From the NCBI GenBank assembly GCA_910574345.1, contig CAJSZV010000027.1, forward strand, positions 1 through 60,253: a stretch of DNA of 60,253 nucleotides, given 5' to 3'. The DNA comes from Clostridiaceae bacterium. GTDB lineage: Bacteria; Bacillota; Clostridia; Lachnospirales; Lachnospiraceae. The translations under genes and the position numbers were made by a program. Numbering within the stretch: the first letter of the stretch is position 1; the number at the start of each line of letters is the position of its first letter. Under the pieces are notes generated by a model. The model was not told the DNA's origin. It worked only from the letters and a program-made list of their open reading frames with translations, and did no database searches. This document shows positions 1 through 60,253 of this stretch, one piece after another.

Positions 1-348
1 ATGAATTTTGAAAATTTCCATAGGGGTGGGCTTATTAAAGTTACCCTTTTTTACATCAACTGCTTGAAAAAAACTTTTTAAACATTTTTCATTTTACCTA
101 TTGACATTTCTTAGCTGGACTTTTCGTGCGTGTCATATTTCCTGCCATTTATTCTAGCAAACTTCCCCACTGCTTTCAATCACAGAAATGTTAGGATGGC
201 AAATTTTTATTTAACCGTTCCCTTTTATGAAAAATCATCCATATCCATAATTGAATCGGCATTATGAAGGAATTGAGAAAGGAAAGCATAAACAACATTG
301 ATCACAGTGGGGAGAATGACATAATGTCAGCCCCTTAGGAGTACAAAA
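1..348. other. left-edge intergenic region
   Basis: No gene, RNA or convincing promoter is seen here. A TTGACA at about 103-108 has no good -10 box 16-18 bases downstream. The stretch is AT-rich and ends with the leader of the DUF5688-type gene at 349. Confidence 0.4.
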
Positions 349-1239
349 ATGATGGAAGAGACAAAAAAAGAGATCATCAACGCGGTAAAGGAAGAACTTG
401 GGACAGAATTTGAAGTGTTCTTCACCCAAACCAGCCAAAACAATGGAGCAGAACAGAAATCTATAACAGCCATACCAAAGGGCAATATCATGGGAGCAGG
501 GGTTCGTATTGAATTGCAATTCAAAGACGATCTGGCTGAGGAAACGGGAATAAAGGACATGGCCCGAAAGTTTGTGGATGACTGCATTGGATATCATGGA
601 AGAGAGCCGATATCAGGATTGACTGCAGGTCTTGACAAACGAACGATTCTCATGAAGGTTGGATATCAAATGATCAATGCAGAAAAGAACAAGGCACGTC
701 TTACAGAAATGCCCCATGAAAGACTGCTTGACCTTGCCGCAATCTACCAGGTGGTTTTGTCAGAAGACGCGGAGAGGAAAATCAGTTTTGAGGTTACCCA
801 TAGTTTTTGCGAGGCGTACAAGATTAGTGAGGGAGAATTGGATTACGCGGCAAGACAGAACATGGAAACCCAGGGATTCCGTGCACAGACCATGGAAGAG
901 TTTTTATCAGAGCTTATAGGGGTTCCAAAGGAAATGGTTGAGGGAGGTATCCCGCTGTATATTATCCGTAACCGACACGGGAATAACGGAGCGGCCGCTA
1001 TGCTCTGCAGCCGCCTGTTTGGAATACTGGCCGGAAAACTGGAAAGCGATCTTTGTATCCTGCCATGCAGCGTTGAGGAAATCATCGCGATACCCGCAGA
1101 CTGGCATGACGCGGAAAAATTGAGAAAATTGAGAAACATGGTTGGCCTCATAAACAGCAGTGAAGTCCCTGAAAGTATGGTACTGAGCGACAACGTGTAC
1201 TGGTACTGCCGCAAGTCAGGCCGGCTGATGATCGAGTGA
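349..1239 (+). CDS. DUF5688-family protein
   Basis: A 296-residue soluble protein without signal peptide or membrane segment. The N-terminal stretch (EETKKEIINAVKEELG) and the central part (KVGYQMINAEKNKARLTEMPHE) resemble the DUF5688 family, common in Lachnospiraceae and often carried on integrative and conjugative elements. No catalytic motif is apparent and the function is unknown. It lies just upstream of a ParB-like gene on the same strand, which fits mobile-element or plasmid-like cargo. The family call is from memory of the pattern. Confidence 0.6.
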   Translation: MMEETKKEIINAVKEELGTEFEVFFTQTSQNNGAEQKSITAIPKGNIMGAGVRIELQFKDDLAEETGIKDMARKFVDDCIGYHGREPISGLTAGLDKRTILMKVGYQMINAEKNKARLTEMPHERLLDLAAIYQVVLSEDAERKISFEVTHSFCEAYKISEGELDYAARQNMETQGFRAQTMEEFLSELIGVPKEMVEGGIPLYIIRNRHGNNGAAAMLCSRLFGILAGKLESDLCILPCSVEEIIAIPADWHDAEKLRKLRNMVGLINSSEVPESMVLSDNVYWYCRKSGRLMIE

Positions 1240-1348
1240 GGCAGGCTGCCTGTAAAATGACGCTTCACAAATTAAAATGCGTTCCGATGACCTGGCAGGT
1301 GACGTACCATGGCATACAACGATACAACAATACAAGGAGAATACAGGA

Positions 1349-2218
1349 ATGAACCACATTGTGAATATCAGTACCGACCGGCTCTGGCCGCATCCGGAAA
1401 ATCCCAGGAAAGATCTGGGTGACTTAACGGAGCTGGCAGAGTCAGTCAGAAAAAACGGAATCATGCAGAACCTGACTATTGTGCCGCTGGAGATGGTGGA
1501 CCCTAACGCTGCAAGACAGCGGGAAGGGAAGAATTACACGGTTTTCATCGGGCACCGCCGCCTTGCCGCCGCAAAATTGGCAGGAATAACGGAACTCCCC
1601 TGCAGGATTGAGGAGGGCATGGATAAAAGGGAACAGGTTTCGACCATGCTGGAAGAGAACATGCACAGAAGTGACCTCACCATTTATGAACAGGCCCAGG
1701 GTTTCCAACTGATGATGGAACTTGGAGAGACAGAGGCTTCCATTGCGGAAAAAACAGGATTCAGTAAAAGGACCATCCGACACCGGCTGAATATCGCCAG
1801 ACTGGATCAGGAAGAGCTGCAGCGGAAGGAAAAGGATGGGAGTTTCCAGCTGTCTATCAAAGATTTGTATGAACTGGAAAAGGTAAAGGACATCCGTGTA
1901 AGAAACAGGATCCTGAAAGAAGCGTCCAGCTCAAGGGATCTGGTGAGCCGGGCACACAGCGCCGTAGGGGAAGCGAAAAGAGAGCAAAACGCCAGGGCTA
2001 TTGGGGCTATGCTGGAAGGACTGGGGGTGGGCAAGGCCCCGGAAGAGGCCAAAAACGAACTGTACTCCGGAAAGTGGAAAACCCTGAAAGGGTTTGAACT
2101 GGAAGAGGATGTCCCGAAAGAAATCACACTGCCAAAGGAAGACAGCCCCATGTATTATCTGGTCTCTTACAGACAGTGTCAGGAAAATATATATGCTGAA
2201 AACCAAGGCAGTCTGTGA
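1349..2218 (+). CDS. ParB/Spo0J-like partition or regulatory protein
   Basis: A 289-residue ParB-type DNA-binding protein. The N-terminal nuclease-like ParB domain is recognisable from NPRKDLGDLTELAESVRKNG (about residues 18-37), GHRRLAAAK (about 68) and LEENMHRSDLTIYEQA (about 100-115). A helix-turn-helix follows (SIAEKTGFSKRTIRHRLN). The start is set at ATG 1349, 8 bases after AAGGAGA; an in-frame ATG at 1277 has no ribosome binding site. No ParA gene is next to it, so it may belong to a mobile element or act as a regulator, not as half of a chromosomal ParAB pair. Confidence 0.8.
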   Translation: MNHIVNISTDRLWPHPENPRKDLGDLTELAESVRKNGIMQNLTIVPLEMVDPNAARQREGKNYTVFIGHRRLAAAKLAGITELPCRIEEGMDKREQVSTMLEENMHRSDLTIYEQAQGFQLMMELGETEASIAEKTGFSKRTIRHRLNIARLDQEELQRKEKDGSFQLSIKDLYELEKVKDIRVRNRILKEASSSRDLVSRAHSAVGEAKREQNARAIGAMLEGLGVGKAPEEAKNELYSGKWKTLKGFELEEDVPKEITLPKEDSPMYYLVSYRQCQENIYAENQGSL

Positions 2219-2299
2219 AAACCAGGCTGCCTTTTGACTGATGTTTTTCTACATCCCTGGTACAATTCTGGTGGTGATCTCGCCTCCATTTCCAAGTGT

Positions 2300-2978
2300 T
2301 CATTCGATCCATCCCATTTTCCGTCCCATGATATCCGGGTTATCCGGTGCTTTCGGTAGCTGCACCGTCTCAGAAAAGCTGAAATACTCATTGCTCCCAA
2401 GCCCCGCGGTCCGGTCCGCCCAATACTCCAGCCAGTCCAGGAAACGGAAGGGCTTTCCGGTCTCCTTGTCACGCATAGGGATAATCCCGCAGTCATTGGC
2501 AAGGTCGTAATACCAGACCGTGCCGTAAGTATCCGGATCCGGACTGTTTACGACCAGAACACTGTCCATGCCGTCCCCCTCGGTACACAGGGCCACCAGC
2601 CCGTTGTCAGCGGTAAAGGGGGTATCCTCGTCATAAAACTGGTCCATCTCTTCCTCAGTCATGTGAAGAAAGTAGAGGATATGGTCCGGCGTGTAGGGAA
2701 ATGGCTGCTCTACAATGCTTTCTTTCTGGCGCAGGGGCAGAAGGCCGTAAAAGGGCTGGCTTCCGGCGCCGGCAATGGTGGTAATGAAACGGCGGTAGTC
2801 CTCGGGAAGACGGATCCCTTTTTTCCGCCTCAAAAGCGGCGACATCCTCCTCACTCATGGGTGGTTCCCAGACCGGCGGCCACTTCCCGCAGGAAAAGGA
2901 AAACTGTCTGTCATGCATTGCCTCGATTTTGGACATGATGCGGGCGATGCGCTGGTCATATTGTTCTATCTGGCTCAT
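2300..2978 (-). pseudogene. SMI1/KNR4 (SUKH) family protein, frameshifted
   Basis: Read on the minus strand, a first frame from ATG 2978 gives MSQIEQYDQRIARIMSK up to EEDVAAFEAEK. The homologous continuation GIRLPEDYRRFITTIAGAG is one frame off. The switch is at a run of six A (six T on the plus strand, about 2819-2824); five would restore one frame of about 225 residues. SUKH proteins often act as immunity proteins to polymorphic toxins in contact-dependent competition. No toxin gene is beside it. The break may be a real phase-variable or inactivating mutation, or a homopolymer error. Confidence 0.7.
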
Positions 2979-3217
2979 TTATCTATCCTCCGTGAATCAT
3001 TTTTTTATCTAAGCATTATTCTATCAAAGTTCTATGCAGCTTTCAATCAGAGGACCGTGAAATTTAAACATGGAACCGCTACGAACAAACCTAACCCGGA
3101 TAAACCGGAACCCCAATTTTGCCATTTTGCGTAAAAAATCGTTCTTAAGGGCCTAAAAGAAAAACTGGTTTCCGCCGCATGTTCCCCATAATTGAAACCG
3201 AGGAGGTGAACATTGTA

Positions 3218-3586
3218 ATGATAAAATCGGTCAGGATATTCTTATCCGCATGTTTCATGGCGGTCATGTTTCCGGCAGCCAGCTATGGGGCAGCCGCTTT
3301 CCCAGACAGCATAATTCACACAGCAGAGGACGGAGAGGAAGACCGCATTATGTTGATTGAGGAAGAACCGGTGCTTGACGATTCCGGAAATGGGAAAAAG
3401 CTGGACGCCGGCGCCGCGCTCACGATCCCGGAGATGGGAGGACAGGTCTATTTGGATTTTCATAAGCCGGATCATGGGGGCGGAAGCGCAGTAAAACAGT
3501 TTATCCTGTCAAATCTTCTGTTTATTCCGATTGCGCTGTTTTTGTATGCCTGCTATCGGTGGTATGAAACCTGTTTCCTGCATTGA
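3218..3586 (+). CDS. small secreted/membrane protein, unknown function
   Basis: 122 residues from ATG 3218, preceded 9 bases upstream by AGGAGGTG. It opens with a signal-like segment (SVRIFLSACFMAVMFPAASYG), has an acidic middle, and ends with a hydrophobic helix (FILSNLLFIPIALFLYACY) and a short tail. It may be a two-span or processed single-span envelope protein. The next genes run on the same strand and end in a lipoprotein, suggesting an envelope operon. The family is not recognised. Confidence 0.6.
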   Translation: MIKSVRIFLSACFMAVMFPAASYGAAAFPDSIIHTAEDGEEDRIMLIEEEPVLDDSGNGKKLDAGAALTIPEMGGQVYLDFHKPDHGGGSAVKQFILSNLLFIPIALFLYACYRWYETCFLH

Positions 3587-3627
3587 TATTTCGTAGAAAG
3601 GAGCCCCGTACCAGGGGAACATGAGGA

Positions 3628-4004
3628 ATGAAAGGAACATTAACAACACTTATAGAAGAAATGAACCAGTCAGAAGAAATAAAGGAAGAACAGATTACGA
3701 AAATTTTATCCTGTTTTCAGGATGCTGACACAAGAAGCGAGACGCAGCTTCTCGTGGAGACCAGGCAGTGGCCGGAATCCTTACCAATGAACGGATCAAA
3801 ATGCTTGACCGGCGCTTTATCTCCTCCCGTATGGCAGAGCTGCTGACAGTAGCAGGAAATGTAAAGTCCTGTGAAAATCTGGCAGCCTATCAGATCGAAG
3901 GGGAAGAGGAAGAAACGGTACGCTGTGTCCTGCAGGTTATCCGGCTGGAGTTGGATGACGGTACAGAAGTTTATGTTGCCAACGCGAGAGAGGGGAGATT
4001 ATGA
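3628..4004 (+). pseudogene. hypothetical protein, apparently split by a frameshift
   Basis: A first frame from ATG 3628 encodes MKGTLTTLIEEMNQSEE up to about residue 46 (LLVETRQ), then becomes improbable. A second frame becomes good at GTG 3768 (AVAGILTNERIKMLDRRF) and runs to 4004. Together they would make about 125 residues. They could instead be two genes, the second starting at GTG 3768 behind GGAGA. The end overlaps the start of the lipoprotein gene by 4 bases, so translation is probably coupled. The family is unknown. Confidence 0.45.
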
Positions 4005-5152
4005 AGAAAAAACTGTTTGTGTTTGCCGTTTTTACCGCCTGTATGGGCCTGATGCTTTCCGGCTGCAAAAAGGAGCAGGAAGCGGAAGGGCCAAAAGAAG
4101 AGTTCCTTTCCGCTGTATCCTTAAATGATCTGGAACCGGGCCATTTTTATGTGAAATCCGGGGATTCCTTCTATCTGCTTCCGGTGGAGGACTGCAATTT
4201 TGACCCTGCAAGACCGGCGCAGTCTACGGACAGCAAGGGAAGCGGAATGACCAGTCAGGCCGAATACCGGCTTCTGGGATTTGTCCACAGGGATATGGCA
4301 ATCCCGACCTTATATAAAAATGATCAGCTGATCTACGTTTCCGATGGCTCCATATCCGCGTTTACCTGGGAACGGTTCCGGGACTGCGGCTATTCTATCG
4401 GCTTTTCCGGACTTGTTTTAAGTGAATCCGGCAAGATTAAGTCTGCCTCCCAGACCGTCTGTTGTGAAGATTCCACCCTGAAAACAACCCTGGAAACACT
4501 GGGCCTTGGCAGGGATACGGATATCACGGTAGACGCCATCAATGGGACAACCCTTTCCCCGCAGTATTTAAACAGCGCGGGTATCATCACCGGAATGAGT
4601 AAGGACGCGGCGGCAAAGGTGGATCTGTATCTGGGCACGCAGCATACCCCGGTTTCCGTTGCCGCCGACACCAGGTATTACCAGTCCTTTGAACTTTACC
4701 AGACTGCAAAATACACCCTTTCCACAGACGGATACGCCATTGTTGAGGTGCCGGCGTACTTCCGAAGCGGGTATTATCTGATTAACAATTTCGGATTTGT
4801 GAAATTCCTAAACGTGGACCGGGGAGTGGATGAGAGCGGGATTGATTTGAATTCTGCCTATTATTACGAAGGGAAAGAGGGAAAAACTCTGACGTTCTAT
4901 GAATGGCAGGAAGAAAACGGAATCCAAACGACAGGCGGACAGTCTCCTACACAGACACAGGCGGTTCTTAACGCGGAGGATTATGAGGAACGGTATCTGA
5001 TCTCCGTAGACAGCACCCAGGAGTCCATGGCGGTGACTGTGGCGTACCGGTATATGGATGAGGAAAGCCGGATAAGCGCCAGCCAGAACGGGACATTTCC
5101 AAAAGTATATCTGGTAAGTCCCACAGGGGAATCCGTCCATGTGAGTAACTAG
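4001..5152 (+). CDS. host lipoprotein, 5' part, truncated by the prophage
   Basis: The first 377 codons of a host gene. The N-terminus has a lipoprotein signal peptide with lipobox LSGC near residue 21, so the product should be lipid-anchored outside the membrane. From codon 378 the frame enters phage DNA and ends as SVHVSN, giving 383 residues. Joining base 5131 to 56665 restores an open frame of 561 codons (SPTGE then SVTLTEDE), with the remaining domains at 56665-57219. The last region looks like a repeated beta-rich domain (KVYLVSPTGE here, DLKLTAPDGT in the 3' part). No function is recognised. Lysogeny removes about a third of the protein; precise excision would restore it. Confidence 0.85.
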   Translation: MKKKLFVFAVFTACMGLMLSGCKKEQEAEGPKEEFLSAVSLNDLEPGHFYVKSGDSFYLLPVEDCNFDPARPAQSTDSKGSGMTSQAEYRLLGFVHRDMAIPTLYKNDQLIYVSDGSISAFTWERFRDCGYSIGFSGLVLSESGKIKSASQTVCCEDSTLKTTLETLGLGRDTDITVDAINGTTLSPQYLNSAGIITGMSKDAAAKVDLYLGTQHTPVSVAADTRYYQSFELYQTAKYTLSTDGYAIVEVPAYFRSGYYLINNFGFVKFLNVDRGVDESGIDLNSAYYYEGKEGKTLTFYEWQEENGIQTTGGQSPTQTQAVLNAEDYEERYLISVDSTQESMAVTVAYRYMDEESRISASQNGTFPKVYLVSPTGESVHVSN

Positions 5153-5166
5153 GAAAAAGAAAAGCC
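5105..5166 (+). other. attL: attL, left prophage-host junction
   Basis: Host sequence ends and phage sequence begins at AA 5130-5131. The phage-side arm TCCGTCCATGTGAGTAAC and its continuation to about 5166 are the inverse of the arm at the right end (56629-56662), with 3 mismatches in about 35 bases. The position follows from the restored host frame and from the centre of the palindrome, which agree on the same dinucleotide. Confidence 0.85.
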
Positions 5167-5212
5167 CGTAAAATAGGCGTTTCCCGGAAAAGGGGACAGG
5201 ATAAAAAAGAAC

Positions 5213-5235
5213 AGGCCGCCAGCTGGCGGCCTTTA
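5213..5235. terminator. bidirectional terminator after the integrase gene
   Basis: The perfect palindrome 5213-5232 (AGGCCGCCAG/CTGGCGGCCT) is followed by TTTAT and sits 3 bases beyond the integrase stop codon. It can end integrase mRNA on the minus strand and stop host transcription entering from the lipoprotein gene. Confidence 0.8.
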
Positions 5236-6924
5236 TCATTCACTATATAAAAATTCATGTTCTAAACCACTAGCGAACCGGAGCCGGGCGATCCGGCCGT
5301 CCTGGATAAATATTTCACTTGCAATCTGATCCACAAAATCCTTCAGGATCCCCGCGTCCAGGTCAACGGCTATTTGTCCATAATCAATATGGTTTTGGGA
5401 ATTGATGTGCTGGGCCACAAGGAAAGCCGAAGCCTTTTTAATGAAAGACAGATCAGCAGCGCCGGAGCCGTCGCCATTCTTCAGGGCAGAAATGCGCTTT
5501 TCTATGTCGCGTATTCTGGCGGTCAAGTCGCGTTTCTTTTCTGAATATTCTTCCTTCGTGAGCGCGTCTGGATCGTACATGTACAATTCTGTCAATCTGG
5601 AAATAGCGTTCTTTTGTTTATCCCGTTCCCGCTTTAATATGACAAGCTGATCTTCCGAAGTGCCATCCTGGGCGCCAGATTCCCCTATATCCGGCACATA
5701 TGCGCCCTTGCCTATATTTCTATCCCGCAGCATGGAAAACGTGATTTCTAGGCTTTCCGGCGCTATTCTCACATTCCGGAATTCAGGCCCGGCCAGAAGT
5801 GCGGATTCCAGCTTTTCCAGGGAATCAATGTTTTTGTGGTTCTTTTGTACCCTGGCAAGGTTGGCGGCATAATTGAACACGAACGGCCCCAAAGATAGAT
5901 CGCTGATCATCCGCTTATTTTCACAATCCATTTGACGCGCCCGGCGCCCGCAGCGATAAACAGACGGCCGAAGCCCGTTTTCCCGTTGCTTATCTTTTGC
6001 GGCGTTCATATTGCCGCCACACATATTACAGCTGACTTTTCCGCCGAAGATGTGAATGTGTCGCGTCTGCCTGATTTCGGACACGTCGCGGCTACTGGCG
6101 TTTTTGTCCATGATTTCATTACAGCGGATAAACTGATCCTTTTCAATGATTGCCTGATGATTGTTTTCTTTTACGATCCATTCAGATTTTGGCTTTTCCG
6201 CCCCGTGGAATTCACAGCGATTATATGTGTATGTTCCGATGTACAATTCATTTCGGAGTGTGCGCCGGATGTATTCAGGCAGCCATTCCGTGTGATATTT
6301 CGGTTTTACGCCGTTTTGCTGAAGGAACCTGGCAACCTTCCGGCATGAATGAAATTTTTCGTACAAGTCAAAAATCATTTTTACCCTGTCTTTTTCTTCC
6401 GGTTCCGGAATCAGTATTTGCTTTTCAGGATCCGTTTTATATCCCAAAGGCGGCAGCCCGCCATTCCACAAGCCATTTTCCGCGCGGTCAAGCATGATCC
6501 CGGTTACACGTTCGGAAGTCATGTTTCTTTCTAATTCTGCAAAAATCAGAATGATTTTCAGCATAGCTTCCCCGATCGCGGTTGATGTGTCAAATTGTTC
6601 ATTCATGGATATAAAAGTCACATGATGATCTTTCAATTCTTTGTACATTGTCGAAAAATCCAGAAGGTTCCTGGAAATACGGTCAACCTTCCACACAATC
6701 AAGTGTGAAAAGTTTCCCGCCCTGATATGTTCCATCATTTCTTGAAAACGCGGGCGATCGGTATTTTTTGCTGAATATCCATCATCTTCAAATATTTCGT
6801 ATTTATCTATTTCCAGCAGCTTACAATATTCTTTTAGCTTTTTCCGCTGAAACGGTAAACTATCTTTATCAATCTGGTATCTGGTAGAAACGCGGACATA
6901 TAGCGCCGCCTTTTGTCTTTTCAT
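5236..6924 (-). CDS. int: large serine recombinase (phage integrase)
   Basis: 562 residues. The resolvase domain has YVRVST with catalytic Ser13, and later FEDDGYSAKNTDRPRF and an AELERNMTSERV helix; next are the recombinase domain and a zinc ribbon (VSCNMCGGNM ... YRCGR ... DCENKRM). A long coiled coil follows (LKRERDKQKNAISRL region). Size and order match large serine integrases. The start is ATG 6924 behind GGAAGG; the frame runs 24 codons further up without support. It lies at the left prophage end, transcribed outward, and its expected att sites are visible at both junctions. It should integrate alone, and excise with a directionality factor not identified here. Confidence 0.95.
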   Translation of the reverse strand: MKRQKAALYVRVSTRYQIDKDSLPFQRKKLKEYCKLLEIDKYEIFEDDGYSAKNTDRPRFQEMMEHIRAGNFSHLIVWKVDRISRNLLDFSTMYKELKDHHVTFISMNEQFDTSTAIGEAMLKIILIFAELERNMTSERVTGIMLDRAENGLWNGGLPPLGYKTDPEKQILIPEPEEKDRVKMIFDLYEKFHSCRKVARFLQQNGVKPKYHTEWLPEYIRRTLRNELYIGTYTYNRCEFHGAEKPKSEWIVKENNHQAIIEKDQFIRCNEIMDKNASSRDVSEIRQTRHIHIFGGKVSCNMCGGNMNAAKDKQRENGLRPSVYRCGRRARQMDCENKRMISDLSLGPFVFNYAANLARVQKNHKNIDSLEKLESALLAGPEFRNVRIAPESLEITFSMLRDRNIGKGAYVPDIGESGAQDGTSEDQLVILKRERDKQKNAISRLTELYMYDPDALTKEEYSEKKRDLTARIRDIEKRISALKNGDGSGAADLSFIKKASAFLVAQHINSQNHIDYGQIAVDLDAGILKDFVDQIASEIFIQDGRIARLRFASGLEHEFLYSE

Positions 6925-7109
6925 ATTGCCTTCCCTTCTCCACGAACCGAAAAAAGGCGCAAAAAAGAAAGCCGTTGATTTCAGGCGGCTTTCCATGCTA
7001 TAATATATATGCTTATTTCCAGCTGGGAAGCCGCTTGTTTTTCGGTTCCTGGTTCTAAAGTCGGCCGGTGATTGCCGTCACTGGCTGACTGTTATAAAAT
7101 TTTGTTTTG

Positions 7110-7331
7110 TCATATCGCTTCGCCCTTTTCGGGCTTTAATAAAACCACGTCATACAAAGAAATATTCATATCCAGTCTTTCTTTATTATCCCATCTGACA
7201 TATGCGAAACCGTCGCCATAAAGCCCCTTTTCAACGGTTCCATCTTTGTGTAGAAGTTTCATTCCGGATGAATAGTATTTCCGGACGCGCTGCCCTTTTC
7301 GAAGCCTGTTAAAATCCGTACATTCGATCAT
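7110..7331 (-). CDS. small hypothetical phage protein
   Basis: 73 residues (MIECTDFNRLRKGQRVRKYY), basic at the N-terminus, with a YVRWDNKERLDM segment suggesting a small beta-barrel. It overlaps the 3' end of the upstream SWIM-type gene by 4 bases, so the two are likely co-translated. Function is unknown. It belongs to the minus-strand lysogeny region between integrase and repressor and so may be expressed in the lysogen. Confidence 0.6.
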   Translation of the reverse strand: MIECTDFNRLRKGQRVRKYYSSGMKLLHKDGTVEKGLYGDGFAYVRWDNKERLDMNISLYDVVLLKPEKGEAI

Positions 7332-7708
7332 GCTTCCCCTTCCGGCGCTGCCTGGATCAATCCCTTATTCAGCGCGATTTTATAAATGTGCTTACACGGT
7401 TTATGTGTTGCTTTAAATTCCGGACACTGGCAGATCCCCAAAGCGACGAAATAAAAATCAGGATCCGAAGCTGCCTTCATCCGGCAGATTTTCCTGCCAT
7501 TCTTTCCGACGGCTTCAACCTGAAAATTTTCCGCTTGTGCTTGCCGGAGCCGCTTTCTTTGTTCCGGTTCCTGGTGGACGCTTTCCGGCCATCGGTAAAA
7601 CGGTTTATTTTCCGCTTCCGCTTTCTTTTGCCATTTCAAGTATATTCTGATCTTATTCGCCCATATCAGCAGAAAAATGATCAAAGCTGCAATCAATATT
7701 TTAAACAT
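7328..7708 (-). CDS. membrane-anchored SWIM zinc-finger protein
   Basis: 126 residues. The N-terminus is one hydrophobic helix (ILIAALIIFLLIWA), followed by a charged linker. The C-terminal half has CQCPEF, then CKH seven residues later: the CxC...CxH pattern of SWIM zinc fingers, which bind DNA or protein. Anchoring a SWIM finger at the membrane is uncommon. Its place beside the repressor suggests expression from the prophage. A role in immunity or superinfection exclusion is only a guess. Confidence 0.65.
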   Translation of the reverse strand: MFKILIAALIIFLLIWANKIRIYLKWQKKAEAENKPFYRWPESVHQEPEQRKRLRQAQAENFQVEAVGKNGRKICRMKAASDPDFYFVALGICQCPEFKATHKPCKHIYKIALNKGLIQAAPEGEA

Positions 7709-7722
7709 AGATCACCTTACCT

Positions 7723-8313
7723 TTATTCCTCTGATTTTTCAATATCCCCGTTATCCACATATACAATATAACTTTTTAACGGTGTACCAGAATACAAAAG
7801 TTTTGCGTCGTGTTCTTCTCCATCTACATAACTATATTCAGTCACAAATAACATTCCGGCAGTACAGTTGATCCTTGCCGTTGTATTACTGGAAAGATTC
7901 ACAATTCCGTGTATTTCGGTATCGTCTTTAAAATAATTATTATAGTATGAATAAATATAGTCCTGAATATCTATATCTTCCGACATTACAGAAAGTCGCC
8001 ATTTTCCGGTTACATCGTCAATAACGCTTTCATAATACACCAGGCGCAAATCGGATATATCTTTTTCACTTATTCCTATGATTTCATCCCCGGAACGATG
8101 TTCAATTTCCTTCGCGGATTCTGATTCCGGTTCCGGATCGTTTGCTGGTTCCGTCGTTTCTATTTCGGCCGCCGGTTCCGTTGATACAGTTTCCGCTTCT
8201 TTTGTGGTTCCGCCCGTGTCTTTCTTTCCTGACGGAAGCAAGCTGATGATTGCAGCTGCAATAATGATTAAACACACTACAACAAAGATTGTTTTCATTT
8301 TCTGACTTCTCAT
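7723..8313 (-). CDS. membrane-anchored extracellular protein, unknown
   Basis: 196 residues. A single N-terminal membrane helix (IFVVVCLIIIAAAIISLL) is followed by a Thr/Glu/Pro-rich linker (about residues 32-70) and a compact C-terminal domain of about 115 residues (ISDLRLVYYESVIDDVTGKW). The start is ATG 8313, behind AAGGAAGGG. Expected topology is anchored in the membrane with the domain outside. Prophage genes of this shape near the repressor often alter the lysogen surface; the family is not recognised and no function is claimed. Confidence 0.6.
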   Translation of the reverse strand: MRSQKMKTIFVVVCLIIIAAAIISLLPSGKKDTGGTTKEAETVSTEPAAEIETTEPANDPEPESESAKEIEHRSGDEIIGISEKDISDLRLVYYESVIDDVTGKWRLSVMSEDIDIQDYIYSYYNNYFKDDTEIHGIVNLSSNTTARINCTAGMLFVTEYSYVDGEEHDAKLLYSGTPLKSYIVYVDNGDIEKSEE

Positions 8314-8346
8314 AATTTACCCTTCCTTTTCGGTTTGCCGCCGTCG

Positions 8347-8485
8347 TTCAAATTATAATATACCTTGCCCGGCTTCACATAAAGAAAGGTAAAAATACAA
8401 TGATAAAAAAATTTATCCATTATCCAGAAAAGACAATATTTGCAATTTACTATGTAAAACACAAGGTAATGTATTATAATTTGAA
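8347..8485. repeat. inverted repeat carrying a -10-like box
   Basis: TTCAAATTATAATA at 8347-8360 is repeated in perfect inverse at 8472-8485, 111 bases apart. Each copy contains TATAAT read toward its outer side, so the left copy can serve as -10 for the minus-strand gene at 8313 and the right copy may drive a plus-strand transcript antisense to the repressor. No -35 box is strong. Confidence 0.35.
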
Positions 8486-8542
8486 TTTCAGCGGCGCAAC
8501 AAAGATATACATAATGATGTAACTTTTAACTTGCCGGGTGTT

Positions 8543-9085
8543 CTATCCGGCGTCGGATTCTTCAACGCCAGGATCCACGGGCGGAAATTTCTTTTCCAAT
8601 TCTTCCGGCGTTTTCGGTATTCCCTGATGTTCGCGCATTTCCCGGAATACCTGGACGGCCAGATCTTCCGAAAATCCAGAATAGGCGCCTTCGGGAAATG
8701 CGGGAGCGTTCGGATCCGAACTTTCCATGATCGCCTTCGATACATCCACAAAGAAATCAATCAATTCATTTCTTTTTTCAGGATGAAGATTCACAAACTT
8801 TTCAACAACTATATATGCAGCGTTTGAAAGCTTGTATTCACGAGCCAGGCGATCCAATACATCCGTTGGCGCTGGGTTGAACATTTCGCCTTCGCCAGTC
8901 CGGAGCCATTCTTCATTTACATTAAATTCCTTACATATCAGCGCTATAACTGAAGCTGAAGGATTCCGGTTGTTTGTTTCATACCGTGTAATGGTATTTT
9001 GCATTGAGCCGATCCGGTTTGCGAATTCTGTTTGTGTCATGTTGAGATCCCTTCTTACTTTCTTTATTCGATCCCCTATATTCAC
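8543..9085 (-). CDS. CI-like phage repressor (XRE family)
   Basis: 180 residues from GTG 9085. The N-terminal XRE helix-turn-helix (VNIGDRIKKVRRDLNMTQTE, then NRIGSMQNTITRYE and EEWLRTGEGEMF) is typical of phage repressors. A C-terminal helical region of about 110 residues follows, without a visible LexA-type Ser/Lys peptidase, so induction may use an antirepressor or partner. The longer frame to TTG 9139 is rejected because it would begin inside the gene's own -35 box; GTG 9085 has GAGGTG 6 bases upstream. It sits divergent to the early operon. Confidence 0.85.
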   Translation of the reverse strand: MNIGDRIKKVRRDLNMTQTEFANRIGSMQNTITRYETNNRNPSASVIALICKEFNVNEEWLRTGEGEMFNPAPTDVLDRLAREYKLSNAAYIVVEKFVNLHPEKRNELIDFFVDVSKAIMESSDPNAPAFPEGAYSGFSEDLAVQVFREMREHQGIPKTPEELEKKFPPVDPGVEESDAG

Positions 9086-9103
9086 GGTGTTCACCTCACT
9101 TTC

Positions 9104-9215
9104 TGGATTAAGAATATCACGAAAATATACCATTGTCAATAAAATATTCCATAGGCAACAAAAAAACTATTGACAATATGCGTTTGGCAATATATAATCA
9201 TACCATAGGCAACAA
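9104..9215. promoter_or_regulatory. divergent lysogeny/lytic switch promoters and operators
   Basis: Minus strand: TTGACA 9139-9134, 17-base spacer, TATTCT 9116-9111, for the repressor. Plus strand: TTGACA 9170-9175, 17-base spacer, TATAAT 9193-9198, a full consensus, for the early operon. ATTGTCAAT at 9132-9140 and ATTGACAAT at 9169-9177 are reverse complements and each lies on a -35 box; CCATAGGCAACA is repeated at 9149 and 9204. These are candidate repressor operators. Confidence 0.85.
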
Positions 9216-9242
9216 CAAAAACGCCAGAAAGGAAGTGATTGA

Positions 9243-9425
9243 ATGGGTAAGGAAAATAAAAACGGCTATACGCCGGAACAAATTTCCGACGCTGAAAAAT
9301 TATGTCAACTGATTAATAGCATACCTGAAGGAAAACGAAGCGTTTTCAGCGTTGTTATGCTGGCATACATGAACGGCATGGAAGCCGGTATGGTGTACGC
9401 ACAGGACGCCAGGGCGGTGACATAA
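9243..9425 (+). CDS. small early protein (first lytic gene)
   Basis: 60 residues (MGKENKNGYTPEQISDAEKL), with GGAAGTG 5-10 bases upstream of ATG 9243. It lies in the Cro position, just downstream of the early promoter, but has no clear helix-turn-helix. The helical stretch NSIPEGKRSVFSVVMLAYMNGMEAG resembles short proteins seen at this place in other Firmicutes phages. Function is unknown; a switch regulator is possible. Confidence 0.6.
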   Translation: MGKENKNGYTPEQISDAEKLCQLINSIPEGKRSVFSVVMLAYMNGMEAGMVYAQDARAVT

Positions 9426-9426
9426 A

Positions 9427-9484
9427 GGCCCACAACGGGCCATTGACCATATAGCCAGGGCCGACGGCAATCGGCGGCTATATG
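9427..9484 (+). promoter_or_regulatory. two hairpins in the early-operon leader
   Basis: GGCCCacaacGGGCC (9427-9441) is followed by a longer hairpin, CATATAGCC 9448-9456 pairing with GGCTATATG 9476-9484, with an inner CCGA/TCGG stem. No U-run follows, so they are more likely RNA-processing or translation-control structures than terminators. They separate the first early gene from the PAPS-reductase-like gene. Confidence 0.5.
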
Positions 9485-9558
9485 CTGGAAATAAGCGCAC
9501 ATTGACAACAGAATATAGAACAGAAACAAAATATCCTGGCTCGAACCAATAGAAAGGG

Positions 9559-10551
9559 GTGATAGAGGAAGTGGATCTTGAAAAAATATCCATAGAACGG
9601 ATCCGTATGGCTTCAGAAATGAGTTTGCGTCATTATGAGAAGCCGATCGTATGTACTTATTCAGGCGGGAAGGATTCTGATGTAATGTTGGAATTATTCA
9701 AGCGAAGCGGCGTTCCTTTTGAGGTTCATAACAGCCATACGACAGTTGACGCGCCGCAGACGGTTTATCATATTCGGGAAAAATTCAAGGAATTAGAAAA
9801 TCTGGGGATTAAATGCGAAATTGAAAAGCCGCTTATCAATAAATCAGATCCGAAAAAGCGGCGGTTTACCATGTGGAGCCTGATTGTAAAAAAGAAAATG
9901 CCGCCGACGCGCCTTGCAAGATATTGTTGTGCGATTCTGAAAGAAACGTCTTGCCGGAATCGTATGATCGCAACTGGCGTTCGCTGGGATGAAAGCCACG
10001 CCAGGAGCCAGCGATCGGAATTTGAAGTATTAGGCAAAACAAAAAAGGATAGAATCGGGCTGAATGATACCGACATAACGGGCCAGGAGCAAAAGCCGGA
10101 ATATGAACAGCTTTCCCTTCCGGGAATTGAAAACCAGGGGGAAATAATGCTGATGAATGACAACGGGAAAAAGCGGAAATTCATTGAACGGTGCGAACTG
10201 AAAGCAAAAACCGTATGCAATCCAATTATTGAATGGAAAGACAACGACATATGGCAATTACAATCTGAAAAAATAAAGGTGAATCCGCTTTATGAAATGG
10301 GATTTTGTCGCGTCGGGTGTATTGGCTGCCCTATGGCAGATAAAGCAAGATATTTTGAATTTCAGCTATTCCCCAAATACAGGCAAGCATATATTCACGC
10401 CTTCGAAAAAATGTTAGAAGCCTTAAATGCGGACGGAACCAGCAGAAAACCACGATGGAAAACCGGCGAAGATGTTTTCGCCTGGTGGATGGAAGAACAG
10501 ACTATTCCTGGACAAATGGGTTTTGATGATTACGAGGATCTTTTCTTATGA
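9559..10551 (+). CDS. PAPS-reductase/ATP-pyrophosphatase family protein
   Basis: 330 residues. The PP-loop motif CTYSGGKDSD (about 32-41) binds the ATP phosphates and defines the PAPS-reductase/DndC-like superfamily. The C-terminal CRVGCIGCPM is a cysteine cluster that may hold an Fe-S centre, as in DndC. Phage members are of uncertain role; adenylation of sulfate, thiolation or nucleic-acid modification are possible. Its stop overlaps the Dam-methylase start (ATGA), so the two are translationally coupled, which supports a DNA-modification role. The annotated start is GTG 9559; GTG 9571 is an alternative with GAGGAA ahead of it. Confidence 0.8.
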   Translation: MIEEVDLEKISIERIRMASEMSLRHYEKPIVCTYSGGKDSDVMLELFKRSGVPFEVHNSHTTVDAPQTVYHIREKFKELENLGIKCEIEKPLINKSDPKKRRFTMWSLIVKKKMPPTRLARYCCAILKETSCRNRMIATGVRWDESHARSQRSEFEVLGKTKKDRIGLNDTDITGQEQKPEYEQLSLPGIENQGEIMLMNDNGKKRKFIERCELKAKTVCNPIIEWKDNDIWQLQSEKIKVNPLYEMGFCRVGCIGCPMADKARYFEFQLFPKYRQAYIHAFEKMLEALNADGTSRKPRWKTGEDVFAWWMEEQTIPGQMGFDDYEDLFL

Positions 10552-11282
10552 AATATGTCGGAAGCAAGGCCAGAATCAGCAGACACATTCTTCCTATCAT
10601 CCAGGGAGCTATTGACAGAAACGGTATTGAAACCTATGTTGAGCCGTTTGTTGGCGGCGGGAATCTGATTGACAAAGTGCATTGTCAAAACCGGATCGGC
10701 TATGACAATAACGAATATTTGATCGGATTCTGGCAAGCCCTACAAACTGGATGGAATCCCGGAACGGTTCCAATGTCCAAAGAACTGTATACACAGATAA
10801 AGGACTATAAAGAACTATTCCGGCCGGAAGTGGTGGCGCTTGCGGGATTTTGCGCCACATATAACGCAAAATGGTTCGGGGGATATGCCGGAACCGTTAA
10901 GACCAAAACCGGCGAAATCAGAAACTATTACGATGAAGCCGTTAGAAATGTCTTAAAACAGATCCCCGCCCTGGCGGATGTGGTTTTTCAAGTGAAAAGC
11001 TATGAAGAAATCAATCTTTCCGGCTGCCTGGTATATTGCGATCCGCCATATGAGGGAACCACAAAGTATATAGGCAGCTTCAATCATTCCCACTATTGGG
11101 AATGGGTGCGGAAAATGAGCGAAAACAATATTGTGATATGCAGCGAATACGCCGCGCCTGATGATTTTATCTGCATATGGGAAATGGAACGCACGACGAC
11201 GCTTGACAAGGCCAGCCGCACAAAAGCAATAGAGCGGTTATTTGTCCGGCGCGGTTCGGGGGGGTATTTGCAATTTACATAA
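10548..11282 (+). CDS. DNA N6-adenine methyltransferase (Dam family)
   Basis: 244 residues. The Dam-type N-terminal KYVGSKARI, SAM-binding PFVGGGN (motif I, about 33-39) and catalytic DPPY (motif IV, about 163) are all present in the alpha order. It is expected to methylate adenine, with the target site not deducible; GATC is a fair first guess. It overlaps the PAPS-reductase-like gene by 4 bases. No endonuclease partner is nearby, so it is probably protective or regulatory. Confidence 0.85.
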   Translation: MKYVGSKARISRHILPIIQGAIDRNGIETYVEPFVGGGNLIDKVHCQNRIGYDNNEYLIGFWQALQTGWNPGTVPMSKELYTQIKDYKELFRPEVVALAGFCATYNAKWFGGYAGTVKTKTGEIRNYYDEAVRNVLKQIPALADVVFQVKSYEEINLSGCLVYCDPPYEGTTKYIGSFNHSHYWEWVRKMSENNIVICSEYAAPDDFICIWEMERTTTLDKASRTKAIERLFVRRGSGGYLQFT

Positions 11283-11289
11283 TACGGAT

Positions 11290-11308
11290 AAGGCCCCGTT
11301 ATGGCCTT
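11290..11308 (+). promoter_or_regulatory. short intergenic GGCC hairpin
   Basis: AAGGCC ccgttat GGCCTT lies between the Dam methylase and the next gene, just ahead of the ribosome binding site. It is one of several such hairpins in the early operon (9427, 12509, 14427). Confidence 0.45.
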
Positions 11309-11333
11309 GAATATAGAGGAAGGAGAAAAGCAA

Positions 11334-11729
11334 ATGTTACATGTTGATCTGTCACAGCTTGCGGGCGGAACGCTTCAGGAAAAATTTGATCGTGAGATTA
11401 CGCGGGTTATTGAAAACATGCAAGATCCGAACACGCCATTCGGAGAAAAGCGGAAAATCACAATCAATATTTCCTTCGTCCAGAACGAAATGCGCGACGA
11501 CGCAAAGATCGAAATTTCTTTAAATTCCAAACTTGCCGGGGTTATATCCGCGAAAACTAATTTCGCTATGGGTAAAAACCTGGAAAACGGTGAAGTTGTG
11601 GTGAATGAGTACGGGAAACAGATTCCCGGCCAGATGTCATTTTCCGACATAGGCCAGAAAGAGGAAACAACAGGCGCCAAAGTGACGCCGATCCAGCAGC
11701 CGCGGAAACTTGGCGTAAATCAAGGATAA
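11334..11729 (+). CDS. phage replication-terminator-like protein
   Basis: 131 residues from ATG 11334, behind GAGGAAGGAG. The sequence MLHVDLSQLAGGTLQEKFDR and a beta-rich middle (RKITINISFVQNEMRDDAKIEI) match small early proteins often labelled replication terminator proteins in Firmicutes phages; that label is historical and the activity is unproven. The C-terminus (GQMSFSDIGQKEE) is polar. The next gene starts 15 bases later, so both are in the early operon. Confidence 0.55.
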   Translation: MLHVDLSQLAGGTLQEKFDREITRVIENMQDPNTPFGEKRKITINISFVQNEMRDDAKIEISLNSKLAGVISAKTNFAMGKNLENGEVVVNEYGKQIPGQMSFSDIGQKEETTGAKVTPIQQPRKLGVNQG

Positions 11730-11744
11730 AGAGAGGAAAAGAGC

Positions 11745-12482
11745 ATGATCAAAGAAGCATTACAGTACATCATAGGGCTTCAGCAGCCCCGTGTTGAGGA
11801 AATCAAAGGTAAACATTATTACTTCTACAACGGATCGCCTATGTTATTAGGCGAATGTCGCACTTGTGACGCGCTGGAAATTTCAACGCTTACTTCGCTT
11901 GTGGAGTACATCAAAGGACGCCTGGCGGATGATTTCGCCGCGGCTGGGGCGGTTCCTAAAATGATTGTACATGTAAAATCTGAAACCGAAGTCCGGCTTG
12001 TATCTGCCTTTAATGGAGATATGGACAGATGGGAGATCGCGACGGCGAAGGCCAGGGTTCCGGAAATCCAGCTGAATAGATTCATGGATCAGGAAAACTT
12101 TATCATTCAAATGCAGTCAATGTTTATCGAAACACCGGACAAAGCGATCGTTATGCAAGTGGCCGGAAATGTGGAGGATAAAACCGTCGCAAATTACGGC
12201 GACGATGGAGTGACACAAAAAGCCACAATCAAAAGCGGGCTTTCCGGAATGGAAGATGTTCTTGTACCTAATCCCGTAAAATTGCGGCCGTTCCGGACAT
12301 TCCATGAAATTGATCAGCCGGAAATTGCTTTTGTATTCCGCATGAGGAACGGATCAAACGGCGTTTCTTGTGCATTGTTTGAAGCGGACGGCGGCGCGTG
12401 GAAATTTGACGCGGTTCACAGTATCGCGGAATATCTCAAAAATGAGTTGAAAGGCGTGGAGAATGTCGCCGTTCTGTCATAA
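11745..12482 (+). CDS. early phage protein, DUF2303-like
   Basis: 245 residues (MIKEALQYIIGLQQPRVEE). Alpha/beta pattern with repeated features such as VKSETEVRLVSAFNGDMDRW and FVFRMRNGSNGVSCALFEADG. Length and pattern recall the DUF2303/YfdQ family next to the replication-terminator-like gene in other phages; this is a tentative match. No catalytic motif is visible. It follows the previous gene closely with GAGAGGAAA ahead of ATG 11745. Confidence 0.5.
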   Translation: MIKEALQYIIGLQQPRVEEIKGKHYYFYNGSPMLLGECRTCDALEISTLTSLVEYIKGRLADDFAAAGAVPKMIVHVKSETEVRLVSAFNGDMDRWEIATAKARVPEIQLNRFMDQENFIIQMQSMFIETPDKAIVMQVAGNVEDKTVANYGDDGVTQKATIKSGLSGMEDVLVPNPVKLRPFRTFHEIDQPEIAFVFRMRNGSNGVSCALFEADGGAWKFDAVHSIAEYLKNELKGVENVAVLS

Positions 12483-12508
12483 CGGTATATTCCAGGCATA
12501 AACGGATT

Positions 12509-12527
12509 AAGGCCACGAAACGGCTTT
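12509..12527 (+). promoter_or_regulatory. short intergenic GGCC hairpin
   Basis: AAGGCC acgaaac GGCTTT (one G-U pair) in the gap before the next early gene; it resembles the elements at 9427, 11290 and 14427. Confidence 0.4.
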
Positions 12528-12545
12528 CTAATAACATGAAGGGGC

Positions 12546-13415
12546 GTGATGAATACGGAATCAAATACTTATTGGATTTATGACACAACAATTTCTTTTG
12601 AAAATAAGACGGAACGATCGCCGGAAGGAGCCTGGCACAAGCACAAATTCCGCCATTACGGATATTTCTATCAGCTTTTAAACATGCTGGACATGGAAGG
12701 CTTCAATGTTCAAAACGATCCGGAAGTTGACAAACTTATCCGGAAAAATTACTGGATAGGAAAGCGCGGGGATCTTGAATTTTGCGCAGAAAAATATCCG
12801 AACGGCTTCAAGATTCAATTCTTTCAAAATGTAGTATATGAAAACCAAAACGGCGGCAGATATGATTTTGATAAATTCCGGAAAATGCCGTACATGATCC
12901 AGCTGCAATATAGAAAATACATGAATCAGCTGATCCAGCTTTTAAAAGGCATAACGGATGTAAAAGACGTATCAAGCAGATCCCCAAAGCTGGCGGAGGA
13001 ACGGATCAAGTGCGGATATGTAGAATCCTGTCACCACGAACAGAAAGACACGGATTTTGACCTTCGGATCCTGGACGGGCAGACACAGCCGCCATATAAC
13101 GGGCTGGATAGAGATAGAAAAACAATCCGGAACGGGGAAATTAAGTATTTTCGTGGGCGCGACGGTTATTTGCGCCGCGGGCGCGTCTATCATGATTTGA
13201 ATAATATGTGGTGGGTAATTACTGATAAATACACCACGAAAAAGGTTGCTGCATTTGAATTGTTTGACCTGGGGCCGGATGATAAGCGCGGACGGCTTGC
13301 GCCGCTTCGGATCCCGCCTGAATACCTGGAAAAGAAAAAGACATTAGAGCAAAGCACAACAAAGGAACTTGCCGCAGAGTTGCGGCGCCGCGGCTTGAAA
13401 GTAAAATTTCAGTAA
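12546..13415 (+). CDS. hypothetical protein upstream of DGR target 2
   Basis: About 289 residues; GTG 12546 or ATG 12549 are both possible behind AAGGGGC. Aromatic-rich N-terminal half (YWIYDTTISFENK, KFRHYGYFYQLLNMLDMEGF), a middle with RYDFDKFRKMPYMIQLQYRKYMNQLI, and a small basic C-terminus ending TTKELAAELRRRGLKVKF that looks like a SAP/LEM-type helix pair. The 17-base gap and same strand imply co-expression with the variable protein that follows. Function is unknown. Confidence 0.55.
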   Translation: MMNTESNTYWIYDTTISFENKTERSPEGAWHKHKFRHYGYFYQLLNMLDMEGFNVQNDPEVDKLIRKNYWIGKRGDLEFCAEKYPNGFKIQFFQNVVYENQNGGRYDFDKFRKMPYMIQLQYRKYMNQLIQLLKGITDVKDVSSRSPKLAEERIKCGYVESCHHEQKDTDFDLRILDGQTQPPYNGLDRDRKTIRNGEIKYFRGRDGYLRRGRVYHDLNNMWWVITDKYTTKKVAAFELFDLGPDDKRGRLAPLRIPPEYLEKKKTLEQSTTKELAAELRRRGLKVKFQ

Positions 13416-13432
13416 ATGGAGGAAATAAGCAA

Positions 13433-14389
13433 ATGAAAGAAAGAAAGTATGTAAAGGAAACGCCGGTTGTTATCTATGACGCTAACGGGCTTCCTAACAT
13501 GATGTTGAAACTTGAAAACACGGCCCCTACAAAGGAACTGGCTGATCCGGTTTTTCTGGTTAAGGGCGTGGAATATGATTCCGTTTATCTTTCCAGGTTC
13601 TTAAATAGCGCCGTAAATAATCAGGTTGTTTCCCTTCCGTTCCGCGATCCCCTGACAATGATCAACATGGACGACGCGATCGCAAGAATCCGCCAGAAAG
13701 GGGAAGGCTGGCACTTGCTGACTAATTGCGAATGGCAGTACATAAAGGACACAACACGGCCAGGAACACACGGGAATACATCATGTGGAGAATATCACGG
13801 CGACGAAACAGAAACGGGCATACACAGCGAATACGGGCGCACAGAAGCCGGATCAGGCCCCGCTGCATGGTTCCACAACGGAAACACAGAAACGGGCATA
13901 GCAGACACGATCGGGAATGTGTGGAAGATTGTTTCCGGAATCCGCCTGAAGCGTGGAAAGTTGGAATATATGCCGAACAATGACGCCGCCGCCCCTGGCG
14001 CTGATTTATCAGAGAATAGCGCGGAATTTTTGGAAGTGCTGGCAGACGGGCGGCCGGTCAAGATAGGCCCCGGCGAAAATGGAATGATGATAACAACCGG
14101 AGAAGTGGAAGGATGGGATTGTGTGGCGCGTGATGATGTATGTGTCGATCTGGAAACCGTCCCGCCGATTTTGGAGGATCTTGGAGTTATTACGGATGAT
14201 ATGAACGCAAGCGAAGAATGGTTTGCAGCTGACGCAGAACTTGACGAAGCAATTTGTTTCGTGGGTGCGAGTTACTCCGACCCTTCGAATTCCGGGCCGT
14301 CGGCGCTGAATTTGAACTACCCGCGTTCTAACGTGACCACGCACATCGGCTTCTTTTCCGCTTTACTTGGAAAACCTGTAATCCGGTAA
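13433..14389 (+). CDS. DGR-diversified lectin-fold protein 2 (remote target)
   Basis: 318 residues. The C-terminal 35 residues (VGASYSDPSNSGPSALNLNY and on to IGFFSA) are encoded by variable repeat 2. The middle resembles target 1 (KGEGWHLLTNCEW, GSGPAAWFHNG, GIADTIGNVWKIVSGIRL against KGNGWHLMSIPER, GSGPATWFHDG, GIADWVGNVWKWASGMRI), matching the C-type-lectin/formylglycine-enzyme-like fold of DGR targets. Changed residues are exactly those at template AAC/ACT codons. It is encoded in the early operon, 35 kb from the reverse transcriptase, far from tail genes. No signal peptide or membrane helix. What it binds is unknown; an early, perhaps intracellular, ligand is possible. Confidence 0.9.
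   Translation: MKERKYVKETPVVIYDANGLPNMMLKLENTAPTKELADPVFLVKGVEYDSVYLSRFLNSAVNNQVVSLPFRDPLTMINMDDAIARIRQKGEGWHLLTNCEWQYIKDTTRPGTHGNTSCGEYHGDETETGIHSEYGRTEAGSGPAAWFHNGNTETGIADTIGNVWKIVSGIRLKRGKLEYMPNNDAAAPGADLSENSAEFLEVLADGRPVKIGPGENGMMITTGEVEGWDCVARDDVCVDLETVPPILEDLGVITDDMNASEEWFAADAELDEAICFVGASYSDPSNSGPSALNLNYPRSNVTTHIGFFSALLGKPVIR
14259..14363 (+). repeat. DGR variable repeat 2 (VR2)
   Basis: 105 bases aligned to template 49709-49813 without gaps. Seven differences, all at template adenines 49726, 49727, 49729, 49732, 49768, 49787 and 49792 (changed to T, C, G, C, T, C, C). No other base differs. Confidence 0.95.
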
Positions 14390-14420
14390 CTGTAATCTGT
14401 TTATCCGCGCGATAGCGCGG
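14374..14420 (+). promoter_or_regulatory. VR2 downstream homing element (spacer plus GATA hairpin)
   Basis: The stem CCGCGC GATA GCGCGG (14405-14420) starts 41 bases after VR2 and is preceded by CTGTAATCTGTTT, shared with the VR1 locus. In the Bordetella phage DGR a hairpin after the variable repeat is needed for efficient homing; the same role is inferred here. Confidence 0.75.
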
Positions 14421-14426
14421 CTAATA

Positions 14427-14441
14427 GGCCCGTGGAGGGCC
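14427..14441 (+). promoter_or_regulatory. short intergenic GGCC hairpin
   Basis: GGCCC gtgga GGGCC stands just before the ribosome binding site of the gene at 14456. Confidence 0.4.
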
Positions 14442-14455
14442 GGAAAGGTGGAACC

Positions 14456-14962
14456 ATGAGAAAACCAACGAACCGCACTTCATACCAGGAAGTAACGGCG
14501 CTTTATGAGAAATACGGCCGGGCTGATTATCAGCTTCAGACCGTCCAGGACATTTTAAATATCCACGGATATGACATAACCGAAACAACCGGCTATCAGG
14601 ACTTGACAGAGGAAAACAAGCGCATTTTTGAAGCCTATGTTATCCGGCATTTGAACAATGTCGGGATGAATACCAGGCTTACAATGTGGCCGAAATCGGT
14701 TCACTATGTCCGGGAATTGACATACACCGGGCCGGAGGAATGGGATCAGGAAGAGCAGCGCAATTTCCGCTGGGAGATTGGGAAAGAATTTATCATCCTG
14801 AAAGCGAACGGCAAAACAAAGAAATTCAGGAAATATATGGACGATGGCAAGACCGAAAAAGACATTGACAGGACAACTACAAAAGAATTTCTTCGGGTTG
14901 ACTGGAAAATGCACGGGCGGATCACATGGTTCCATGTTTCTGAAGAATTAGAGTATTACTAA
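14456..14962 (+). CDS. hypothetical early phage protein
   Basis: 168 residues from ATG 14456, preceded by GGAAAGGTGG. Helical N-terminus (SYQEVTALYEKYGRADYQLQ), then TRLTMWPKSVHYVRELTYTG and a mixed C-terminus ending VDWKMHGRITWFHVSEELEYY. It is downstream of DGR target 2 and may be co-transcribed with it, but shares no motif with known DGR accessory proteins. Function is unknown. Confidence 0.55.
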   Translation: MRKPTNRTSYQEVTALYEKYGRADYQLQTVQDILNIHGYDITETTGYQDLTEENKRIFEAYVIRHLNNVGMNTRLTMWPKSVHYVRELTYTGPEEWDQEEQRNFRWEIGKEFIILKANGKTKKFRKYMDDGKTEKDIDRTTTKEFLRVDWKMHGRITWFHVSEELEYY

Positions 14963-14982
14963 AACAAAAGGGGGCTGCAATT

Positions 14983-15150
14983 ATGGCGAAAAAAGAAAAT
15001 CAGCAGACGGCACAGGCCGAACGGCTGAAGGAGATATTGAAAGGCTTCGGAATCAGGACGCCGAAAGACCTTGACGAAGCCCTTCCGAAAGCGCTTGACA
15101 CATTGACGATCGGCATTATGACAACCGCGCCGATCGTGGATTCTGCATAA
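14983..15150 (+). CDS. small hypothetical protein
   Basis: 55 residues: MAKKENQQTAQAERLKEILK, then GFGIRTPKDLDEALPKAL and TIGIMTTAPIVDSA. AAAGGGGG lies 8 bases ahead of ATG 14983, a strong ribosome binding site. Amphipathic helices and no cysteine. It ends the first part of the early operon; a hairpin GGCGCAACG/CGTTGCGCC begins 7 bases later. Function is unknown. Confidence 0.6.
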   Translation: MAKKENQQTAQAERLKEILKGFGIRTPKDLDEALPKALDTLTIGIMTTAPIVDSA

Positions 15151-15155
15151 TAAAA

Positions 15156-15251
15156 AGGCGCAACGCCAAAGATTGACAGCCTTCCCGTTGCGCCCCGTTC
15201 ACGGCTTGCGACACGCGCCAGCCTTTAATAATTGTAAAGGTTAGGCGCGTG
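15156..15251 (+). promoter_or_regulatory. two strong hairpins, the second covering a ribosome binding site
   Basis: GGCGCAACG at about 15157 pairs with CGTTGCGCC at about 15195, possibly ending or attenuating the upstream transcript. A second hairpin, 15212-15251, pairs CACGCGCC with GGCGCGTG and CCTTTA with TAAAGG, and contains the AAAGG of the next gene, whose ATG is 15253. Translation of that gene may be closed until the hairpin opens. The segment CCTTTAATAATT recurs at 24502. Confidence 0.6.
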
Positions 15252-15252
15252 A

Positions 15253-15498
15253 ATGTCAAGCATATGGAGCGATTTTCAGCGAAGAAACACATACTATTCA
15301 GACGTCATTACAAAGATTACAGATCCATTCTGGCGGAACACTTGCCAGGGTTGCGGGAAAGTTTATATGTCGTGTGAAGCAACTAGCACATGTCCTAATT
15401 GTGGATGTTCTGACGCGGATCGTTATCTTGGTACTATTCCATACGATCAAGTGATTGCTGAACGTGGTAAACCTAAAAATCAGAGTTTATCAGAGTAA
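15253..15498 (+). CDS. zinc-ribbon protein upstream of tubRZ
   Basis: 81 residues. Two Cys pairs, CQGCGK and CPNCGC, form a zinc ribbon (about 32-51). The C-terminal codons (NQSLSE) are already part of the iteron array, so this gene overlaps the presumed centromere by 18 bases. It occupies a place where an extra regulator could be expected in a Tub cassette, but is unrelated in sequence to the MerR-like TubY of phage c-st as far as can be judged. The ribosome binding site is enclosed in a hairpin. Confidence 0.65.
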   Translation: MSSIWSDFQRRNTYYSDVITKITDPFWRNTCQGCGKVYMSCEATSTCPNCGCSDADRYLGTIPYDQVIAERGKPKNQSLSE

Positions 15499-15550
15499 AT
15501 CAGAATATATCAGAGTTTATCAGAGTAAATCAGAGTAAATCAGAATTCAC
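15481..15550. repeat. tubC: 10-bp iteron array, candidate tubC centromere
   Basis: Seven head-to-tail 10-bp units with consensus CAGAGTWWAT (units: CAGAGTTTAT, CAGAGTAAAT, CAGAATATAT, CAGAGTTTAT, CAGAGTAAAT, CAGAGTAAAT, CAGAATTCAC). The period is close to one helical turn, so proteins would line up on one face of the DNA. It lies 26 bases upstream of the winged-helix gene and tubulin gene, as in type III partition loci, where TubR binds iterons and represses its own operon. Confidence 0.8.
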
Positions 15551-15576
15551 AAGGGCGGCAGAAGGGCGGTAAAAGA

Positions 15577-15831
15577 TTGAACAGGTTAGGTTTTATTATT
15601 CTTTCAATCTTGCGAACAGGCGAAGCCACAAGCAGACTATCATCAATGACAGTAAAAGAGATCGCCGCTTCGGAGGATTTCGGATTGAAAGAAAACACGA
15701 TATTCAAAAAAATAAAAGATTTTGAAAAATCCGGATATATTGGCCGCGGCTTGAAAGAGGGCCGCGCTGATACATACTATATCACGCCTGAAGGGTGTGA
15801 ATGTCTGGAAAAAGAAAGGGGCAAAAAATGA
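15577..15831 (+). CDS. tubR: TubR-like winged-helix DNA-binding protein
   Basis: 84 residues from TTG 15577. A helix-turn-helix with wing is evident: MTVKEIAASEDFGLKENTIF, IKDFEKSGYIGRGLKEGRAD, TYYITPEG. Size, position between iterons and tubulin gene, and the ATGA overlap with the tubulin start fit TubR, the adaptor that binds tubC and links it to TubZ filaments. The match is by fold pattern and context; sequence similarity among TubR proteins is low. Confidence 0.75.
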   Translation: MNRLGFIILSILRTGEATSRLSSMTVKEIAASEDFGLKENTIFKKIKDFEKSGYIGRGLKEGRADTYYITPEGCECLEKERGKK

Positions 15832-16859
15832 AAAAGAAAATTTCATTCGTGGCAGTAGGCCAGGCGGCCGGAAATATAGGCCGGTTATTTGAGGAAAACG
15901 GCTTTTCTGTAATTTACGTGAATACGTCACAGGAGGATCTTGACACGCTGGAAAAGGCAAAATTCAAGTATCACATTCCACAGGGCGAAGGCTGCAACAA
16001 AGACCGCAAAAAGGCGAAGCAGCTTGTTATTGATGATTTTGACAATATCGCGGCGGAAATTGAATCAAAGGCAAAATCTGAAATGACTTTTGTTATTTTC
16101 GCCAGCGGCGGCGGCACGGGTTCCGGGGCTGGGCCTATGCTTATTGATTTGCTGATTGACGAAGGAAAGACCATAGGAGCGATCACAATTATTCCGGCGC
16201 CTGATGAAAGCGTAAAATCACATATCAATTCATACGAATGTTTTTCGGAGTTGACGGAAATTTCCGGTTCCGGTTCCTGTTTTATCATCGACAACGGGAA
16301 CGGGGATAAACTGGAATTAAACGCCGCCTTCGTGGATTCCTTTTCCGCGTTTTTGGAGATTCCGGAAAAGCATAAAAGCGTAAAAGGCAATATTGACAAG
16401 GCGGAAATCATGGAAACATTAAAGGCGCACGGCGTTTCCGTTGTTATTCGCAGCAAAGGCAAGGAAAGCGCCGACGTTATCCAGGCAGTAAAAGAAAGCG
16501 CCCTGGCGCCGCTGGAACCTGATAGAGCCGTGAAATATATTACGGCTTCCCTTGCTGGAAATGTAAAAATGTCGGATTTAGAAAAGGCGTTCGGAACGCC
16601 GATCGACAATTTCCAGACATTCAACGCCGAAGAAACAATATGCTGCATATCCGGCCTGACATATCCGCAGACAAGGCTTGAAGTGGTTTATAACAAAGTC
16701 GCTGAAAACAAAGATTTGATCAAAAAGAATCTGGCAGCTACACGGGAAACCGGGCTGAAGGGCGGCGTCAATTTCCTGGACGAAATGGAACCGGCAAAGA
16801 AAAAGGATGGAGGGAAAAAGCCGCAATCAAAGCGGGATATTATGAGCAAATATTTATAG
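15828..16859 (+). CDS. tubZ: TubZ-like tubulin/FtsZ family GTPase
   Basis: 343 residues from ATG 15828 (overlapping tubR by ATGA). The N-terminal GQAAGNIG loop, VNTSQEDLDTL and the tubulin signature FASGGGTGSGAGP (GGGTGSG at about 94-100) identify a tubulin-family GTPase. Length is close to TubZ of Clostridium botulinum phage c-st and PhuZ of Pseudomonas phages, and shorter than Bacillus plasmid TubZ. The basic tail (KKKDGGKKPQSKRDIMSKYL) resembles the TubZ tail that contacts TubR. Expected role: treadmilling filaments moving phage DNA, either segregating a plasmid-like prophage or positioning replicating DNA. A bacterial FtsZ is excluded by length, divergence and context. Confidence 0.9.
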   Translation: MKKKISFVAVGQAAGNIGRLFEENGFSVIYVNTSQEDLDTLEKAKFKYHIPQGEGCNKDRKKAKQLVIDDFDNIAAEIESKAKSEMTFVIFASGGGTGSGAGPMLIDLLIDEGKTIGAITIIPAPDESVKSHINSYECFSELTEISGSGSCFIIDNGNGDKLELNAAFVDSFSAFLEIPEKHKSVKGNIDKAEIMETLKAHGVSVVIRSKGKESADVIQAVKESALAPLEPDRAVKYITASLAGNVKMSDLEKAFGTPIDNFQTFNAEETICCISGLTYPQTRLEVVYNKVAENKDLIKKNLAATRETGLKGGVNFLDEMEPAKKKDGGKKPQSKRDIMSKYL

Positions 16860-16878
16860 CTTTTTAGGTGGTGATACT

Positions 16879-17931
16879 ATGGCAGAAATGCAGTGGATCA
16901 AACTTCGGATCGATATGTTTGACGATGAAAAAATCAAAATTATTCAGTCAATGCCAGATGGTGACGCGCTTCTTGTGGTGTGGATCCGCCTGATTGCGCT
17001 TGCTGGAAAATGCAACGCAAACGGGCTTGTACTGGTGGAAGATGAATTCCCGTATACGGATGAAATGCTTTCCGTGATTTTCAATAAACCGCTGCAAACG
17101 GTTAAACTTGCGCTTATGACGTTTGAAAAATTCCGGATGATTGAAAGCACAACAAAGGGAATCTATATCACAAATTTTGATAAGCACCAAAACATTGAGG
17201 GCATGGACAGAATCAGGGAGCAAAACCGGATCAGAAAACAGCGGGAAAGAGAACGGAAAAAGGCGCTATTGCTGGAAGAATTGCCTTCCGGCGCCGCCGC
17301 GGTTCCGCCGTCTGGAATCGGTGAAAACAACAATGTCACAAGCCCGTCACGTGACATTTCACGTGAAGTCACGCAACAGAGAGAAGAAGAAGAGAAAGAA
17401 GAAGAATATATAAATATATCTTCTGACGAAGATATATTGTCCGGCCCGGCTGATGAAACGCCGGTTCCGGATTCCGGAAAAATCCGGTTAGACTATCAGC
17501 ACATAACACAGGATTTTCACGATACATGTATAGATTTACCAAAAATCCGCGGAATGTCTGAAGCGCGGAAAAAGAAAATCCGGACACTGTTAAACGAGTT
17601 TAAAAAGCTGAAAATCTGGCCTGGCATAACAGATTATGACCGGCTTCACCGGCTTTTTGAGATGGCACAGAATAGTGATTTTCTTTCCGGCCGTAACGGG
17701 CGCTGGGGCGGATGTTCGTTTGATTGGCTGATAAATAAAACAAATGCTTTAAAAGTGCTAGAAGGCACGTATGCAAATAAAGGGGGTGCAAACAATGTCA
17801 ACGGCAACACAGGCAGCACAGGCGCCGGAAACCCTGGAATCAATAACCGCGCCGATCCTGGAACGATTGAGGGAACAACGAATGAAGCGCTTGAACGGTT
17901 CCGGAGAAACAACGGAAAAGACGGCGTATAA
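16879..17931 (+). CDS. phage replisome organiser
   Basis: 350 residues. The N-terminal domain (MQWIKLRIDMFDDEKIKIIQ, then ALLVVWIRLIALAGK and GIYITNFDKHQNIEGMDRIR) is the winged-helix replisome-organiser domain of Firmicutes phages that binds the origin. A basic helix (IRKQRERERKKALLLEE), an acidic linker and a C-terminal DnaD-like part (LNEFKKLKIWPGITDYDRL) follow. It should bind the phage origin and recruit the loader encoded next, whose gene overlaps this one by 137 bases. The origin is often inside the organiser gene; no clear iterons are seen there. Confidence 0.85.
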   Translation: MAEMQWIKLRIDMFDDEKIKIIQSMPDGDALLVVWIRLIALAGKCNANGLVLVEDEFPYTDEMLSVIFNKPLQTVKLALMTFEKFRMIESTTKGIYITNFDKHQNIEGMDRIREQNRIRKQRERERKKALLLEELPSGAAAVPPSGIGENNNVTSPSRDISREVTQQREEEEKEEEYINISSDEDILSGPADETPVPDSGKIRLDYQHITQDFHDTCIDLPKIRGMSEARKKKIRTLLNEFKKLKIWPGITDYDRLHRLFEMAQNSDFLSGRNGRWGGCSFDWLINKTNALKVLEGTYANKGGANNVNGNTGSTGAGNPGINNRADPGTIEGTTNEALERFRRNNGKDGV

Positions 17932-18691
17932 ATGCCAGAAATGCCGTGATTCCGGATATTACGAAATTGAAAAGGACGGCTATACATATTCCCGTGAATG
18001 TGAGTGCGGGAAAATACAGCGGGATCGGCTGGCTGGCCGGTTGCGATTTGCCACGATTCCGAAAGAATTTGAAGGCCAGACGGTTGACAATTTTCAGACG
18101 GATTGTTATTCCACGTCGCAAAGCCGGGAACTTGCAAAGCTGGCGAAACACCTTGCAAAACAGTATATTGAGCAATTCCAGGAAATCAAGGAAACCGGAA
18201 AAGGATTTTACTTTCATTCAGGCGTTAAGGGTTCCGGAAAGACGCGGCTGGCCGTGTCGATTGCTAATGACATAATCACGCGGTACATGGTGGGCGCGAA
18301 ATTTGCAACCACAATACAGATTCTTGACCAGATAAAAAGCACATGGGGCGAAAATTCCAGGGAACGGAACGCGGGCGAACCGGTAAACGAACACAGATTG
18401 ATTGATGATATTATATCCGTTCCCGTCCTGGTGATTGATGATATAGGCGTTGAAAAACCTAAAGACTGGATAAATGAGCGCTTTTATAATATCCTAAACG
18501 GCCGCATGATTGAGAAACGGATCACGATATTCACAAGCAATTACCGGATCGGGGAATTGCAGCTTGACGATCGGATTGTAAACCGTATTGAAAAAATGGC
18601 GCTGCCTATTGAGTTTCCGGCGGAATCAATCAGGAGCGCGATCGCAAGAAAGGAGAACAGCGATCTTCTGGATCGCTTGCTGGGAAAATGA
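17795..18691 (+). CDS. DnaC/DnaI-type helicase loader ATPase
   Basis: 298 residues from ATG 17795, behind AAGGGGGTG inside the 3' end of the organiser gene, in another frame. A Cys cluster (CQKCRDSGYY ... CECGK, about 47-73) forms a zinc-binding region; the AAA+ domain has Walker A GVKGSGKT (143-150), Walker B VLVIDDIG (211-218) and sensor FTSNYR. It should load the host replicative helicase at the phage origin. The 137-base overlap with a different-frame gene is unusually long. Confidence 0.85.
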   Translation: MSTATQAAQAPETLESITAPILERLREQRMKRLNGSGETTEKTAYKCQKCRDSGYYEIEKDGYTYSRECECGKIQRDRLAGRLRFATIPKEFEGQTVDNFQTDCYSTSQSRELAKLAKHLAKQYIEQFQEIKETGKGFYFHSGVKGSGKTRLAVSIANDIITRYMVGAKFATTIQILDQIKSTWGENSRERNAGEPVNEHRLIDDIISVPVLVIDDIGVEKPKDWINERFYNILNGRMIEKRITIFTSNYRIGELQLDDRIVNRIEKMALPIEFPAESIRSAIARKENSDLLDRLLGK

Positions 18692-19021
18692 CTATTGCAG
18701 TAGATTTTGACGGCGTACTAACGCCAAACGGACACTGGCCAAATACCGGGGAACCAAATACAAAATTGATCGAATGGCTGATCATGTTCCGGGAAATGGG
18801 CGGGAAAGTGATTCTATGGACAAACAGAAACGGGAATCCCCCTGGAAACGGCGGTTGAATTCTGTAAAAGTAACGGCCTGGAATTTGACGCAATCAATGA
18901 AAACCTTCCGGAAATCCTGGAACAATTCGGAGAGGACAGCCGGAAAATAACGGCGGATCTCTATATCGACGACAAAGCATGTAAACAAGTATTTATCAAG
19001 GGGAAATTGGATGAACGATAA
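18688..19021 (+). pseudogene. HAD-like phosphatase, frameshifted
   Basis: From ATG 18688 (overlapping the loader stop): MTIAVDFDGVLTPNGHWPNT, with the HAD nucleophile motif DxDGVxT, and VILWTNRNGNP. At a run of five C (18838-18842) the frame must shift; with four C it continues LETAVEFCKSNGLEFDAINE and ends at the TAA 19019-19021, also passing YIDDKA, the second HAD Asp motif. Full length would be about 110 residues. The product may be a small nucleotidase. As read, it stops early; this may be real or a homopolymer error. Confidence 0.75.
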
Positions 19022-19706
19022 CGAAAATAAAATCATAGACAAGATTGAAAAATTGCTGGCGCTTTCTTCATCCAGTAACGAGAACGAAGCCAGGGCCGCT
19101 ATGATGAAGGCGCGGGAACTAATGGCAAAGTATGAAATCAAGCGCGAACAGCTGAAGGACGGAGAACAGGAGGAAAGGCCGGTTGTAAACTTTTCTTCGG
19201 TTCCGTTCCGGGATGAATGGATTCACATGGTTAGCGGCGTGATTGCCGAAAATTTCCGTTGTCGCCGTATCGCGGTTAGCCGGATAGGTTCCCGCGGTTC
19301 TTTCCGGATCAGGTTTTACGGTTACGAAGAGGACGCGGAAATCTGCATAAACATTTTTAATTATGCCGTTAAGGTTATCAGGAAGCGTTTTATGGTATTG
19401 CGGGCCATATATGCAGACGCAAAGCGGGAATTCGGCCAGGATGAAAAAATGAATTATATGTTAGGGTTCTGTCACGGCCTGGAAAAGAATTTTGAAGAGC
19501 AGAAAGCACAAAGTCAATCCTTCGCCCTGGCACTGGTTACGCCGAAAGCGGTAAATGATTATGTTGACGCTATTCCAGGGCTTGAAACAGGAACCGGGTA
19601 TAAGGATTTCAAGCAAAACCGCGAACACGCGCTATTGCAGCGAACCGGATATGTTGACGGAAAAACATTCCGCAACGCTGGCGACAAAGAAAGGCTTGAA
19701 AGTTAG
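19011..19706 (+). CDS. DUF2786-domain phage protein
   Basis: 231 residues. The N-terminus (IIDKIEKLLALSSSSNENEA, RAAMMKARELMAKYEI) is the DUF2786 helical domain; the rest has the beta-rich region (FRIRFYGYEEDAEICINIFN) and helices typical of its phage companions. It overlaps the HAD gene end by 11 bases. DUF2786 proteins are common in phages and near mobile elements but have no proven activity. Confidence 0.75.
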   Translation: MNDNENKIIDKIEKLLALSSSSNENEARAAMMKARELMAKYEIKREQLKDGEQEERPVVNFSSVPFRDEWIHMVSGVIAENFRCRRIAVSRIGSRGSFRIRFYGYEEDAEICINIFNYAVKVIRKRFMVLRAIYADAKREFGQDEKMNYMLGFCHGLEKNFEEQKAQSQSFALALVTPKAVNDYVDAIPGLETGTGYKDFKQNREHALLQRTGYVDGKTFRNAGDKERLES

Positions 19707-19733
19707 CATTTAGGAAGGTGAGTTGATGGACAG

Positions 19734-19898
19734 ATGGAATTTCAGAAATGTAAAGAAAAATATTTTATCATCGTCGAGGGGGAGGAACGCGCGACGATCC
19801 GGGAATCCCTGGCGGCAGCAGAGAAGAAACGGCAAAAGCTGGCGAAATACAGCGGCGGAAAGAAAATCTTTATTTTCAAGGCAGAGGAAAGAAGCTGA
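19734..19898 (+). CDS. small hypothetical protein
   Basis: 54 residues: MEFQKCKEKYFIIVEGEERA, TIRESLAAAEKKRQKLAKYS, ending KIFIFKAEERS. The frame has natural composition, while the overlapping longer frame from 19723 gives an arginine-rich, unlikely N-terminus. AGGAAGGTG lies 13-15 bases ahead, a long distance, so the start is uncertain. Function is unknown. Confidence 0.45.
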   Translation: MEFQKCKEKYFIIVEGEERATIRESLAAAEKKRQKLAKYSGGKKIFIFKAEERS

Positions 19899-19923
19899 AT
19901 CAGAGGATAAAAAGATTTATAAA

Positions 19924-20418
19924 ATGCTGGAATCATTAGATTTCAGTTTTCAGCGACAAAGTTATAAAGTGGCTGAAGCTGGGCTGATGTTCTGTTATGA
20001 GATAGGCACAGAGGGCCGCCAGCTTTACATTGTGGCATTGACGGAAAACTTCGGAACGATAGTTTTCTATGTTCCGGAGGAAATAACGGAAAAGATTAAA
20101 AAGCGGGTGCAGCAGTTTCCCTATACACTGAATGATTATTTGTCATTCCTGATTGAATTTAAGGATTTTGAACCGATTGTGATCCCGCTTAGAAAATGCG
20201 GAATTTCAATCCGTGAAGCGGCGGCCGTCCTGGGGAAGTTATCGGCAGCCACGGCACAAGCCGGAATTTCATTCCAGGACGCGGCCGAAGCGCTTAAAAC
20301 ACTAACGGAATCATACGGAGAAATGAAAAAGAATCCGAAACGTGTGTCAAATAACTGGCTGAAAATGCACGGTTTTCCTATGCGCCGGAAAGGGAGGGGG
20401 AAGAAAAAGCGTGAATAA
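19924..20418 (+). CDS. hypothetical phage protein
   Basis: About 164 residues from ATG 19924; the same frame is open from 19723, but its first 67 codons look out of frame with the small gene at 19734. Beta-rich N-terminal half (AGLMFCYEIGTEGRQLYIVA, FGTIVFYVPEEITEKI), then helices (SIREAAAVLGKLSAATAQAG) and a basic tail ending RRKGRGKKKRE. It overlaps the SSB start by 8 bases. A nucleic-acid role is plausible from the tail. Confidence 0.5.
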   Translation: MLESLDFSFQRQSYKVAEAGLMFCYEIGTEGRQLYIVALTENFGTIVFYVPEEITEKIKKRVQQFPYTLNDYLSFLIEFKDFEPIVIPLRKCGISIREAAAVLGKLSAATAQAGISFQDAAEALKTLTESYGEMKKNPKRVSNNWLKMHGFPMRRKGRGKKKRE

Positions 20419-20845
20419 ATGGATAGGTAGCGGGAAAGTATCGGAGGATCCGATCATCAAGTACGATGGGGATAAGGCTTCCTTTATCGCGTTTACTATC
20501 ATGGTGAAACGCAACCGCAGAATAAAAGAGGGAGATCAGCCCGTCGATTTTATAGACTGTATTTGTACCGGACACAATGCCAGGATCGCGGAAGCGTATC
20601 TTTACAAGGGAAAGAAAGTTGAGGTTTGCGGGCCGCTGCAATCTGGACACTATACGAACAAAGAGGGCCGGAAGATATACACAAAAACAGTATACGCGGA
20701 GGAAATCAGCTTCGCAGAAACGAAAGCCGAAGAGGAAGAACGCCAGGAAAAGGAACGCCGGAGCCAGGAGCCGGAACCGGCGCCGCCTGATTATAATTTT
20801 ATGGACATTCCGGACGGAATAGACGGCGAACTTCCGTTTTGCTAG
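20411..20845 (+). CDS. ssb: single-stranded DNA-binding protein
   Basis: 144 residues from GTG 20411. The OB fold is recognisable (KWIGSGKVSEDPIIKYDGDK, FIAFTIMVKRNRR, VDFIDCICTGHNARIAEAYL, KKVEVCGPLQSGHY). An acidic linker leads to a tip ending DGELPFC, related to the DDIPF tip that binds partner proteins but with a terminal Cys. It protects ssDNA in phage replication and recombination. Confidence 0.9.
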   Translation: MNKWIGSGKVSEDPIIKYDGDKASFIAFTIMVKRNRRIKEGDQPVDFIDCICTGHNARIAEAYLYKGKKVEVCGPLQSGHYTNKEGRKIYTKTVYAEEISFAETKAEEEERQEKERRSQEPEPAPPDYNFMDIPDGIDGELPFC

Positions 20846-20855
20846 GGGGTGCAGC

Positions 20856-21053
20856 ATGGGAAACGATTTGAAATATAACGCTTCAGGATGTCGGGATATA
20901 GTGGCGGAAAAGGCAATCAGAAAAGCGGATCATACGCCGTATGAAATTTCTGAACTTGTGGACGTTATTAAAAAAATAGCTGGCGCCTATGGTTACGAAG
21001 TAGAAGGGCGGATCGCTTTTCGTGATAAAAAATCAAAAATTGTTTATAAGTGA
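20856..21053 (+). CDS. small hypothetical protein
   Basis: 65 residues (MGNDLKYNASGCRDIVAEKA) with helix YEISELVDVIKKIAGAYGYE and a beta hairpin at the end. AGGGGGTG lies ahead of ATG 20856. It sits between SSB and a zinc-ribbon gene with 10-base gaps. Function is unknown. Confidence 0.6.
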   Translation: MGNDLKYNASGCRDIVAEKAIRKADHTPYEISELVDVIKKIAGAYGYEVEGRIAFRDKKSKIVYK

Positions 21054-21063
21054 GGAATGAAAA

Positions 21064-21312
21064 ATGTTGAAAATGTTTTGCAAATGCGATCGCTGCAAGA
21101 AACAGTTTGAAGCAAAGCTGGCGCAAAGGATTTCTTTTGAATACACTTTAACGCCGGAAGAAACCATGAAATCAAAAATTGTTGAAGCCCTGGCGCAAGC
21201 GTTCCCAAAAACGCCGCGGGATTATTGCCCGGAGTGCGTGGCGGAAATTAAGGATTTCATAAAAACAAAAAATGAACCAGAAAAGGAGGCGACAGAGAAT
21301 GAGCCAGAATGA
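21064..21312 (+). CDS. small zinc-ribbon protein
   Basis: 82 residues. CKCDRC (about 7-12) and CPEC (about 59-62) can bind one zinc ion; acidic tail. The middle (FEYTLTPEETMKSKIVEALA) is helical. It overlaps the next gene by 14 bases. A nucleic-acid or protein-binding role is likely but unspecified. Confidence 0.6.
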   Translation: MLKMFCKCDRCKKQFEAKLAQRISFEYTLTPEETMKSKIVEALAQAFPKTPRDYCPECVAEIKDFIKTKNEPEKEATENEPE

Positions 21313-21520
21313 GAGAATAACAGAGTTTACAAGGCTTATGCAAGAAGCCCTGATGAAAACCGGTATTACATACGCGGTTGAAGCCGGAAAGAATCTGGTA
21401 TTGTTTGATACACAGGTAAACGAGCCGATCGAACTTGAAATAACGGTCGGAACCGAAGTAAAAGTTGAAAACGGCCAGACTTCGATCGTCACGTTCGATC
21501 GTTCCAATGTCGGAAAATGA
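21299..21520 (+). CDS. small hypothetical protein
   Basis: 73 residues from ATG 21299, 10 bases behind AAGGAGG. MSQNERITEFTRLMQEALMK, then beta strands (NLVLFDTQVNEPIELEITVG). It overlaps the preceding gene and, by ATGA, the radical-SAM-like gene that follows, so all three are probably coupled. Function is unknown. Confidence 0.6.
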   Translation: MSQNERITEFTRLMQEALMKTGITYAVEAGKNLVLFDTQVNEPIELEITVGTEVKVENGQTSIVTFDRSNVGK

Positions 21521-22464
21521 AAATAGGCTTGATTGATGTTGACGGCCACAATTACCCAAATTTGCCGCTAATGAAATTATCTGCCTAGCACAAGCAAAAC
21601 GGGGATAGCGTGGAATGGTATATCCCGGTTATTCACGGATTCCCGCTTCCGCCTATGGATAAAGTGTATATGTCAAAAGTATTCAGCTTTACACCTGATT
21701 ATCAGGATTTTGTAAACGCGAAAGAGGTTATAAAAGGCGGAAGCGGTTACTGTATATCACTTGTGGACGGAAAAGAGGTATACAACAAAGAAAAGGACAG
21801 CTGCCTTCCGGATGAAATAGAACATATTTATCCTGATTATTCCCTTTACGGGATAACAGATACAGCATATGGCTTCTTGTCCAGGGGTTGCCCGCGCGGG
21901 TGTGAGTTTTGCCACGTGGCAGCAAAAGAAGGAAAATGTTCTTACAAGGTGGCGGATTTGTCGGAATTCTGGCGCGGTCAAAAGAATATTGTTTTGTGCG
22001 ATCCTAATGTAATAGCTTGCCCTGATTGGAAAGAACTATTGCAGCAGCTTATTGACAGTAAAGCAAAAGTAAATATAAACCAGGGGATCGACATTCGGAT
22101 TATGACGGATGAAAAGGCCGAAATGATTAAGAAAATCCGCGTTGACAGTGTACATTTCGCCTGGGATCGGTATGAGGATAAAAATATCATTATCCCAAAA
22201 TTCAAAGCATTTAAGGAAATTACCGGATGGAAAGCAAGAAAAACAAGTGTGTATGTCCTGACAAATTTCAATACAACGCTGGATCAGGACTTAGAGCGAA
22301 TTTATACACTTCGGGATATGGACTATGATCCGTATGTGATGGTATATGACAAGGAACACACGAACGGAAGCGATCCGGTTAGAAAGCTGCAAAGATGGGT
22401 AAATAACCGAAAGATTTTTAAAACAATAAAGCGCTTCGAAGATTACGATCCGAAACGTGGATAA
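21517..22464 (+). pseudogene. radical-SAM-like phage protein with in-frame amber codon
   Basis: One frame runs from ATG 21517 (MKIGLIDVDGHNYPNLPLMK) through TAG at 21586-21588 to the stop at 22464, 316 codons. The part before the amber is the conserved N-terminus of this phage family (LIDVDGHN, then LMKLSA-stop-HKQNGDSVEW), so the codon very likely replaces Tyr. The CPRGCEFC motif (CX3CX2C) in the downstream part fits a radical-SAM iron-sulfur cluster, and GIDIRIMTDEKAEMIKKI follows. GTG 21610 could restart a protein of 284 residues, but without a clear ribosome binding site. SAM enzyme activity and substrate are unproven. TAG is used as a normal stop elsewhere (tubZ, ssb), so general recoding is unlikely. 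Confidence 0.75.
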
Positions 22465-22481
22465 AGAAAGGAGTGAAAAAG

Positions 22482-22934
22482 GTGAATACTGATGTTATGT
22501 TTTCCAGTAAAACGGATAATTGGGCCACGCCACAGGAATTTTTCGACGAATTAAACCGGGAATTTCATTTTGACCTTGATCCGGCAGCTGATGAAAATAA
22601 TCATAAATGCGATAAATATTTTACAGTCAAAGAAAACGGACTTTTGCAAAGCTGGGGGGGATATTCTGTATTTTGCAATCCCCCGTATGGGCGGGAGATC
22701 GGAAAGTGGGTTGAAAAAGCATATAGAACGAATGAGGAACACGGGGATCTTGTGGTTATGCTTCTTCCGGCGCGAACAGATACAAAATGGTTCCATGATT
22801 TTATATACCACAAGGCAGAAATCCGTTTTGTAAAGGGTCACTTAAAATTCGGCGGCAGCACAAGCGGCGCCCCGTTTCCTTCAATGGTTATCATATACAG
22901 ACAGAAACGGGGTGTAAACGATGGGAAAAGTTAA
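22482..22934 (+). CDS. phage DNA N6-adenine methyltransferase (second)
   Basis: 150 residues from GTG 22482, 8 bases after AAAGGAG. NTDVMFSSKTDNWATPQEFF and LDPAAD open the typical phage Dam domain; CNPPYG is catalytic motif IV, and PARTDTKWFHDF follows. It is a different family from the Dam methylase at 10548. It probably protects phage DNA from restriction. It overlaps the next gene by 14 bases. Confidence 0.85.
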   Translation: MNTDVMFSSKTDNWATPQEFFDELNREFHFDLDPAADENNHKCDKYFTVKENGLLQSWGGYSVFCNPPYGREIGKWVEKAYRTNEEHGDLVVMLLPARTDTKWFHDFIYHKAEIRFVKGHLKFGGSTSGAPFPSMVIIYRQKRGVNDGKS

Positions 22935-23238
22935 GGGAAAAAAGAAAAACAAGCGCCCGGAATATGTGGTTATATGCCGGGAATTCAACCGGGCGGAAGC
23001 CCGGATTGAAATTTCCGTCATTGATTCCGGCGTAACGGATCACCTGATGAATAGTTTAATCAAAATGCACATGAGGGATCCACACAAGCGGTATTTTCTG
23101 ACGCTGAAAAAGGATTATCAGGTATACGGCGCATTATTCCGGAAACAGGTTGAAACAATGTCAATCAAGAATAACAAGCGTATAGTTGAATTAGGGGTTG
23201 ACCTGGAAAAACAGGAGGAAGAAAACGGTGGAACATAG
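22921..23238 (+). CDS. hypothetical phage protein
   Basis: 105 residues with a basic start (MGKVKGKKKNKRPEYVVICR) and helix-rich remainder (HLMNSLIKMHMRDPHKRYFL). It overlaps both neighbours. No domain is recognised. Confidence 0.55.
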   Translation: MGKVKGKKKNKRPEYVVICREFNRAEARIEISVIDSGVTDHLMNSLIKMHMRDPHKRYFLTLKKDYQVYGALFRKQVETMSIKNNKRIVELGVDLEKQEEENGGT

Positions 23239-23578
23239 ATCATGGAATGATACAACGGCAGCGGATGTTATTTCAGATATTTTGAAAATGAAAGAATATG
23301 CAGAAAATCAACGGATTTTCGTTATGAACAATGCGACAAAAGAAAAAGTAACACATGGAACAACGGATTATGACGGCGTTATCACGATAAACAATAGTAT
23401 TCCTGATGATATTATACTTTCATCCAGTCCTTCAGCGCTTGTCGGCGCGGTTCCTGGTTCTGCAAATATTATTCAACTATCAGAGAAAAAACTTCCGGAA
23501 ATCAAACTATTTGAGGGAAACAGAAAGCAGCGAAGGGAAGCAGAAAGGGAGCGCAAAAGGAGGACGAAAAGAAAATGA
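23228..23578 (+). CDS. hypothetical phage protein
   Basis: 116 residues from GTG 23228, behind AGGAGGA. N-terminus HRSWNDTTAADVISDILKMK, a possible beta-rich middle (VTHGTTDYDGVITINNSIPD), and a very basic C-terminus (RKQRREAERERKRRTKRK) suited to nucleic-acid contact. It overlaps the next gene by ATGA. Function is unknown. Confidence 0.55.
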   Translation: MEHRSWNDTTAADVISDILKMKEYAENQRIFVMNNATKEKVTHGTTDYDGVITINNSIPDDIILSSSPSALVGAVPGSANIIQLSEKKLPEIKLFEGNRKQRREAERERKRRTKRK

Positions 23579-23781
23579 ATATTATTGACTATGAATGTTT
23601 AGCTTGCGCCAGCTTTTCAGGGTGCGGAACGGAGATCGGCAAAGGTTCCATGATGTGTGCAGTAAGGCGCACACAGAACAGACAGACAAAGGGAGAAATG
23701 CTTCAGAAAATGTATGACATAGCACAGGCAAGCATGACAAAGGGCGCGGATGTTCTGGAAATGCTGAATATTAAGAAATAA
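23575..23781 (+). CDS. small Cys-containing protein
   Basis: 68 residues. CLACASFSGCG and a later MCAV contribute four or five cysteines in the first 28 residues, possibly a metal site; the rest is helical (MLQKMYDIAQASMTKGADVL). Function is unknown. Confidence 0.55.
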   Translation: MNIIDYECLACASFSGCGTEIGKGSMMCAVRRTQNRQTKGEMLQKMYDIAQASMTKGADVLEMLNIKK

Positions 23782-23800
23782 AGCCACAAGGGGGATCGAT

Positions 23801-24115
23801 ATGCTCATATTACCGATCAAGAAAAAATGGTTTGATATGATTCTTTCCGGAGAAAAGAAAGAAGAATACAGAGAGATAAAACCATATTACAAAAGCCGGT
23901 TCCATACGGCCGGGCTGATTGACAGATACGGGCTTCCGACGATTTCCCGCGCCTGGATCACGTTTCGGAACGGATATTCTGTAAATTCCCCGGCCATAGA
24001 AGCAAAATGCACGCTTGACATTAAGACCGGCCGCCCGGAGTGGGGCGCGGAGCCTGGAAAGGAATACTATGTTTTAAAAATTGAATCCGTGGAAAGAAAG
24101 GAAAAGAAACTATGA
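23801..24115 (+). CDS. ASCH-domain protein
   Basis: 104 residues. LPIKKKWFDMILSGEKKEEY and EIKPYYKSRF are the signature of ASCH domains, a PUA-like fold that binds RNA; some ASCH proteins hydrolyse modified nucleosides. AGGGGGATCG precedes ATG 23801. It overlaps the next gene by 4 bases. It probably acts on RNA during infection. Confidence 0.8.
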   Translation: MLILPIKKKWFDMILSGEKKEEYREIKPYYKSRFHTAGLIDRYGLPTISRAWITFRNGYSVNSPAIEAKCTLDIKTGRPEWGAEPGKEYYVLKIESVERKEKKL

Positions 24116-24426
24116 AAGAATATAACGATCAGTTGATGAAATTCAAAATTACAAATGACAAGCTGAAAATGGAAATAAAATTGTCTGATCTGGCCTGGCT
24201 ATTCAGAAATTCGCCTGATAATGTGGCCGACGACGGCGAACACGAATTTTGCCGCGTGAAAAGGGGCCGGAATCGGGAGTTTGTGGAAGCGGTCGTGGAA
24301 ATGTTACGGGATGAATCTCCGGAAAATGGAAATGATACGCGCTGGGGCCACGCGCTGGAAGATGTATTCCAGGAGATACGGGAAAGCGCGGCGGATTTCC
24401 TGAAATATCATGACGATTGTTTTTAA
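24112..24426 (+). CDS. hypothetical phage protein
   Basis: 104 residues (MKEYNDQLMKFKITNDKLKM), with LSDLAWLFRNSPDN and a helical end. It is the last gene of the long early operon; TTGACA at about 24438 and a likely new promoter follow. Function is unknown. Confidence 0.55.
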   Translation: MKEYNDQLMKFKITNDKLKMEIKLSDLAWLFRNSPDNVADDGEHEFCRVKRGRNREFVEAVVEMLRDESPENGNDTRWGHALEDVFQEIRESAADFLKYHDDCF

Positions 24427-24437
24427 TGGGCGGTTGA

Positions 24438-24533
24438 TTTGACAAAAAAATAATGGTAAAATAAAAAGCACGAAGCGCCGTTTCCAGCGCCCCGCACACA
24501 ACCTTTAATAATTATATCGCATGGCCGGTATAA
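24438..24533 (+). promoter_or_regulatory. promoter and leader of the late-regulator gene
   Basis: TTGACA near 24438, then an A-rich spacer with GGTAAAAT and TAAAAA as -10 candidates. ACCTTTAATAATT (24501-24513) repeats the element at 15222, and TATAAT occurs at 24529-24534. The strength of this promoter is uncertain. Confidence 0.45.
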
Positions 24534-24554
24534 TTGCAATGGAAAGCTGGAAAT

Positions 24555-25007
24555 ATGGCAAAACCGGGTAAAATAAGCAAGGAAAGGGATATTTTTAACG
24601 AAATTGAACTAAAGATCATGCTGATAAACGAGCAGATCAAAAACCATCAACGATCAATCGAAAAGGCGAAGAAAATGTCCGGGTGGGCGCCGCCTTCTGG
24701 CCTGAATGGGGTTGATTATTCCAGAGAGCCGGGAAACAGTGTACGCATATCGTTTGCGGAGGGCTTGCGGATGATCGAACAGGACACGGCGCGGATTAAC
24801 CGCTTAAAAATGGAGCGAACGGAACTTCGAAAGAGCAAAAAACGGATAAAAAAGATATATGAAAGCCTGGACGGGAACGAAGAACGGGTTTATTACTTGC
24901 GTGTTATCCGTAAAATGACACAGGAAGAAGCAGCTGATGAAATGGGATTTTCTAAACGCCATTTTCAGCGGATCGAAGCTGGCATGAGGGATCAAGGGCT
25001 GATCTAA
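24555..25007 (+). CDS. late transcriptional regulator (ArpU/sigma-like)
   Basis: 150 residues from ATG 24555. The middle is a long coiled region (DTARINRLKMERTELRKSKK), and the C-terminus has an HTH of the sigma-region-4 kind (LRVIRKMTQEEAADEMGFSK, RHFQRIEAGM). This shape and place, just before the packaging genes, match ArpU/RinA-type regulators of late phage transcription. Its target may be the promoter with 12-bp repeats at 25100-25158. Confidence 0.75.
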   Translation: MAKPGKISKERDIFNEIELKIMLINEQIKNHQRSIEKAKKMSGWAPPSGLNGVDYSREPGNSVRISFAEGLRMIEQDTARINRLKMERTELRKSKKRIKKIYESLDGNEERVYYLRVIRKMTQEEAADEMGFSKRHFQRIEAGMRDQGLI

Positions 25008-25099
25008 AAGGTGAAATTTTTTCGTGTGAATTTTTTGTGAACTTTTTGTGAACAAAATCCCGGAAAGCGTTGATTTTACGGGATTTTCTGAATTAACAA

Positions 25100-25158
25100 A
25101 TGTCGCCTTTTATGTCGCCTTTTATGTCGTTGAAATGTCGCCTTCAGGTGTGTTATAC
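25100..25158 (+). promoter_or_regulatory. late-type promoter with four 12-bp direct repeats
   Basis: ATGTCGCCTTTT starts at 25100 and 25112, with variants at 25124 (ATGTCGTTGAA) and 25135 (ATGTCGCCTTCA): spacings of 12, 12 and 11. They overlap a promoter with TTGAAA 25130-25135, 17-base spacer, TATACT 25153-25158. They are candidate sites for the regulator encoded just upstream. A bulged GCGC hairpin with six T lies near 25188-25216 and may attenuate the transcript. Confidence 0.65.
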
Positions 25159-25242
25159 TATGTATAGTCAAAATTATATCAAAAGACAAGGCGCGGCCGG
25201 AGGGCGGCGCTTTTTTCGTGCCGTGAAAAGGGGGTGTTTTTC

Positions 25243-25806
25243 TTGAATACGGTGGAGCCGATCCGGGATATGGATGTTGTGCTGGATGTGGCCGATTATT
25301 TAAGGGCCAGGAACGAGCGCGATTATGTACTTTTTATGTTCGGGATTTATACGGGGCTTCGGATTTCTGACATTTTAAAATTCCGCGTCCGGGATGTAAA
25401 GGACAAAGACGCCGTATATATACGGGAGAAAAAAACGGGCAAAGAAAAACGGTTCCCCATAAATGCAGAACTGAAACCAATTATCGAAAATTATATATAC
25501 GGGAAAAAGGATTTTGAATATCTGTTTAAATCCCCGCATTTTCCAAACAAGGCAATCAGCCGCCAACAGGCTTATAATATCCTAGCTGACGCTGGGGCGG
25601 CGTTTGGTATCAGCAGCATAGGCACTCACACACTACGAAAGACATTCGGCTATCATATGTACCAACAGACACATGACGCCGTAACCATAAAGGAAATACT
25701 GAATCATTCTGATATATCCGTGACATTGCGGTATATCGGTATCAACCAGGACAATAAAGACAAGGCTATCAAGGGCCTGTCATTCAGGAAGAGGGGCCAC
25801 ACATAG
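25243..25806 (+). CDS. small tyrosine recombinase
   Basis: 187 residues from TTG 25243, 8 bases after AAGGGGGTG (GTG 25234 is possible). Catalytic residues are visible: Arg in TGLRISDIL, Lys in REKKTGKEKRF, HTLRKT, His in LNHSDI and Tyr in TLRYIG. The protein is nearly only the catalytic domain, with a short N-terminal part. The prophage has a serine integrase, so this second recombinase probably has another job, such as resolving multimers of circular phage DNA. Confidence 0.85.
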   Translation: MNTVEPIRDMDVVLDVADYLRARNERDYVLFMFGIYTGLRISDILKFRVRDVKDKDAVYIREKKTGKEKRFPINAELKPIIENYIYGKKDFEYLFKSPHFPNKAISRQQAYNILADAGAAFGISSIGTHTLRKTFGYHMYQQTHDAVTIKEILNHSDISVTLRYIGINQDNKDKAIKGLSFRKRGHT

Positions 25807-25814
25807 GCCCCTTT
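25791..25814 (+). terminator. terminator after the tyrosine recombinase gene
   Basis: AGGGGCC acacata GGCCCCT followed by TTTATT, partly inside the gene end. It separates this gene from the packaging genes. Confidence 0.7.
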
Positions 25815-26153
25815 ATTGCGCCCTGTTATCAGCCTGATAATGGGAAGCCCTTACTGCCCTATGCCTTGCACTTGACACATTGAGTATGTGACAAATGATG
25901 TATGCATCTTTTGCCCGCGCTTTAATGAAAGAAAAAGAGTGCAAAGCACTTGACAGAATAACAAGATATGTCAAGTAAGTGGAGGGGGCGACAGGGCAGC
26001 GCCAGGCGCCGGAAAAATCGCCAGGACAAAATAGGTTCTTCTGGCGGGCAAAAAATCGTTGCGGGTCTGCGAAGCCCAAAACTTGGCTAGATTTCAGAAA
26101 ACAAAAATAGAAGTTGCCGTTTCCGGTTTTGGGGCCAGAAAGGGGGTGAGGGC
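25815..26153. other. non-coding region before the terminase genes
   Basis: About 340 bases without a supported gene. CTTGACA (25949-25955) and TGTCAAG (25969-25975) form an inverted repeat; another CTTGACA is at 25871. No -10 box fits. GC-rich segments follow (about 25985-26080). In lambda-like phages the cos site lies just before the small terminase gene, so the cutting site is expected here, but it cannot be pointed out. Confidence 0.45.
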
Positions 26154-26729
26154 ATGGCAAAGGCTGAAACGGATTCCGCGAAGGTGACAAGTATCGACAG
26201 TATAACCGTATCGGCGGCCGTGCTGGGCGATCTTTTCGGAGTGACCGACAGACGGATCCGGCAGATGGCGGAAGAAGGGATTGTCGCCAGGGCTGCAAAG
26301 GGCCGCTATAAGCTGGTGGAATCCGTAAAGAATTATTTGCTTACACTAAAGCTGGCGGCGGAGGGTGTCGGCGTGGAACTGGCAGACGGTGAAATCAATT
26401 TCGAGGAAGAAAAGGCGCTGCATGAGCGAATCAAGCGCCATATTTCAGAATTGAAATTGCAGATCATGAAAGGGGAATTGCACAAGGCGGAGGATGTAGA
26501 AATCGTTATGATGGATATGTTAGTCGCCTTTAAAACAAAAATTATGGGGATTCCTTCAAAGGTGGCGCCGATCCTGGAAAACCGCGACGCCGCTTTTATC
26601 AAAGACCGTCTGACAAAAGAGGTCATAGAAGCGCTGAATGAATTGAAAGATTACGATCCGAAAGCGTTTTATAGTGATGAATATGTGGAGGAAAGCGAAG
26701 GCGAGTATGAGGAAGAAAGTAAAAATTGA
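26154..26729 (+). CDS. terminase small subunit (Nu1-like)
   Basis: 191 residues. The N-terminal winged helix (ITVSAAVLGDLFGVTDRRIR, QMAEEGIVARAAKGRYKL) matches Nu1-type small terminases that recognise the packaging site. A long helical domain for oligomerisation follows, and an acidic tail. AAAGGGGGTGAG lies ahead of the ATG. It overlaps the large subunit gene by 23 bases. Confidence 0.85.
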   Translation: MAKAETDSAKVTSIDSITVSAAVLGDLFGVTDRRIRQMAEEGIVARAAKGRYKLVESVKNYLLTLKLAAEGVGVELADGEINFEEEKALHERIKRHISELKLQIMKGELHKAEDVEIVMMDMLVAFKTKIMGIPSKVAPILENRDAAFIKDRLTKEVIEALNELKDYDPKAFYSDEYVEESEGEYEEESKN

Positions 26730-28635
26730 ACAGTCGCCGCTTGTGGAGCCTGACACGGTTATCATAAAAACACGTCACAAGGATCGCGGGGTTGAATTTA
26801 AGACGCTGAAGCTATTCCGGGATCTTGCAAAGGCAGTAAGCCCGCCGCCCGTCCTGACGGTTAGCCAGTGGGCGGATCGTTACCGGAGATTATCGCCGGA
26901 AAGCGCGGCGGAACCTGGACAGTGGAACACAGACCGGGCGCCGTATCAGCGGGAAATAATGGATTCTGTAAATGATCCGCTTGTGGAACATATCGTGATC
27001 ATGAGCAGCGCACAAGTCGGAAAAACAGAATTGATTTTGAATATTGTCGGATATTACATAGACTACGATCCGGCGCCTATGCTGATAGTACAGCCGACAC
27101 TTAAACCAATGGCGGAAGATTTTTCAAAGGATAGGCTGGCGCCGATGATCCGCGACACACCGACGCTGGCCGGGAAGGTGCATGATGTAAAATCCAGGGC
27201 TTCCGGGAATACGATTTTACACAAAACATTCCCTGGCGGACACGTAACGATCGCGGGTGCAAATTCAGCTTCAAGCCTGGCTTCGCGTCCGGTTCGTATC
27301 GTCCTGATGGATGAAACGGATCGTTATCCGGCCAGCGCCGGAACTGAAGGAAATCCGATCAAGCTGGCAGAGAAACGAACAACGGCCTTCTGGAACAAAA
27401 AGAAAATCAAAGTTTCCACGCCTACAATAAAGGGATCAAGCCAGATAGAAAAGGAATATCAATCCGGCACAATGGAAGAATGGTGTGTTCCGTGTCCATG
27501 TTGCGGAAAATATCAGCCCTACGAATGGGGGCGGATCCATTTTTCGGATGTAACAATGGAGTGTAAATATTGCGGCGAACACATTTCGGAATTTGACTGG
27601 AAACAGGGCGAAGGAAAATGGATTGCAGCACATCCGGAACGGCGCCGGAAACGGTCGTTTCACTTAAACGAATTAGCTTCGCCGTGGACACATTGGGATT
27701 CCATTATCGCGGAATGGAGAGAAGCACAAAAAGAGTATAAGGAAAACGGCGACATAAACAAGCTGAAAACCTTTATCAATACCGTGCTGGGGGAAACCTG
27801 GGAGCCGCGCGGAAAGGGCGCGGATGATGATTCCCTTCTTTCTCGCCGGGAACGGTACGAAGCAGAGATTCCGGAGGGCGTTCTTCTTTTGACGGCTTCC
27901 GTTGATGTTCAGGACGATCGTTTTGAAATTGAGGTTTGCGGCTGGGGCCGCGGGTTTGAATCCTGGGGCGTAAAATATGAAAAGTTATACGGGGATCTGG
28001 ACAAAGAAGAAACCTGGGATCGCCTGGAAGCATGGCTTGACCGGGAATTCTATTTCGCGTCCGGATCTTCTCTTTTGATTGCGCTAACTTGCATAGATAC
28101 GGGCGGACACAAAACGACGGAATGTTATAAATTCCTGAAACGGATGGAAAAAAAGGGAAAGCGTATCTATGGAATTAAAGGCTTCGGCCGGGAAAGCCAG
28201 GGAATCCCGCTAATACATAAGCTATCAACAAACAATGAATATAAAGTGAAAGTGTTCATTCTTGGAGTGGATAGCGGAAAAGAAATTGTTGTTTCCAGGC
28301 TTTCCACGGTTGACGAAGGGCCGGGGTATTGCCACTTTCCGATCAATTCTGACCGTGGATATAGCGAAACCGTTATAAAGGGCCTGAACAGCGAACAGAG
28401 GGTAACAGAAATCAAGGACGGCCGCGCGGTTGTAAAGTGGAAAAAGAAATCCGGAACACGGAATGAACCGCTGGATCTTCGTGTCTACAATACGGCAGCA
28501 GTTGAAATCTTGCGCCCGGATTGGGATATTCTGGAAAAGAAAGTAAAAGCTGGAATAAATTACATGAAAAAGGCGCCAGCAAAAGCAAAGAAAAAACGGC
28601 GAACCGGCACAGTAAGCCGGGGCGTTGAATTATAG
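26707..28635 (+). CDS. terminase large subunit (GpA family)
   Basis: 642 residues from ATG 26707. Walker A-like SSAQVGKTE (100-108) and Walker B VRIVLMDE (196-203) define the packaging ATPase; CPCCGKYQ and CKYCGEH form a zinc-binding insert, and the C-terminal nuclease region has SVDVQDDRFEIEVCGW. Length equals lambda GpA. It forms the DNA-translocating motor and cuts concatemers. Confidence 0.93.
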   Translation: MRKKVKIEQSPLVEPDTVIIKTRHKDRGVEFKTLKLFRDLAKAVSPPPVLTVSQWADRYRRLSPESAAEPGQWNTDRAPYQREIMDSVNDPLVEHIVIMSSAQVGKTELILNIVGYYIDYDPAPMLIVQPTLKPMAEDFSKDRLAPMIRDTPTLAGKVHDVKSRASGNTILHKTFPGGHVTIAGANSASSLASRPVRIVLMDETDRYPASAGTEGNPIKLAEKRTTAFWNKKKIKVSTPTIKGSSQIEKEYQSGTMEEWCVPCPCCGKYQPYEWGRIHFSDVTMECKYCGEHISEFDWKQGEGKWIAAHPERRRKRSFHLNELASPWTHWDSIIAEWREAQKEYKENGDINKLKTFINTVLGETWEPRGKGADDDSLLSRRERYEAEIPEGVLLLTASVDVQDDRFEIEVCGWGRGFESWGVKYEKLYGDLDKEETWDRLEAWLDREFYFASGSSLLIALTCIDTGGHKTTECYKFLKRMEKKGKRIYGIKGFGRESQGIPLIHKLSTNNEYKVKVFILGVDSGKEIVVSRLSTVDEGPGYCHFPINSDRGYSETVIKGLNSEQRVTEIKDGRAVVKWKKKSGTRNEPLDLRVYNTAAVEILRPDWDILEKKVKAGINYMKKAPAKAKKKRRTGTVSRGVEL

Positions 28636-28647
28636 AAAGGCGGAAAC

Positions 28648-28887
28648 ATGTTGACAAGATTACAGAAGGAACGTCTGGAACGGTACAAAAAGCGGCTTTC
28701 TATGTACTACGAAGCAGAAGAAGCCGTGTTGCTGAATCAGGAATACACGATCGGCACAAAGAGCCTGAAACGGGCCGATCTTTCTACCATACGGGCAGCA
28801 ATTAAAGACCTGGAAAAACAAATTGAATCGCTGGAAGCGAACGGCGGGAAAAATAAGGCTTTCCGTTTTCTTCCGCGTGACATTTAA
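28648..28887 (+). CDS. DUF6148/gpW-like head joining protein
   Basis: 79 residues. LERYKKRLSMYYEAEEAVLL, YTIGTKSLKRADLSTIRAAI: the pattern of the small helical protein between GpA and portal in lambda-like phages (gpW position). It likely stabilises packaged DNA and joins head to tail. Confidence 0.75.
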   Translation: MLTRLQKERLERYKKRLSMYYEAEEAVLLNQEYTIGTKSLKRADLSTIRAAIKDLEKQIESLEANGGKNKAFRFLPRDI

Positions 28888-28898
28888 GGCGGTGAAAC

Positions 28899-30593
28899 AT
28901 GAATATTATTGATAAAGCCATAGAAAAGATAAGCCCACAGGCGGCATTACGGCGGGAATCGGCCCGCTGGAAGCTGCAAACAATGAGGGCTTTTCAAAAT
29001 TCCGGGTATGATGAATCAGGGGCGGCACGGAATAAAAATTCAATGCGTGGCTGGCTGGCGTCCAGCAAAACGCCACAGGAAGATATTGATAAAAATATCC
29101 CGGTATTGCGGCAGAGATCGCGAAGCCTGTTTATGTCGGCGCCCCTGGCAGTATCAGCCATAAAAACGAACCGGACAAATATAGTCGGGGAAGGGTTGCG
29201 CCTGAAAAGCACGATTGACGCGGATCTTCTTGGCTTGTCTATGGATGAAGCCGCCGCCTGGCAGCGGGCCGCGGAACGCGAATTTGAATTGTGGGCGAAG
29301 TCGAAATTTTGTGATTCTACACGGGTAAATAATTTTTACGAAATTCAACAGGTGGCGTGTATGTCCTGGCTGATGAATGGTGACGCTTGTGTACTTCTGG
29401 AATATGAACGGCCCACAAAGGCGCTTCCGTATGGCTTGCGGGTGCATTTGATAGAATCGGATCGCGTTTCCACGCCGAACAGCACGGGAAACAATGTCTA
29501 TTTATACGCCACGGATCCGGACACGAAAAACCGGATTTTCAACGGCGTTGAAGTGGACAGTAACAACCGTGTTGTAGCTTATCATATATGTTCTACATAT
29601 CCAAATAGCAACCTTTACACGCGGAAAGAGTGGAAAAGGGTTAAGGCGTTCGGAGATAAGACCGGAACGCCTAATGTTTTAATGATATACGAAACGGAGC
29701 GGGCGGAACAATATAGGGGCGTTCCGTATCTGGCACCCGTCATTGAATCATTAAAACAGCTGACAAGGTACAGCGAAGCGGAAATGATGGCGGCCGTTAT
29801 CAACGGATTTTTTACCGTGTTCATTACGTCCGAAAAAGGAACGACAGAAACGGGCTTTACTGGCGTTGTGGATGAAGAAGATCAGATTTCCGATGATGAT
29901 ATAAATTATGAGATAGGCCCCGGCATGGTCAACATGCTGGCGCCTGGTGAGGGCGTGGAGATTGCCGACGCAAAAAGACCGTCAAGCAATTTCGACGCCT
30001 TTACAACGTCGCTTGCAAAATATGTCGGCGCCGCCCTGGAAATACCGGTTGAACTTCTGGTAAAGCATTTTTCTTCGAGTTATTCCGCTTCCCGCGCTGC
30101 ATTGTTGGAAGCCTGGAAAGCGTTCAGGATGAAAAGATCCTGGCTGGCGTCTGATTTTTGCCAGCCCGTGTATGAAATATTCTTGACAGAAGCGATCGCA
30201 AGCGGACGCCTGAAGGCGCCGGGCTTTTTCCTGGATCCCCTGATCCGCGCTGCATATTGCGGCGCACAGTGGAACGGGCCAGCGCAAGGCATGATTGATC
30301 CGGTGAAAGAGGTAAACGCGGCAGAAAAGCGGATCAATATAGGAATTTCAACGCGGCAGCGGGAAACCATAGAAATGACGGGCGGTGATTTTGATAGTAA
30401 CGTCGCACAGCTGGCGCGTGAAAAACAGCTGATGGAAGCGGCCGGAATCACTTCTTCAGTAGTGGAAAAACAGCCGGAAAGCAAAAATCCGGAGGAAATA
30501 GAAAAAGAAAGCGAGGAAGAAACCGATGGAACGGAAAATGAAGATAACGAATCAGCCAACGGCGGCGGGGAGCCTGGAACCAAAAACAGGTAA
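28899..30593 (+). CDS. portal protein (lambda gpB family)
   Basis: 564 residues. ARWKLQTMRAF, RSRSLFMSAPLAVSAIKTNR, TNIVGEGLRLKS, and ERAEQYRGVPYLAPVIESLK are conserved portal segments; the C-terminus is acidic. Twelve copies form the channel for DNA entry. Its 3' end overlaps the protease gene by 68 bases in another frame. Confidence 0.92.
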   Translation: MNIIDKAIEKISPQAALRRESARWKLQTMRAFQNSGYDESGAARNKNSMRGWLASSKTPQEDIDKNIPVLRQRSRSLFMSAPLAVSAIKTNRTNIVGEGLRLKSTIDADLLGLSMDEAAAWQRAAEREFELWAKSKFCDSTRVNNFYEIQQVACMSWLMNGDACVLLEYERPTKALPYGLRVHLIESDRVSTPNSTGNNVYLYATDPDTKNRIFNGVEVDSNNRVVAYHICSTYPNSNLYTRKEWKRVKAFGDKTGTPNVLMIYETERAEQYRGVPYLAPVIESLKQLTRYSEAEMMAAVINGFFTVFITSEKGTTETGFTGVVDEEDQISDDDINYEIGPGMVNMLAPGEGVEIADAKRPSSNFDAFTTSLAKYVGAALEIPVELLVKHFSSSYSASRAALLEAWKAFRMKRSWLASDFCQPVYEIFLTEAIASGRLKAPGFFLDPLIRAAYCGAQWNGPAQGMIDPVKEVNAAEKRINIGISTRQRETIEMTGGDFDSNVAQLAREKQLMEAAGITSSVVEKQPESKNPEEIEKESEEETDGTENEDNESANGGGEPGTKNR

Positions 30594-31737
30594 ATTCTGG
30601 AATTTCCTGGACAATGGCGACACAGCGGAATTACAGCTTTTCGGTACAATCCAGTCGGAAGAAAGCTGGTGGGATGATGATTGTATCACATACCGGAACT
30701 TTATCAATGAATTAAACGCGCTGGGGGATAAGAAAGTTATAAATGTTGTGATCCAGTCTGGCGGCGGTGATGTGTTCGCGGCAAATGCGATATATAACGC
30801 GCTTATCCTGAATAAAGCAAAGATCACAGGTACAATTATAGGCATATGCGCCAGCGCTGCAACAATTATTTTGATGGCGTGTGAAAGTCGCAAGATTGCC
30901 AAAAATGCGATCCTGATGGCACATAATCCTTCTATCAGCTTATGGGGTTCTTACCAGGCGGAAGATCTTTTGAAACTGGCAGAGGTTACAAACCAGGTAA
31001 AGAAAAGCATTGTTTCCGCGTACATGGAACGGCTGGACAAAACAGAGGAAGAAATAAATCAGCTTATGGATGAGGAAAGCTGGTATGTCGGTCAAGAAGC
31101 GGTTGACGCTGGTTTTTGTGATTGCGTGATTGAATCAGATTTCCAGAATAACGCCGTTTCTAATAATTTCATAGTGAACGGGATTCCATACAGTTTTAAT
31201 AACTACATGGAAAAATTCGTTCCGGATAACATACGGAAAAAGGTTCAGGATCTTTCTAAAACGCCGCAGAAAGAAACCGGGGCTTTTTTTGATACAGCAA
31301 ATACAATGCAGAAAGGAAAAACAACGATGGATGAAAAAGACAAGACAGCGCCGGTTATTACTGACGCCGCAGCACTGAAAGCAGCATATCCGCAGTTATG
31401 CGCTGCAATCGCGGCTGAAGCCGTTTCCGCAGAACGGGAACGCCTGAAGGCTATTGATGAAATCGCAAACGGGATCCCGGAAGAATTGCTGACAAAGGCG
31501 AAATATGATGAACCTATGTCCGCCGCTGACCTGGCACTTGCACAAATGAAGGCCAACAATGCAGCCGGAAAAAAATTTGTGGATCAGATGGTTGATGATT
31601 TGCAGAATTCCGGCGCGGCAGCAGTCGGATCGGAGCCTAACACGGGGTATGATCAGGAAGGCCAGAAACAGGCAGAAAAAGCACAGAAAGTAAGCAATTT
31701 CGCCGCAAAACTGAAAAATGATAACAGAAGGGGGTAA
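30526..31737 (+). CDS. head maturation protease with C-terminal scaffold
   Basis: 403 residues. The ClpP-like domain has GICASAATI with nucleophile Ser110 and MAHNPS with His133. After a linker, the C-terminal part (DEKDKTAPVITDAAALKAAY onwards) is a helical scaffold domain. In lambda the protease C and scaffold Nu3 share one gene in the same way. The protease trims the scaffold inside the procapsid. Confidence 0.9.
   Translation: MERKMKITNQPTAAGSLEPKTGKFWNFLDNGDTAELQLFGTIQSEESWWDDDCITYRNFINELNALGDKKVINVVIQSGGGDVFAANAIYNALILNKAKITGTIIGICASAATIILMACESRKIAKNAILMAHNPSISLWGSYQAEDLLKLAEVTNQVKKSIVSAYMERLDKTEEEINQLMDEESWYVGQEAVDAGFCDCVIESDFQNNAVSNNFIVNGIPYSFNNYMEKFVPDNIRKKVQDLSKTPQKETGAFFDTANTMQKGKTTMDEKDKTAPVITDAAALKAAYPQLCAAIAAEAVSAERERLKAIDEIANGIPEELLTKAKYDEPMSAADLALAQMKANNAAGKKFVDQMVDDLQNSGAAAVGSEPNTGYDQEGQKQAEKAQKVSNFAAKLKNDNRRG
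31327..31737 (+). CDS. nested scaffold protein (internal start)
   Basis: 136 residues from ATG 31327, in frame with the protease, behind GAAAGGA with 9-base spacing. It would make the scaffold alone, as Nu3 in lambda. Support is the internal ribosome binding site and the domain boundary at this point. Confidence 0.65.
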   Translation: MDEKDKTAPVITDAAALKAAYPQLCAAIAAEAVSAERERLKAIDEIANGIPEELLTKAKYDEPMSAADLALAQMKANNAAGKKFVDQMVDDLQNSGAAAVGSEPNTGYDQEGQKQAEKAQKVSNFAAKLKNDNRRG

Positions 31738-31742
31738 AAGGT

Positions 31743-32168
31743 ATGAATTTATTTGAACAGATCGGAGAATTTAAACCGGATTCCCTGATTGCTGGAAACA
31801 GCTTCCCTATTATGAAAGAGGGGATCGGCCTGAAAGCGGGCCAGGGCATTTTAAAACGCGGTTCCCTGATTATGAAATGTGCTGACGGGGCCGGATATAT
31901 TGCCGGAACCGTGGTAACAGTTACAACAGGGGAAGGCGCCAGCGCCACGACAGAAACCGCGAAAATGGAAGTTTTCGGTATTCTTACGGATGATTGCGAC
32001 ACGGGAACCGACGTTTCCGCCGATAATATCCCGGTTGTATGTTATCAGACCGGAGAAATGAACCGCGAAGCCGTGATTGTTTCCGGAGAGGGCGCAACCG
32101 TTGAAACTTATGAAAGCGATATGAAAAAGGTGGGAATCTACCTTCGGAATATCCAGAAATATGAATAA
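31743..32168 (+). CDS. head decoration protein (gpD-like)
   Basis: 141 residues. IGEFKPDSLIAG, LKAGQGILKRGSLIMK and FGILTDDCDTG fit the gpD beta-tulip fold that trimerises on the outer capsid. The place between scaffold and major capsid genes matches lambda order. AGGGGGTAAAAGG precedes ATG 31743. Confidence 0.85.
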   Translation: MNLFEQIGEFKPDSLIAGNSFPIMKEGIGLKAGQGILKRGSLIMKCADGAGYIAGTVVTVTTGEGASATTETAKMEVFGILTDDCDTGTDVSADNIPVVCYQTGEMNREAVIVSGEGATVETYESDMKKVGIYLRNIQKYE

Positions 32169-32182
32169 GGGGGTTTATAAGA

Positions 32183-33223
32183 ATGGCAGAATATACCACA
32201 AGGGAAATGATGGAAGCGTATGATCAGACGCCGCCCGTTAGATCCTTTTTACAGAAAACCTTTTTCCCGCACGAACAGACGCACGTAACAGAAAAGGTTG
32301 AATTTGATGTACGCAAGGGAAAACGTGTCATGGCGCCGTTTGTAAGTAAGCGCAAGGCCGGGAAAGTGATTTCACGCCAGGGCTGGAAAACAAATCAGTT
32401 TTCAACGCCGAAAATCGCGCCTGAAAGAGTTTTGACCATTGACGACATTTCCAGCCGCGCGATCGGTGAGAATATCTATTCACAGAAAACGCCGGAGGAA
32501 AGAGAGGATGAACTTCTTGCAAAAGACCTGACGGATCTGGAAGAGTCTATCGACAGAAGAAAAGAATGGATGTGCAGACAGATTCTTTTTGAAGGAAAGC
32601 TGGATGTGGTAGACGAAAAGGAAGGGCTGGATTTTCAGATTGATTTCGGCTTTACAAATATTATTGTCCTGGGGGCTGATGAACAGTGGACGCTTGCGAC
32701 GGTCAACCCGCTTCCGCTTTTCCGCAGCTTGCGAAAGAAAATTATCAAAGATACCGGCCGGGCGCCTGATATTGCGATCTTTTCGTCTGATGTGATCGAA
32801 GATTTTATTATGAATACATTCGTTGTCAAGGCTATGGATGTTTTAAACATGAAAAACGTGGAGATCAAGCCGCGTGTTGTTGACGACGCATTGACATTTT
32901 ACGGGCGGATCGCGGAGTTGGATCTTGACCTTTATACATATGATGAATGGTTTTTGAATGATGAAGGGGAGGATGAATCTATTATCCCGCCCGGAACCGT
33001 CCTTCTGGGCCATTCCACGGGTGAGGGTCAGATCGAATATGGGCTTGTTACACAGATGGAGGATAAGAAAAGCCGTTCATACGAAGGAAAGCTGGTTCCT
33101 AAAGTATGGGTTGACGAAAACGACGAAGTAAAGAAAGTGAGATTGACTTCAAGACCGCTTCCGCGTCCGTATGATGTGGATTCCTGGGCGGTTATTTATG
33201 CAAAGAAGGAGGCTGGCGCATAA
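32183..33223 (+). CDS. major capsid protein (gpE-like)
   Basis: 346 residues. TTREMMEAYDQTPPVRSFLQ, KTFFPHEQTH, EFDVRKGKRVMAPFV and IDDISSRAIGENIYS match the lambda gpE HK97-fold family. It should form the icosahedral shell. It is followed with a 1-base overlap by the next head gene. Confidence 0.92.
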   Translation: MAEYTTREMMEAYDQTPPVRSFLQKTFFPHEQTHVTEKVEFDVRKGKRVMAPFVSKRKAGKVISRQGWKTNQFSTPKIAPERVLTIDDISSRAIGENIYSQKTPEEREDELLAKDLTDLEESIDRRKEWMCRQILFEGKLDVVDEKEGLDFQIDFGFTNIIVLGADEQWTLATVNPLPLFRSLRKKIIKDTGRAPDIAIFSSDVIEDFIMNTFVVKAMDVLNMKNVEIKPRVVDDALTFYGRIAELDLDLYTYDEWFLNDEGEDESIIPPGTVLLGHSTGEGQIEYGLVTQMEDKKSRSYEGKLVPKVWVDENDEVKKVRLTSRPLPRPYDVDSWAVIYAKKEAGA

Positions 33224-33630
33224 TGAGGTATAAAACAAAAGTAACGGTTGTAACAGGTGGCAGATCATACAAGCCGGGAATGATTCTTCCGGCCGACATT
33301 TCAAACGCGGATCTTGCGTTCCTGAAATCTAAAAAATTTGTGGAACCGGTAGATATTCCGGCCGCCCTGGTGGATGAAACAGAGGATCGGGAGGATGAAG
33401 GCGGCGATTTTTCCGGGTTCAATGAAAGAGTACCGGAAGCGCTCAAAAGCCCGGAGGAAATCCGGAAAATCCGCACAAAGAAAGACATTTTCAATTATGC
33501 GGCTTCCGTGGGGCTTGACCTGGGCGAAAATTACGACGAAAAAGCCCTGAAAGATTTACAGGAGATTGTGATCAATTTCCAGGAAGAAAAGCTGGAGGAA
33601 GAAACCGGGGCCGAAACCGAAGGGGAGTGA
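33223..33630 (+). CDS. head protein, FI-like position
   Basis: 135 residues. An N-terminal small beta domain (YKTKVTVVTGGRSYKPGMIL, PADISNADLAFLKSKKF), an acidic linker, and a C-terminal helical HeH/SAP-like module (IRTKKDIFNYAASVGLDLGE). It may bind DNA or help assembly; position recalls FI in lambda, but no homology is claimed. Confidence 0.6.
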   Translation: MRYKTKVTVVTGGRSYKPGMILPADISNADLAFLKSKKFVEPVDIPAALVDETEDREDEGGDFSGFNERVPEALKSPEEIRKIRTKKDIFNYAASVGLDLGENYDEKALKDLQEIVINFQEEKLEEETGAETEGE

Positions 33631-33636
33631 TCGGAA

Positions 33637-33963
33637 ATGCGTTCATTCAAAGAACAGCTGGAAAAGGATTTCAAAGACACGTTTTTCAACCTGAATGAGT
33701 TTGCGGAAATCCATAATGTTGACGGGGCCGAAATCCCCGTTGTTGTGGATAACGAAACACTTCTGCAATTAAACCTGGGGAAAACGGCCGATTCTGACGG
33801 CATTTTTGAGGATAGCAAAATGTTTTTCGTTCAGAAGGAACACATGCCGGATCAGCCCGTCATTGATCAGGTTATGGAATTTGACGGGGAAATGTACCAG
33901 GTGGGGAACGTGTTGGAAGATTTCGGCGGCTATACAATCATTTTGAAGGGAAATGCTGGCTAA
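33637..33963 (+). CDS. head-tail joining protein (gpFII/Gifsy-like)
   Basis: 108 residues: LEKDFKDTFFNLNEFAEIHN, a beta-rich domain ending YQVGNVLEDFGGYTIILKGN. Pattern and place fit the FII-like head-tail adaptor. It overlaps the next gene by one base. Confidence 0.75.
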   Translation: MRSFKEQLEKDFKDTFFNLNEFAEIHNVDGAEIPVVVDNETLLQLNLGKTADSDGIFEDSKMFFVQKEHMPDQPVIDQVMEFDGEMYQVGNVLEDFGGYTIILKGNAG

Positions 33964-34550
33964 TGATCATACAAAAAATTGAAGTATCAGGCGTTGAGGA
34001 AATCGAACAGCGGCTTGGAGCGTTCAAAAGCAAGGCGCCGCTTGTAGTTTCCAGGGCGATCAATCGGGCAGTTTCAAACATCCGTAAAAATATGGGGAAA
34101 GAGGTTCCGCAGCGCTATTATGTTTCCAGCGGCACAGTACGCGGAACAATCCGAACACTGAACGCTTCGAAAAGCAGTCTTTCCGGCGCGGTTGTTTCCA
34201 GCGGAAGCCCGATCGCACTGTCAAAATTCAAGGTAAGCCCAAACAGGGGCGTAAAGCGCACAAAAAAAGGATTTTCCCCCGGTGTGTATTCGGCCGGTGT
34301 GGAAAAGTCCGGAGGGCTGAAGCCGCTTTCCGGAGATCCGAAAGCCTTTATTGCTGATATGAAAAGCGGGCATACCGGAGTGTGGAACCGCGTATCAAGC
34401 AAGCGCCTTCCGATCAAGCAGCTATACGGGCCTTCGGTTCCACAAATGGCAAAAAATGAAGAAATCATGGTAAAAATAAACAAAGAAGCTGGGGAAACGC
34501 TGGAAAAGCGTATCAATGCAGAGGTAAACAATATCTTGCGGAAGGGGTGA
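33963..34550 (+). CDS. minor tail protein Z-like
   Basis: 195 residues. VSGVEEIEQRLGAFKSKAPL, VVSRAINRAVSNIRK, and VPQRYYVSSGTVRGTIRTLN are the signature of gpZ-type tail completion proteins. It helps connect tail to head. Confidence 0.85.
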   Translation: MIIQKIEVSGVEEIEQRLGAFKSKAPLVVSRAINRAVSNIRKNMGKEVPQRYYVSSGTVRGTIRTLNASKSSLSGAVVSSGSPIALSKFKVSPNRGVKRTKKGFSPGVYSAGVEKSGGLKPLSGDPKAFIADMKSGHTGVWNRVSSKRLPIKQLYGPSVPQMAKNEEIMVKINKEAGETLEKRINAEVNNILRKG

Positions 34551-34559
34551 TTCTAGGGT

Positions 34560-35030
34560 ATGCAGACGGATGTTTTTCTTCAGAAGGCGCTTGTCAATGA
34601 GGTAAAAGAGGAATTAGAGGGCTATACATCGGTAAATAATGCCGGGGAATACTTGAATTTCAACGTATATCCGCAGAATTTACCCGCAAAAAAGAGTAAA
34701 AACGACGACGATCACTTCCCGTATGTCCTGGTATGCCTGGATGAAGAGGAAATAAACGGAGAGGAAGCCGACAATATATGTTCCATCTATTTCCTGGTTG
34801 GAATTATAGACAAAAATACTAACAACCAGGGCCATTTTGACGTTGCAAACGTGCTGAATAAGCTGGAAAAGCGCTTCCTGTCAAGGCGGCTGATAGATAA
34901 CAGATACCGGATAAATTTTCCGCTTACAAAGAAATTCCAGGAAGAAAATACCTGGCCGAAATTTATCGGCGGTATGTCTACACTATGGACAGTGGAAGCG
35001 CCAGAAATTGAGGTGACAGAATATGACTAA
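34560..35030 (+). CDS. tail terminator-like protein
   Basis: 156 residues: FLQKALVNEVKEELEGYTSV, DDHFPYVLVCLDEEEI and IYFLVGIIDKNTNNQGHFDV. Length and position just before the sheath suit a tail terminator that caps the tube and sheath. The end overlaps the next gene by 8 bases. Confidence 0.65.
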   Translation: MQTDVFLQKALVNEVKEELEGYTSVNNAGEYLNFNVYPQNLPAKKSKNDDDHFPYVLVCLDEEEINGEEADNICSIYFLVGIIDKNTNNQGHFDVANVLNKLEKRFLSRRLIDNRYRINFPLTKKFQEENTWPKFIGGMSTLWTVEAPEIEVTEYD

Positions 35031-35289
35031 TAATGAACAGGTTATGTATATAGGGCCTACACTTCGCGGCGTCGCAAAAAGCGGCGCCGTTTTCAGTGAC
35101 GGGATTCCTAAAAAGCTGGAAAAGCTGGCGGCAAAAAAGCCGATCATAAAAAATCTGATTGTACCGATTTCCGGGATCGTTCAGGCGAAAAAGGATGTTG
35201 ACACAGAAGGAACCGTGGCAGCAGTCGCCTATGACCGGATTTCAGCACTTTCTGAAGCAGAGGTTAGAAAACTTACGGAAGGAGAATAA
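35023..35289 (+). CDS. small tail protein before the sheath
   Basis: 88 residues (NNEQVMYIGPTLRGVAKSGA). The segment MYIGPTLRGVAKSGAVFSDG recurs before sheath genes in Firmicutes myophages. It may correspond to the small protein found before the sheath in Mu-like phages. Activity is unknown. Confidence 0.6.
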   Translation: MTNNEQVMYIGPTLRGVAKSGAVFSDGIPKKLEKLAAKKPIIKNLIVPISGIVQAKKDVDTEGTVAAVAYDRISALSEAEVRKLTEGE

Positions 35290-35292
35290 AGC

Positions 35293-36768
35293 ATGTCTAA
35301 TTATAAGCATGGTATACGGACGCGGCGGATTCCGACGCAATTATCCATTCCGATCAAATCGGATGGGTGTATTCAATGCGTGATCGGAACGGCGCCCGTC
35401 AACATGGCGGAGGATCCGTATGATACCGTACACAAGCCGTTTGTTTTTCACAACAAACCGGCAGCAATCAATGATCTTGGATATTGCACAGACTTTAAAA
35501 ATTATACGTTGTGCCAGTCCATGTATGCGAATTTTGATGTTTTCGGGGTTGCGCCTATTGTAATGATCAATGTGCTGGATCCTGAAAAGCATGTAAAAGC
35601 GCAGCTTTCAAAAGAATACGGCGTTGCCGACGGGAAAATCCAGATTAACGAAACAGGGATCCTTCTGGATAAACTTTCCATTTCATCTACGGGAGAAGCG
35701 GAAACCGTTTACAAGGATGAAGAAGATTATATCGCCACATTTAACAGCGACGGCACAGTGACGGTTGCAATTATCAGCACAGGCGCGGCAAAGGATGAAA
35801 CGAGCCTGAAAGCCACGTTTGCACAGCTGGATCCGTCGCTTGTTACATATGAGGACGTGATCGGATCCTACAATGTGAAAACCAAAAAGAAAACCGGAAT
35901 GGAGTTGATCGGCCGTGTTTATCCGAAATATGGGATCGTTCCTTCCCTTTTGCTGGCGCCTGGATGGTCGCATAATCCAGCCGTAAATCTTGCACTTAAC
36001 GCAAAGGCGCAGCTGATTTCAAGCCTTTTCACGGCGAAAGTCGTTTCTGACCTGGACACGGCAGAGGGAAAAGCGGATTCTATGGAGGAAATCAAAGAAT
36101 ACAAGGATAAAAGCGCATATTCTGACCGAAATATGATCGTTGCGTGGCCGCTGGTGGGCGTCGGTGATTATAAATATTATTACAGCGCACAACTGGCGGC
36201 ACACTTACAATGGTTAGCGGCGAATAATGGCGGCGTTCCGTCCGCTTCTCCATCAAACAAGGATCTGAAAATTACCGGGCTTTATACGGCAGACGGTGAG
36301 GAAGTCATGCTGGAAATGGACGAAGCCAACGATTACGCGAACGCTTGCGGAATTGTGACGGCGATCAATTCTAACGGCTGGAAATGCTGGGGAAATAATA
36401 CGGCAGCTTATCCTTCATCGTCGGATCCGATCGACAGATGGATCAACATTGTAACGATTTTTGACTATATCGAAAACAATTTCAAGCTGACGTTTTTCCA
36501 GAAGGTTGACGATCTGACAAATTACCGGCTGATTGATGAAATTGTGTCCGGGTTCAATATGCAGCTGAATAGCCTTCAGGGTTCGGATGATATAGCGGGC
36601 GGGGAAATTGTTTTTGACCATGACGAAAATCCGATCAATGAAATCTTAAACGGACACATTTTATTTCATACCAGGATCGGCGGATATGCCCCGGCGGAGG
36701 ATATAGAAAATGTGTTTGAATTCGATCCGACAATCACGGAAGCCGCGCTGGAAGGGGGTGCTGAATAA
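35293..36768 (+). CDS. contractile tail sheath protein
   Basis: 491 residues. MSNYKHGIRTRRIPTQLSIP opening, CIQCVIGTAPVNMA and later SHNPAVNLALNAKA, SYNV, FLKLTFFQKV-like C-terminal features (NNFKLTFFQKVDDLTNYRLI) are typical of sheath proteins. It makes this a myovirus. It overlaps the tube gene by one base. Confidence 0.92.
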   Translation: MSNYKHGIRTRRIPTQLSIPIKSDGCIQCVIGTAPVNMAEDPYDTVHKPFVFHNKPAAINDLGYCTDFKNYTLCQSMYANFDVFGVAPIVMINVLDPEKHVKAQLSKEYGVADGKIQINETGILLDKLSISSTGEAETVYKDEEDYIATFNSDGTVTVAIISTGAAKDETSLKATFAQLDPSLVTYEDVIGSYNVKTKKKTGMELIGRVYPKYGIVPSLLLAPGWSHNPAVNLALNAKAQLISSLFTAKVVSDLDTAEGKADSMEEIKEYKDKSAYSDRNMIVAWPLVGVGDYKYYYSAQLAAHLQWLAANNGGVPSASPSNKDLKITGLYTADGEEVMLEMDEANDYANACGIVTAINSNGWKCWGNNTAAYPSSSDPIDRWINIVTIFDYIENNFKLTFFQKVDDLTNYRLIDEIVSGFNMQLNSLQGSDDIAGGEIVFDHDENPINEILNGHILFHTRIGGYAPAEDIENVFEFDPTITEAALEGGAE

Positions 36769-37277
36769 TGAAAATACCCACAGTGTTAAATAACTTTAAT
36801 ACTTACGGGAACGCTCATAAATACGTGGGAGTTGCCGCGGAAGTGACGCTGCCTAATTTTGAATACCTGACGGAAACAATCGACGGCGCCGGAATCGGTG
36901 GAGAGATTGAGGAAGCGATCGAGGGTTCCTTCGGTTCACTGGAAACAGAAACCACATTCCAGAATATCGGCCAGGAATATTTTGATTATATCACACAGAC
37001 CGGGATCGTCACATACCGCGGATCTATGCAAATGACCGACACGGCCACACAAACGAATGATTTTCAGGGAATTGTCGTAACGACAAAGGGAAAAGTCAAA
37101 TCGTTTGACCTGGGAACGCTGAAAAAAGGCGGAAAAGGGGAGCCGAAAGTCGTTCGTGAGTTGACTTATTGCAAGATCACGATCGGCGGAAACAATGTCC
37201 TGGAACTGGATAAATACAACATGATCTGGAAATTAAACGGCGTTGACCGTCTGCAAAAAGTCCGCAGCCAGATATAA
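36768..37277 (+). CDS. major tail tube protein (FII family)
   Basis: 169 residues. IPTVLNNFNTYGNAHKYVGV, ATLPNFEYLTETIDGAGIGG (VTLPNFEYL here) and QMTDTATQTNDFQGIVVTTK match P2 FII. Stacked hexamers form the inner tube. Confidence 0.92.
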   Translation: MKIPTVLNNFNTYGNAHKYVGVAAEVTLPNFEYLTETIDGAGIGGEIEEAIEGSFGSLETETTFQNIGQEYFDYITQTGIVTYRGSMQMTDTATQTNDFQGIVVTTKGKVKSFDLGTLKKGGKGEPKVVRELTYCKITIGGNNVLELDKYNMIWKLNGVDRLQKVRSQI

Positions 37278-37304
37278 AAATAATATGAAAGAGAGGAAAT
37301 AAGC

Positions 37305-37748
37305 ATGGATAACAGCTATACAGAAACAAGCCGGGAAGAGTACACCGGAGAAAATGCAGCAGAAAACGCACTGGAAAAAGTGATCCCTGAAATCCCGGTG
37401 GCGCAGCCGCCACAGGAGGGGAAAACGTCGCTTCTTCCAAAAAAAGAGGGACAGGAGGATGAATTGATCATCACATTCCGGAAACCTTTTGATTTTGAGG
37501 GGGAAACATTCCGGGAACTTGACCTTCACGGCTTGGAAGATTTACGCGGCCGCGATCTGACGGCGATTGAAAAGGCGTTCAACAAAACGGGCGTTTCTTC
37601 ATTCGTTCCGGAATCAACCACGACATACGCGAAAATCGTTGCTACAAAGGTAACGGGCCTTCCGGCTGAATTTTTCGAAGATCTTCCGGTCGGTGAGATT
37701 GAGAAAATCAAAAATGCGGTTGTGGGTTTTTTCTACAAAGACGAATAA
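37305..37748 (+). CDS. tail assembly chaperone (short product)
   Basis: 147 residues. Acidic N-terminus, then ELIITFRKPFDFEGETFREL, DLRGRDLTAIEKAF and LPVGEIEKIKNAVVGFFYKD. This is the P2 E-type chaperone that coats the tape measure before tail assembly. The last codons contain a -1 slippery site, giving the longer form listed separately. Confidence 0.85.
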   Translation: MDNSYTETSREEYTGENAAENALEKVIPEIPVAQPPQEGKTSLLPKKEGQEDELIITFRKPFDFEGETFRELDLHGLEDLRGRDLTAIEKAFNKTGVSSFVPESTTTYAKIVATKVTGLPAEFFEDLPVGEIEKIKNAVVGFFYKDE

Positions 37749-37924
37749 GGCACAATTCAGGAAAAGACATACAAAAAACGGCCGTTCACTTGTCTATGGC
37801 AACTAATACCGGGATAGATTTCTTTACGGGCCTTCCGCTGGAAGATTTCCTGGACGTAGCAAAGGAGGTGGCGGAAATCGGCAAACAAAACAACATACGA
37901 ACTAGCGCTAGAAATCGGAGGTAA
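37305..37924 (+). CDS. tail assembly chaperone, -1 frameshift product
   Basis: About 205 residues, made by -1 slippage at T TTT TTC (37727-37733). After VVGFF the product continues LQRRIRHNSGKDIQKTAVHL, then SMATNTGIDFFTGLPLEDFL and ends at TAA 37922-37924. The second part has the typical extension motif (LPLEDFLDVAKEV). Programmed slippage here is general in long-tailed phages. Confidence 0.85.
37727..37733 (+). promoter_or_regulatory. -1 ribosomal slippery heptamer
   Basis: T TTT TTC in the zero frame (GGT TTT TTC TAC) fits X XXY YYZ exactly. Both frames after it encode recognised sequence. Confidence 0.85.
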
Positions 37925-40900
37925 AATACAAAGCTCACTTGAAAAATCAGTAGGCGGAGTAAATAAAAAGCTGGATTCTATCGGGAAAGCTGCAAAGATC
38001 GCAACGGCGGCCTTCGCCGCCGTAAAGATTGGCGATTTCATGAAAGACGCAGTTTCTACATATGCAGACTTCGATCAGGCAATGGCAAACACGGCAGCGA
38101 CGGCCGGAGCCAGCGCCGAAGATTACCAGAAATTAGAAGCGGCAGCCCTGGAAATGGGGAAAAAGACAACCAAAACGGCGACAGAAGCAAGTGAGGCCCT
38201 GGGCTATATGGCGCTTGCCGGATGGGATGTAAACACGTCTATATCCGCATTGGAGCCGGTTCTTCGGTTGTCTGAAGCTACTTCGATGGATCTTGCTACA
38301 TGTTCCGATTTAGTAACAGATTCAATGAGTGCATTGGGCCTTGGCGTCGATGAACTATCCGGCTATCTGGATGTGGCGTGCAAGGCCAACAATAAAAGCA
38401 ATCAGACGGCGCAACAGCTGATGGAAGCATATATCGGTTGTGGCGGCGTCTTGAATAATTTAGGCGTCGAAGTGGAGGATAGCGCCACGGCGCTTGGTGT
38501 TCTGGCAAACAGGGGTATCGAAGGATCCGAAGCCGGAAACAAATTAAGCACAGTTTTAATAAACCTAACATCCGGAACCGGCCAGGCCGGGGAAATGATG
38601 AAAAAGTTAGGTATTTCGGCGTTTGATTCCGAAGGAAAGTTTATAGGCTTGCAAGCTACACTGGAACAGGTGAACAAAGCAACGGCCGGGCTGACGGAGG
38701 AAGAAAGAAACGCCGCACTTGCGGCAATCGGCGGCAAAACACAGATTGACACATTAAACGATCTTCTGGCTGGCCTGAATACCACGACAGAGGACGGGCG
38801 GACAGAATGGCAAGCCCTGAATGATGAATTGCACGACGCGGAAGGCGCTATGATGGACATGGCCGGAAAAGTCACAGACACGCTTCCGGGCGCTATGGCC
38901 GTTTTCGGTTCCGCAGTTGACGACGCGAAAATCCAGTTATGTAAGATATTCGCGCCGATGGCAAAGGACGCCATTTTCGCCATTGCTGACTATATACCGC
39001 ATATTACCGAAAAAGTAACGGGATTTATTCAGACTTTATCAGGAAAAGCGGTTCCGGCGATTTCGTCCTTCAAGGATCGGGCGGTGGCGCTGTTTAACAA
39101 AGTCCGGCCCGTGCTGGAAGATATAGGCGCGAAGGGGGCGGCAGCTTTTAAATTCCTGGCAGACACAGGAAAGACAGCCCTTCAGAACGTCAAAACGGCC
39201 ATTGAGGAAAACCGGCCCGCCATTGATAAGGTTATCGCGGTGGTGCTGGATCTGAAAGACAAACTTTTTGAAGCGTTTGAAAAGGCAAAGCCGGCAATTT
39301 CTTTTATTGCTACACAGGCGCTTCCGCAAGTGGTGGCGGCAGCTATGAAGTTGGTCGGAGCCGCAGCCACGGTATACCAAAAATTAAATGAATGGGGCGC
39401 GTTGAAGCCTATCATCATAGGGATCGCCGGTGCTATTGCGGCGGTTAAAATGGTGAATTTTGCAAAGGACACACTGAACACGGTAAAAGCAGTAAAGGCG
39501 CTTGTTACTGTATTTGCGGCAGAGAAAAAGGCTATGCTGGCGAATCTTGCGCTAAAAATAAAGGATAAGGCGGAAACACTATACCTTCATGCTTTATATG
39601 CAAAGGACGCCATTGTTAAAGGGGCCAGCACAGCGGCAACGTGGGCGCAGACCGCAGCAATGACAGCATGGAACGCAATATGTACAGTGGGAACGGCAGT
39701 AACAACGGCATTAGGCGCAGCTTTTACATTCCTGACAAGTCCGATCGGGCTTGTTGTACTGGCGATCGCCGCGGTTATTACAATCGGGGTATTGCTATAC
39801 AAAAACTGGGATACAGTCAAAGAAAAGGCCGGGCAGCTGAAAGACTGGGTAACTGGCAAATTCAACGAATTAAAGGAGAATATTTCAAAGGCGGTTCAGG
39901 CGTTCGCGGATAAATTCCCGGCCGCGTTTGCCTTTATTTCATCCGTATTTGAAAGCTGGCGCCAGACCGTAGGAAATGTTATATCCGGCGTGAAACAGGT
40001 ATTTCAGGGAATTATACAGTTTTTTACCGGTGTTTTTACCGGAGATTGGCAAAAGGCACTTGACGGGCTGAAAAATATCTTTTCTGGCGCTTTCAAGGCG
40101 CTTTCTTCCCTTGCCATGGCGCCATTAAACGCACTAAAGGGCGTTGTAACGGGCGCTTTTAATGCGATAGACGTTGCGACAGGGGGAAAGCTGACCGCGA
40201 TCAAGCAAAAGGCTTCCGAAACCTGGAACGCCGTCAAAGAAACGGCCGGAAACGTGCTGACAGCCGCGAAAGATACCATAACGGAAAAACTTTCAAACAT
40301 TAAAGCCGCCTATGATTCACACGGCGGCGGAATCCAGGGCGTAGCGGCGGCAGCTATGGAGGGCGTAAAAGGCTATTATACGGCCGGTTATACCTTTATA
40401 AACAACCTGACAGGCGGAAAGCTGGATGAAGTGAAAGCAAAATTCACGGAAAAATTATCATCCGTAAAACAAACCGTGTCGGAAGCGTTCTCAAACGTGA
40501 CTAGCACGGTCGGAAGCATGATGTCACAGGCAGCGGCAAACGCAAGATCAAACCTGGAAAGCATGAAAGCGGCGTATACATCCGCTGGCGGCGGAATCAA
40601 GGGCATTATGGCCGCTTCTATGCAAGGCATACAAAATACAGTAAGCAATGTAATGTCGGCAATCAACACAATCACAGGCGGAAAGCTGGATGAAGTCCGA
40701 AATGCTTTTCAGTCAAAAATTGAAGCGGCGAAATCCGTTGTTTCAAACGGGCTGAACGCGATCAAAGGGTTCTTTTCCGGTTTATCCCTGAAGCTGCCTG
40801 ACATTAAACTTCCGCATTTTTCAATCAGCGGATCCTTTTCGCTTTCCCCGCCGTCAATTCCGAAAATCGGCGTTGAATGGTACAAGGAAGGCGGAATTTT

Positions 40901-41363
40901 AACAGGGCCTACAATATTCGGCGCGAACAATGGTTCGTTGCTGGGTGGCGGTGAAGCCGGGCGCGAAGCAGTCCTTCCGTTATCGGAATTGTGGTCAAAT
41001 ATGCGATCGGTGGTTGCTGGCGTTGTCGGCTCCGCAGTACCGCAGCAGACGGCAGCAGACGGCGGCGCGGGAATGTTTGACCGGATCAATCAGCTGGTAA
41101 ACGGCGGCCAGGCGGAGGGCGTCGGCGGTTCTGTTACAAAAGAACTTTATAACACGGTAAACAATAATAGCACTGTCAACAAAACGAGCAAAGCGGACAA
41201 TTCCGACAATTCTTCAAAGTTGGTATTTTCCCCGCAAATTACCATTCAGGGGAACGCAAGCAAGGAAGATGTGACTTCCGCGCTGCAAATGTCACAGGCG
41301 GATTTTGAAAGGATGTACGCAGAGCATGAACGGCAGAAGGGCAGAACAGCCTTCGCCACGTAA
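37878..41363 (+). CDS. tail tape measure protein (start codon anomalous)
   Basis: The supported frame reaches back to 37878, where TCG-GCA-AAC opens ANKTTYELALEIGGKIQSSL, the usual N-terminus of this family. AAGGAGGTGG lies 7 bases ahead, so a start is expected at 37878, but the codon is TCG. The first canonical start is ATG 38040, lacking a ribosome binding site and losing 54 residues. Length would be 1161 residues. The TP901-type core, hydrophobic helices (IGLVVLAIAAVITIGVLLYK), many coiled repeats and GILTGPTIFG near the end are typical. It sets tail length. Confidence 0.85.
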   Translation, partial: SANKTTYELALEIGGKIQSSLEKSVGGVNKKLDSIGKAAKIATAAFAAVKIGDFMKDAVSTYADFDQAMANTAATAGASAEDYQKLEAAALEMGKKTTKTATEASEALGYMALAGWDVNTSISALEPVLRLSEATSMDLATCSDLVTDSMSALGLGVDELSGYLDVACKANNKSNQTAQQLMEAYIGCGGVLNNLGVEVEDSATALGVLANRGIEGSEAGNKLSTVLINLTSGTGQAGEMMKKLGISAFDSEGKFIGLQATLEQVNKATAGLTEEERNAALAAIGGKTQIDTLNDLLAGLNTTTEDGRTEWQALNDELHDAEGAMMDMAGKVTDTLPGAMAVFGSAVDDAKIQLCKIFAPMAKDAIFAIADYIPHITEKVTGFIQTLSGKAVPAISSFKDRAVALFNKVRPVLEDIGAKGAAAFKFLADTGKTALQNVKTAIEENRPAIDKVIAVVLDLKDKLFEAFEKAKPAISFIATQALPQVVAAAMKLVGAAATVYQKLNEWGALKPIIIGIAGAIAAVKMVNFAKDTLNTVKAVKALVTVFAAEKKAMLANLALKIKDKAETLYLHALYAKDAIVKGASTAATWAQTAAMTAWNAICTVGTAVTTALGAAFTFLTSPIGLVVLAIAAVITIGVLLYKNWDTVKEKAGQLKDWVTGKFNELKENISKAVQAFADKFPAAFAFISSVFESWRQTVGNVISGVKQVFQGIIQFFTGVFTGDWQKALDGLKNIFSGAFKALSSLAMAPLNALKGVVTGAFNAIDVATGGKLTAIKQKASETWNAVKETAGNVLTAAKDTITEKLSNIKAAYDSHGGGIQGVAAAAMEGVKGYYTAGYTFINNLTGGKLDEVKAKFTEKLSSVKQTVSEAFSNVTSTVGSMMSQAAANARSNLESMKAAYTSAGGGIKGIMAASMQGIQNTVSNVMSAINTITGGKLDEVRNAFQSKIEAAKSVVSNGLNAIKGFFSGLSLKLPDIKLPHFSISGSFSLSPPSIPKIGVEWYKEGGILTGPTIFGANNGSLLGGGEAGREAVLPLSELWSNMRSVVAGVVGSAVPQQTAADGGAGMFDRINQLVNGGQAEGVGGSVTKELYNTVNNNSTVNKTSKADNSDNSSKLVFSPQITIQGNASKEDVTSALQMSQADFERMYAEHERQKGRTAFAT

Positions 41364-41381
41364 AAAAAAGGGGGCCGATGT

Positions 41382-41591
41382 ATGGACGAAAACAGAATAT
41401 ACACAACCGTACAAGGGGACATGTGGGATTCAATAGCCTATCATTTTTATGGCGATGTGAAATACATCGGCCTTTTGTTACAAAATAATCTTGACCTTCT
41501 GGAAATATATGTTTTTTCAGCCGGAACAAAGGTTTTTATTCCGGAGATTCCGGAGGAATACGACGAAGATTTACCAGAATGGAGAAGATAA
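41382..41591 (+). CDS. tail protein X (P2 gpX-like)
   Basis: 69 residues. YTTVQGDMWDSIAYHFYGDV is the LysM-like gpX motif, with GTKVFIPEIPEE. It is a small baseplate-hub protein. The next gene begins 3 bases later. Confidence 0.9.
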   Translation: MDENRIYTTVQGDMWDSIAYHFYGDVKYIGLLLQNNLDLLEIYVFSAGTKVFIPEIPEEYDEDLPEWRR

Positions 41592-41594
41592 GCT

Positions 41595-42860
41595 ATGAAA
41601 GCGCGGCAGTCATCCGTTATCGTAAAATATAACGGGAAAGATATTACAAAAACAATCACTGACTATATAGAGGGATTCCAGTATGTTGACAATGCCAGCG
41701 GAACGGCCGACACGGTAACGCTAAAGCTGAACAACCGAAGCGGGAAGTGGTCGGCTGGCTGGATCCCGGTGGAAGGTGATTTCGTCGAATCAATCATAAA
41801 ATTAACCAACTGGACAGCGGAAGGCGACAATAGAAAATATAATTGCGGCTATTTCCTAATAGACGATCTTTCTTATTCAGGCCCGCCTTCCGTGGCTTCG
41901 GTCGGCGGAATTGCAACGCCGATCCGGACGGATTTCAACGTCACGGAAAAATCAAAAACATGGAAAAAAACGACGGTAAAGGGAATCCTTCAAAAGATTT
42001 CAGGCGAAGCCGGGATAACACTTTATTTTTCCGGCCAGGATTACCCTATTGAGGAATTAGAGCAGTCAAACAAGACAAATCAATCATTCGCGTTTGAATT
42101 ATGCAATTCTTATAATCTTGCTATGAAATTGTATAACAGAAGAATGGTTGTTTTCGATCAGACAGAGTATGAGGATAAAAAGGCAAGTTTAAATATAAAT
42201 AAATCACAGCTGGAAAGCTGGAATATTGGAAAGAAAATGACGAGGGCCTATGACGGCGTATCGATCAGTTATACAGATTCTAAAAAGAATCAAACTTTAA
42301 GCTATAAATTCATGCTGAAGGATGGAAACAGAATTCTAAAGCTGAATGAAACGGCGGAAAGCCTTCAGGACGCGGAAATCAAGGCAAAGGCTAAATTGCT
42401 AGAGCATAACAGACAATGCCAGACAATGAGTGTAAAGCTGATGGGCGATACAAAATATATCGCCAGCAAATGCGCGAATGTGTCCGGGTTCGGAAAGCTG
42501 GACGGGAAATATTATATTGATACTGTCACACACGAAAAAAACGCCGGTTCCGGCTATTATTGCACGCTGGAAATGCACGCCGTTATCATTGTTAAGGGCG
42601 TAACCGTGGCAAAGGTAGATTCCGGAGATACTACAAAAAAGGCTTCGGAATCAAGCGCAAAATCAAAAACATACACGGTTGTTTCCGGTGACACACTATG
42701 GAAAATCAGCACACAGTTTTTAGGATCCGGCGCTAAATACATGCAGATATACAATGCAAATTCCGGAACCATAGAGGGCACCGCAAAATCACACGGGAAA
42801 ACATCGTCAAGCAACGGACACTGGATATATCCAGGAACCACGCTAACGATTCCGGGATAA
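41595..42860 (+). CDS. late control D-like baseplate hub with LysM
   Basis: 421 residues. The N-terminal domain (SSVIVKYNGKDITKTITDYI; FNVTEKSKTWKKTTVKGILQ) is the gpD/gp27-like hub. A Ser/Lys linker joins a C-terminal LysM motif (YTVVSGDTLWKISTQFLGSG, ending YPGTTLTIPG), which can bind peptidoglycan. The hub sits at the end of the tube. Confidence 0.88.
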   Translation: MKARQSSVIVKYNGKDITKTITDYIEGFQYVDNASGTADTVTLKLNNRSGKWSAGWIPVEGDFVESIIKLTNWTAEGDNRKYNCGYFLIDDLSYSGPPSVASVGGIATPIRTDFNVTEKSKTWKKTTVKGILQKISGEAGITLYFSGQDYPIEELEQSNKTNQSFAFELCNSYNLAMKLYNRRMVVFDQTEYEDKKASLNINKSQLESWNIGKKMTRAYDGVSISYTDSKKNQTLSYKFMLKDGNRILKLNETAESLQDAEIKAKAKLLEHNRQCQTMSVKLMGDTKYIASKCANVSGFGKLDGKYYIDTVTHEKNAGSGYYCTLEMHAVIIVKGVTVAKVDSGDTTKKASESSAKSKTYTVVSGDTLWKISTQFLGSGAKYMQIYNANSGTIEGTAKSHGKTSSSNGHWIYPGTTLTIPG

Positions 42861-42869
42861 GGGGGAATT

Positions 42870-43301
42870 ATGGCAGAAGTTATCAGGGTGGGCTATATAT
42901 CATCCGTAAATTACGAAGAGGGAACGGCACAAGTCATATATAAAGACCGCGACAATTCTTTATCGCCGTTTATGCCGCTATGGTCAAATGAGTTTTTCCC
43001 GCCAGAGATTGACACAATGGTTTATGTCATACACCTTCAGAACGGCGGCACAAGGGGAATGATCATCATTCCGCCATATACGGAACGGAACCGGCCGCCA
43101 GAGGGAAAAGAAGGAATCTGGCGAAAAGATTTCGGTGACGGAAGCTATTTGCGATATGACAGAAAAACAAAGCAGCTAGACATTGTATGCGACAAATTGA
43201 CCGTTTCCGGGGATCTGCATGTTGACGGCGAAATACGCGTGGAAAGCGATATTCATATCGGCGGAAATCTGTATTTACACGGTACAACAATAAAGGAATA
43301 G
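42870..43301 (+). CDS. baseplate spike protein V-like
   Basis: 143 residues. VGYISSVNYEEGTAQVIYKD and an OB-like fold, then a beta-helical end (DKLTVSGDLHVDGEIRVESD) as in gpV/gp5 spikes. It forms the tip that pierces the cell envelope. Confidence 0.88.
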   Translation: MAEVIRVGYISSVNYEEGTAQVIYKDRDNSLSPFMPLWSNEFFPPEIDTMVYVIHLQNGGTRGMIIIPPYTERNRPPEGKEGIWRKDFGDGSYLRYDRKTKQLDIVCDKLTVSGDLHVDGEIRVESDIHIGGNLYLHGTTIKE

Positions 43302-43312
43302 GGGGCGCTTTT

Positions 43313-43702
43313 ATGATTGGATTTTTTGGGAGTGTAACCTTCAAAACGTCTGATAAACGAATATGCACTTTCAACAATTTGAAAAGAACGATTTCCGGCA
43401 GCTATTCCGAACATAAACGGTACACAAAGAAATCACAGCGGGAATTTGAGGGGCCGGAAAATCAATCCGTCACATTTGAAATGAAGTTTGTTGCCGGTCA
43501 TGGGGTGAAGCCCCTTGCTATGCTGAATAAGATCATAAAACTATGTGAAAATGGAACGGTATGCACGTTTGTCCTGGGCGGCCACAAGGTAGGCGGCGGC
43601 CGTTGGACAATAGATAGTGTTGACGCGGATTATAGGGAAGTGTGGAATCGCGGGGAACTTGTTTCCGTTGCCGTGAATGTGACGGCCACAGAATACCATT
43701 AA
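43313..43702 (+). CDS. tail protein, gpU-like
   Basis: 129 residues: IGFFGSVTFKTSDKRICTFN, RTISGSYSEHKRYTKKSQRE, ENQSVTFEMKFVAGHGVKPL. The fold pattern is that of P2 gpU-type baseplate/tail proteins and related LysM-less hub partners. It lies between spike and wedge genes. Confidence 0.7.
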   Translation: MIGFFGSVTFKTSDKRICTFNNLKRTISGSYSEHKRYTKKSQREFEGPENQSVTFEMKFVAGHGVKPLAMLNKIIKLCENGTVCTFVLGGHKVGGGRWTIDSVDADYREVWNRGELVSVAVNVTATEYH

Positions 43703-43714
43703 GGCGGTGATCGG

Positions 43715-44029
43715 ATGATAGTTATAGACGGAGTGCAGATCATAATCAATAGTGTGTATGAAAAGAAACTTCGTGAGGATATTTTCAATAAAATCATGTT
43801 TCTTTTAACACTGATAAAGGGAACCATTCCCATGAACCGGGAAATCGGGCTGGAATCGGAAATTGTGGATCTGCCTATGTATGAAGCGCAAAACCGGTAC
43901 ACGGTTAGCGCTATGGAGTTGATAGAAAAATTTGAAACGCGTGTAACAGTCGATGAAATCAGTTTTGAAGTATATGAACGGACTGGAAAAATGATTCCGA
44001 AGGTGGTGGTAACATACAATGGCGATTGA
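43715..44029 (+). CDS. baseplate wedge protein W/gp25-like
   Basis: 104 residues: REDIFNKIMFLLTLIKGTIP, MNREIGLESEIVD, RVTVDEISFEVYERTGKMIP. These match gpW/gp25 wedge proteins with lysozyme-like fold. It overlaps gene J by 11 bases. Confidence 0.85.
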   Translation: MIVIDGVQIIINSVYEKKLREDIFNKIMFLLTLIKGTIPMNREIGLESEIVDLPMYEAQNRYTVSAMELIEKFETRVTVDEISFEVYERTGKMIPKVVVTYNGD

Positions 44030-45176
44030 TATTCAAAAATTATATGCGCTTCCTGATATTTCGTTTATAGAAGATATTTCCTATGAGCAGATTTTAAATG
44101 AAATGATCGGGGATTATGAAAAAAAGTATGAGGAACAAACGAAACAGAAAATTGTTTTGCGGCCAGGCGACAAGGATCATATTCATTTAAGAATTGAAGC
44201 CGGGCAGTATTTCCAAATGTACCAAATGTTAGATAATGCTGCAAAAATGAATCTTTTAAAATATTCGCGCGGCGATTTCCTGAAGCATTTAGGGGCATTT
44301 AAAAAGACATTCATCCAGGAACCGAAACCGGCGATCGTGAAAATGCGCTTTAATCTTTCCGAAATCAGGAAAGACGTTATTTATATTCCACAGGGAACGC
44401 GGGTAACAGCTGGCGACGGCGTTTATTTTGCGACGGATGATTACGCGGAAGTGAAAGCTGGGGAATCATACGCGGATATAAATTGCACGTGTGAGGTTAT
44501 CGGAACCGTGGGGAATGATTACATTGTCGGGCAGATCGGAACGCTGGTTGATCCGGTTCCCTATGTGGAATCCGTTGAAAATGTCACGAAATCAGAGGGC
44601 GGAACGGGCGAGGAATCGGAAGAAAGTTTTCGGGAGCGGATCTTCCTGGCGCCGTCGTCTTATTCCGTGGCCGGGCCGTCTGACGCTTACGAATATTGGG
44701 TAAAGCAGTATAATTCCGCAGCGATTGAGGATGTAAAAATACATGAGCCGTTAGAAGCGGTTGTGGATATTCGGATTTTGCTTCGTGGCGGGGCGCTTCC
44801 TAGTGAATCATTTTGCGGCGGCTGCCTGGAATACCTGAAGGAAAATCCGATCATTCCGCTTACTGATAATGTTTATGTATCGGCGCCGGATGTGGCGCCC
44901 TATGACCTGAAAGCAACATATTACATTTCACGAAGCGACATAAACAATATAGCGACGATCCAGGCGTCCATTGAAGCGGCAAAAGATACATATTTAAGCT
45001 GGCAGAAAACAAAGATCGGGCGTGACATAAATCCGGACGCGCTGACGGAATTTGTCCGGGCGGCTGGCGGAAAGCGCGTTGTGATAGAATCCCCCGTGTT
45101 TACCGTGATTCCGGAAACATCGATCGCAATCGAAAACAGTGTAAAATTTGTCTATGGCGGGGTAGAAGATGATTAA
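44019..45176 (+). CDS. baseplate assembly protein J
   Basis: 385 residues. YALPDISFIEDISYEQILNE, IYIPQGTRVTAGDGVYFATD, SEESFRERIFLAPSSYSVAG and AYEYWVKQY are conserved in P2 gpJ. It forms the baseplate outer wedge. It overlaps gene I by 8 bases. Confidence 0.92.
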   Translation: MAIDIQKLYALPDISFIEDISYEQILNEMIGDYEKKYEEQTKQKIVLRPGDKDHIHLRIEAGQYFQMYQMLDNAAKMNLLKYSRGDFLKHLGAFKKTFIQEPKPAIVKMRFNLSEIRKDVIYIPQGTRVTAGDGVYFATDDYAEVKAGESYADINCTCEVIGTVGNDYIVGQIGTLVDPVPYVESVENVTKSEGGTGEESEESFRERIFLAPSSYSVAGPSDAYEYWVKQYNSAAIEDVKIHEPLEAVVDIRILLRGGALPSESFCGGCLEYLKENPIIPLTDNVYVSAPDVAPYDLKATYYISRSDINNIATIQASIEAAKDTYLSWQKTKIGRDINPDALTEFVRAAGGKRVVIESPVFTVIPETSIAIENSVKFVYGGVEDD

Positions 45177-46710
45177 ATTAGTTGATTTTCAAACATGGAA
45201 AGCGTTTCCGGCAGAAATGCGGACGCCTGAACGGATCGCCCTGGCTTACGCCTATGACAGACAGAAAAAGAAATTTATAGACCGCATGAAACGGGTTTAT
45301 ATATGGGCGGATCTGGATCGGGTTGACGATGGGAAACTTGACTTCCTGGCAGTAGAAAACCGCGTCTTATTCTACAATACGGCCCTGGCGCCTGATGTAA
45401 AGCGGAGCCTGATCAGAAATTCTATATACTGGTACATGAAATTAGGAACCAGACAGGCAATGGAAGAAATGATTGATACCGTTTTCGGGAATGAAAATAC
45501 ATCCGTCGAAGAATGGTATACATACGCTGGGGAGCCGTTCCATTTCCGGATCGCAGTAGGAACGGAGGTAACACAAACTTCCATAAAGGATTTTTTGCGC
45601 TATCTGAAACAGGTGAAAAACGCAAGATCCCGTTTTGATTATATGGTATTCCAGAACGGGATCACATTGACCATATATCAGTTATCAGAATACCAGAATT
45701 TTTTATATACCTTTTGCGGCGATCACATATGCGGCACATTTCCATATACGGAAGTGGGATTCCAGCCCGCAGAGGTTACGATCACGCTTGAAGGGGCCGC
45801 AGATTCCGGAAATACCGCATACACGGAAGCCGGAACCGCGCCGGATATATCCGTCGGCGCCGCGCTTACTGAAAACCGTGTTGACATTCAAGCAGCTTCT
45901 GAAGAAAACCATTTACAGTATTCAGCGGACAGCGATCGGGAATCAGGAACGGAACCGGATATTTCAGTCGGATTCCGTCCGGCCGATATGCAGCTTGAAA
46001 TTGAACCGGATTCCAGGGAAACGGATATTGTTTATCCTATGGATTCCAGCGCGGAAAGCGGCACATATCCGGGGATTTCAACCGGATTCCAGGGAAACGA
46101 AGGCGGGATCACCGTGGACACGGAAACCGACAGCGGGCGCGTGTCATACGACGAAACAGGAACCGCGCCGGATATATCCGTCGGCGCTGCTTTTTCCGTG
46201 GGCCAGATTGAAGCACAGGGCGCTTCGGGGGAAAACATTTTCCAGTACCAGACAGACAGCAGCGCGGAAAGCGGAACAATTCCGGATATATCAACCGGAT
46301 TCCAGGGAGCCGCGGCAGAAGTTGACCTGGGGGCAGCAGCAGACAGCGGAAGCGCCGCATATGACCAAAGCGGCACGATTCCGGACATTTCAACAGGATT
46401 CCAGGGCGGCGGCGCAGAAATGGGCCTGACGGCCGCCACAGAGAGCCACACGGCCGCATATGACCAAAGCGGCACGGCGCCGGATATTTCAGTCGGCGCA
46501 CAGATTACCGAAGTACAGGCCACGCTTGAAAGTGATTCCGCGGGGAATGAAGTTATTTATCCCGCAGACGGCAGCACGGAAAGCGGTTCCATTCCGGATC
46601 CGTCGATCGGTTTTGCTGGGGCGGAAAGCGGCGTTTCCGCCGCGCCGGATAGCGTAGGCGTTGACTTATATTATAACACTGACGCGGGCAAGTATGCCGC
46701 CGACGAATAA
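45169..46710 (+). CDS. tail protein I with long repeat extension
   Basis: 513 residues. The first about 190 (VDFQTWKAFPAEMRTPERIA, SIYWYMKLGTRQAMEEMIDT) are P2 gpI-like baseplate. From about residue 195 a repeat extension follows: eight copies around GTxPDISxG(A/F), spaced 38, 38, 33, 38, 33, 33 and 38 residues. Such an extension on gpI is unusual and may replace part of a fibre. The repeats are related in DNA as well, so copy number may vary. Confidence 0.85.
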   Translation: MIKLVDFQTWKAFPAEMRTPERIALAYAYDRQKKKFIDRMKRVYIWADLDRVDDGKLDFLAVENRVLFYNTALAPDVKRSLIRNSIYWYMKLGTRQAMEEMIDTVFGNENTSVEEWYTYAGEPFHFRIAVGTEVTQTSIKDFLRYLKQVKNARSRFDYMVFQNGITLTIYQLSEYQNFLYTFCGDHICGTFPYTEVGFQPAEVTITLEGAADSGNTAYTEAGTAPDISVGAALTENRVDIQAASEENHLQYSADSDRESGTEPDISVGFRPADMQLEIEPDSRETDIVYPMDSSAESGTYPGISTGFQGNEGGITVDTETDSGRVSYDETGTAPDISVGAAFSVGQIEAQGASGENIFQYQTDSSAESGTIPDISTGFQGAAAEVDLGAAADSGSAAYDQSGTIPDISTGFQGGGAEMGLTAATESHTAAYDQSGTAPDISVGAQITEVQATLESDSAGNEVIYPADGSTESGSIPDPSIGFAGAESGVSAAPDSVGVDLYYNTDAGKYAADE

Positions 46711-46726
46711 GAAAGGAGCCTAAAAC

Positions 46727-47059
46727 ATGGCAGAAGCAAGCTATATCCCACTTACGGAAAAAGCGCTGGATGATCTCAAAGAATACATCAAGCGTTGTGT
46801 TTCACATGCGGAATACCGCGCCGGGGATAAGTGGGAAAGAATCCCTATTTACAAAGTGGAAACGCTGGTTGATGGGCGCGTTGCTATATTTGTGCTTTTT
46901 GACCATGACGCGCCGGACGAAATCACCGGGATCCGTTTTTATCATAAAAACGGCTTCTTGTGGGCTGGCGGAAATGAAAACCTGAACAAAGCAGAGTTTG
47001 AAGAGGGTATTTTATACCGCTACACGCTGAAAATAGTCCAGTCGTCGGGCAAAAGTTAG
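46727..47059 (+). CDS. hypothetical tail-region protein
   Basis: 110 residues (AEASYIPLTEKALDDLKEYI; VDGRVAIFVLFDHDAPDEIT). Compact alpha/beta protein. The end lies 17 bases before the next gene. It is likely a fibre or baseplate component by position; no family is recognised. Confidence 0.55.
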   Translation: MAEASYIPLTEKALDDLKEYIKRCVSHAEYRAGDKWERIPIYKVETLVDGRVAIFVLFDHDAPDEITGIRFYHKNGFLWAGGNENLNKAEFEEGILYRYTLKIVQSSGKS

Positions 47060-47075
47060 GAAGGAGTGAAAAAGG

Positions 47076-47567
47076 ATGTATATTCCGGTATTTTGGAAAG
47101 ATCGGATTGTGGAATTTCCGCGCCGCGTTTCATCGGAAAGCCTGGGAAACGGGCTTTACAACTGGACACCGGCGCCGGGTGAGATTTTAGAGAGAGGAAC
47201 ACAGCAGAGCGCAACCAACTTCGGGAATATGGATTTCGGCGTTTTGGAAAATGCGCTGATGTCCGGTTTTGCTGCAATCAATATCCGCCTGGCGCAAGAA
47301 TCCGTTGACGATATGCGCGGCCAGGTTATCAGCGTAGACCTGAAAAACACAATGAAATTTCCGGCCACAAATGCAGAAAAGACAGTGGCGCTTCCGCGGA
47401 CGGTCAACAAAGTTGATTATGATGTTTTCGCGGAAGTCGTATCAGCTGACGGGCCAGTGGAGCGTGTGGAGGTTTACGGAAAGGCGCTGAACGCCTTTAA
47501 AGTGTGCTATTCCGGCAGCGCAAAGAATGTAACGGTAAAGCTGCATGTGACAGGGGGGTTGTACTGA
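47076..47567 (+). CDS. tail-fibre-region protein
   Basis: 163 residues. IPVFWKDRIVEFPRRVSSES, then GNGLYNWTPAPGEILERGTQ and FGVLENALMSGF, a pattern often found in the fibre genes of Firmicutes prophages. The C-terminal half is beta-rich. It ends with TGATG overlap to the next gene. Confidence 0.6.
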   Translation: MYIPVFWKDRIVEFPRRVSSESLGNGLYNWTPAPGEILERGTQQSATNFGNMDFGVLENALMSGFAAINIRLAQESVDDMRGQVISVDLKNTMKFPATNAEKTVALPRTVNKVDYDVFAEVVSADGPVERVEVYGKALNAFKVCYSGSAKNVTVKLHVTGGLY

Positions 47568-47734
47568 TGGCAAATGTAATTATTAAATCAGACGAACGCC
47601 GCGCACAGGAAGCGGCCGTATTACGGCAGTTTGGCGGAGGTTCCCCGGACAATTCAAGCCGGGAGAATCGGGAGTACGCGGAGGAAATCAACGCGCGAAT
47701 GAATGAGGTAAAAAAGGAGGTAGGGATCAGATGA
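47567..47734 (+). CDS. small tail-region protein
   Basis: 55 residues from ATG 47567 (MANVIIKSDERRAQEAAVLR, QFGGGSPDNSSRENREYAEE). The start overlaps the preceding stop. Charged and helical. Function is unknown. Confidence 0.6.
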   Translation: MANVIIKSDERRAQEAAVLRQFGGGSPDNSSRENREYAEEINARMNEVKKEVGIR

Positions 47735-48114
47735 AAGTTATCGAAGCGAACGAAGGGCGCAAGGTTGAGTATGAGGAAAACGGAAGCTGGCTGATTTTTG
47801 ACGATCAGATCAGCCTGAACCTGAAAAAGCTGGAAGCGGATAATGATGTACATATCGACATTACTGCAAACGCCTTCGGGAAATTGCAGACCGGCGAAGG
47901 CGTCTACTATGTGGCACAGCTTACCATACCGGCGCGGCGGTATGAGGAAACGGAAATTGAAAATCCGGATTATGTGGAGCCGCCGGAGGATGAAGAAGCG
48001 GAAGATTCCGGCGCCGGGCATGTAAACCGGACAATCACAAAGAAAGATCCGGTTCCGTTTTCTATGGACAATGTAACATTGACACTTTACGCATTGAAGG
48101 AAGGGGTTTTATAA
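47731..48114 (+). CDS. hypothetical protein next to DGR target 1
   Basis: 127 residues. Beta-rich N-terminal (GRKVEYEENGSWLIFDDQIS, DNDVHIDITANAFGK), then an acidic linker and DPVPFSMDNVTLTLYALKEG. It ends one base before DGR target 1, so the two are co-expressed. It may hold the variable protein on the tail, which is inference. Confidence 0.55.
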   Translation: MKVIEANEGRKVEYEENGSWLIFDDQISLNLKKLEADNDVHIDITANAFGKLQTGEGVYYVAQLTIPARRYEETEIENPDYVEPPEDEEAEDSGAGHVNRTITKKDPVPFSMDNVTLTLYALKEGVL

Positions 48115-48115
48115 G

Positions 48116-49174
48116 ATGAAAACATATGATTTTGACAGTCTGAAATTTGCAACAGAAGGGCTTTCTGGCGGTGCGTGTACCGTTATTCAGGATGATGTAG
48201 GGCTTCCGTCTTTTATGGTTCCGATCAATCAGCGCACAAATGCACAGCTTTTCGAGGGCGGATCACAGAAAACACATTCGGCCTTTATGGTGGATGATGT
48301 GGAGTATAAGCGCTTTTTTATCAGCAAATTTCTGAATTGCGTAATCAATGGCCGCGCGTATTCCTGGCCGCTGATGGATCCGAAAGCCGTTATCAATTAT
48401 GATGAATCTATGGCAGCATGTAACGCAAAGGGGAACGGCTGGCATTTAATGAGCATACCGGAAAGGGCCGTTATTGATCACCTGATTTATAAATCCGGTT
48501 TTGTTCCGCGCGGCAATACACAGTATGGACACAGCCACACGCACACATATGAAGCCGGAGAACAGACCGCGGACGAAAGCGACGGCAGCGGCGGCAGAAG
48601 GACAACCAGGACAGCGGCCGGATCAGGCCCCGCAACATGGTTCCATGACGGAACCAGGAACGGGATTGCGGATTGGGTTGGAAATGTCTGGAAATGGGCT
48701 TCCGGTATGCGTATAGTAAACGGAGAAATTCAGATCTTCGTTGGAAACCTGGCTGCAAGACAGGTAAGCGCCGCCCCTGAAAGCACGTACTGGAAAGCGA
48801 TCCTTCCTACTGGCGCCCTGGTAAATCCGGGAACGGCCGGAACGCTGAAATATACAAAGGATTTCAAGATCGCGACGGCGACAGGGGAAGCCGGTTCCAC
48901 GTATACGGCAAATTTCGGAAATATTACGGCCGCTTCCGGCGTAACCATTCCGGAAATCCTTTATGAATTACACCTTGCGCCGAAAGCTGGCGTTACACAC
49001 CAGGGCGCCTTCTGGATCAACAATGAGGGGGAGCGCTTGCCGCTCGTGGGTGCGAGTTACAGCAACGCTTCGAATTCCGGGCCGTCGGCGCTGAGTTTGG
49101 ACAACCCGCGTTCTTACGTGCACGCGAACATCGGCTTCTTTTCCGCTTTTATGGAATTGGAATCTGTAATCTGA
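48116..49174 (+). CDS. DGR-diversified lectin-fold protein 1 (tail-region target)
   Basis: 352 residues. The middle (KGNGWHLMSIPERAVIDHLI; GSGPATWFHDGTRNGIADWV; GNVWKWASGMRIVNG) is the C-type-lectin/formylglycine-enzyme-like fold. The C-terminus (LVGASYSNASNSGPSALSLD, on to NIGFFSAFMELESVI) is coded by VR1. Variable residues occupy the binding surface in known DGR proteins such as Mtd. In this place after the tail genes it is probably the receptor-binding tip. Confidence 0.93.
   Translation: MKTYDFDSLKFATEGLSGGACTVIQDDVGLPSFMVPINQRTNAQLFEGGSQKTHSAFMVDDVEYKRFFISKFLNCVINGRAYSWPLMDPKAVINYDESMAACNAKGNGWHLMSIPERAVIDHLIYKSGFVPRGNTQYGHSHTHTYEAGEQTADESDGSGGRRTTRTAAGSGPATWFHDGTRNGIADWVGNVWKWASGMRIVNGEIQIFVGNLAARQVSAAPESTYWKAILPTGALVNPGTAGTLKYTKDFKIATATGEAGSTYTANFGNITAASGVTIPEILYELHLAPKAGVTHQGAFWINNEGERLPLVGASYSNASNSGPSALSLDNPRSYVHANIGFFSAFMELESVI
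49034..49148 (+). repeat. DGR variable repeat 1 (VR1)
   Basis: 115 bases aligned without gaps to template 49699-49813. Eight differences, all at template adenines 49708, 49727, 49732, 49760, 49765, 49780, 49786 and 49789 (to C, G, G, G, G, T, C, G). Confidence 0.96.
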
Positions 49175-49210
49175 ATACTGTAATCTGTTTGGGGCCGCGA
49201 TAGCGGCCCC
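49160..49210 (+). promoter_or_regulatory. VR1 downstream homing element (spacer plus GATA hairpin)
   Basis: GGGGCCGC GATA GCGGCCCC (49191-49210), a perfect 8-bp stem with 4-base loop, begins 42 bases after VR1. CTGTAATCTGTTT precedes it, as at VR2. The shape equals the 8-bp stem with 4-base loop known from the Bordetella phage DGR. It may also end target transcription. Confidence 0.8.
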
Positions 49211-49244
49211 CTATGTTTTGGCATGACGAAAGGGAAATAAAGGA

Positions 49245-49673
49245 ATGGGCGGTTATCAAAGGCGGTATGACAATCAGCCGCGCGGGAATCCGGAAACGGA
49301 CGAAGGAAAAGAACAGAAAAGCGGATTGATCATATTGCAGAAATCGAAAGACCTTATGCAGTATCTTTATACTTCATGGGTAAAATATCCGCGGAGTGAA
49401 AAGCCCGGTTTTGTGGCGGATTATAAACAATGTCTTTTTCAATTCCTGATATACATTATCACGGCGCAGAAAAAGTATTTCAAGAAAACCACGCTTCAGG
49501 ACGCAGATGTGCAGCTGGAATTGTTGCGGCTTTTCAATCAGCTTTCCTATGACATGCACTTTATTGATGAAAAGCGTTACAAGCTGATTTCTGAAAGGTT
49601 GTGCGAAATTGGACGGCTACTCGGCGGCTGGATAAATTCGCAGAAAGAAACCAGCAAAACAACTGGAAAATAA
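49245..49673 (+). CDS. avd: DGR accessory protein Avd
   Basis: 142 residues. After a polar start, four amphipathic helices (GLIILQKSKDLMQYLYTSWV; GFVADYKQCLFQFLIYIITA; LQDADVQLELLRLFNQLSYD; YKLISERLCEIGRLLGGWIN) match Avd, the four-helix, ring-forming partner that binds the RT and template RNA. AAAGGA precedes ATG 49245. Place between target and template repeat is standard. Confidence 0.92.
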   Translation: MGGYQRRYDNQPRGNPETDEGKEQKSGLIILQKSKDLMQYLYTSWVKYPRSEKPGFVADYKQCLFQFLIYIITAQKKYFKKTTLQDADVQLELLRLFNQLSYDMHFIDEKRYKLISERLCEIGRLLGGWINSQKETSKTTGK

Positions 49674-49698
49674 TTTCCGGTGGGGATAGATCATTTAA

Positions 49699-49813
49699 CG
49701 CTTGCCGATCGTGGGTGCGAGTTACAACAACACTTCGAATTCCGGGCCGTCGGCGCTGAATTTGAACAACCCGCGTTCTAACGTGAACACGAACATCGGC
49801 TTCTTTTCCGCTT
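49699..49813 (+). repeat. DGR template repeat (TR)
   Basis: 115 bases, the invariant master for VR1 and VR2. AAC codons at the variable places can become many others when adenines are altered, without making stop codons. The spacer 49814-50084 to the RT gene has a strong hairpin (CCCCGC...GCGGGG, about 50030-50060), a likely part of the template RNA. Confidence 0.95.
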
Positions 49814-50084
49814 ACCTTTTTAGCCAGGAGGGAAATGTTTACGGACATTTTCACAGCGCAAGAAAAGGAAAGGGATCTATTCCCATTCCGGCCGACTGGC
49901 CGGATAAATTGACGTTGCTGTTAATGCAGTTAGTACCGATCATGCAGCTGGCTTATGGGCTGCATGGGAGGGCCTGAAGGGTGCAACGAACAGCGCCGCG
50001 CCGACGGCCGAAAGCCGCCAGCGCAGCCCCCGCAAAGCGCAAGCCCGCAAAAAGCGGGGGATTTTTAGAGAAAGGAAAAGGCTA

Positions 50085-51221
50085 TTGAAAACCTTTAATG
50101 TAACACATGAAGAAATAATAGATTTTGAAAATCTTTTGGAAGCGGACAAAAACGCTTCAAAAAGCAAGCATTACCGGGATGAAAACCTTGCATTTGCCGC
50201 GCATAAAAGCGACGAACTTATAAACCTACACAATGAACTGACCTATTTTCCGAAAGACGGGATTCCGGGAAATCCGTTGGAATCTGCATACCACGTCGGA
50301 AGATACCGGCGAAAGAAAATCTATGAGCCGAAACCGCGGATCATTATGGCGCTACAATACCGCGATCGCGTTGTACAGTGGGCGTATTATCAAAAATTAA
50401 ACCCGTTGTTTGACAGGCAGTACATAGAACATAGTTACGGGTGCAGAGTAGGCAAGGGAACCACAAGGGCGCGGGCGCAGCTACAATACTGGCTTCGCAT
50501 GGCGTCAAGGAGCGCTAAAAAGTGGTATGTGCTGAAGCTGGATATTGCAAAGTATTTTTATCGCGTGGATCATGAAATCCTGATGAAAATTCTATCTAAG
50601 CATATCAGGGATCCGCTGATCCTTCGGGATCTGTATAACCTGATAAATTGCGAGGATACAGCCTTCGGGCTTCCGGCTGGCGTCCAGCCTGAATTATGCG
50701 ATCGGGAAGAATGGCTTTATAACCGTGGTATGCCGATCGGGAACCTGACAAGCCAAATGTTTGCAAATATCTATCTGAATGAGTTGGATCAATTCTGCAA
50801 GCACGATTTACATATCCGGTATTATATCCGCTATATGGATGATATTATCATCCTATGGTCGGATAAAAACGAATTACACCAAATTCAGGCAGAGATTGAA
50901 AGATTCCTGGATGAAAAACTTCACCTGGAATTAAACAAGAAAACATGTATCCGCCCGGCCTGGCTGCCTGTTACGTTCGTAGGCGCACAGATCACGCCGA
51001 AAGCGATCCGCATGAGGAAAAGCACAAGGAAGCGCATGTTCCGCAGAATGAAATATATCCGCGGCCTGTTTGAAATCGGGAGGATCGCATTTGAAAAAGT
51101 AAATAATACCATGCAAAGCTATTTCGGGCTGATTGGAACCTTTACAGCCAGAAACCTTTTACGGAAAGTCATTGATGAATTTTCGTTTCGCATTATTAAG
51201 CATGACAATTCAACCGGGTAA
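50085..51221 (+). CDS. DGR reverse transcriptase
   Basis: 378 residues from TTG 50085, with AAAGGA ahead. Catalytic motifs: LDIAKYF (Asp153), RYMDDIIIL (YMDD 250-253), and GMPIGNLTSQ (216-224), the form with SQ that marks DGR RTs apart from group II intron or retroviral types. KPRIIMALQYRDRVVQW is also typical. It copies TR RNA with errors at A. Confidence 0.95.
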   Translation: MKTFNVTHEEIIDFENLLEADKNASKSKHYRDENLAFAAHKSDELINLHNELTYFPKDGIPGNPLESAYHVGRYRRKKIYEPKPRIIMALQYRDRVVQWAYYQKLNPLFDRQYIEHSYGCRVGKGTTRARAQLQYWLRMASRSAKKWYVLKLDIAKYFYRVDHEILMKILSKHIRDPLILRDLYNLINCEDTAFGLPAGVQPELCDREEWLYNRGMPIGNLTSQMFANIYLNELDQFCKHDLHIRYYIRYMDDIIILWSDKNELHQIQAEIERFLDEKLHLELNKKTCIRPAWLPVTFVGAQITPKAIRMRKSTRKRMFRRMKYIRGLFEIGRIAFEKVNNTMQSYFGLIGTFTARNLLRKVIDEFSFRIIKHDNSTG

Positions 51222-51237
51222 AAGCCCGGTTTTAAAT
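51212..51237 (+). terminator. terminator after the RT gene
   Basis: AACCGGG taaaag CCCGGTT followed by TTAAATT; it overlaps the RT stop codon. Confidence 0.7.
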
Positions 51238-51268
51238 TGTTTAATTCTGAAAGAAAGGGGGCTTTTCT

Positions 51269-51535
51269 ATGTCGGAAGTATCGTTTGAACGGGAAGTGTT
51301 AGAACGCCTGACAAAAATTGAAGCGAAGCTGGATAGTTTTGACGCCGCAAAGAAAAAAACATATGACAACGAAAACGACATTATCCGTCTGAAGGATGAA
51401 GTCAGGAATCAGAGCGATCGCATTATCAAGCTGGAAGATTCTAACAAATGGCTTCACCGGACAACGGCCGGAGCCGTGATCGGAAGTTTGGTTGCTATTG
51501 TGTTTGCATTAGTCCAGGCGGGGATCGGCCTATGA
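51269..51535 (+). CDS. XhlA-like holin-associated protein
   Basis: 88 residues. Coiled-coil N-terminal part (SFEREVLERLTKIEAKLDSF, LKDEVRNQSDRIIKLED) and one C-terminal membrane helix (AGAVIGSLVAIVFALVQAGI): the XhlA pattern, which works with holin in lysis. AAAGGGGG lies ahead. The next gene overlaps by 4 bases. Confidence 0.8.
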   Translation: MSEVSFEREVLERLTKIEAKLDSFDAAKKKTYDNENDIIRLKDEVRNQSDRIIKLEDSNKWLHRTTAGAVIGSLVAIVFALVQAGIGL

Positions 51536-51852
51536 GAACACGAAAGCGCAGCAGAAAGAAAAAGCCGGAGTTTTCAAAGCAAATTCTGACAACCGCAAAA
51601 TGGGAGTGCTGGATCATTACAGCCTTCGGCCTACTTTTTACGGCAAAGGGCTATGATACATCATTCTTCGCATATGTGATCCCGGTAAGCTGGGGCGGAT
51701 ATGCAATAGCGCGGGCATTTTACTACAATAAGGCAAAATCAGAAAACGCGATCAAACTTCGCGCGGCGTACAAAAAGGCTGGGCTTGATCCGGAACCGGC
51801 AGATCGGCAGCTTGAATCAGCACTTGAAGAAGAAATACGTTCGGAATATTAA
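51532..51852 (+). CDS. membrane protein, possible holin
   Basis: 106 residues from ATG 51532. Very basic start (MRTRKRSRKKKPEFSK), then two hydrophobic segments (WECWIITAFGLLFTA; SFFAYVIPVSWGGYAIARAF) and an acidic tail. The place between XhlA-like and LLH-type holin genes suggests a lysis role. Confidence 0.6.
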   Translation: MRTRKRSRKKKPEFSKQILTTAKWECWIITAFGLLFTAKGYDTSFFAYVIPVSWGGYAIARAFYYNKAKSENAIKLRAAYKKAGLDPEPADRQLESALEEEIRSEY

Positions 51853-51867
51853 GGAGGAACAAAGAAA

Positions 51868-52251
51868 ATGGATGTAAACGCCACAACACAAACACTGATC
51901 AATGTCCTGGTTATCGTGGTTATTCCCACGCTTACCAAAGCGGCCGTTGATTATATGCGCCTGAAAATCCAGGGAACCAGGATTGAACAGGCGGGGCAGA
52001 TCGTTCTTGACGCGGTTGATCAGACGAACCAGACGTTCGCGGACAAATTGCGGGAAAGCGGCGATTTCACGAAAGAAAACCAGAAGAAAGCCCTGGAAAT
52101 GTCGGTGAAGGCGGCACTGGAAAGGATGAACGATCGCACGATTGAATTATTGGAAAAAGAATTTAATAGCGCGGAATCGTGGATCATTTCCAAAATCGAA
52201 GCAGCTTGCAAGGCGAACAATGAAAACAAGAATTTTTTTGAATTAAAATAA
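51868..52251 (+). CDS. holin, LLH family
   Basis: 127 residues. One N-terminal membrane segment (LINVLVIVVIPTLTKAAVDY), then KIQGTRIEQAGQIVLDAVDQ TNQTFAD-type helices, typical for LLH holins. It should permeabilise the membrane for the endolysin. AAGGAGGAA lies before the start. Confidence 0.8.
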   Translation: MDVNATTQTLINVLVIVVIPTLTKAAVDYMRLKIQGTRIEQAGQIVLDAVDQTNQTFADKLRESGDFTKENQKKALEMSVKAALERMNDRTIELLEKEFNSAESWIISKIEAACKANNENKNFFELK

Positions 52252-52257
52252 TTGAGG

Positions 52258-52288
52258 GCGGCCGCGCGGATGATGTGCGGTCGCTTTT
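52258..52288 (+). terminator. hairpin ahead of the endolysin gene
   Basis: GCGGCCGC gcggatgatgt GCGGTCGC then TTTT; one G-U pair. It may attenuate transcription into the endolysin gene. Confidence 0.5.
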
Positions 52289-52310
52289 CTCTATGAAAGG
52301 ATCTGATTTT

Positions 52311-53606
52311 ATGTCTAATAGCGCATTAGTAAATTACACACGGATTTCACCGAACAAAAACAGCCCCCGCAATCATGCAATAGATACAATTTCAATTCAT
52401 TGTGTCGTGGGGCAGTTATCCGTTGAAACAATCGGGAATGTGTTTGCGCCGTCGTCGGCCGGGTGCAGCGCCAACTATGGGATCGGCGCCGACGGCCGGA
52501 TCGGGATGTATGTTGAAGAAAAAGATCGTTCCTGGTGTACATCCAGCGGGGCGAACGACAACCGCGCAATCACGATCGAATGTGCCAGCGATACCACTTC
52601 ACCGTATGCCGTGAATGATAAGGTATACAAGGCCCTGATCAATCTGTTAGTGGATATTTGCCAGCGAAACGGCATTAAATCCCTGAAATGGCAAGCAAAC
52701 AAGGCCCTGATCGGCCAGGTAGACAAGCAGAACATGACCGTTCATCGGTGGTTTGCGAACAAAGCGTGTCCTGGGGATTATCTTTACAATTTGCACGGGC
52801 AGATCGCCGCAGAAGTCAATAAACGGCTGGGGGTATCATCCGGAGCCGCCGCGCCAGCTGCAAAACCGCAGCAGACCAGCAAAACCACAGCAGAAAAAAC
52901 AATCTGGAATTTTCTTTCCGGAAAAGGGCTGAATGATTTTGCCGTGGCCGGTATCATGGGGAATCTGTTTGCAGAAAGCGCCCTGAATCCGCGCAACCTT
53001 CAGAACAGTTATGAAAAAAAGCTGAATATGACGGATGATAAATACACGGCCGCAGTAGATAACGGAACCTATAACAATTTTGTGAGGGATTCCGCGGGCT
53101 ATGGCCTGGCACAGTGGACATATTGGAGCCGGAAACAGGGGCTTCTTGACCACGCCAGGAAACAAGGGGCTTCCATCGGGGATCTGAATATGCAGCTTTC
53201 TTTCTTGTGGAAAGAATTGTCCGGATATACAGCCGTAATGAACACGCTAAAAACGGCGGCTTCCGTCCTGGCGGCGTCAAACGCCATTCTAACGGGTTTT
53301 GAAAAGCCAGCGGATCAAAGTGCAGCCGTACAGAAAAAGCGGGCTGAATACGGCCAGAAATACTATGACAAGTACGTAAAGAAAGCAGCCGCAGCCCCGG
53401 CAGCATTTACGCCGTATCTGGTAAAGGTGACAGCAACAGACCTTCGGATCCGCAAAGGCCCCGGAACAAATACTTCTATTGTCCGTTATTGTCCGCCCGG
53501 CGCCTATACAATCATTGCAGAATCGGACGGCCCCGGCGCTTCAAAATGGGGCCAGTTGAAAAGCAAGGAGGGCTGGATCGCGCTGGACTATGCAAAGAAA
53601 ATATAA
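52311..53606 (+). CDS. endolysin: amidase, lysozyme-like domain, SH3
   Basis: 431 residues from ATG 52311, behind AAAGGA. Domain 1, amidase_2: ISIHCVVGQLSVETIGN (His30), SANYGIGADGRIGMYVEEKD, HRWFANKACPGDYL. Domain 2, about 185-320: AVAGIMGNLFAESALNPRNL, YGLAQWTYWSRKQGL, a phage tail-lysozyme/NlpC-unlike lysozyme module with Glu in AESAL. Domain 3: SH3 (VTATDLRIRKGPGTNTSIVR). It cuts peptidoglycan at two bonds. Confidence 0.92.
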   Translation: MSNSALVNYTRISPNKNSPRNHAIDTISIHCVVGQLSVETIGNVFAPSSAGCSANYGIGADGRIGMYVEEKDRSWCTSSGANDNRAITIECASDTTSPYAVNDKVYKALINLLVDICQRNGIKSLKWQANKALIGQVDKQNMTVHRWFANKACPGDYLYNLHGQIAAEVNKRLGVSSGAAAPAAKPQQTSKTTAEKTIWNFLSGKGLNDFAVAGIMGNLFAESALNPRNLQNSYEKKLNMTDDKYTAAVDNGTYNNFVRDSAGYGLAQWTYWSRKQGLLDHARKQGASIGDLNMQLSFLWKELSGYTAVMNTLKTAASVLAASNAILTGFEKPADQSAAVQKKRAEYGQKYYDKYVKKAAAAPAAFTPYLVKVTATDLRIRKGPGTNTSIVRYCPPGAYTIIAESDGPGASKWGQLKSKEGWIALDYAKKI

Positions 53607-53665
53607 TTCGTGTATAATGTAATTTAATTAAATTATAAAGTAAATATAACGATTACAAAATACAC

Positions 53666-53695
53666 TTGACAGTTTTCTATAAAGTGTGATACAAT
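53666..53695 (+). promoter_or_regulatory. strong promoter of the repeat RNA
   Basis: TTGACA 53666-53671, an 18-base spacer, TACAAT 53690-53695. Start expected near 53702. AT-rich palindromic DNA (TAATTTAATTAAATTA, about 53618) lies just upstream. No ribosome binding site with a credible frame follows. Confidence 0.8.
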
Positions 53696-53701
53696 GGCGG
53701 C

Positions 53702-54160
53702 CAGAGGGGGTTATAAAGGGGGTGCGGGAAAAGCGGCATTTCATAACGCGCCAGGCGCCCATATAGCCGCCTTTTTCGTTTCCTGGATAAAATCCCCGCT
53801 TGCGTCCGTAAAATGCTGCTATGGGGCGAATAGAGCGCCCACGCGGGCAGATATGGGCGGCGCCCGTCCAGCTTGCTTCCTGAATACCATTCAGAACGCG
53901 CCAGGCGCCCCGTGTAGCCGTTTTAATGCCTTGCATGATAAAATACCCACATGGAGAAGAAAAGCCGTCCACGGGGTAAATAACGCGCTTGTACGGCGTC
54001 ATATGCTGGGGCCGTCTGCCTGGACGGTTCCGGAAATGCCGTCCAGAACGCGCCAGACGCCCCATAAAGCCGTTTTATTTACTTACACAATAAAATCCCT
54101 ATGCAGATTCCTAAAATGCCGATATGGGGCAATACGGGCTTTCTGCATAGGGATTTTTTA
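53702..54160 (+). ncRNA. three-module repeat noncoding RNA
   Basis: About 455 nt between promoter and terminator. The core AACGCGCCAGGCGCCC occurs at 53745 and 53895, and as AACGCGCCAGACGCCC at 54047: periods 150 and 152. Each core is followed by AGCCG, a U-rich piece, ATAAAAT(C/A)CCC and a GGGG...AATA segment. Just ahead of cores 2 and 3 stand hairpins CTGAAT/ATTCAG (53880-53894) and CTGGACGG/CCGTCCAG (54020-54046): same place, different bases, so pairing is conserved. GCCGT/ACGGC (53964, 53993) is another stem. Plus-strand frames are short or lack ribosome sites. It may be a large phage RNA of the ROOL/GOLLD type or something new. Confidence 0.75.
54094..54159 (+). terminator. terminator of the repeat RNA
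   Basis: AATCCCTATGCAGA (54094-54107) pairs with TCTGCATAGGGATT (54142-54155), a 14-bp stem with a structured loop, and TTTTTT follows. It also lies over the stop codon of the converging gene at 54158. Confidence 0.85.
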
Positions 54161-54469
54161 TTTTGCTGGCTTGTATGTGTATTCCGTTCCGTTTTCAGCG
54201 GCGGTTATAGTATCAAGCTGATTTTTAAAACATCCATTTTCGCCTATCTTGCGGGCCTTGCGTTCCGCTTCCGCCTGGCTTCTGGCTTTTACATTCAGCC
54301 ATTGAAAAGGATTCCCGGTTTCGTCGTTTATGGTGATTTTATATAACTTGTGTTCCGTCCTTTTCAGCTTTCCGCTTCCGTTGCATGAATAACAGGGGCC
54401 GGCGGCGCCGGAACGGTAGATATATTTTCCGGAACCGTTACACTTTCCACACATAACTATTTCTGACAT
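54158..54469 (-). CDS. DnaJ-type zinc-finger protein
   Basis: 103 residues. Two CxxCxGxG units, CGKCNGSG and CYSCNGSG, form a DnaJ-like zinc finger, followed by a small domain (YKITINDETGNPFQWLNVKA, RSQAEAERKARKIGE). It has no J domain. On the minus strand it converges with the repeat RNA. Part of the right-end accessory cassette. Confidence 0.75.
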   Translation of the reverse strand: MSEIVMCGKCNGSGKYIYRSGAAGPCYSCNGSGKLKRTEHKLYKITINDETGNPFQWLNVKARSQAEAERKARKIGENGCFKNQLDTITAAENGTEYTYKPAK

Positions 54470-54514
54470 TTTCGATCGCCTTCCTTCCTGGCGGCCGCTA
54501 GGCCGCCGCCTGTT

Positions 54515-54973
54515 TTATGCTTCAGCTAAAATCATGTTAGCCACTTTTTCAAAATGCGCCTTTATCCTTTTACTTTCAAGCGTTGTTTCGGATGTTTCGC
54601 CAAAATTCCAGGTATAGTATTTAATTTGTTCATCCATGCCTTCCGCTTTTTCCTGGAAATATTCGGCTATTTCTGACCGGTCAATATCAGTCTTGACTTC
54701 GATCGCGGCGTGTTCTTGATTCCAGGCTTTAGCCGTTACCCTTATTTCAAAGCTGTTTGTTGATATGCTGATAGGCCAGAAGCAAATATTGTGTTTTGCC
54801 TTGCTGATCTTGCCGCGTTTAGAGATTTTTCTAAGGGAGTGATCGCTTCCTGACCATCCAGGATCCCCGGCAGAGCGTTCCACATAATAGAATCCGTTGT
54901 CATTCTTGAAATATGCGCCCGTGATTTCTACAACGTCGCCTGTTTTGATTTCGATACCGTTTTTATCTAACAT
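54515..54973 (-). CDS. hypothetical accessory protein
   Basis: 152 residues. N-terminal beta-barrel-like part (DKNGIEIKTGDVVEITGAYF, NGFYYVERSAGDPGW), a middle domain, and a helical end (KRIKAHFEKVANMILAEA). GAGAGGAAA precedes ATG 54973. Similar small proteins with an ITGAYF-type barrel are common in phages and plasmids. Function is unknown. Confidence 0.6.
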   Translation of the reverse strand: MLDKNGIEIKTGDVVEITGAYFKNDNGFYYVERSAGDPGWSGSDHSLRKISKRGKISKAKHNICFWPISISTNSFEIRVTAKAWNQEHAAIEVKTDIDRSEIAEYFQEKAEGMDEQIKYYTWNFGETSETTLESKRIKAHFEKVANMILAEA

Positions 54974-55297
54974 TTTTATTTCCTCTCTTTCTTACACGAA
55001 GATAATAGATTTTGTGCTTCCATTGAAGCTCAAATTGTAATAAATTATTCTATAAGACGTATAACATATTGCAAAAATCAATTCGTCTGGATAATGAATA
55101 AATTTTTTCTCAATACGTGTTTTTACTTTTCTCATATATCATACCGCCTTTCTGTAATTTCTTTGATGATACAATCATAAACGGTTCTGTTTAAAATGTC
55201 AATACATTTGTTTAAATATTTTTATTTATTTTTTAATATTCTTATTGCAAATTTAAATATATTCGTTTATAATATAAACAGAAAAGAGGTGATTATA
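54974..55297. promoter_or_regulatory. divergent intergenic region with plus-strand promoter
   Basis: Very AT-rich, about 320 bases. TTGCAA, 17-base spacer, TATAAT ending near 55274, forms a good plus-strand promoter for the HTH gene at 55298. A promoter for the minus gene must also be here but is not clear. No RNA gene seen. Confidence 0.55.
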
Positions 55298-55513
55298 TTG
55301 GCGGTATCAGAACAAATCAAAATATTATGTGTAAAACTCAATATTAGCGTTTCGGAATTAGCGCGCTTATGTGGTACTAGTCCACAAGCATTCAGCCAAA
55401 AGATGAAACGTGAGGGATTTACTCCGGCTGAATTAAAGGAAGTTGCAAAAGCGGCTGGGTGTAATTATGAAGGTTCATTTATATTACCGGATGGTGACAG
55501 GGTAACAGATTAG
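55298..55513 (+). CDS. small XRE-type HTH protein
   Basis: 71 residues from TTG 55298, 9 bases behind AGAGGTG. AVSEQIKILCVKLNISVSEL, ARLCGTSPQAFSQKMKREGF and LKEVAKAAGCNYEGSFILPD: a minimal HTH with C-terminal beta hairpin, found widely in gut Firmicutes. The same HTH type is fused to the two proteins that follow. It may regulate the cassette. Confidence 0.75.
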   Translation: MAVSEQIKILCVKLNISVSELARLCGTSPQAFSQKMKREGFTPAELKEVAKAAGCNYEGSFILPDGDRVTD

Positions 55514-55524
55514 GGGGTGTATGT

Positions 55525-56067
55525 GTGAAGCATGGATTAAGTAAGACTCGTTTATATAGTATCTATTCGGGAATGAAACAACGCTGTTACAATCCAAATA
55601 ACCAGCATTTCTCTTTATATGGCGGTAAGGGAATAACCATTTGTGATGAATGGATGGGAGATAATGGCTTACAAAACTTTTTTGAATGGTCTTTAAGTCA
55701 TGGTTATAATGACAACCTAACTATTGATCGCATAGACAGCAATAAGGGGTATTCTCCTGAAAACTGCCAGTGGATAACCGCTTCGCTAAATAGTTATCGT
55801 GTAAATTCGGATGATAAATATTTTTCAACCTATACCGGAGAAGCCTTATTTTCAGGTAATGAGCAAATTTTAATTAAAATAAGGAAAATAATGCTAGAAA
55901 CTAAGATAACTCAAAGAGAAATAGCTGAAAAACTCGGTATAAAACCGCAAGGACTTACGAAAATGCTAAATAAGAAAAACTTCGGTTTTGAGGACGCAAA
56001 AAAAATATTGGATACTATGGGTTATAATTTAGTTGTTGACTTCGAACAATGCACGGAGGAAAATTAA
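55525..56067 (+). CDS. AP2/HNH-like domain fused to HTH, copy 1
   Basis: 180 residues from GTG 55525. The first about 95 (HGLSKTRLYSIYSGMKQRCY; LYGGKGITICDEW; LTIDRIDSNKGYSPENCQWI) form a phage module related to AP2/homing-nuclease DNA-binding domains; no complete HNH triad is seen. The C-terminal about 60 (REIAEKLGIKPQGLTKMLNK) is an HTH of the kind at 55298. DNA of the first module is nearly identical to copy 2. Confidence 0.7.
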   Translation: MKHGLSKTRLYSIYSGMKQRCYNPNNQHFSLYGGKGITICDEWMGDNGLQNFFEWSLSHGYNDNLTIDRIDSNKGYSPENCQWITASLNSYRVNSDDKYFSTYTGEALFSGNEQILIKIRKIMLETKITQREIAEKLGIKPQGLTKMLNKKNFGFEDAKKILDTMGYNLVVDFEQCTEEN

Positions 56068-56070
56068 AAC

Positions 56071-56598
56071 ATGAAACACGAACTAAGCAAAACCCGGTTA
56101 TATAGTATCTATTCCGGCATGAAGCAACGCTGTTATAATCCTAATAGCCAGCATTTCCCTTTATATGGTGGTAAGGGAATAACCATTTGTGATGAATGGA
56201 TGGGAGATAATGGCTTGCAAAACTTTTTTGAATGGTCTTTATGTCATGGATATAATGACAACCTAACTATTGATCGCATAGACAGCAATAAGGGGTATTC
56301 TCCTGAAAATTGCCAGTGGATAACATTGTCTCTGAATAGTAGTAGGGCGCATATAGGTGATGTGGAAAATGGTTCTATGAAAATTCTTACATCGGAAAAG
56401 ATTAGATTTCTTATAAATCGCCGACAGATTACAATGTATTCCGTGGCAGAAGAAACAGGTCAGACACGGCAGAATTTTTCTAACAAGCTGAAGCGCGGGG
56501 ATTTTAAAGAATCAGAATTACGCGCGATCGCTGAAGCTGTCGGGTGTGAACTGGTAATTTCTTTTGTGGATAAAGAAACAGGGGAAGAAGTTGGATGA
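56071..56598 (+). CDS. AP2/HNH-like domain fused to HTH, copy 2
   Basis: 175 residues, 3 bases after copy 1. The first about 90 residues repeat copy 1 with few changes (HELSKTRLYSIYSGMKQRCY). The C-terminus differs: ITMYSVAEETGQTRQNFSNK, LKRGDFKESELRAIAEAVGC, a different HTH. So a DNA-binding head was duplicated and joined to a new HTH. It is the last phage gene before attR. Confidence 0.7.
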   Translation: MKHELSKTRLYSIYSGMKQRCYNPNSQHFPLYGGKGITICDEWMGDNGLQNFFEWSLCHGYNDNLTIDRIDSNKGYSPENCQWITLSLNSSRAHIGDVENGSMKILTSEKIRFLINRRQITMYSVAEETGQTRQNFSNKLKRGDFKESELRAIAEAVGCELVISFVDKETGEEVG

Positions 56599-56610
56599 AT
56601 AAAAACAGGA

Positions 56611-56640
56611 AAAACCGCTGAAAATGCGGCTTTTCTTTTT
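56611..56640 (+). terminator. terminator at the right prophage end
   Basis: CCGC tgaaaat GCGG followed by CTTTTCTTTTT, next to the att arm; the T-tract forms part of the att inverted repeat. Confidence 0.65.
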
Positions 56641-56690
56641 CCTGGTTACTCACATAGACGGGAAAGCGTAACGCTTACGGAGGATGAAAG
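56629..56690 (+). other. attR: attR, right prophage-host junction
   Basis: The phage arm (CCTGGTTACTCACATAGACG and its T-rich outer part) meets host DNA at AA 56663-56664. AGCGTAACGCTTACGG on the right belongs to the host gene. Confidence 0.85.
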
Positions 56691-57219
56691 CAGAACATAC
56701 AGCGCCGCTAATTCGGAGAGCGATACCTACCTGGAGGCAACGGTCAACGGAGTTGCGGCAGGGGAGTGGCAGCTCCTTTATTCCAATTTTGACAAGATCC
56801 ATAAGCGTGTGGAGGTAAGCCTATACAGCGGAAACGCCACCAGCTATGTCCATAATGGGAGCAGCGGCAGCATCCGGATTTATTATGAGCCGTCCGGCCA
56901 GGCCCATGATTTTACCATTACCTGGGAGCATGCGGACCGGGCTTTGGCAGACCTCAAGCTAACTGCACCGGATGGAACCATATATTCGAAAAGCACCACG
57001 CCCGGGAATATCATGACGGATGAGTATGGAAAATATGTGATTAAGGTTCCGAATCTGGTGAAGGGAGATTACCGGTTTGATGTGAAAGGGGAAAGCCTTG
57101 GGCGTGTATGGGTAACCTGTGATGAGTCTGTCTTTTTCCACCGGGAAGAAATGGACCATACAGAGGAGCCAGCCGAAACCCAGGAAGAATCATCAGAAAG
57201 CGCCGGAACAGAAGAATGA
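56665..57219 (+). pseudogene. host lipoprotein, 3' part cut off by the prophage
   Basis: 184 codons continuing the frame of the 4001 gene: SVTLTEDESRTYSAANSESD, GVAAGEWQLLYSNF, then a second domain (LKLTAPDGTIYSKSTTPGNI; GKYVIKVPNLVKGDYRFDVK) and a Glu/Ser-rich end. In the lysogen it lacks a promoter and start; GTG 56809 gives an open frame but has no good ribosome binding site. Confidence 0.85.
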
Positions 57220-57292
57220 TTCCGTTTCTTGACAGGAGCAGGCTAATATAGTAATAAGAATAATGGAAGATAGAGTTATATGGTTTTGTGTG

Positions 57293-57330
57293 AAACCGCC
57301 TTGGTAAGCTGATTACCCTGGCGGTTTTAT
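57293..57330 (+). terminator. terminator after the host lipoprotein gene
   Basis: AAACCGCC (57293) pairs with GGCGGTTT (57320-57327), then TATT. A second hairpin, AAATCAGG (57374) with CCTGATTTTTT (57391), follows. The rest of 57220-57530 holds no gene I can support. Confidence 0.7.
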
Positions 57331-57530
57331 TCATTTACTGGTCTTATACCTTGCGGCTTGCAGTATAAAAAGGAAATCAGGACAGGATGCCCTGATTTTT
57401 TGCGTTAGGGTAATCTATTTTGCGCCTTGAAATGAATCATTCATGATATATAGAACATCCCTTAATGATATCAATCCGAAGCCATAATTTTATTGAATTA
57501 CATCACAGGAATCGGGAGAGGAGAGTGGCA

Positions 57531-58978
57531 ATGAATGATTATGTCATGAACATGGAAACGCACAAACTGGAGCTTCATTTTGAGAAGGAAGATTACCTGG
57601 CACTGCCAGAAGATCTGAAAAAGGAAATCAACAGCAACTTTTTTTCAGCGGGAAATCCAACACATGGGTGAGCCGGGCCAAATTCCCGAATCTCCGGCGG
57701 GCTGAGGAAGTGGCAAAAAAGCTGGGGCTTACAGATGGCGGAAAGACGGGAGAAAGGCTGAGTTTTGAAGAGCAGATGGAGCGAAAGGCGAAACGGGCGC
57801 AAGAACGGTCGGAGCGGTGTGAGCTTAAATCCGACCAGGCTGCCGAAAGGGGCAAAGCACTGCAGAAACCGGCAGAAGACATGGGTGGAGATCCTGCTTT
57901 TTTCACCCAGCCCCTGATAAACAGCAGTGCGGGCAAAGCCTTTGCAAACGAGAGAAACCGGATGTTCGCTGCCTGGGACAAAGGGCTGGAAGAATTTAAA
58001 AAATCGGAATATTATGCCAGGAAGGCGGAAACAGCCAGGCGGATAGCCCAGGGGACAATGCCCACAGACAAAGCGTTCCTTGACCGGAAGATTAAGGAAA
58101 CAGAAAGAATCATAAGAGCGCAGAGACAGTATCTGGAAAATTTCAGCGAAACATATACAGGGGACGAAGAAATCCGTTTTTTCCCAAATGAACATTTTTT
58201 AGATCAGCAGGACGAAGCGGACAAGGAACGGATTACGGACACGAATTTTACGGTTTTCGGGAAGGTACCGAAAAAATACCATGTTGAGTGTGAAAGTAGC
58301 CTGCCGGACGGAAGAATCACCATAAGGCTTTTTGAGTATGATGCGCAGATAGCGCTTGATGAGGGCGAAGTTACGGAGGAAACATTGACTGTGGCATTTC
58401 CCAATACGGCGGTTCTGTATCTTCGCACTTACAAAAAGACACCGGACAAAATGAAATATGTGATTGTCACACCGGGCGGAACGGTTCAGTATGATGTGCC
58501 GATTATGAAAGTGCAGACGTATTCGCTGGACGATATTTTTGGAAAAGGTCTGCTAATGCTGATTCCGTTTTATATTTTTTCACATGAGAACAGCTTTCCG
58601 GAGTATAATAGTAATGAGCAGAAACTGGCAGAATTGAAAGCGGAGTATCAGAAAATTTTAGAAAGGCTTGATGAACTGGAACAGCAGGGAGTGATCGGGG
58701 CGCTTGACAAACGCACAATCATAGAACTTTCCGGCGATGTGATTAAAGAGATTGCACAGAAATATGAGAATGTGCAGAAAGGTGTAGGTGATATTATGGG
58801 CGGAGCATTGATTGAAACAGAAGCACGAAGAATTTTAAACAAAGGCATAAGTGAAACTAAAAAGGAAACTGCACTCAGAATGCTGAAAAGAGGAAAAATG
58901 ACGGTTGAGGAAATTGCTGAGGATTCAGGTCTTAGTGTTGCAGAAGTGACGCAACTTGCAGAGCTTCAGTCAGTGTAA
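57531..58978 (+). pseudogene. DUF3560-like/Rpn-like chimera, frameshifted
   Basis: From ATG 57531 (MNDYVMNMETHKLELHFEKE) the frame is lost at a run of seven T near 57649-57655; eight would join it to SRAKFPNLRRAEEVAKKLGL. Residues to about 200 fit DUF3560-type proteins (ERKAKRAQERSER, AWDKGLEEFKKSEYYARKAE, DRKIKETERIIRAQRQYLEN). From about 205 the sequence changes to a different family (YHVECESSLPDGRITIRLFE, YDVPIMKVQTYSLDDIFGKG, TALRMLKRGKMTVEEIAEDS), like the C-terminal part of Rpn/PD-(D/E)XK nuclease-transposase proteins. The N-terminal catalytic half of that family is missing. This seems a deletion fusion. Confidence 0.65.
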
Positions 58979-59019
58979 GGAGATAGTGTTAAAACTTGAG
59001 TTTTACAGTTATTAATCAA

Positions 59020-59066
59020 AAATCCCCCTGTATATCCTGAAAATAGCGAATATACAGGGGATTTTC
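59020..59066 (+). terminator. terminator
   Basis: AATCCCCCTGTATAT pairs with ATATACAGGGGATT, then TTCTG; stem about 13 bp. It follows the Rpn-like gene. Confidence 0.75.
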
Positions 59067-59159
59067 TGTGTTATGCTTTTTTGTTAAATTTATATCTTGA
59101 AAAAATCTTTTGAAGTGCTACCTGGCCCTCCTCACTGAATGCCAGCGTTGGTACTATAG

Positions 59160-59285
59160 GTCACATTAAAATCCGGAACCGAGAGGGCGATAACGAGAAG
59201 GCCGAGGAAACTTTGGAATGGCTCCGGCCCCAATGGCTGTGTCTGGGCATTGGGAATCATAGACGGTTTAACCGGCACAGTTTAT
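59160..59285 (+). pseudogene. gene remnant
   Basis: An open stretch without start reads GHIKIRNREGDNEKAEETLE, WLRPQWLCLGIGNHRRF and ends TAA at about 59285. The composition looks coding. It could be the tail of a conjugative-element gene. Weak evidence. Confidence 0.3.
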
Positions 59286-59305
59286 AAAAACGATGAGGAG
59301 ACGAA

Positions 59306-59575
59306 ATGAGATTGACTGACAGTGATAAAGAATGCCTGAAAGCATGGGGATATCCGGAACAGGATATGAAACAAATTGAGGAGGAGGGGCGGATTTCTGC
59401 GGAGAAGGCCAGTAAGCTCCTGGGAAGAGAAGCCTATTTAAGCGGACTTTCCAGGAGCGCCTTTCATTGGAGTGCTTCCAGAGACATTGGCGACAGCGGA
59501 AATACCGTATCATTTGACTCGTCAAGTCTGTTTCAAGAAAGCGGGATTGATTTGAGAAGAAAGGAATTGCTGTGA
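59306..59575 (+). CDS. hypothetical mobile-element protein
   Basis: 89 residues. RLTDSDKECLKAWGYPEQDM, KASKLLGREAYLSGLSRSAF, HWSAS: this pattern (LLGRE, SGLSRSAFHWSA) is frequent in small proteins of Lachnospiraceae integrative elements. GAGGAGACG precedes ATG 59306. It overlaps the next gene by 4 bases. Function is unknown. Confidence 0.55.
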   Translation: MRLTDSDKECLKAWGYPEQDMKQIEEEGRISAEKASKLLGREAYLSGLSRSAFHWSASRDIGDSGNTVSFDSSSLFQESGIDLRRKELL

Positions 59576-59913
59576 ACAGAGAACAGGTAAAGCAGGAGCT
59601 GTTAAAAGGGCGGGTTTTGGAGGAACTATTTGAATTCCGGTCCGGCCAGGGATGTGATATCTATAAAGGTGAATTTTCCCTGTCGGATGAGATTATTTAT
59701 ATTCCGGATCTTGATCTGAATGAGATACCGATACATGAGGCTGTTGAAAAAGAAGAAGTGGATTGGGTTGTAAACGCGATGTACAGCGGCCTGGATTTTC
59801 TGGAGCAGTGCGGTGGAAAGGAAGAACTGGCAAAGGAATTGTTCTGGTATTGTGACTGGCAGCACCCATCCAGCGCATGGTACGGGGATTTTTTGTGGGA
59901 TATGGAAGAATAG
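59572..59913 (+). CDS. hypothetical protein
   Basis: 113 residues from GTG 59572 (GTGA overlap). QVKQELLKGRVLEELFEFRS, IIYIPDLDLNEIPIHEAV and acidic helices ending WYCDWQHPSSAWYGDFLWDM. It is coupled with the gene before. Similar small acidic proteins accompany mobile elements in gut Firmicutes. Function is unknown. Confidence 0.55.
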   Translation: MNREQVKQELLKGRVLEELFEFRSGQGCDIYKGEFSLSDEIIYIPDLDLNEIPIHEAVEKEEVDWVVNAMYSGLDFLEQCGGKEELAKELFWYCDWQHPSSAWYGDFLWDMEE

Positions 59914-59925
59914 TACAACCAGGAC

Positions 59926-60029
59926 TATCATGTAACTGATAGGAAAAATATATCACGAAGCTGATAGGAATCCCTATCATGTAACTGATATTGGAATGTA
60001 AAAGTAATTTGTCTTGAGATTGATAGGAT
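59926..60029. repeat. four operator-like repeats
   Basis: TATCA-N6-TGATA occurs at 59926-59941, 59951-59966 and 59975-59990; a weaker copy ends at 60029 (GATTGATAGGA). Each is an inverted repeat with 6-base centre. They may be binding sites of a regulator or recombinase of the neighbouring mobile element. No gene lies in 59914-60253. Confidence 0.6.
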
Positions 60030-60194
60030 ATGTGTACCCGTAATCTTAAAACAAGAGAGTTTGGATACAGCATATCCTGAATATTTCGAGAGTTGCAGAA
60101 AAATTTTAGGAATTTAAGGAATTTTGGCATCATATTGCCACAGACAGACTTTTTATGGTAAAATCCCGTCTTTGACAGTTTACAAGACAGAGAA

Positions 60195-60235
60195 ACGCTG
60201 TATAGCCCTTATTTTATAGGCTGTACAGCGTATTT
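60195..60235 (+). terminator. terminator-like hairpin at the right edge
   Basis: ACGCTGTATAGCC (60195-60207) pairs with GGCTGTACAGCGT (60219-60231), 13 bp with one G-U, then ATTTT. Confidence 0.6.
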
Positions 60236-60253
60236 TCCTCTCGTTTTACTCTT

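Follow-up and report, generated by a model that had tools for sequence, protein, structure and literature searches.

A tandem array of three structured repeats in a putative prophage as a candidate modular non-coding RNA gene with relatives in other viral lineages

Downstream of a holin-like gene and an endolysin gene of a putative prophage, a sigma-A-type promoter is followed by three diverged repeats and a terminator-like inverted repeat (positions 53666-54164), which raises the question of what kind of gene or site such an array represents. The window analyzed here, meaning the whole stretch of 60,253 nt, is an entire contig, and we therefore refer to the phage only as a putative prophage. 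An initial annotation, made from the letters alone, had suggested an RNA of repeated modules.

The same annotation placed the repeats between a strong promoter and a strong terminator, in agreement with the near-consensus hexamers on one side and the perfect inverted repeat with its T-rich tail on the other (Table 1). The number of promoter-like sites is in itself uninformative (2 sites in the promoter scan versus 1.7 in shuffles). A stretch of 52 nt from the promoter into the leader (TTGACA to TTATAAA) is identical in the window phage and two close relatives, L014 and L148. The left arm of the terminator-like inverted repeat falls inside the apical loop of module 3, and a terminator scan that allowed loops of 3-8 listed none for the array.

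The three repeats share the core AACGCGCCAG(G/A)CGCCC, starting at positions 53745, 53895 and 54047. The spacing of 150 and 152 nt matches the initial description of three divergent repeats with a common core. In the 5.6-Mb host assembly, exact matches to the core are confined to these three sites. With up to three mismatches it occurs at 41 places in the host genome, the next best having two mismatches, as compared to 43 places for a reversed control pattern. Four matches were counted in the window versus 0.59 in shuffles, with one of 100 shuffles reaching four. Identity between the repeats amounts to 67-72% over a 39-nt block and 86-95% over the 21-nt core, and units 2 and 3 are 78% identical over 65 nt.

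Table 1. Features of the array and its surroundings (positions in the window)
Feature	Position	Strand	Description
Endolysin gene, upstream	52275..53606	+	amidase and phage lysozyme domains
Promoter-like sequence	53666..53695	+	-35 TTGACA, 18-nt spacer, -10 TACAAT, TG upstream; consensus 11/12
Module 1	53737..53860	+	core AACGCGCCAGGCGCCC 53745-53760; family hairpin 53755-53837
Module 1 motif GGGGCGAATA	53823-53832	+	one change versus family motif
Pre-core hairpin, unit 2 (CTGAAT/ATTCAG)	53880..53894	+	local to the window group, not a family feature
Module 2	53887..54016	+	core 53895-53910; family hairpin 53907-53987
Module 2 motif GGGGTAAATA	53973-53982	+	one change versus family motif
Pre-core hairpin, unit 3 (CTGGACGG/CCGTCCAG)	54020..54046	+	by eye
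Module 3	54039..54157	+	core AACGCGCCAGACGCCC 54047-54062; family hairpin 54059-54139
Terminator-like inverted repeat	54092..54164	+	perfect 16-nt inverted repeat 54092-54107/54142-54157 (16/16 pairs), T-rich tail
Module 3 motif GGGGCAATA	54126-54134	+	one base missing versus family motif
Convergent small gene past terminator	54158..54469	-	L014 copy 95% identical; L148 DNA there differs

Two other parts of the window were noted. Positions 48116-51221 resemble a diversity-generating retroelement, with a target gene (48116-49174) and a reverse transcriptase gene (50085-51221; RVT_1, phrog_1423); translated ORFs, read by eye, suggest a template-like copy between them at about 49700-49850. The adjacent ORFs 55525-56067 and 56071-56598, which have a weak homing-endonuclease-like PADLOC match, are nearly identical in their N-terminal halves and different in their C-terminal halves (by eye).

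The array was recovered in L014 by a scan of viral contigs and in L148 (on a roughly 140-kb contig of Clostridiaceae bacterium 1XD21-29) by a scan of species genomes. All three phages have the same order, in which the end of the lysin gene is followed by the promoter, three units and the terminator. The genes downstream of the array are small and convergent, and past the terminator the L148 sequence diverges. Over the array, L014 and the window are 93% identical, whereas different units are only about 70-78% identical to each other, indicating that the triplication predates the split of these phages. The core pattern gave 40 viral stretches, and among the BLAST matches listed a long match was found only in L014; a longer core pattern gave at least 118 stretches in species genomes, with only L148 above 20 bits. 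Among lysin relatives (80 of 237 kept), model R1 found no array apart from the L014 contig. Its matches in genus genomes (L134, L135) were rejected by eye as apparent chance matches within genes.

Comparison of the three phages also bears on the coding potential. A long plus-strand frame comprises 175 aa in the window and 160 aa in L148 and is broken in L014 (47 aa); between the window and L148 it retains 45% amino acid identity at about 89% DNA identity. From promoter to terminator, the window differs from L014 by 29 mismatches and indel runs of 4, 1, 1 and 1 nt, and from L148 by 55 mismatches and indel runs of 2, 1, 1 and 1 nt. Indel runs in the array measure 1, 2, 4 and 6 nt, and those whose length is not a multiple of three shift the reading frames. 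The two long ORFs had no match to a Pfam or PHROG family. Given the frame breaks and the missing family match, we dropped the protein-coding reading, as the initial annotation had done in finding no credible protein frame. The persistence of the long frame in L148 is weak counter-evidence to the non-coding reading.

The structural argument had originally been built on a hairpin directly before the core, said to differ in bases and to pair fully in units 2 and 3. This hairpin is present in both units and in L014 and absent from unit 1; in L148, by eye, about half of the unit 3 pairs are lost and unit 2 is bulged. Since it is poorly kept in relatives, we did not use it as evidence. The view of a non-coding, repeated and structured RNA stood, while the named hairpin did not; the covarying stem sits within the repeat and emerged only from comparison with other phages. 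Folding of the whole array yielded a z of -4.4 against shuffles (-3.1 for the reverse strand). We attribute this largely to the terminator, because modules 1 and 2 alone gave z-values of +0.9 and 0.0 and module 3 gave -4.5. Two structural ideas were discarded. One was a pseudoknot between GCCCC of the core and GGGGC enclosing a UUUUA/UAAAA hairpin, instead of which distant relatives gave one continuous hairpin. The other paired the apical loop with what lies downstream of it, an interaction strong in module 3 alone, where it is the terminator (single-base shuffles).

Those distant relatives were reached with a covariance model, R2, built solely from the nine units of the window, L014 and L148 and applied to 397 family genomes. 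At E ≤ 0.1 it matched two genomes, its own and G041. The latter carries two R2 units about 200 nt apart (28.2 and 23.6 bits) and a third seen by eye (18.2 bits with model R3); the first match alone, with E 0.0185 in 1 of 397 genomes, would not reach significance. The G041 contig (9706 nt) is phage-plasmid-like by eye, with ParA-, replication-initiator-, lysin- and tail-fibre-like ORFs. A 294-aa PD-(D/E)XK transposase-like ORF (L262 6986-7870, by eye) adjoins the array on this contig. Alignment with G041 brought out a shared 3' half, TAAAAT-N8-GGGGCAAAT.

The corresponding pattern, TAAAATN8GGGGCAAATR, matched 71 viral stretches, of which 70 lie outside L014 and form 45 clusters. A TT[TC]T[AT] box, defined after the sequences had been seen, occurs 33-35 nt upstream in 9 of the 45 clusters as compared to 1.21 after single-base shuffling (none of 2000 shuffles reached 9), and other windows of equal width contain it in 0.52 clusters on average and in 4 at most. 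L295 is probably a chance match. The other eight clusters are L264, L267, L268, L270, L276, L290 (with L319 and L325), L299 and L320; as L290 and L299 both adjoin integrases (by eye), we count them as about seven lineages. Single-copy relatives thus appear to exist in about seven other viral lineages, and L315, L317 and L281 are likely relatives as well. Outside its training set, R3 scored L299, L267, L317 and L315 at 39.5, 38.6, 36.0 and 31.5 bits, scores that are partly supplied by the search pattern. In the integrase-linked group, the surroundings of the element are nearly identical (L325 11152-11233, L319 2948-3029), with one local cluster of change: by eye, seven bases that flank CGTTTAAAAT are not the same.

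Searches of genomes with R3 added few members. L335, which was found by the model and carries AUCC where others have GGGGC, and L336, whose neighbors, by eye, resemble host or plasmid genes more than phage genes, have E-values below 1e-4, where 0.04 matches are expected over 397 genomes (E-values being rough). Seven of the 397 family genomes matched at E ≤ 0.01, including the own genome and G041, with about 4 expected by chance, and the number of matches at E 0.002-0.01 is close to that expectation. In the phylum sample, 3 of 398 genomes matched at E ≤ 0.003, namely the own genome, L346 (1501-1582, 40.6 bits, without the CAAATA motif) and L347, which was rejected as a family member since it looks like a different palindrome. 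Repeated palindromes GGGCCTTTGTAGGGCAATTTT in L347 (1380-1720; G588 contig 114) probably constitute a separate repeat family. The order sample returned the own genome only (1 of 39), and the genus sample (2 of 26) the own genome and one 32-bit match. The exact pattern was found in 2 of 397 family genomes, as was a reversed control pattern, so that G286 is probably a chance match. By blastn, the array had only short matches in annotated phages (E 0.2-0.6), and a search of plasmids gave none. With the flanks of L264, the lysin genes were matched and the element was not among the matches listed (best 8 of 11), and pieces of L270, L325 and G041 gave no match.

The family hairpin consists of a 19-position stem, an apical segment of 33-34 nt and a 3' end of the form TAAAAT-N8-GGGGCAAATA. 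We scored covariation in a fixed register that sets the 19 positions of the 5' arm opposite the 19 of the 3' arm. In 15 rows (leaving out p1, q1 and d3) the score was 0.219 as compared to at most 0.125 for slid registers, and 1 of 500 shuffles reached it. With ten rows, one per lineage, it rose to 0.327 versus at most 0.182 (0 of 500 shuffles), and 75.8% of the stem cells pair. Columns 6-68, for instance, contain A-U four times, G-C three times and U-A once, and columns 11-63 G-C five times and U-A four times. The ten rows were not chosen blindly: six were picked by eye from pattern matches and two came via R3, and the more poorly paired L267 (6 of 14 positions) and L299 (5 of 14) are excluded, as are L290, L319, L315, L317 and L281. 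RNAalifold recovered most of the same hairpin (13 pairs) from these rows unprompted. A nearly selection-free comparison used the nine box clusters, which were chosen by box offset alone: the 5' and 3' arms of the same cluster pair at 8.33 of 14 outer positions versus 7.18 for arms of different clusters, and the sum was reached by 206 of 20000 permutations (about P = 0.01). On this basis, the alignments moderately support a covarying stem across independent lineages. The window units form 12, 13 and 16 of the 19 pairs. By eye, the stem is seen in the minimum-free-energy fold of 7 of 16 sequences (module 2, L264, L270, L276, L317, L320 and L336); z falls below -2 in 7 of the 16 folded sequences, three of them module-3 units dominated by the terminator.

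Which strand carries the function is less clear from the hairpin itself. G-U and A-C cells number 24 versus 9, where the column make-up predicts 26.6 versus 13.3, and this excess therefore does not settle the strand. The hairpin is also palindromic enough that several members receive an R3 score on their other strand as well (34.7 bits in the window). The plus strand is favored by the promoter and the terminator, whereas the argument from the conserved strand is weakened, as the pattern by which most relatives were recovered fixes TAAAAT and GGGGCAAAT on that strand, so that its conservation is partly built in. It is improbable, in our estimate, that the imperfect palindrome is instead read as duplex or single-stranded DNA in recombination, attachment, replication or partition. 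The scoring of both strands would fit such a site, as would the near symmetry of the L336 arms (about 29 nt) and several neighborhoods, both seen by eye. In L325 a tyrosine-integrase-like ORF begins within the element, which is also antisense to a small ORF; the weaker match L346 lies directly 3' of such an integrase ORF; in L337 the element lies about 165 nt before a serine-recombinase-like ORF; and replication-gene-like ORFs are close to the elements of G041 and of L267, the latter lying past a replication-initiator-like gene. Most members, however, do not adjoin a recombinase, the signals flanking the window array have the same sense, and the stem contains many U-G pairs in the plus sense, though no more than the column make-up predicts.

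Other neighborhoods, again judged by eye, resemble that of the window. In L264 and L270 the element lies directly past the lysin gene and ahead of a terminator-like hairpin, terminator-like hairpins also follow it in L268, L320 and L315, and in L268, L276 and L320 it is located past terminase-small-subunit-like genes or small ORFs beside them. As ORFs past the element mostly run the other way, it could be a cis-acting 3'-end element, i.e., a hairpin before the terminators of converging operons that governs read-through or the stability of 3' ends, with the window copy having merely acquired its own promoter. We regard this as unlikely, given the conserved promoter and the three copies of the window array and the position of the L281 element between co-directional genes.

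All three window units carry a lesion in GGGGCAAATA (A to G, C to T and one lost base), and with one change in every unit the window array may be decaying and losing function. We consider it improbable that the array is merely the functionless remnant of a repeated or mobile sequence, perhaps of an antisense coding sequence. The damage to the window motifs would fit such a remnant, as would the loss of stem pairs in some units and the likeness, by eye, between module 1 read on the minus strand and the small antisense ORF of the L325 group. This reading is at odds with the promoter-to-leader stretch kept identical in three phages, with GGGGCAAAT undamaged in all six units of the relatives L014 and L148 and with covariation across lineages.

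The near-constant size of the hairpin (81-83 nt between hand-chosen ends in 14 of 17 members), the conserved CAAAUA flank, the scattering across phages and the tandem arrays would also suit a self-cleaving or self-processing RNA with conserved unpaired bases, whose tandem copies are cut to monomers. We consider this very unlikely, as Rfam models of known self-cleaving ribozymes had no match in the window array at E up to 10 and the strongest conservation lies on a paired strand.

We propose, at a probability of roughly 0.36, that the array is a multi-module non-coding RNA gene of a temperate phage, with the tandem modules serving in trans as a binder with several sites. Transcription from the dedicated promoter would begin just after 53695 and run to about 54160, yielding an RNA of about 460 nt with three modules of one structured RNA family, each a hairpin of near-constant size ending in UAAAAU-N8-GGGGCAAAUA. 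The 3' strand and flank may be what a protein or a second RNA recognizes. Single-copy relatives could serve as 3'-end or stand-alone regulatory RNAs, and the tandem form as a decoy, sponge or regulatory RNA. From the occurrence in threes in two groups, the dedicated promoter in one of them and the conserved end flank, we infer a trans-acting RNA with more than one binding site. A wider reading, which we hold to be doubtful, is that of a new class of modular phage RNAs, single at operon ends and triple in dedicated trans-acting RNA genes; the triple form, seen in no fewer than two groups (that of the window and G041), might, for example, titrate an RNA or an RNA-binding protein of the host in lysogeny or at lysis. 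To our knowledge, the large structured RNAs described from phages are few, and no function has been assigned to ROOL or GOLLD. If the proposal is true, a compact modular phage RNA with natural single- and triple-copy forms would be added to them. As promoter and terminator suggest the ends of the RNA and the conserved bases can be mutated singly, its function is directly testable in a lysogen.

A covariance search against Rfam and phage genomes had been proposed at the outset. A covariance model led to the G041 array and a DNA pattern to the single-copy relatives in other phages; Rfam 15 had no match at the gathering threshold in the window and none at E up to 10 in 53550-54250. We found no account of the array or its family in open-access PMC text or Rfam 15, and with no Rfam, Pfam or PHROG match the RNA is plausibly undescribed, as first suggested. 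An excerpt of one paper describes ROOL and GOLLD as structured non-coding RNAs of phages and prophages whose function is not known, single large RNAs often near tRNA islands, with 659 nt for one ROOL and above 800 nt for many GOLLD (PMC12286853). The array would likewise be a candidate structured non-coding phage RNA of unassigned role, yet it differs from the RNAs of that excerpt in comprising three repeats of about 150 nt, about 460 nt in all, rather than a single large RNA. No tRNA gene is present in the window, and neither the window nor 53550-54250 (E up to 10) was matched by the ROOL or GOLLD models, in line with the initial view that it is neither.

Excerpts of a second paper describe type III antitoxin RNAs (ToxI, CptI, TenpI), with repeats of 33-50 nt and a toxin gene following the RNA, and the phage-encoded RCd22 with two copies of the abiF motif RF03085 (PMC12373285). 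As described there, these resemble the array in that structured RNA modules are repeated and accompanied by a promoter and a terminator. The spacing of 150 and 152 nt, however, far exceeds 33-50 nt, and a convergent gene follows the array instead of a same-strand toxin gene. The abiF motif model had no match in the window or the array, and no type III toxin model was among the PADLOC matches listed for ten window proteins, which are mainly to reverse-transcriptase models (for the reverse transcriptase itself, the best 25 of 77), with weak helix-turn-helix-region and homing-endonuclease matches besides. We conclude that the array lacks defining features of ROOL, GOLLD and type III antitoxin RNAs. 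As regards a MITE or other inserted repeat, which would have near-identical terminal inverted repeats and a target duplication, the hairpin arms were seen to differ between lineages and to covary.

Two further systems are similar by description. HK022 put is a phage hairpin antitermination RNA that acts early and upstream; the array resembles it as a phage hairpin RNA possibly acting on transcription, whereas its relatives sit at the ends of units. CsrB/RsmY-type RNAs carry several copies of one protein-binding motif on one RNA and thereby sequester the protein. We prefer this analogy for how the array might act, on the grounds of copy number rather than likeness in sequence or partner.
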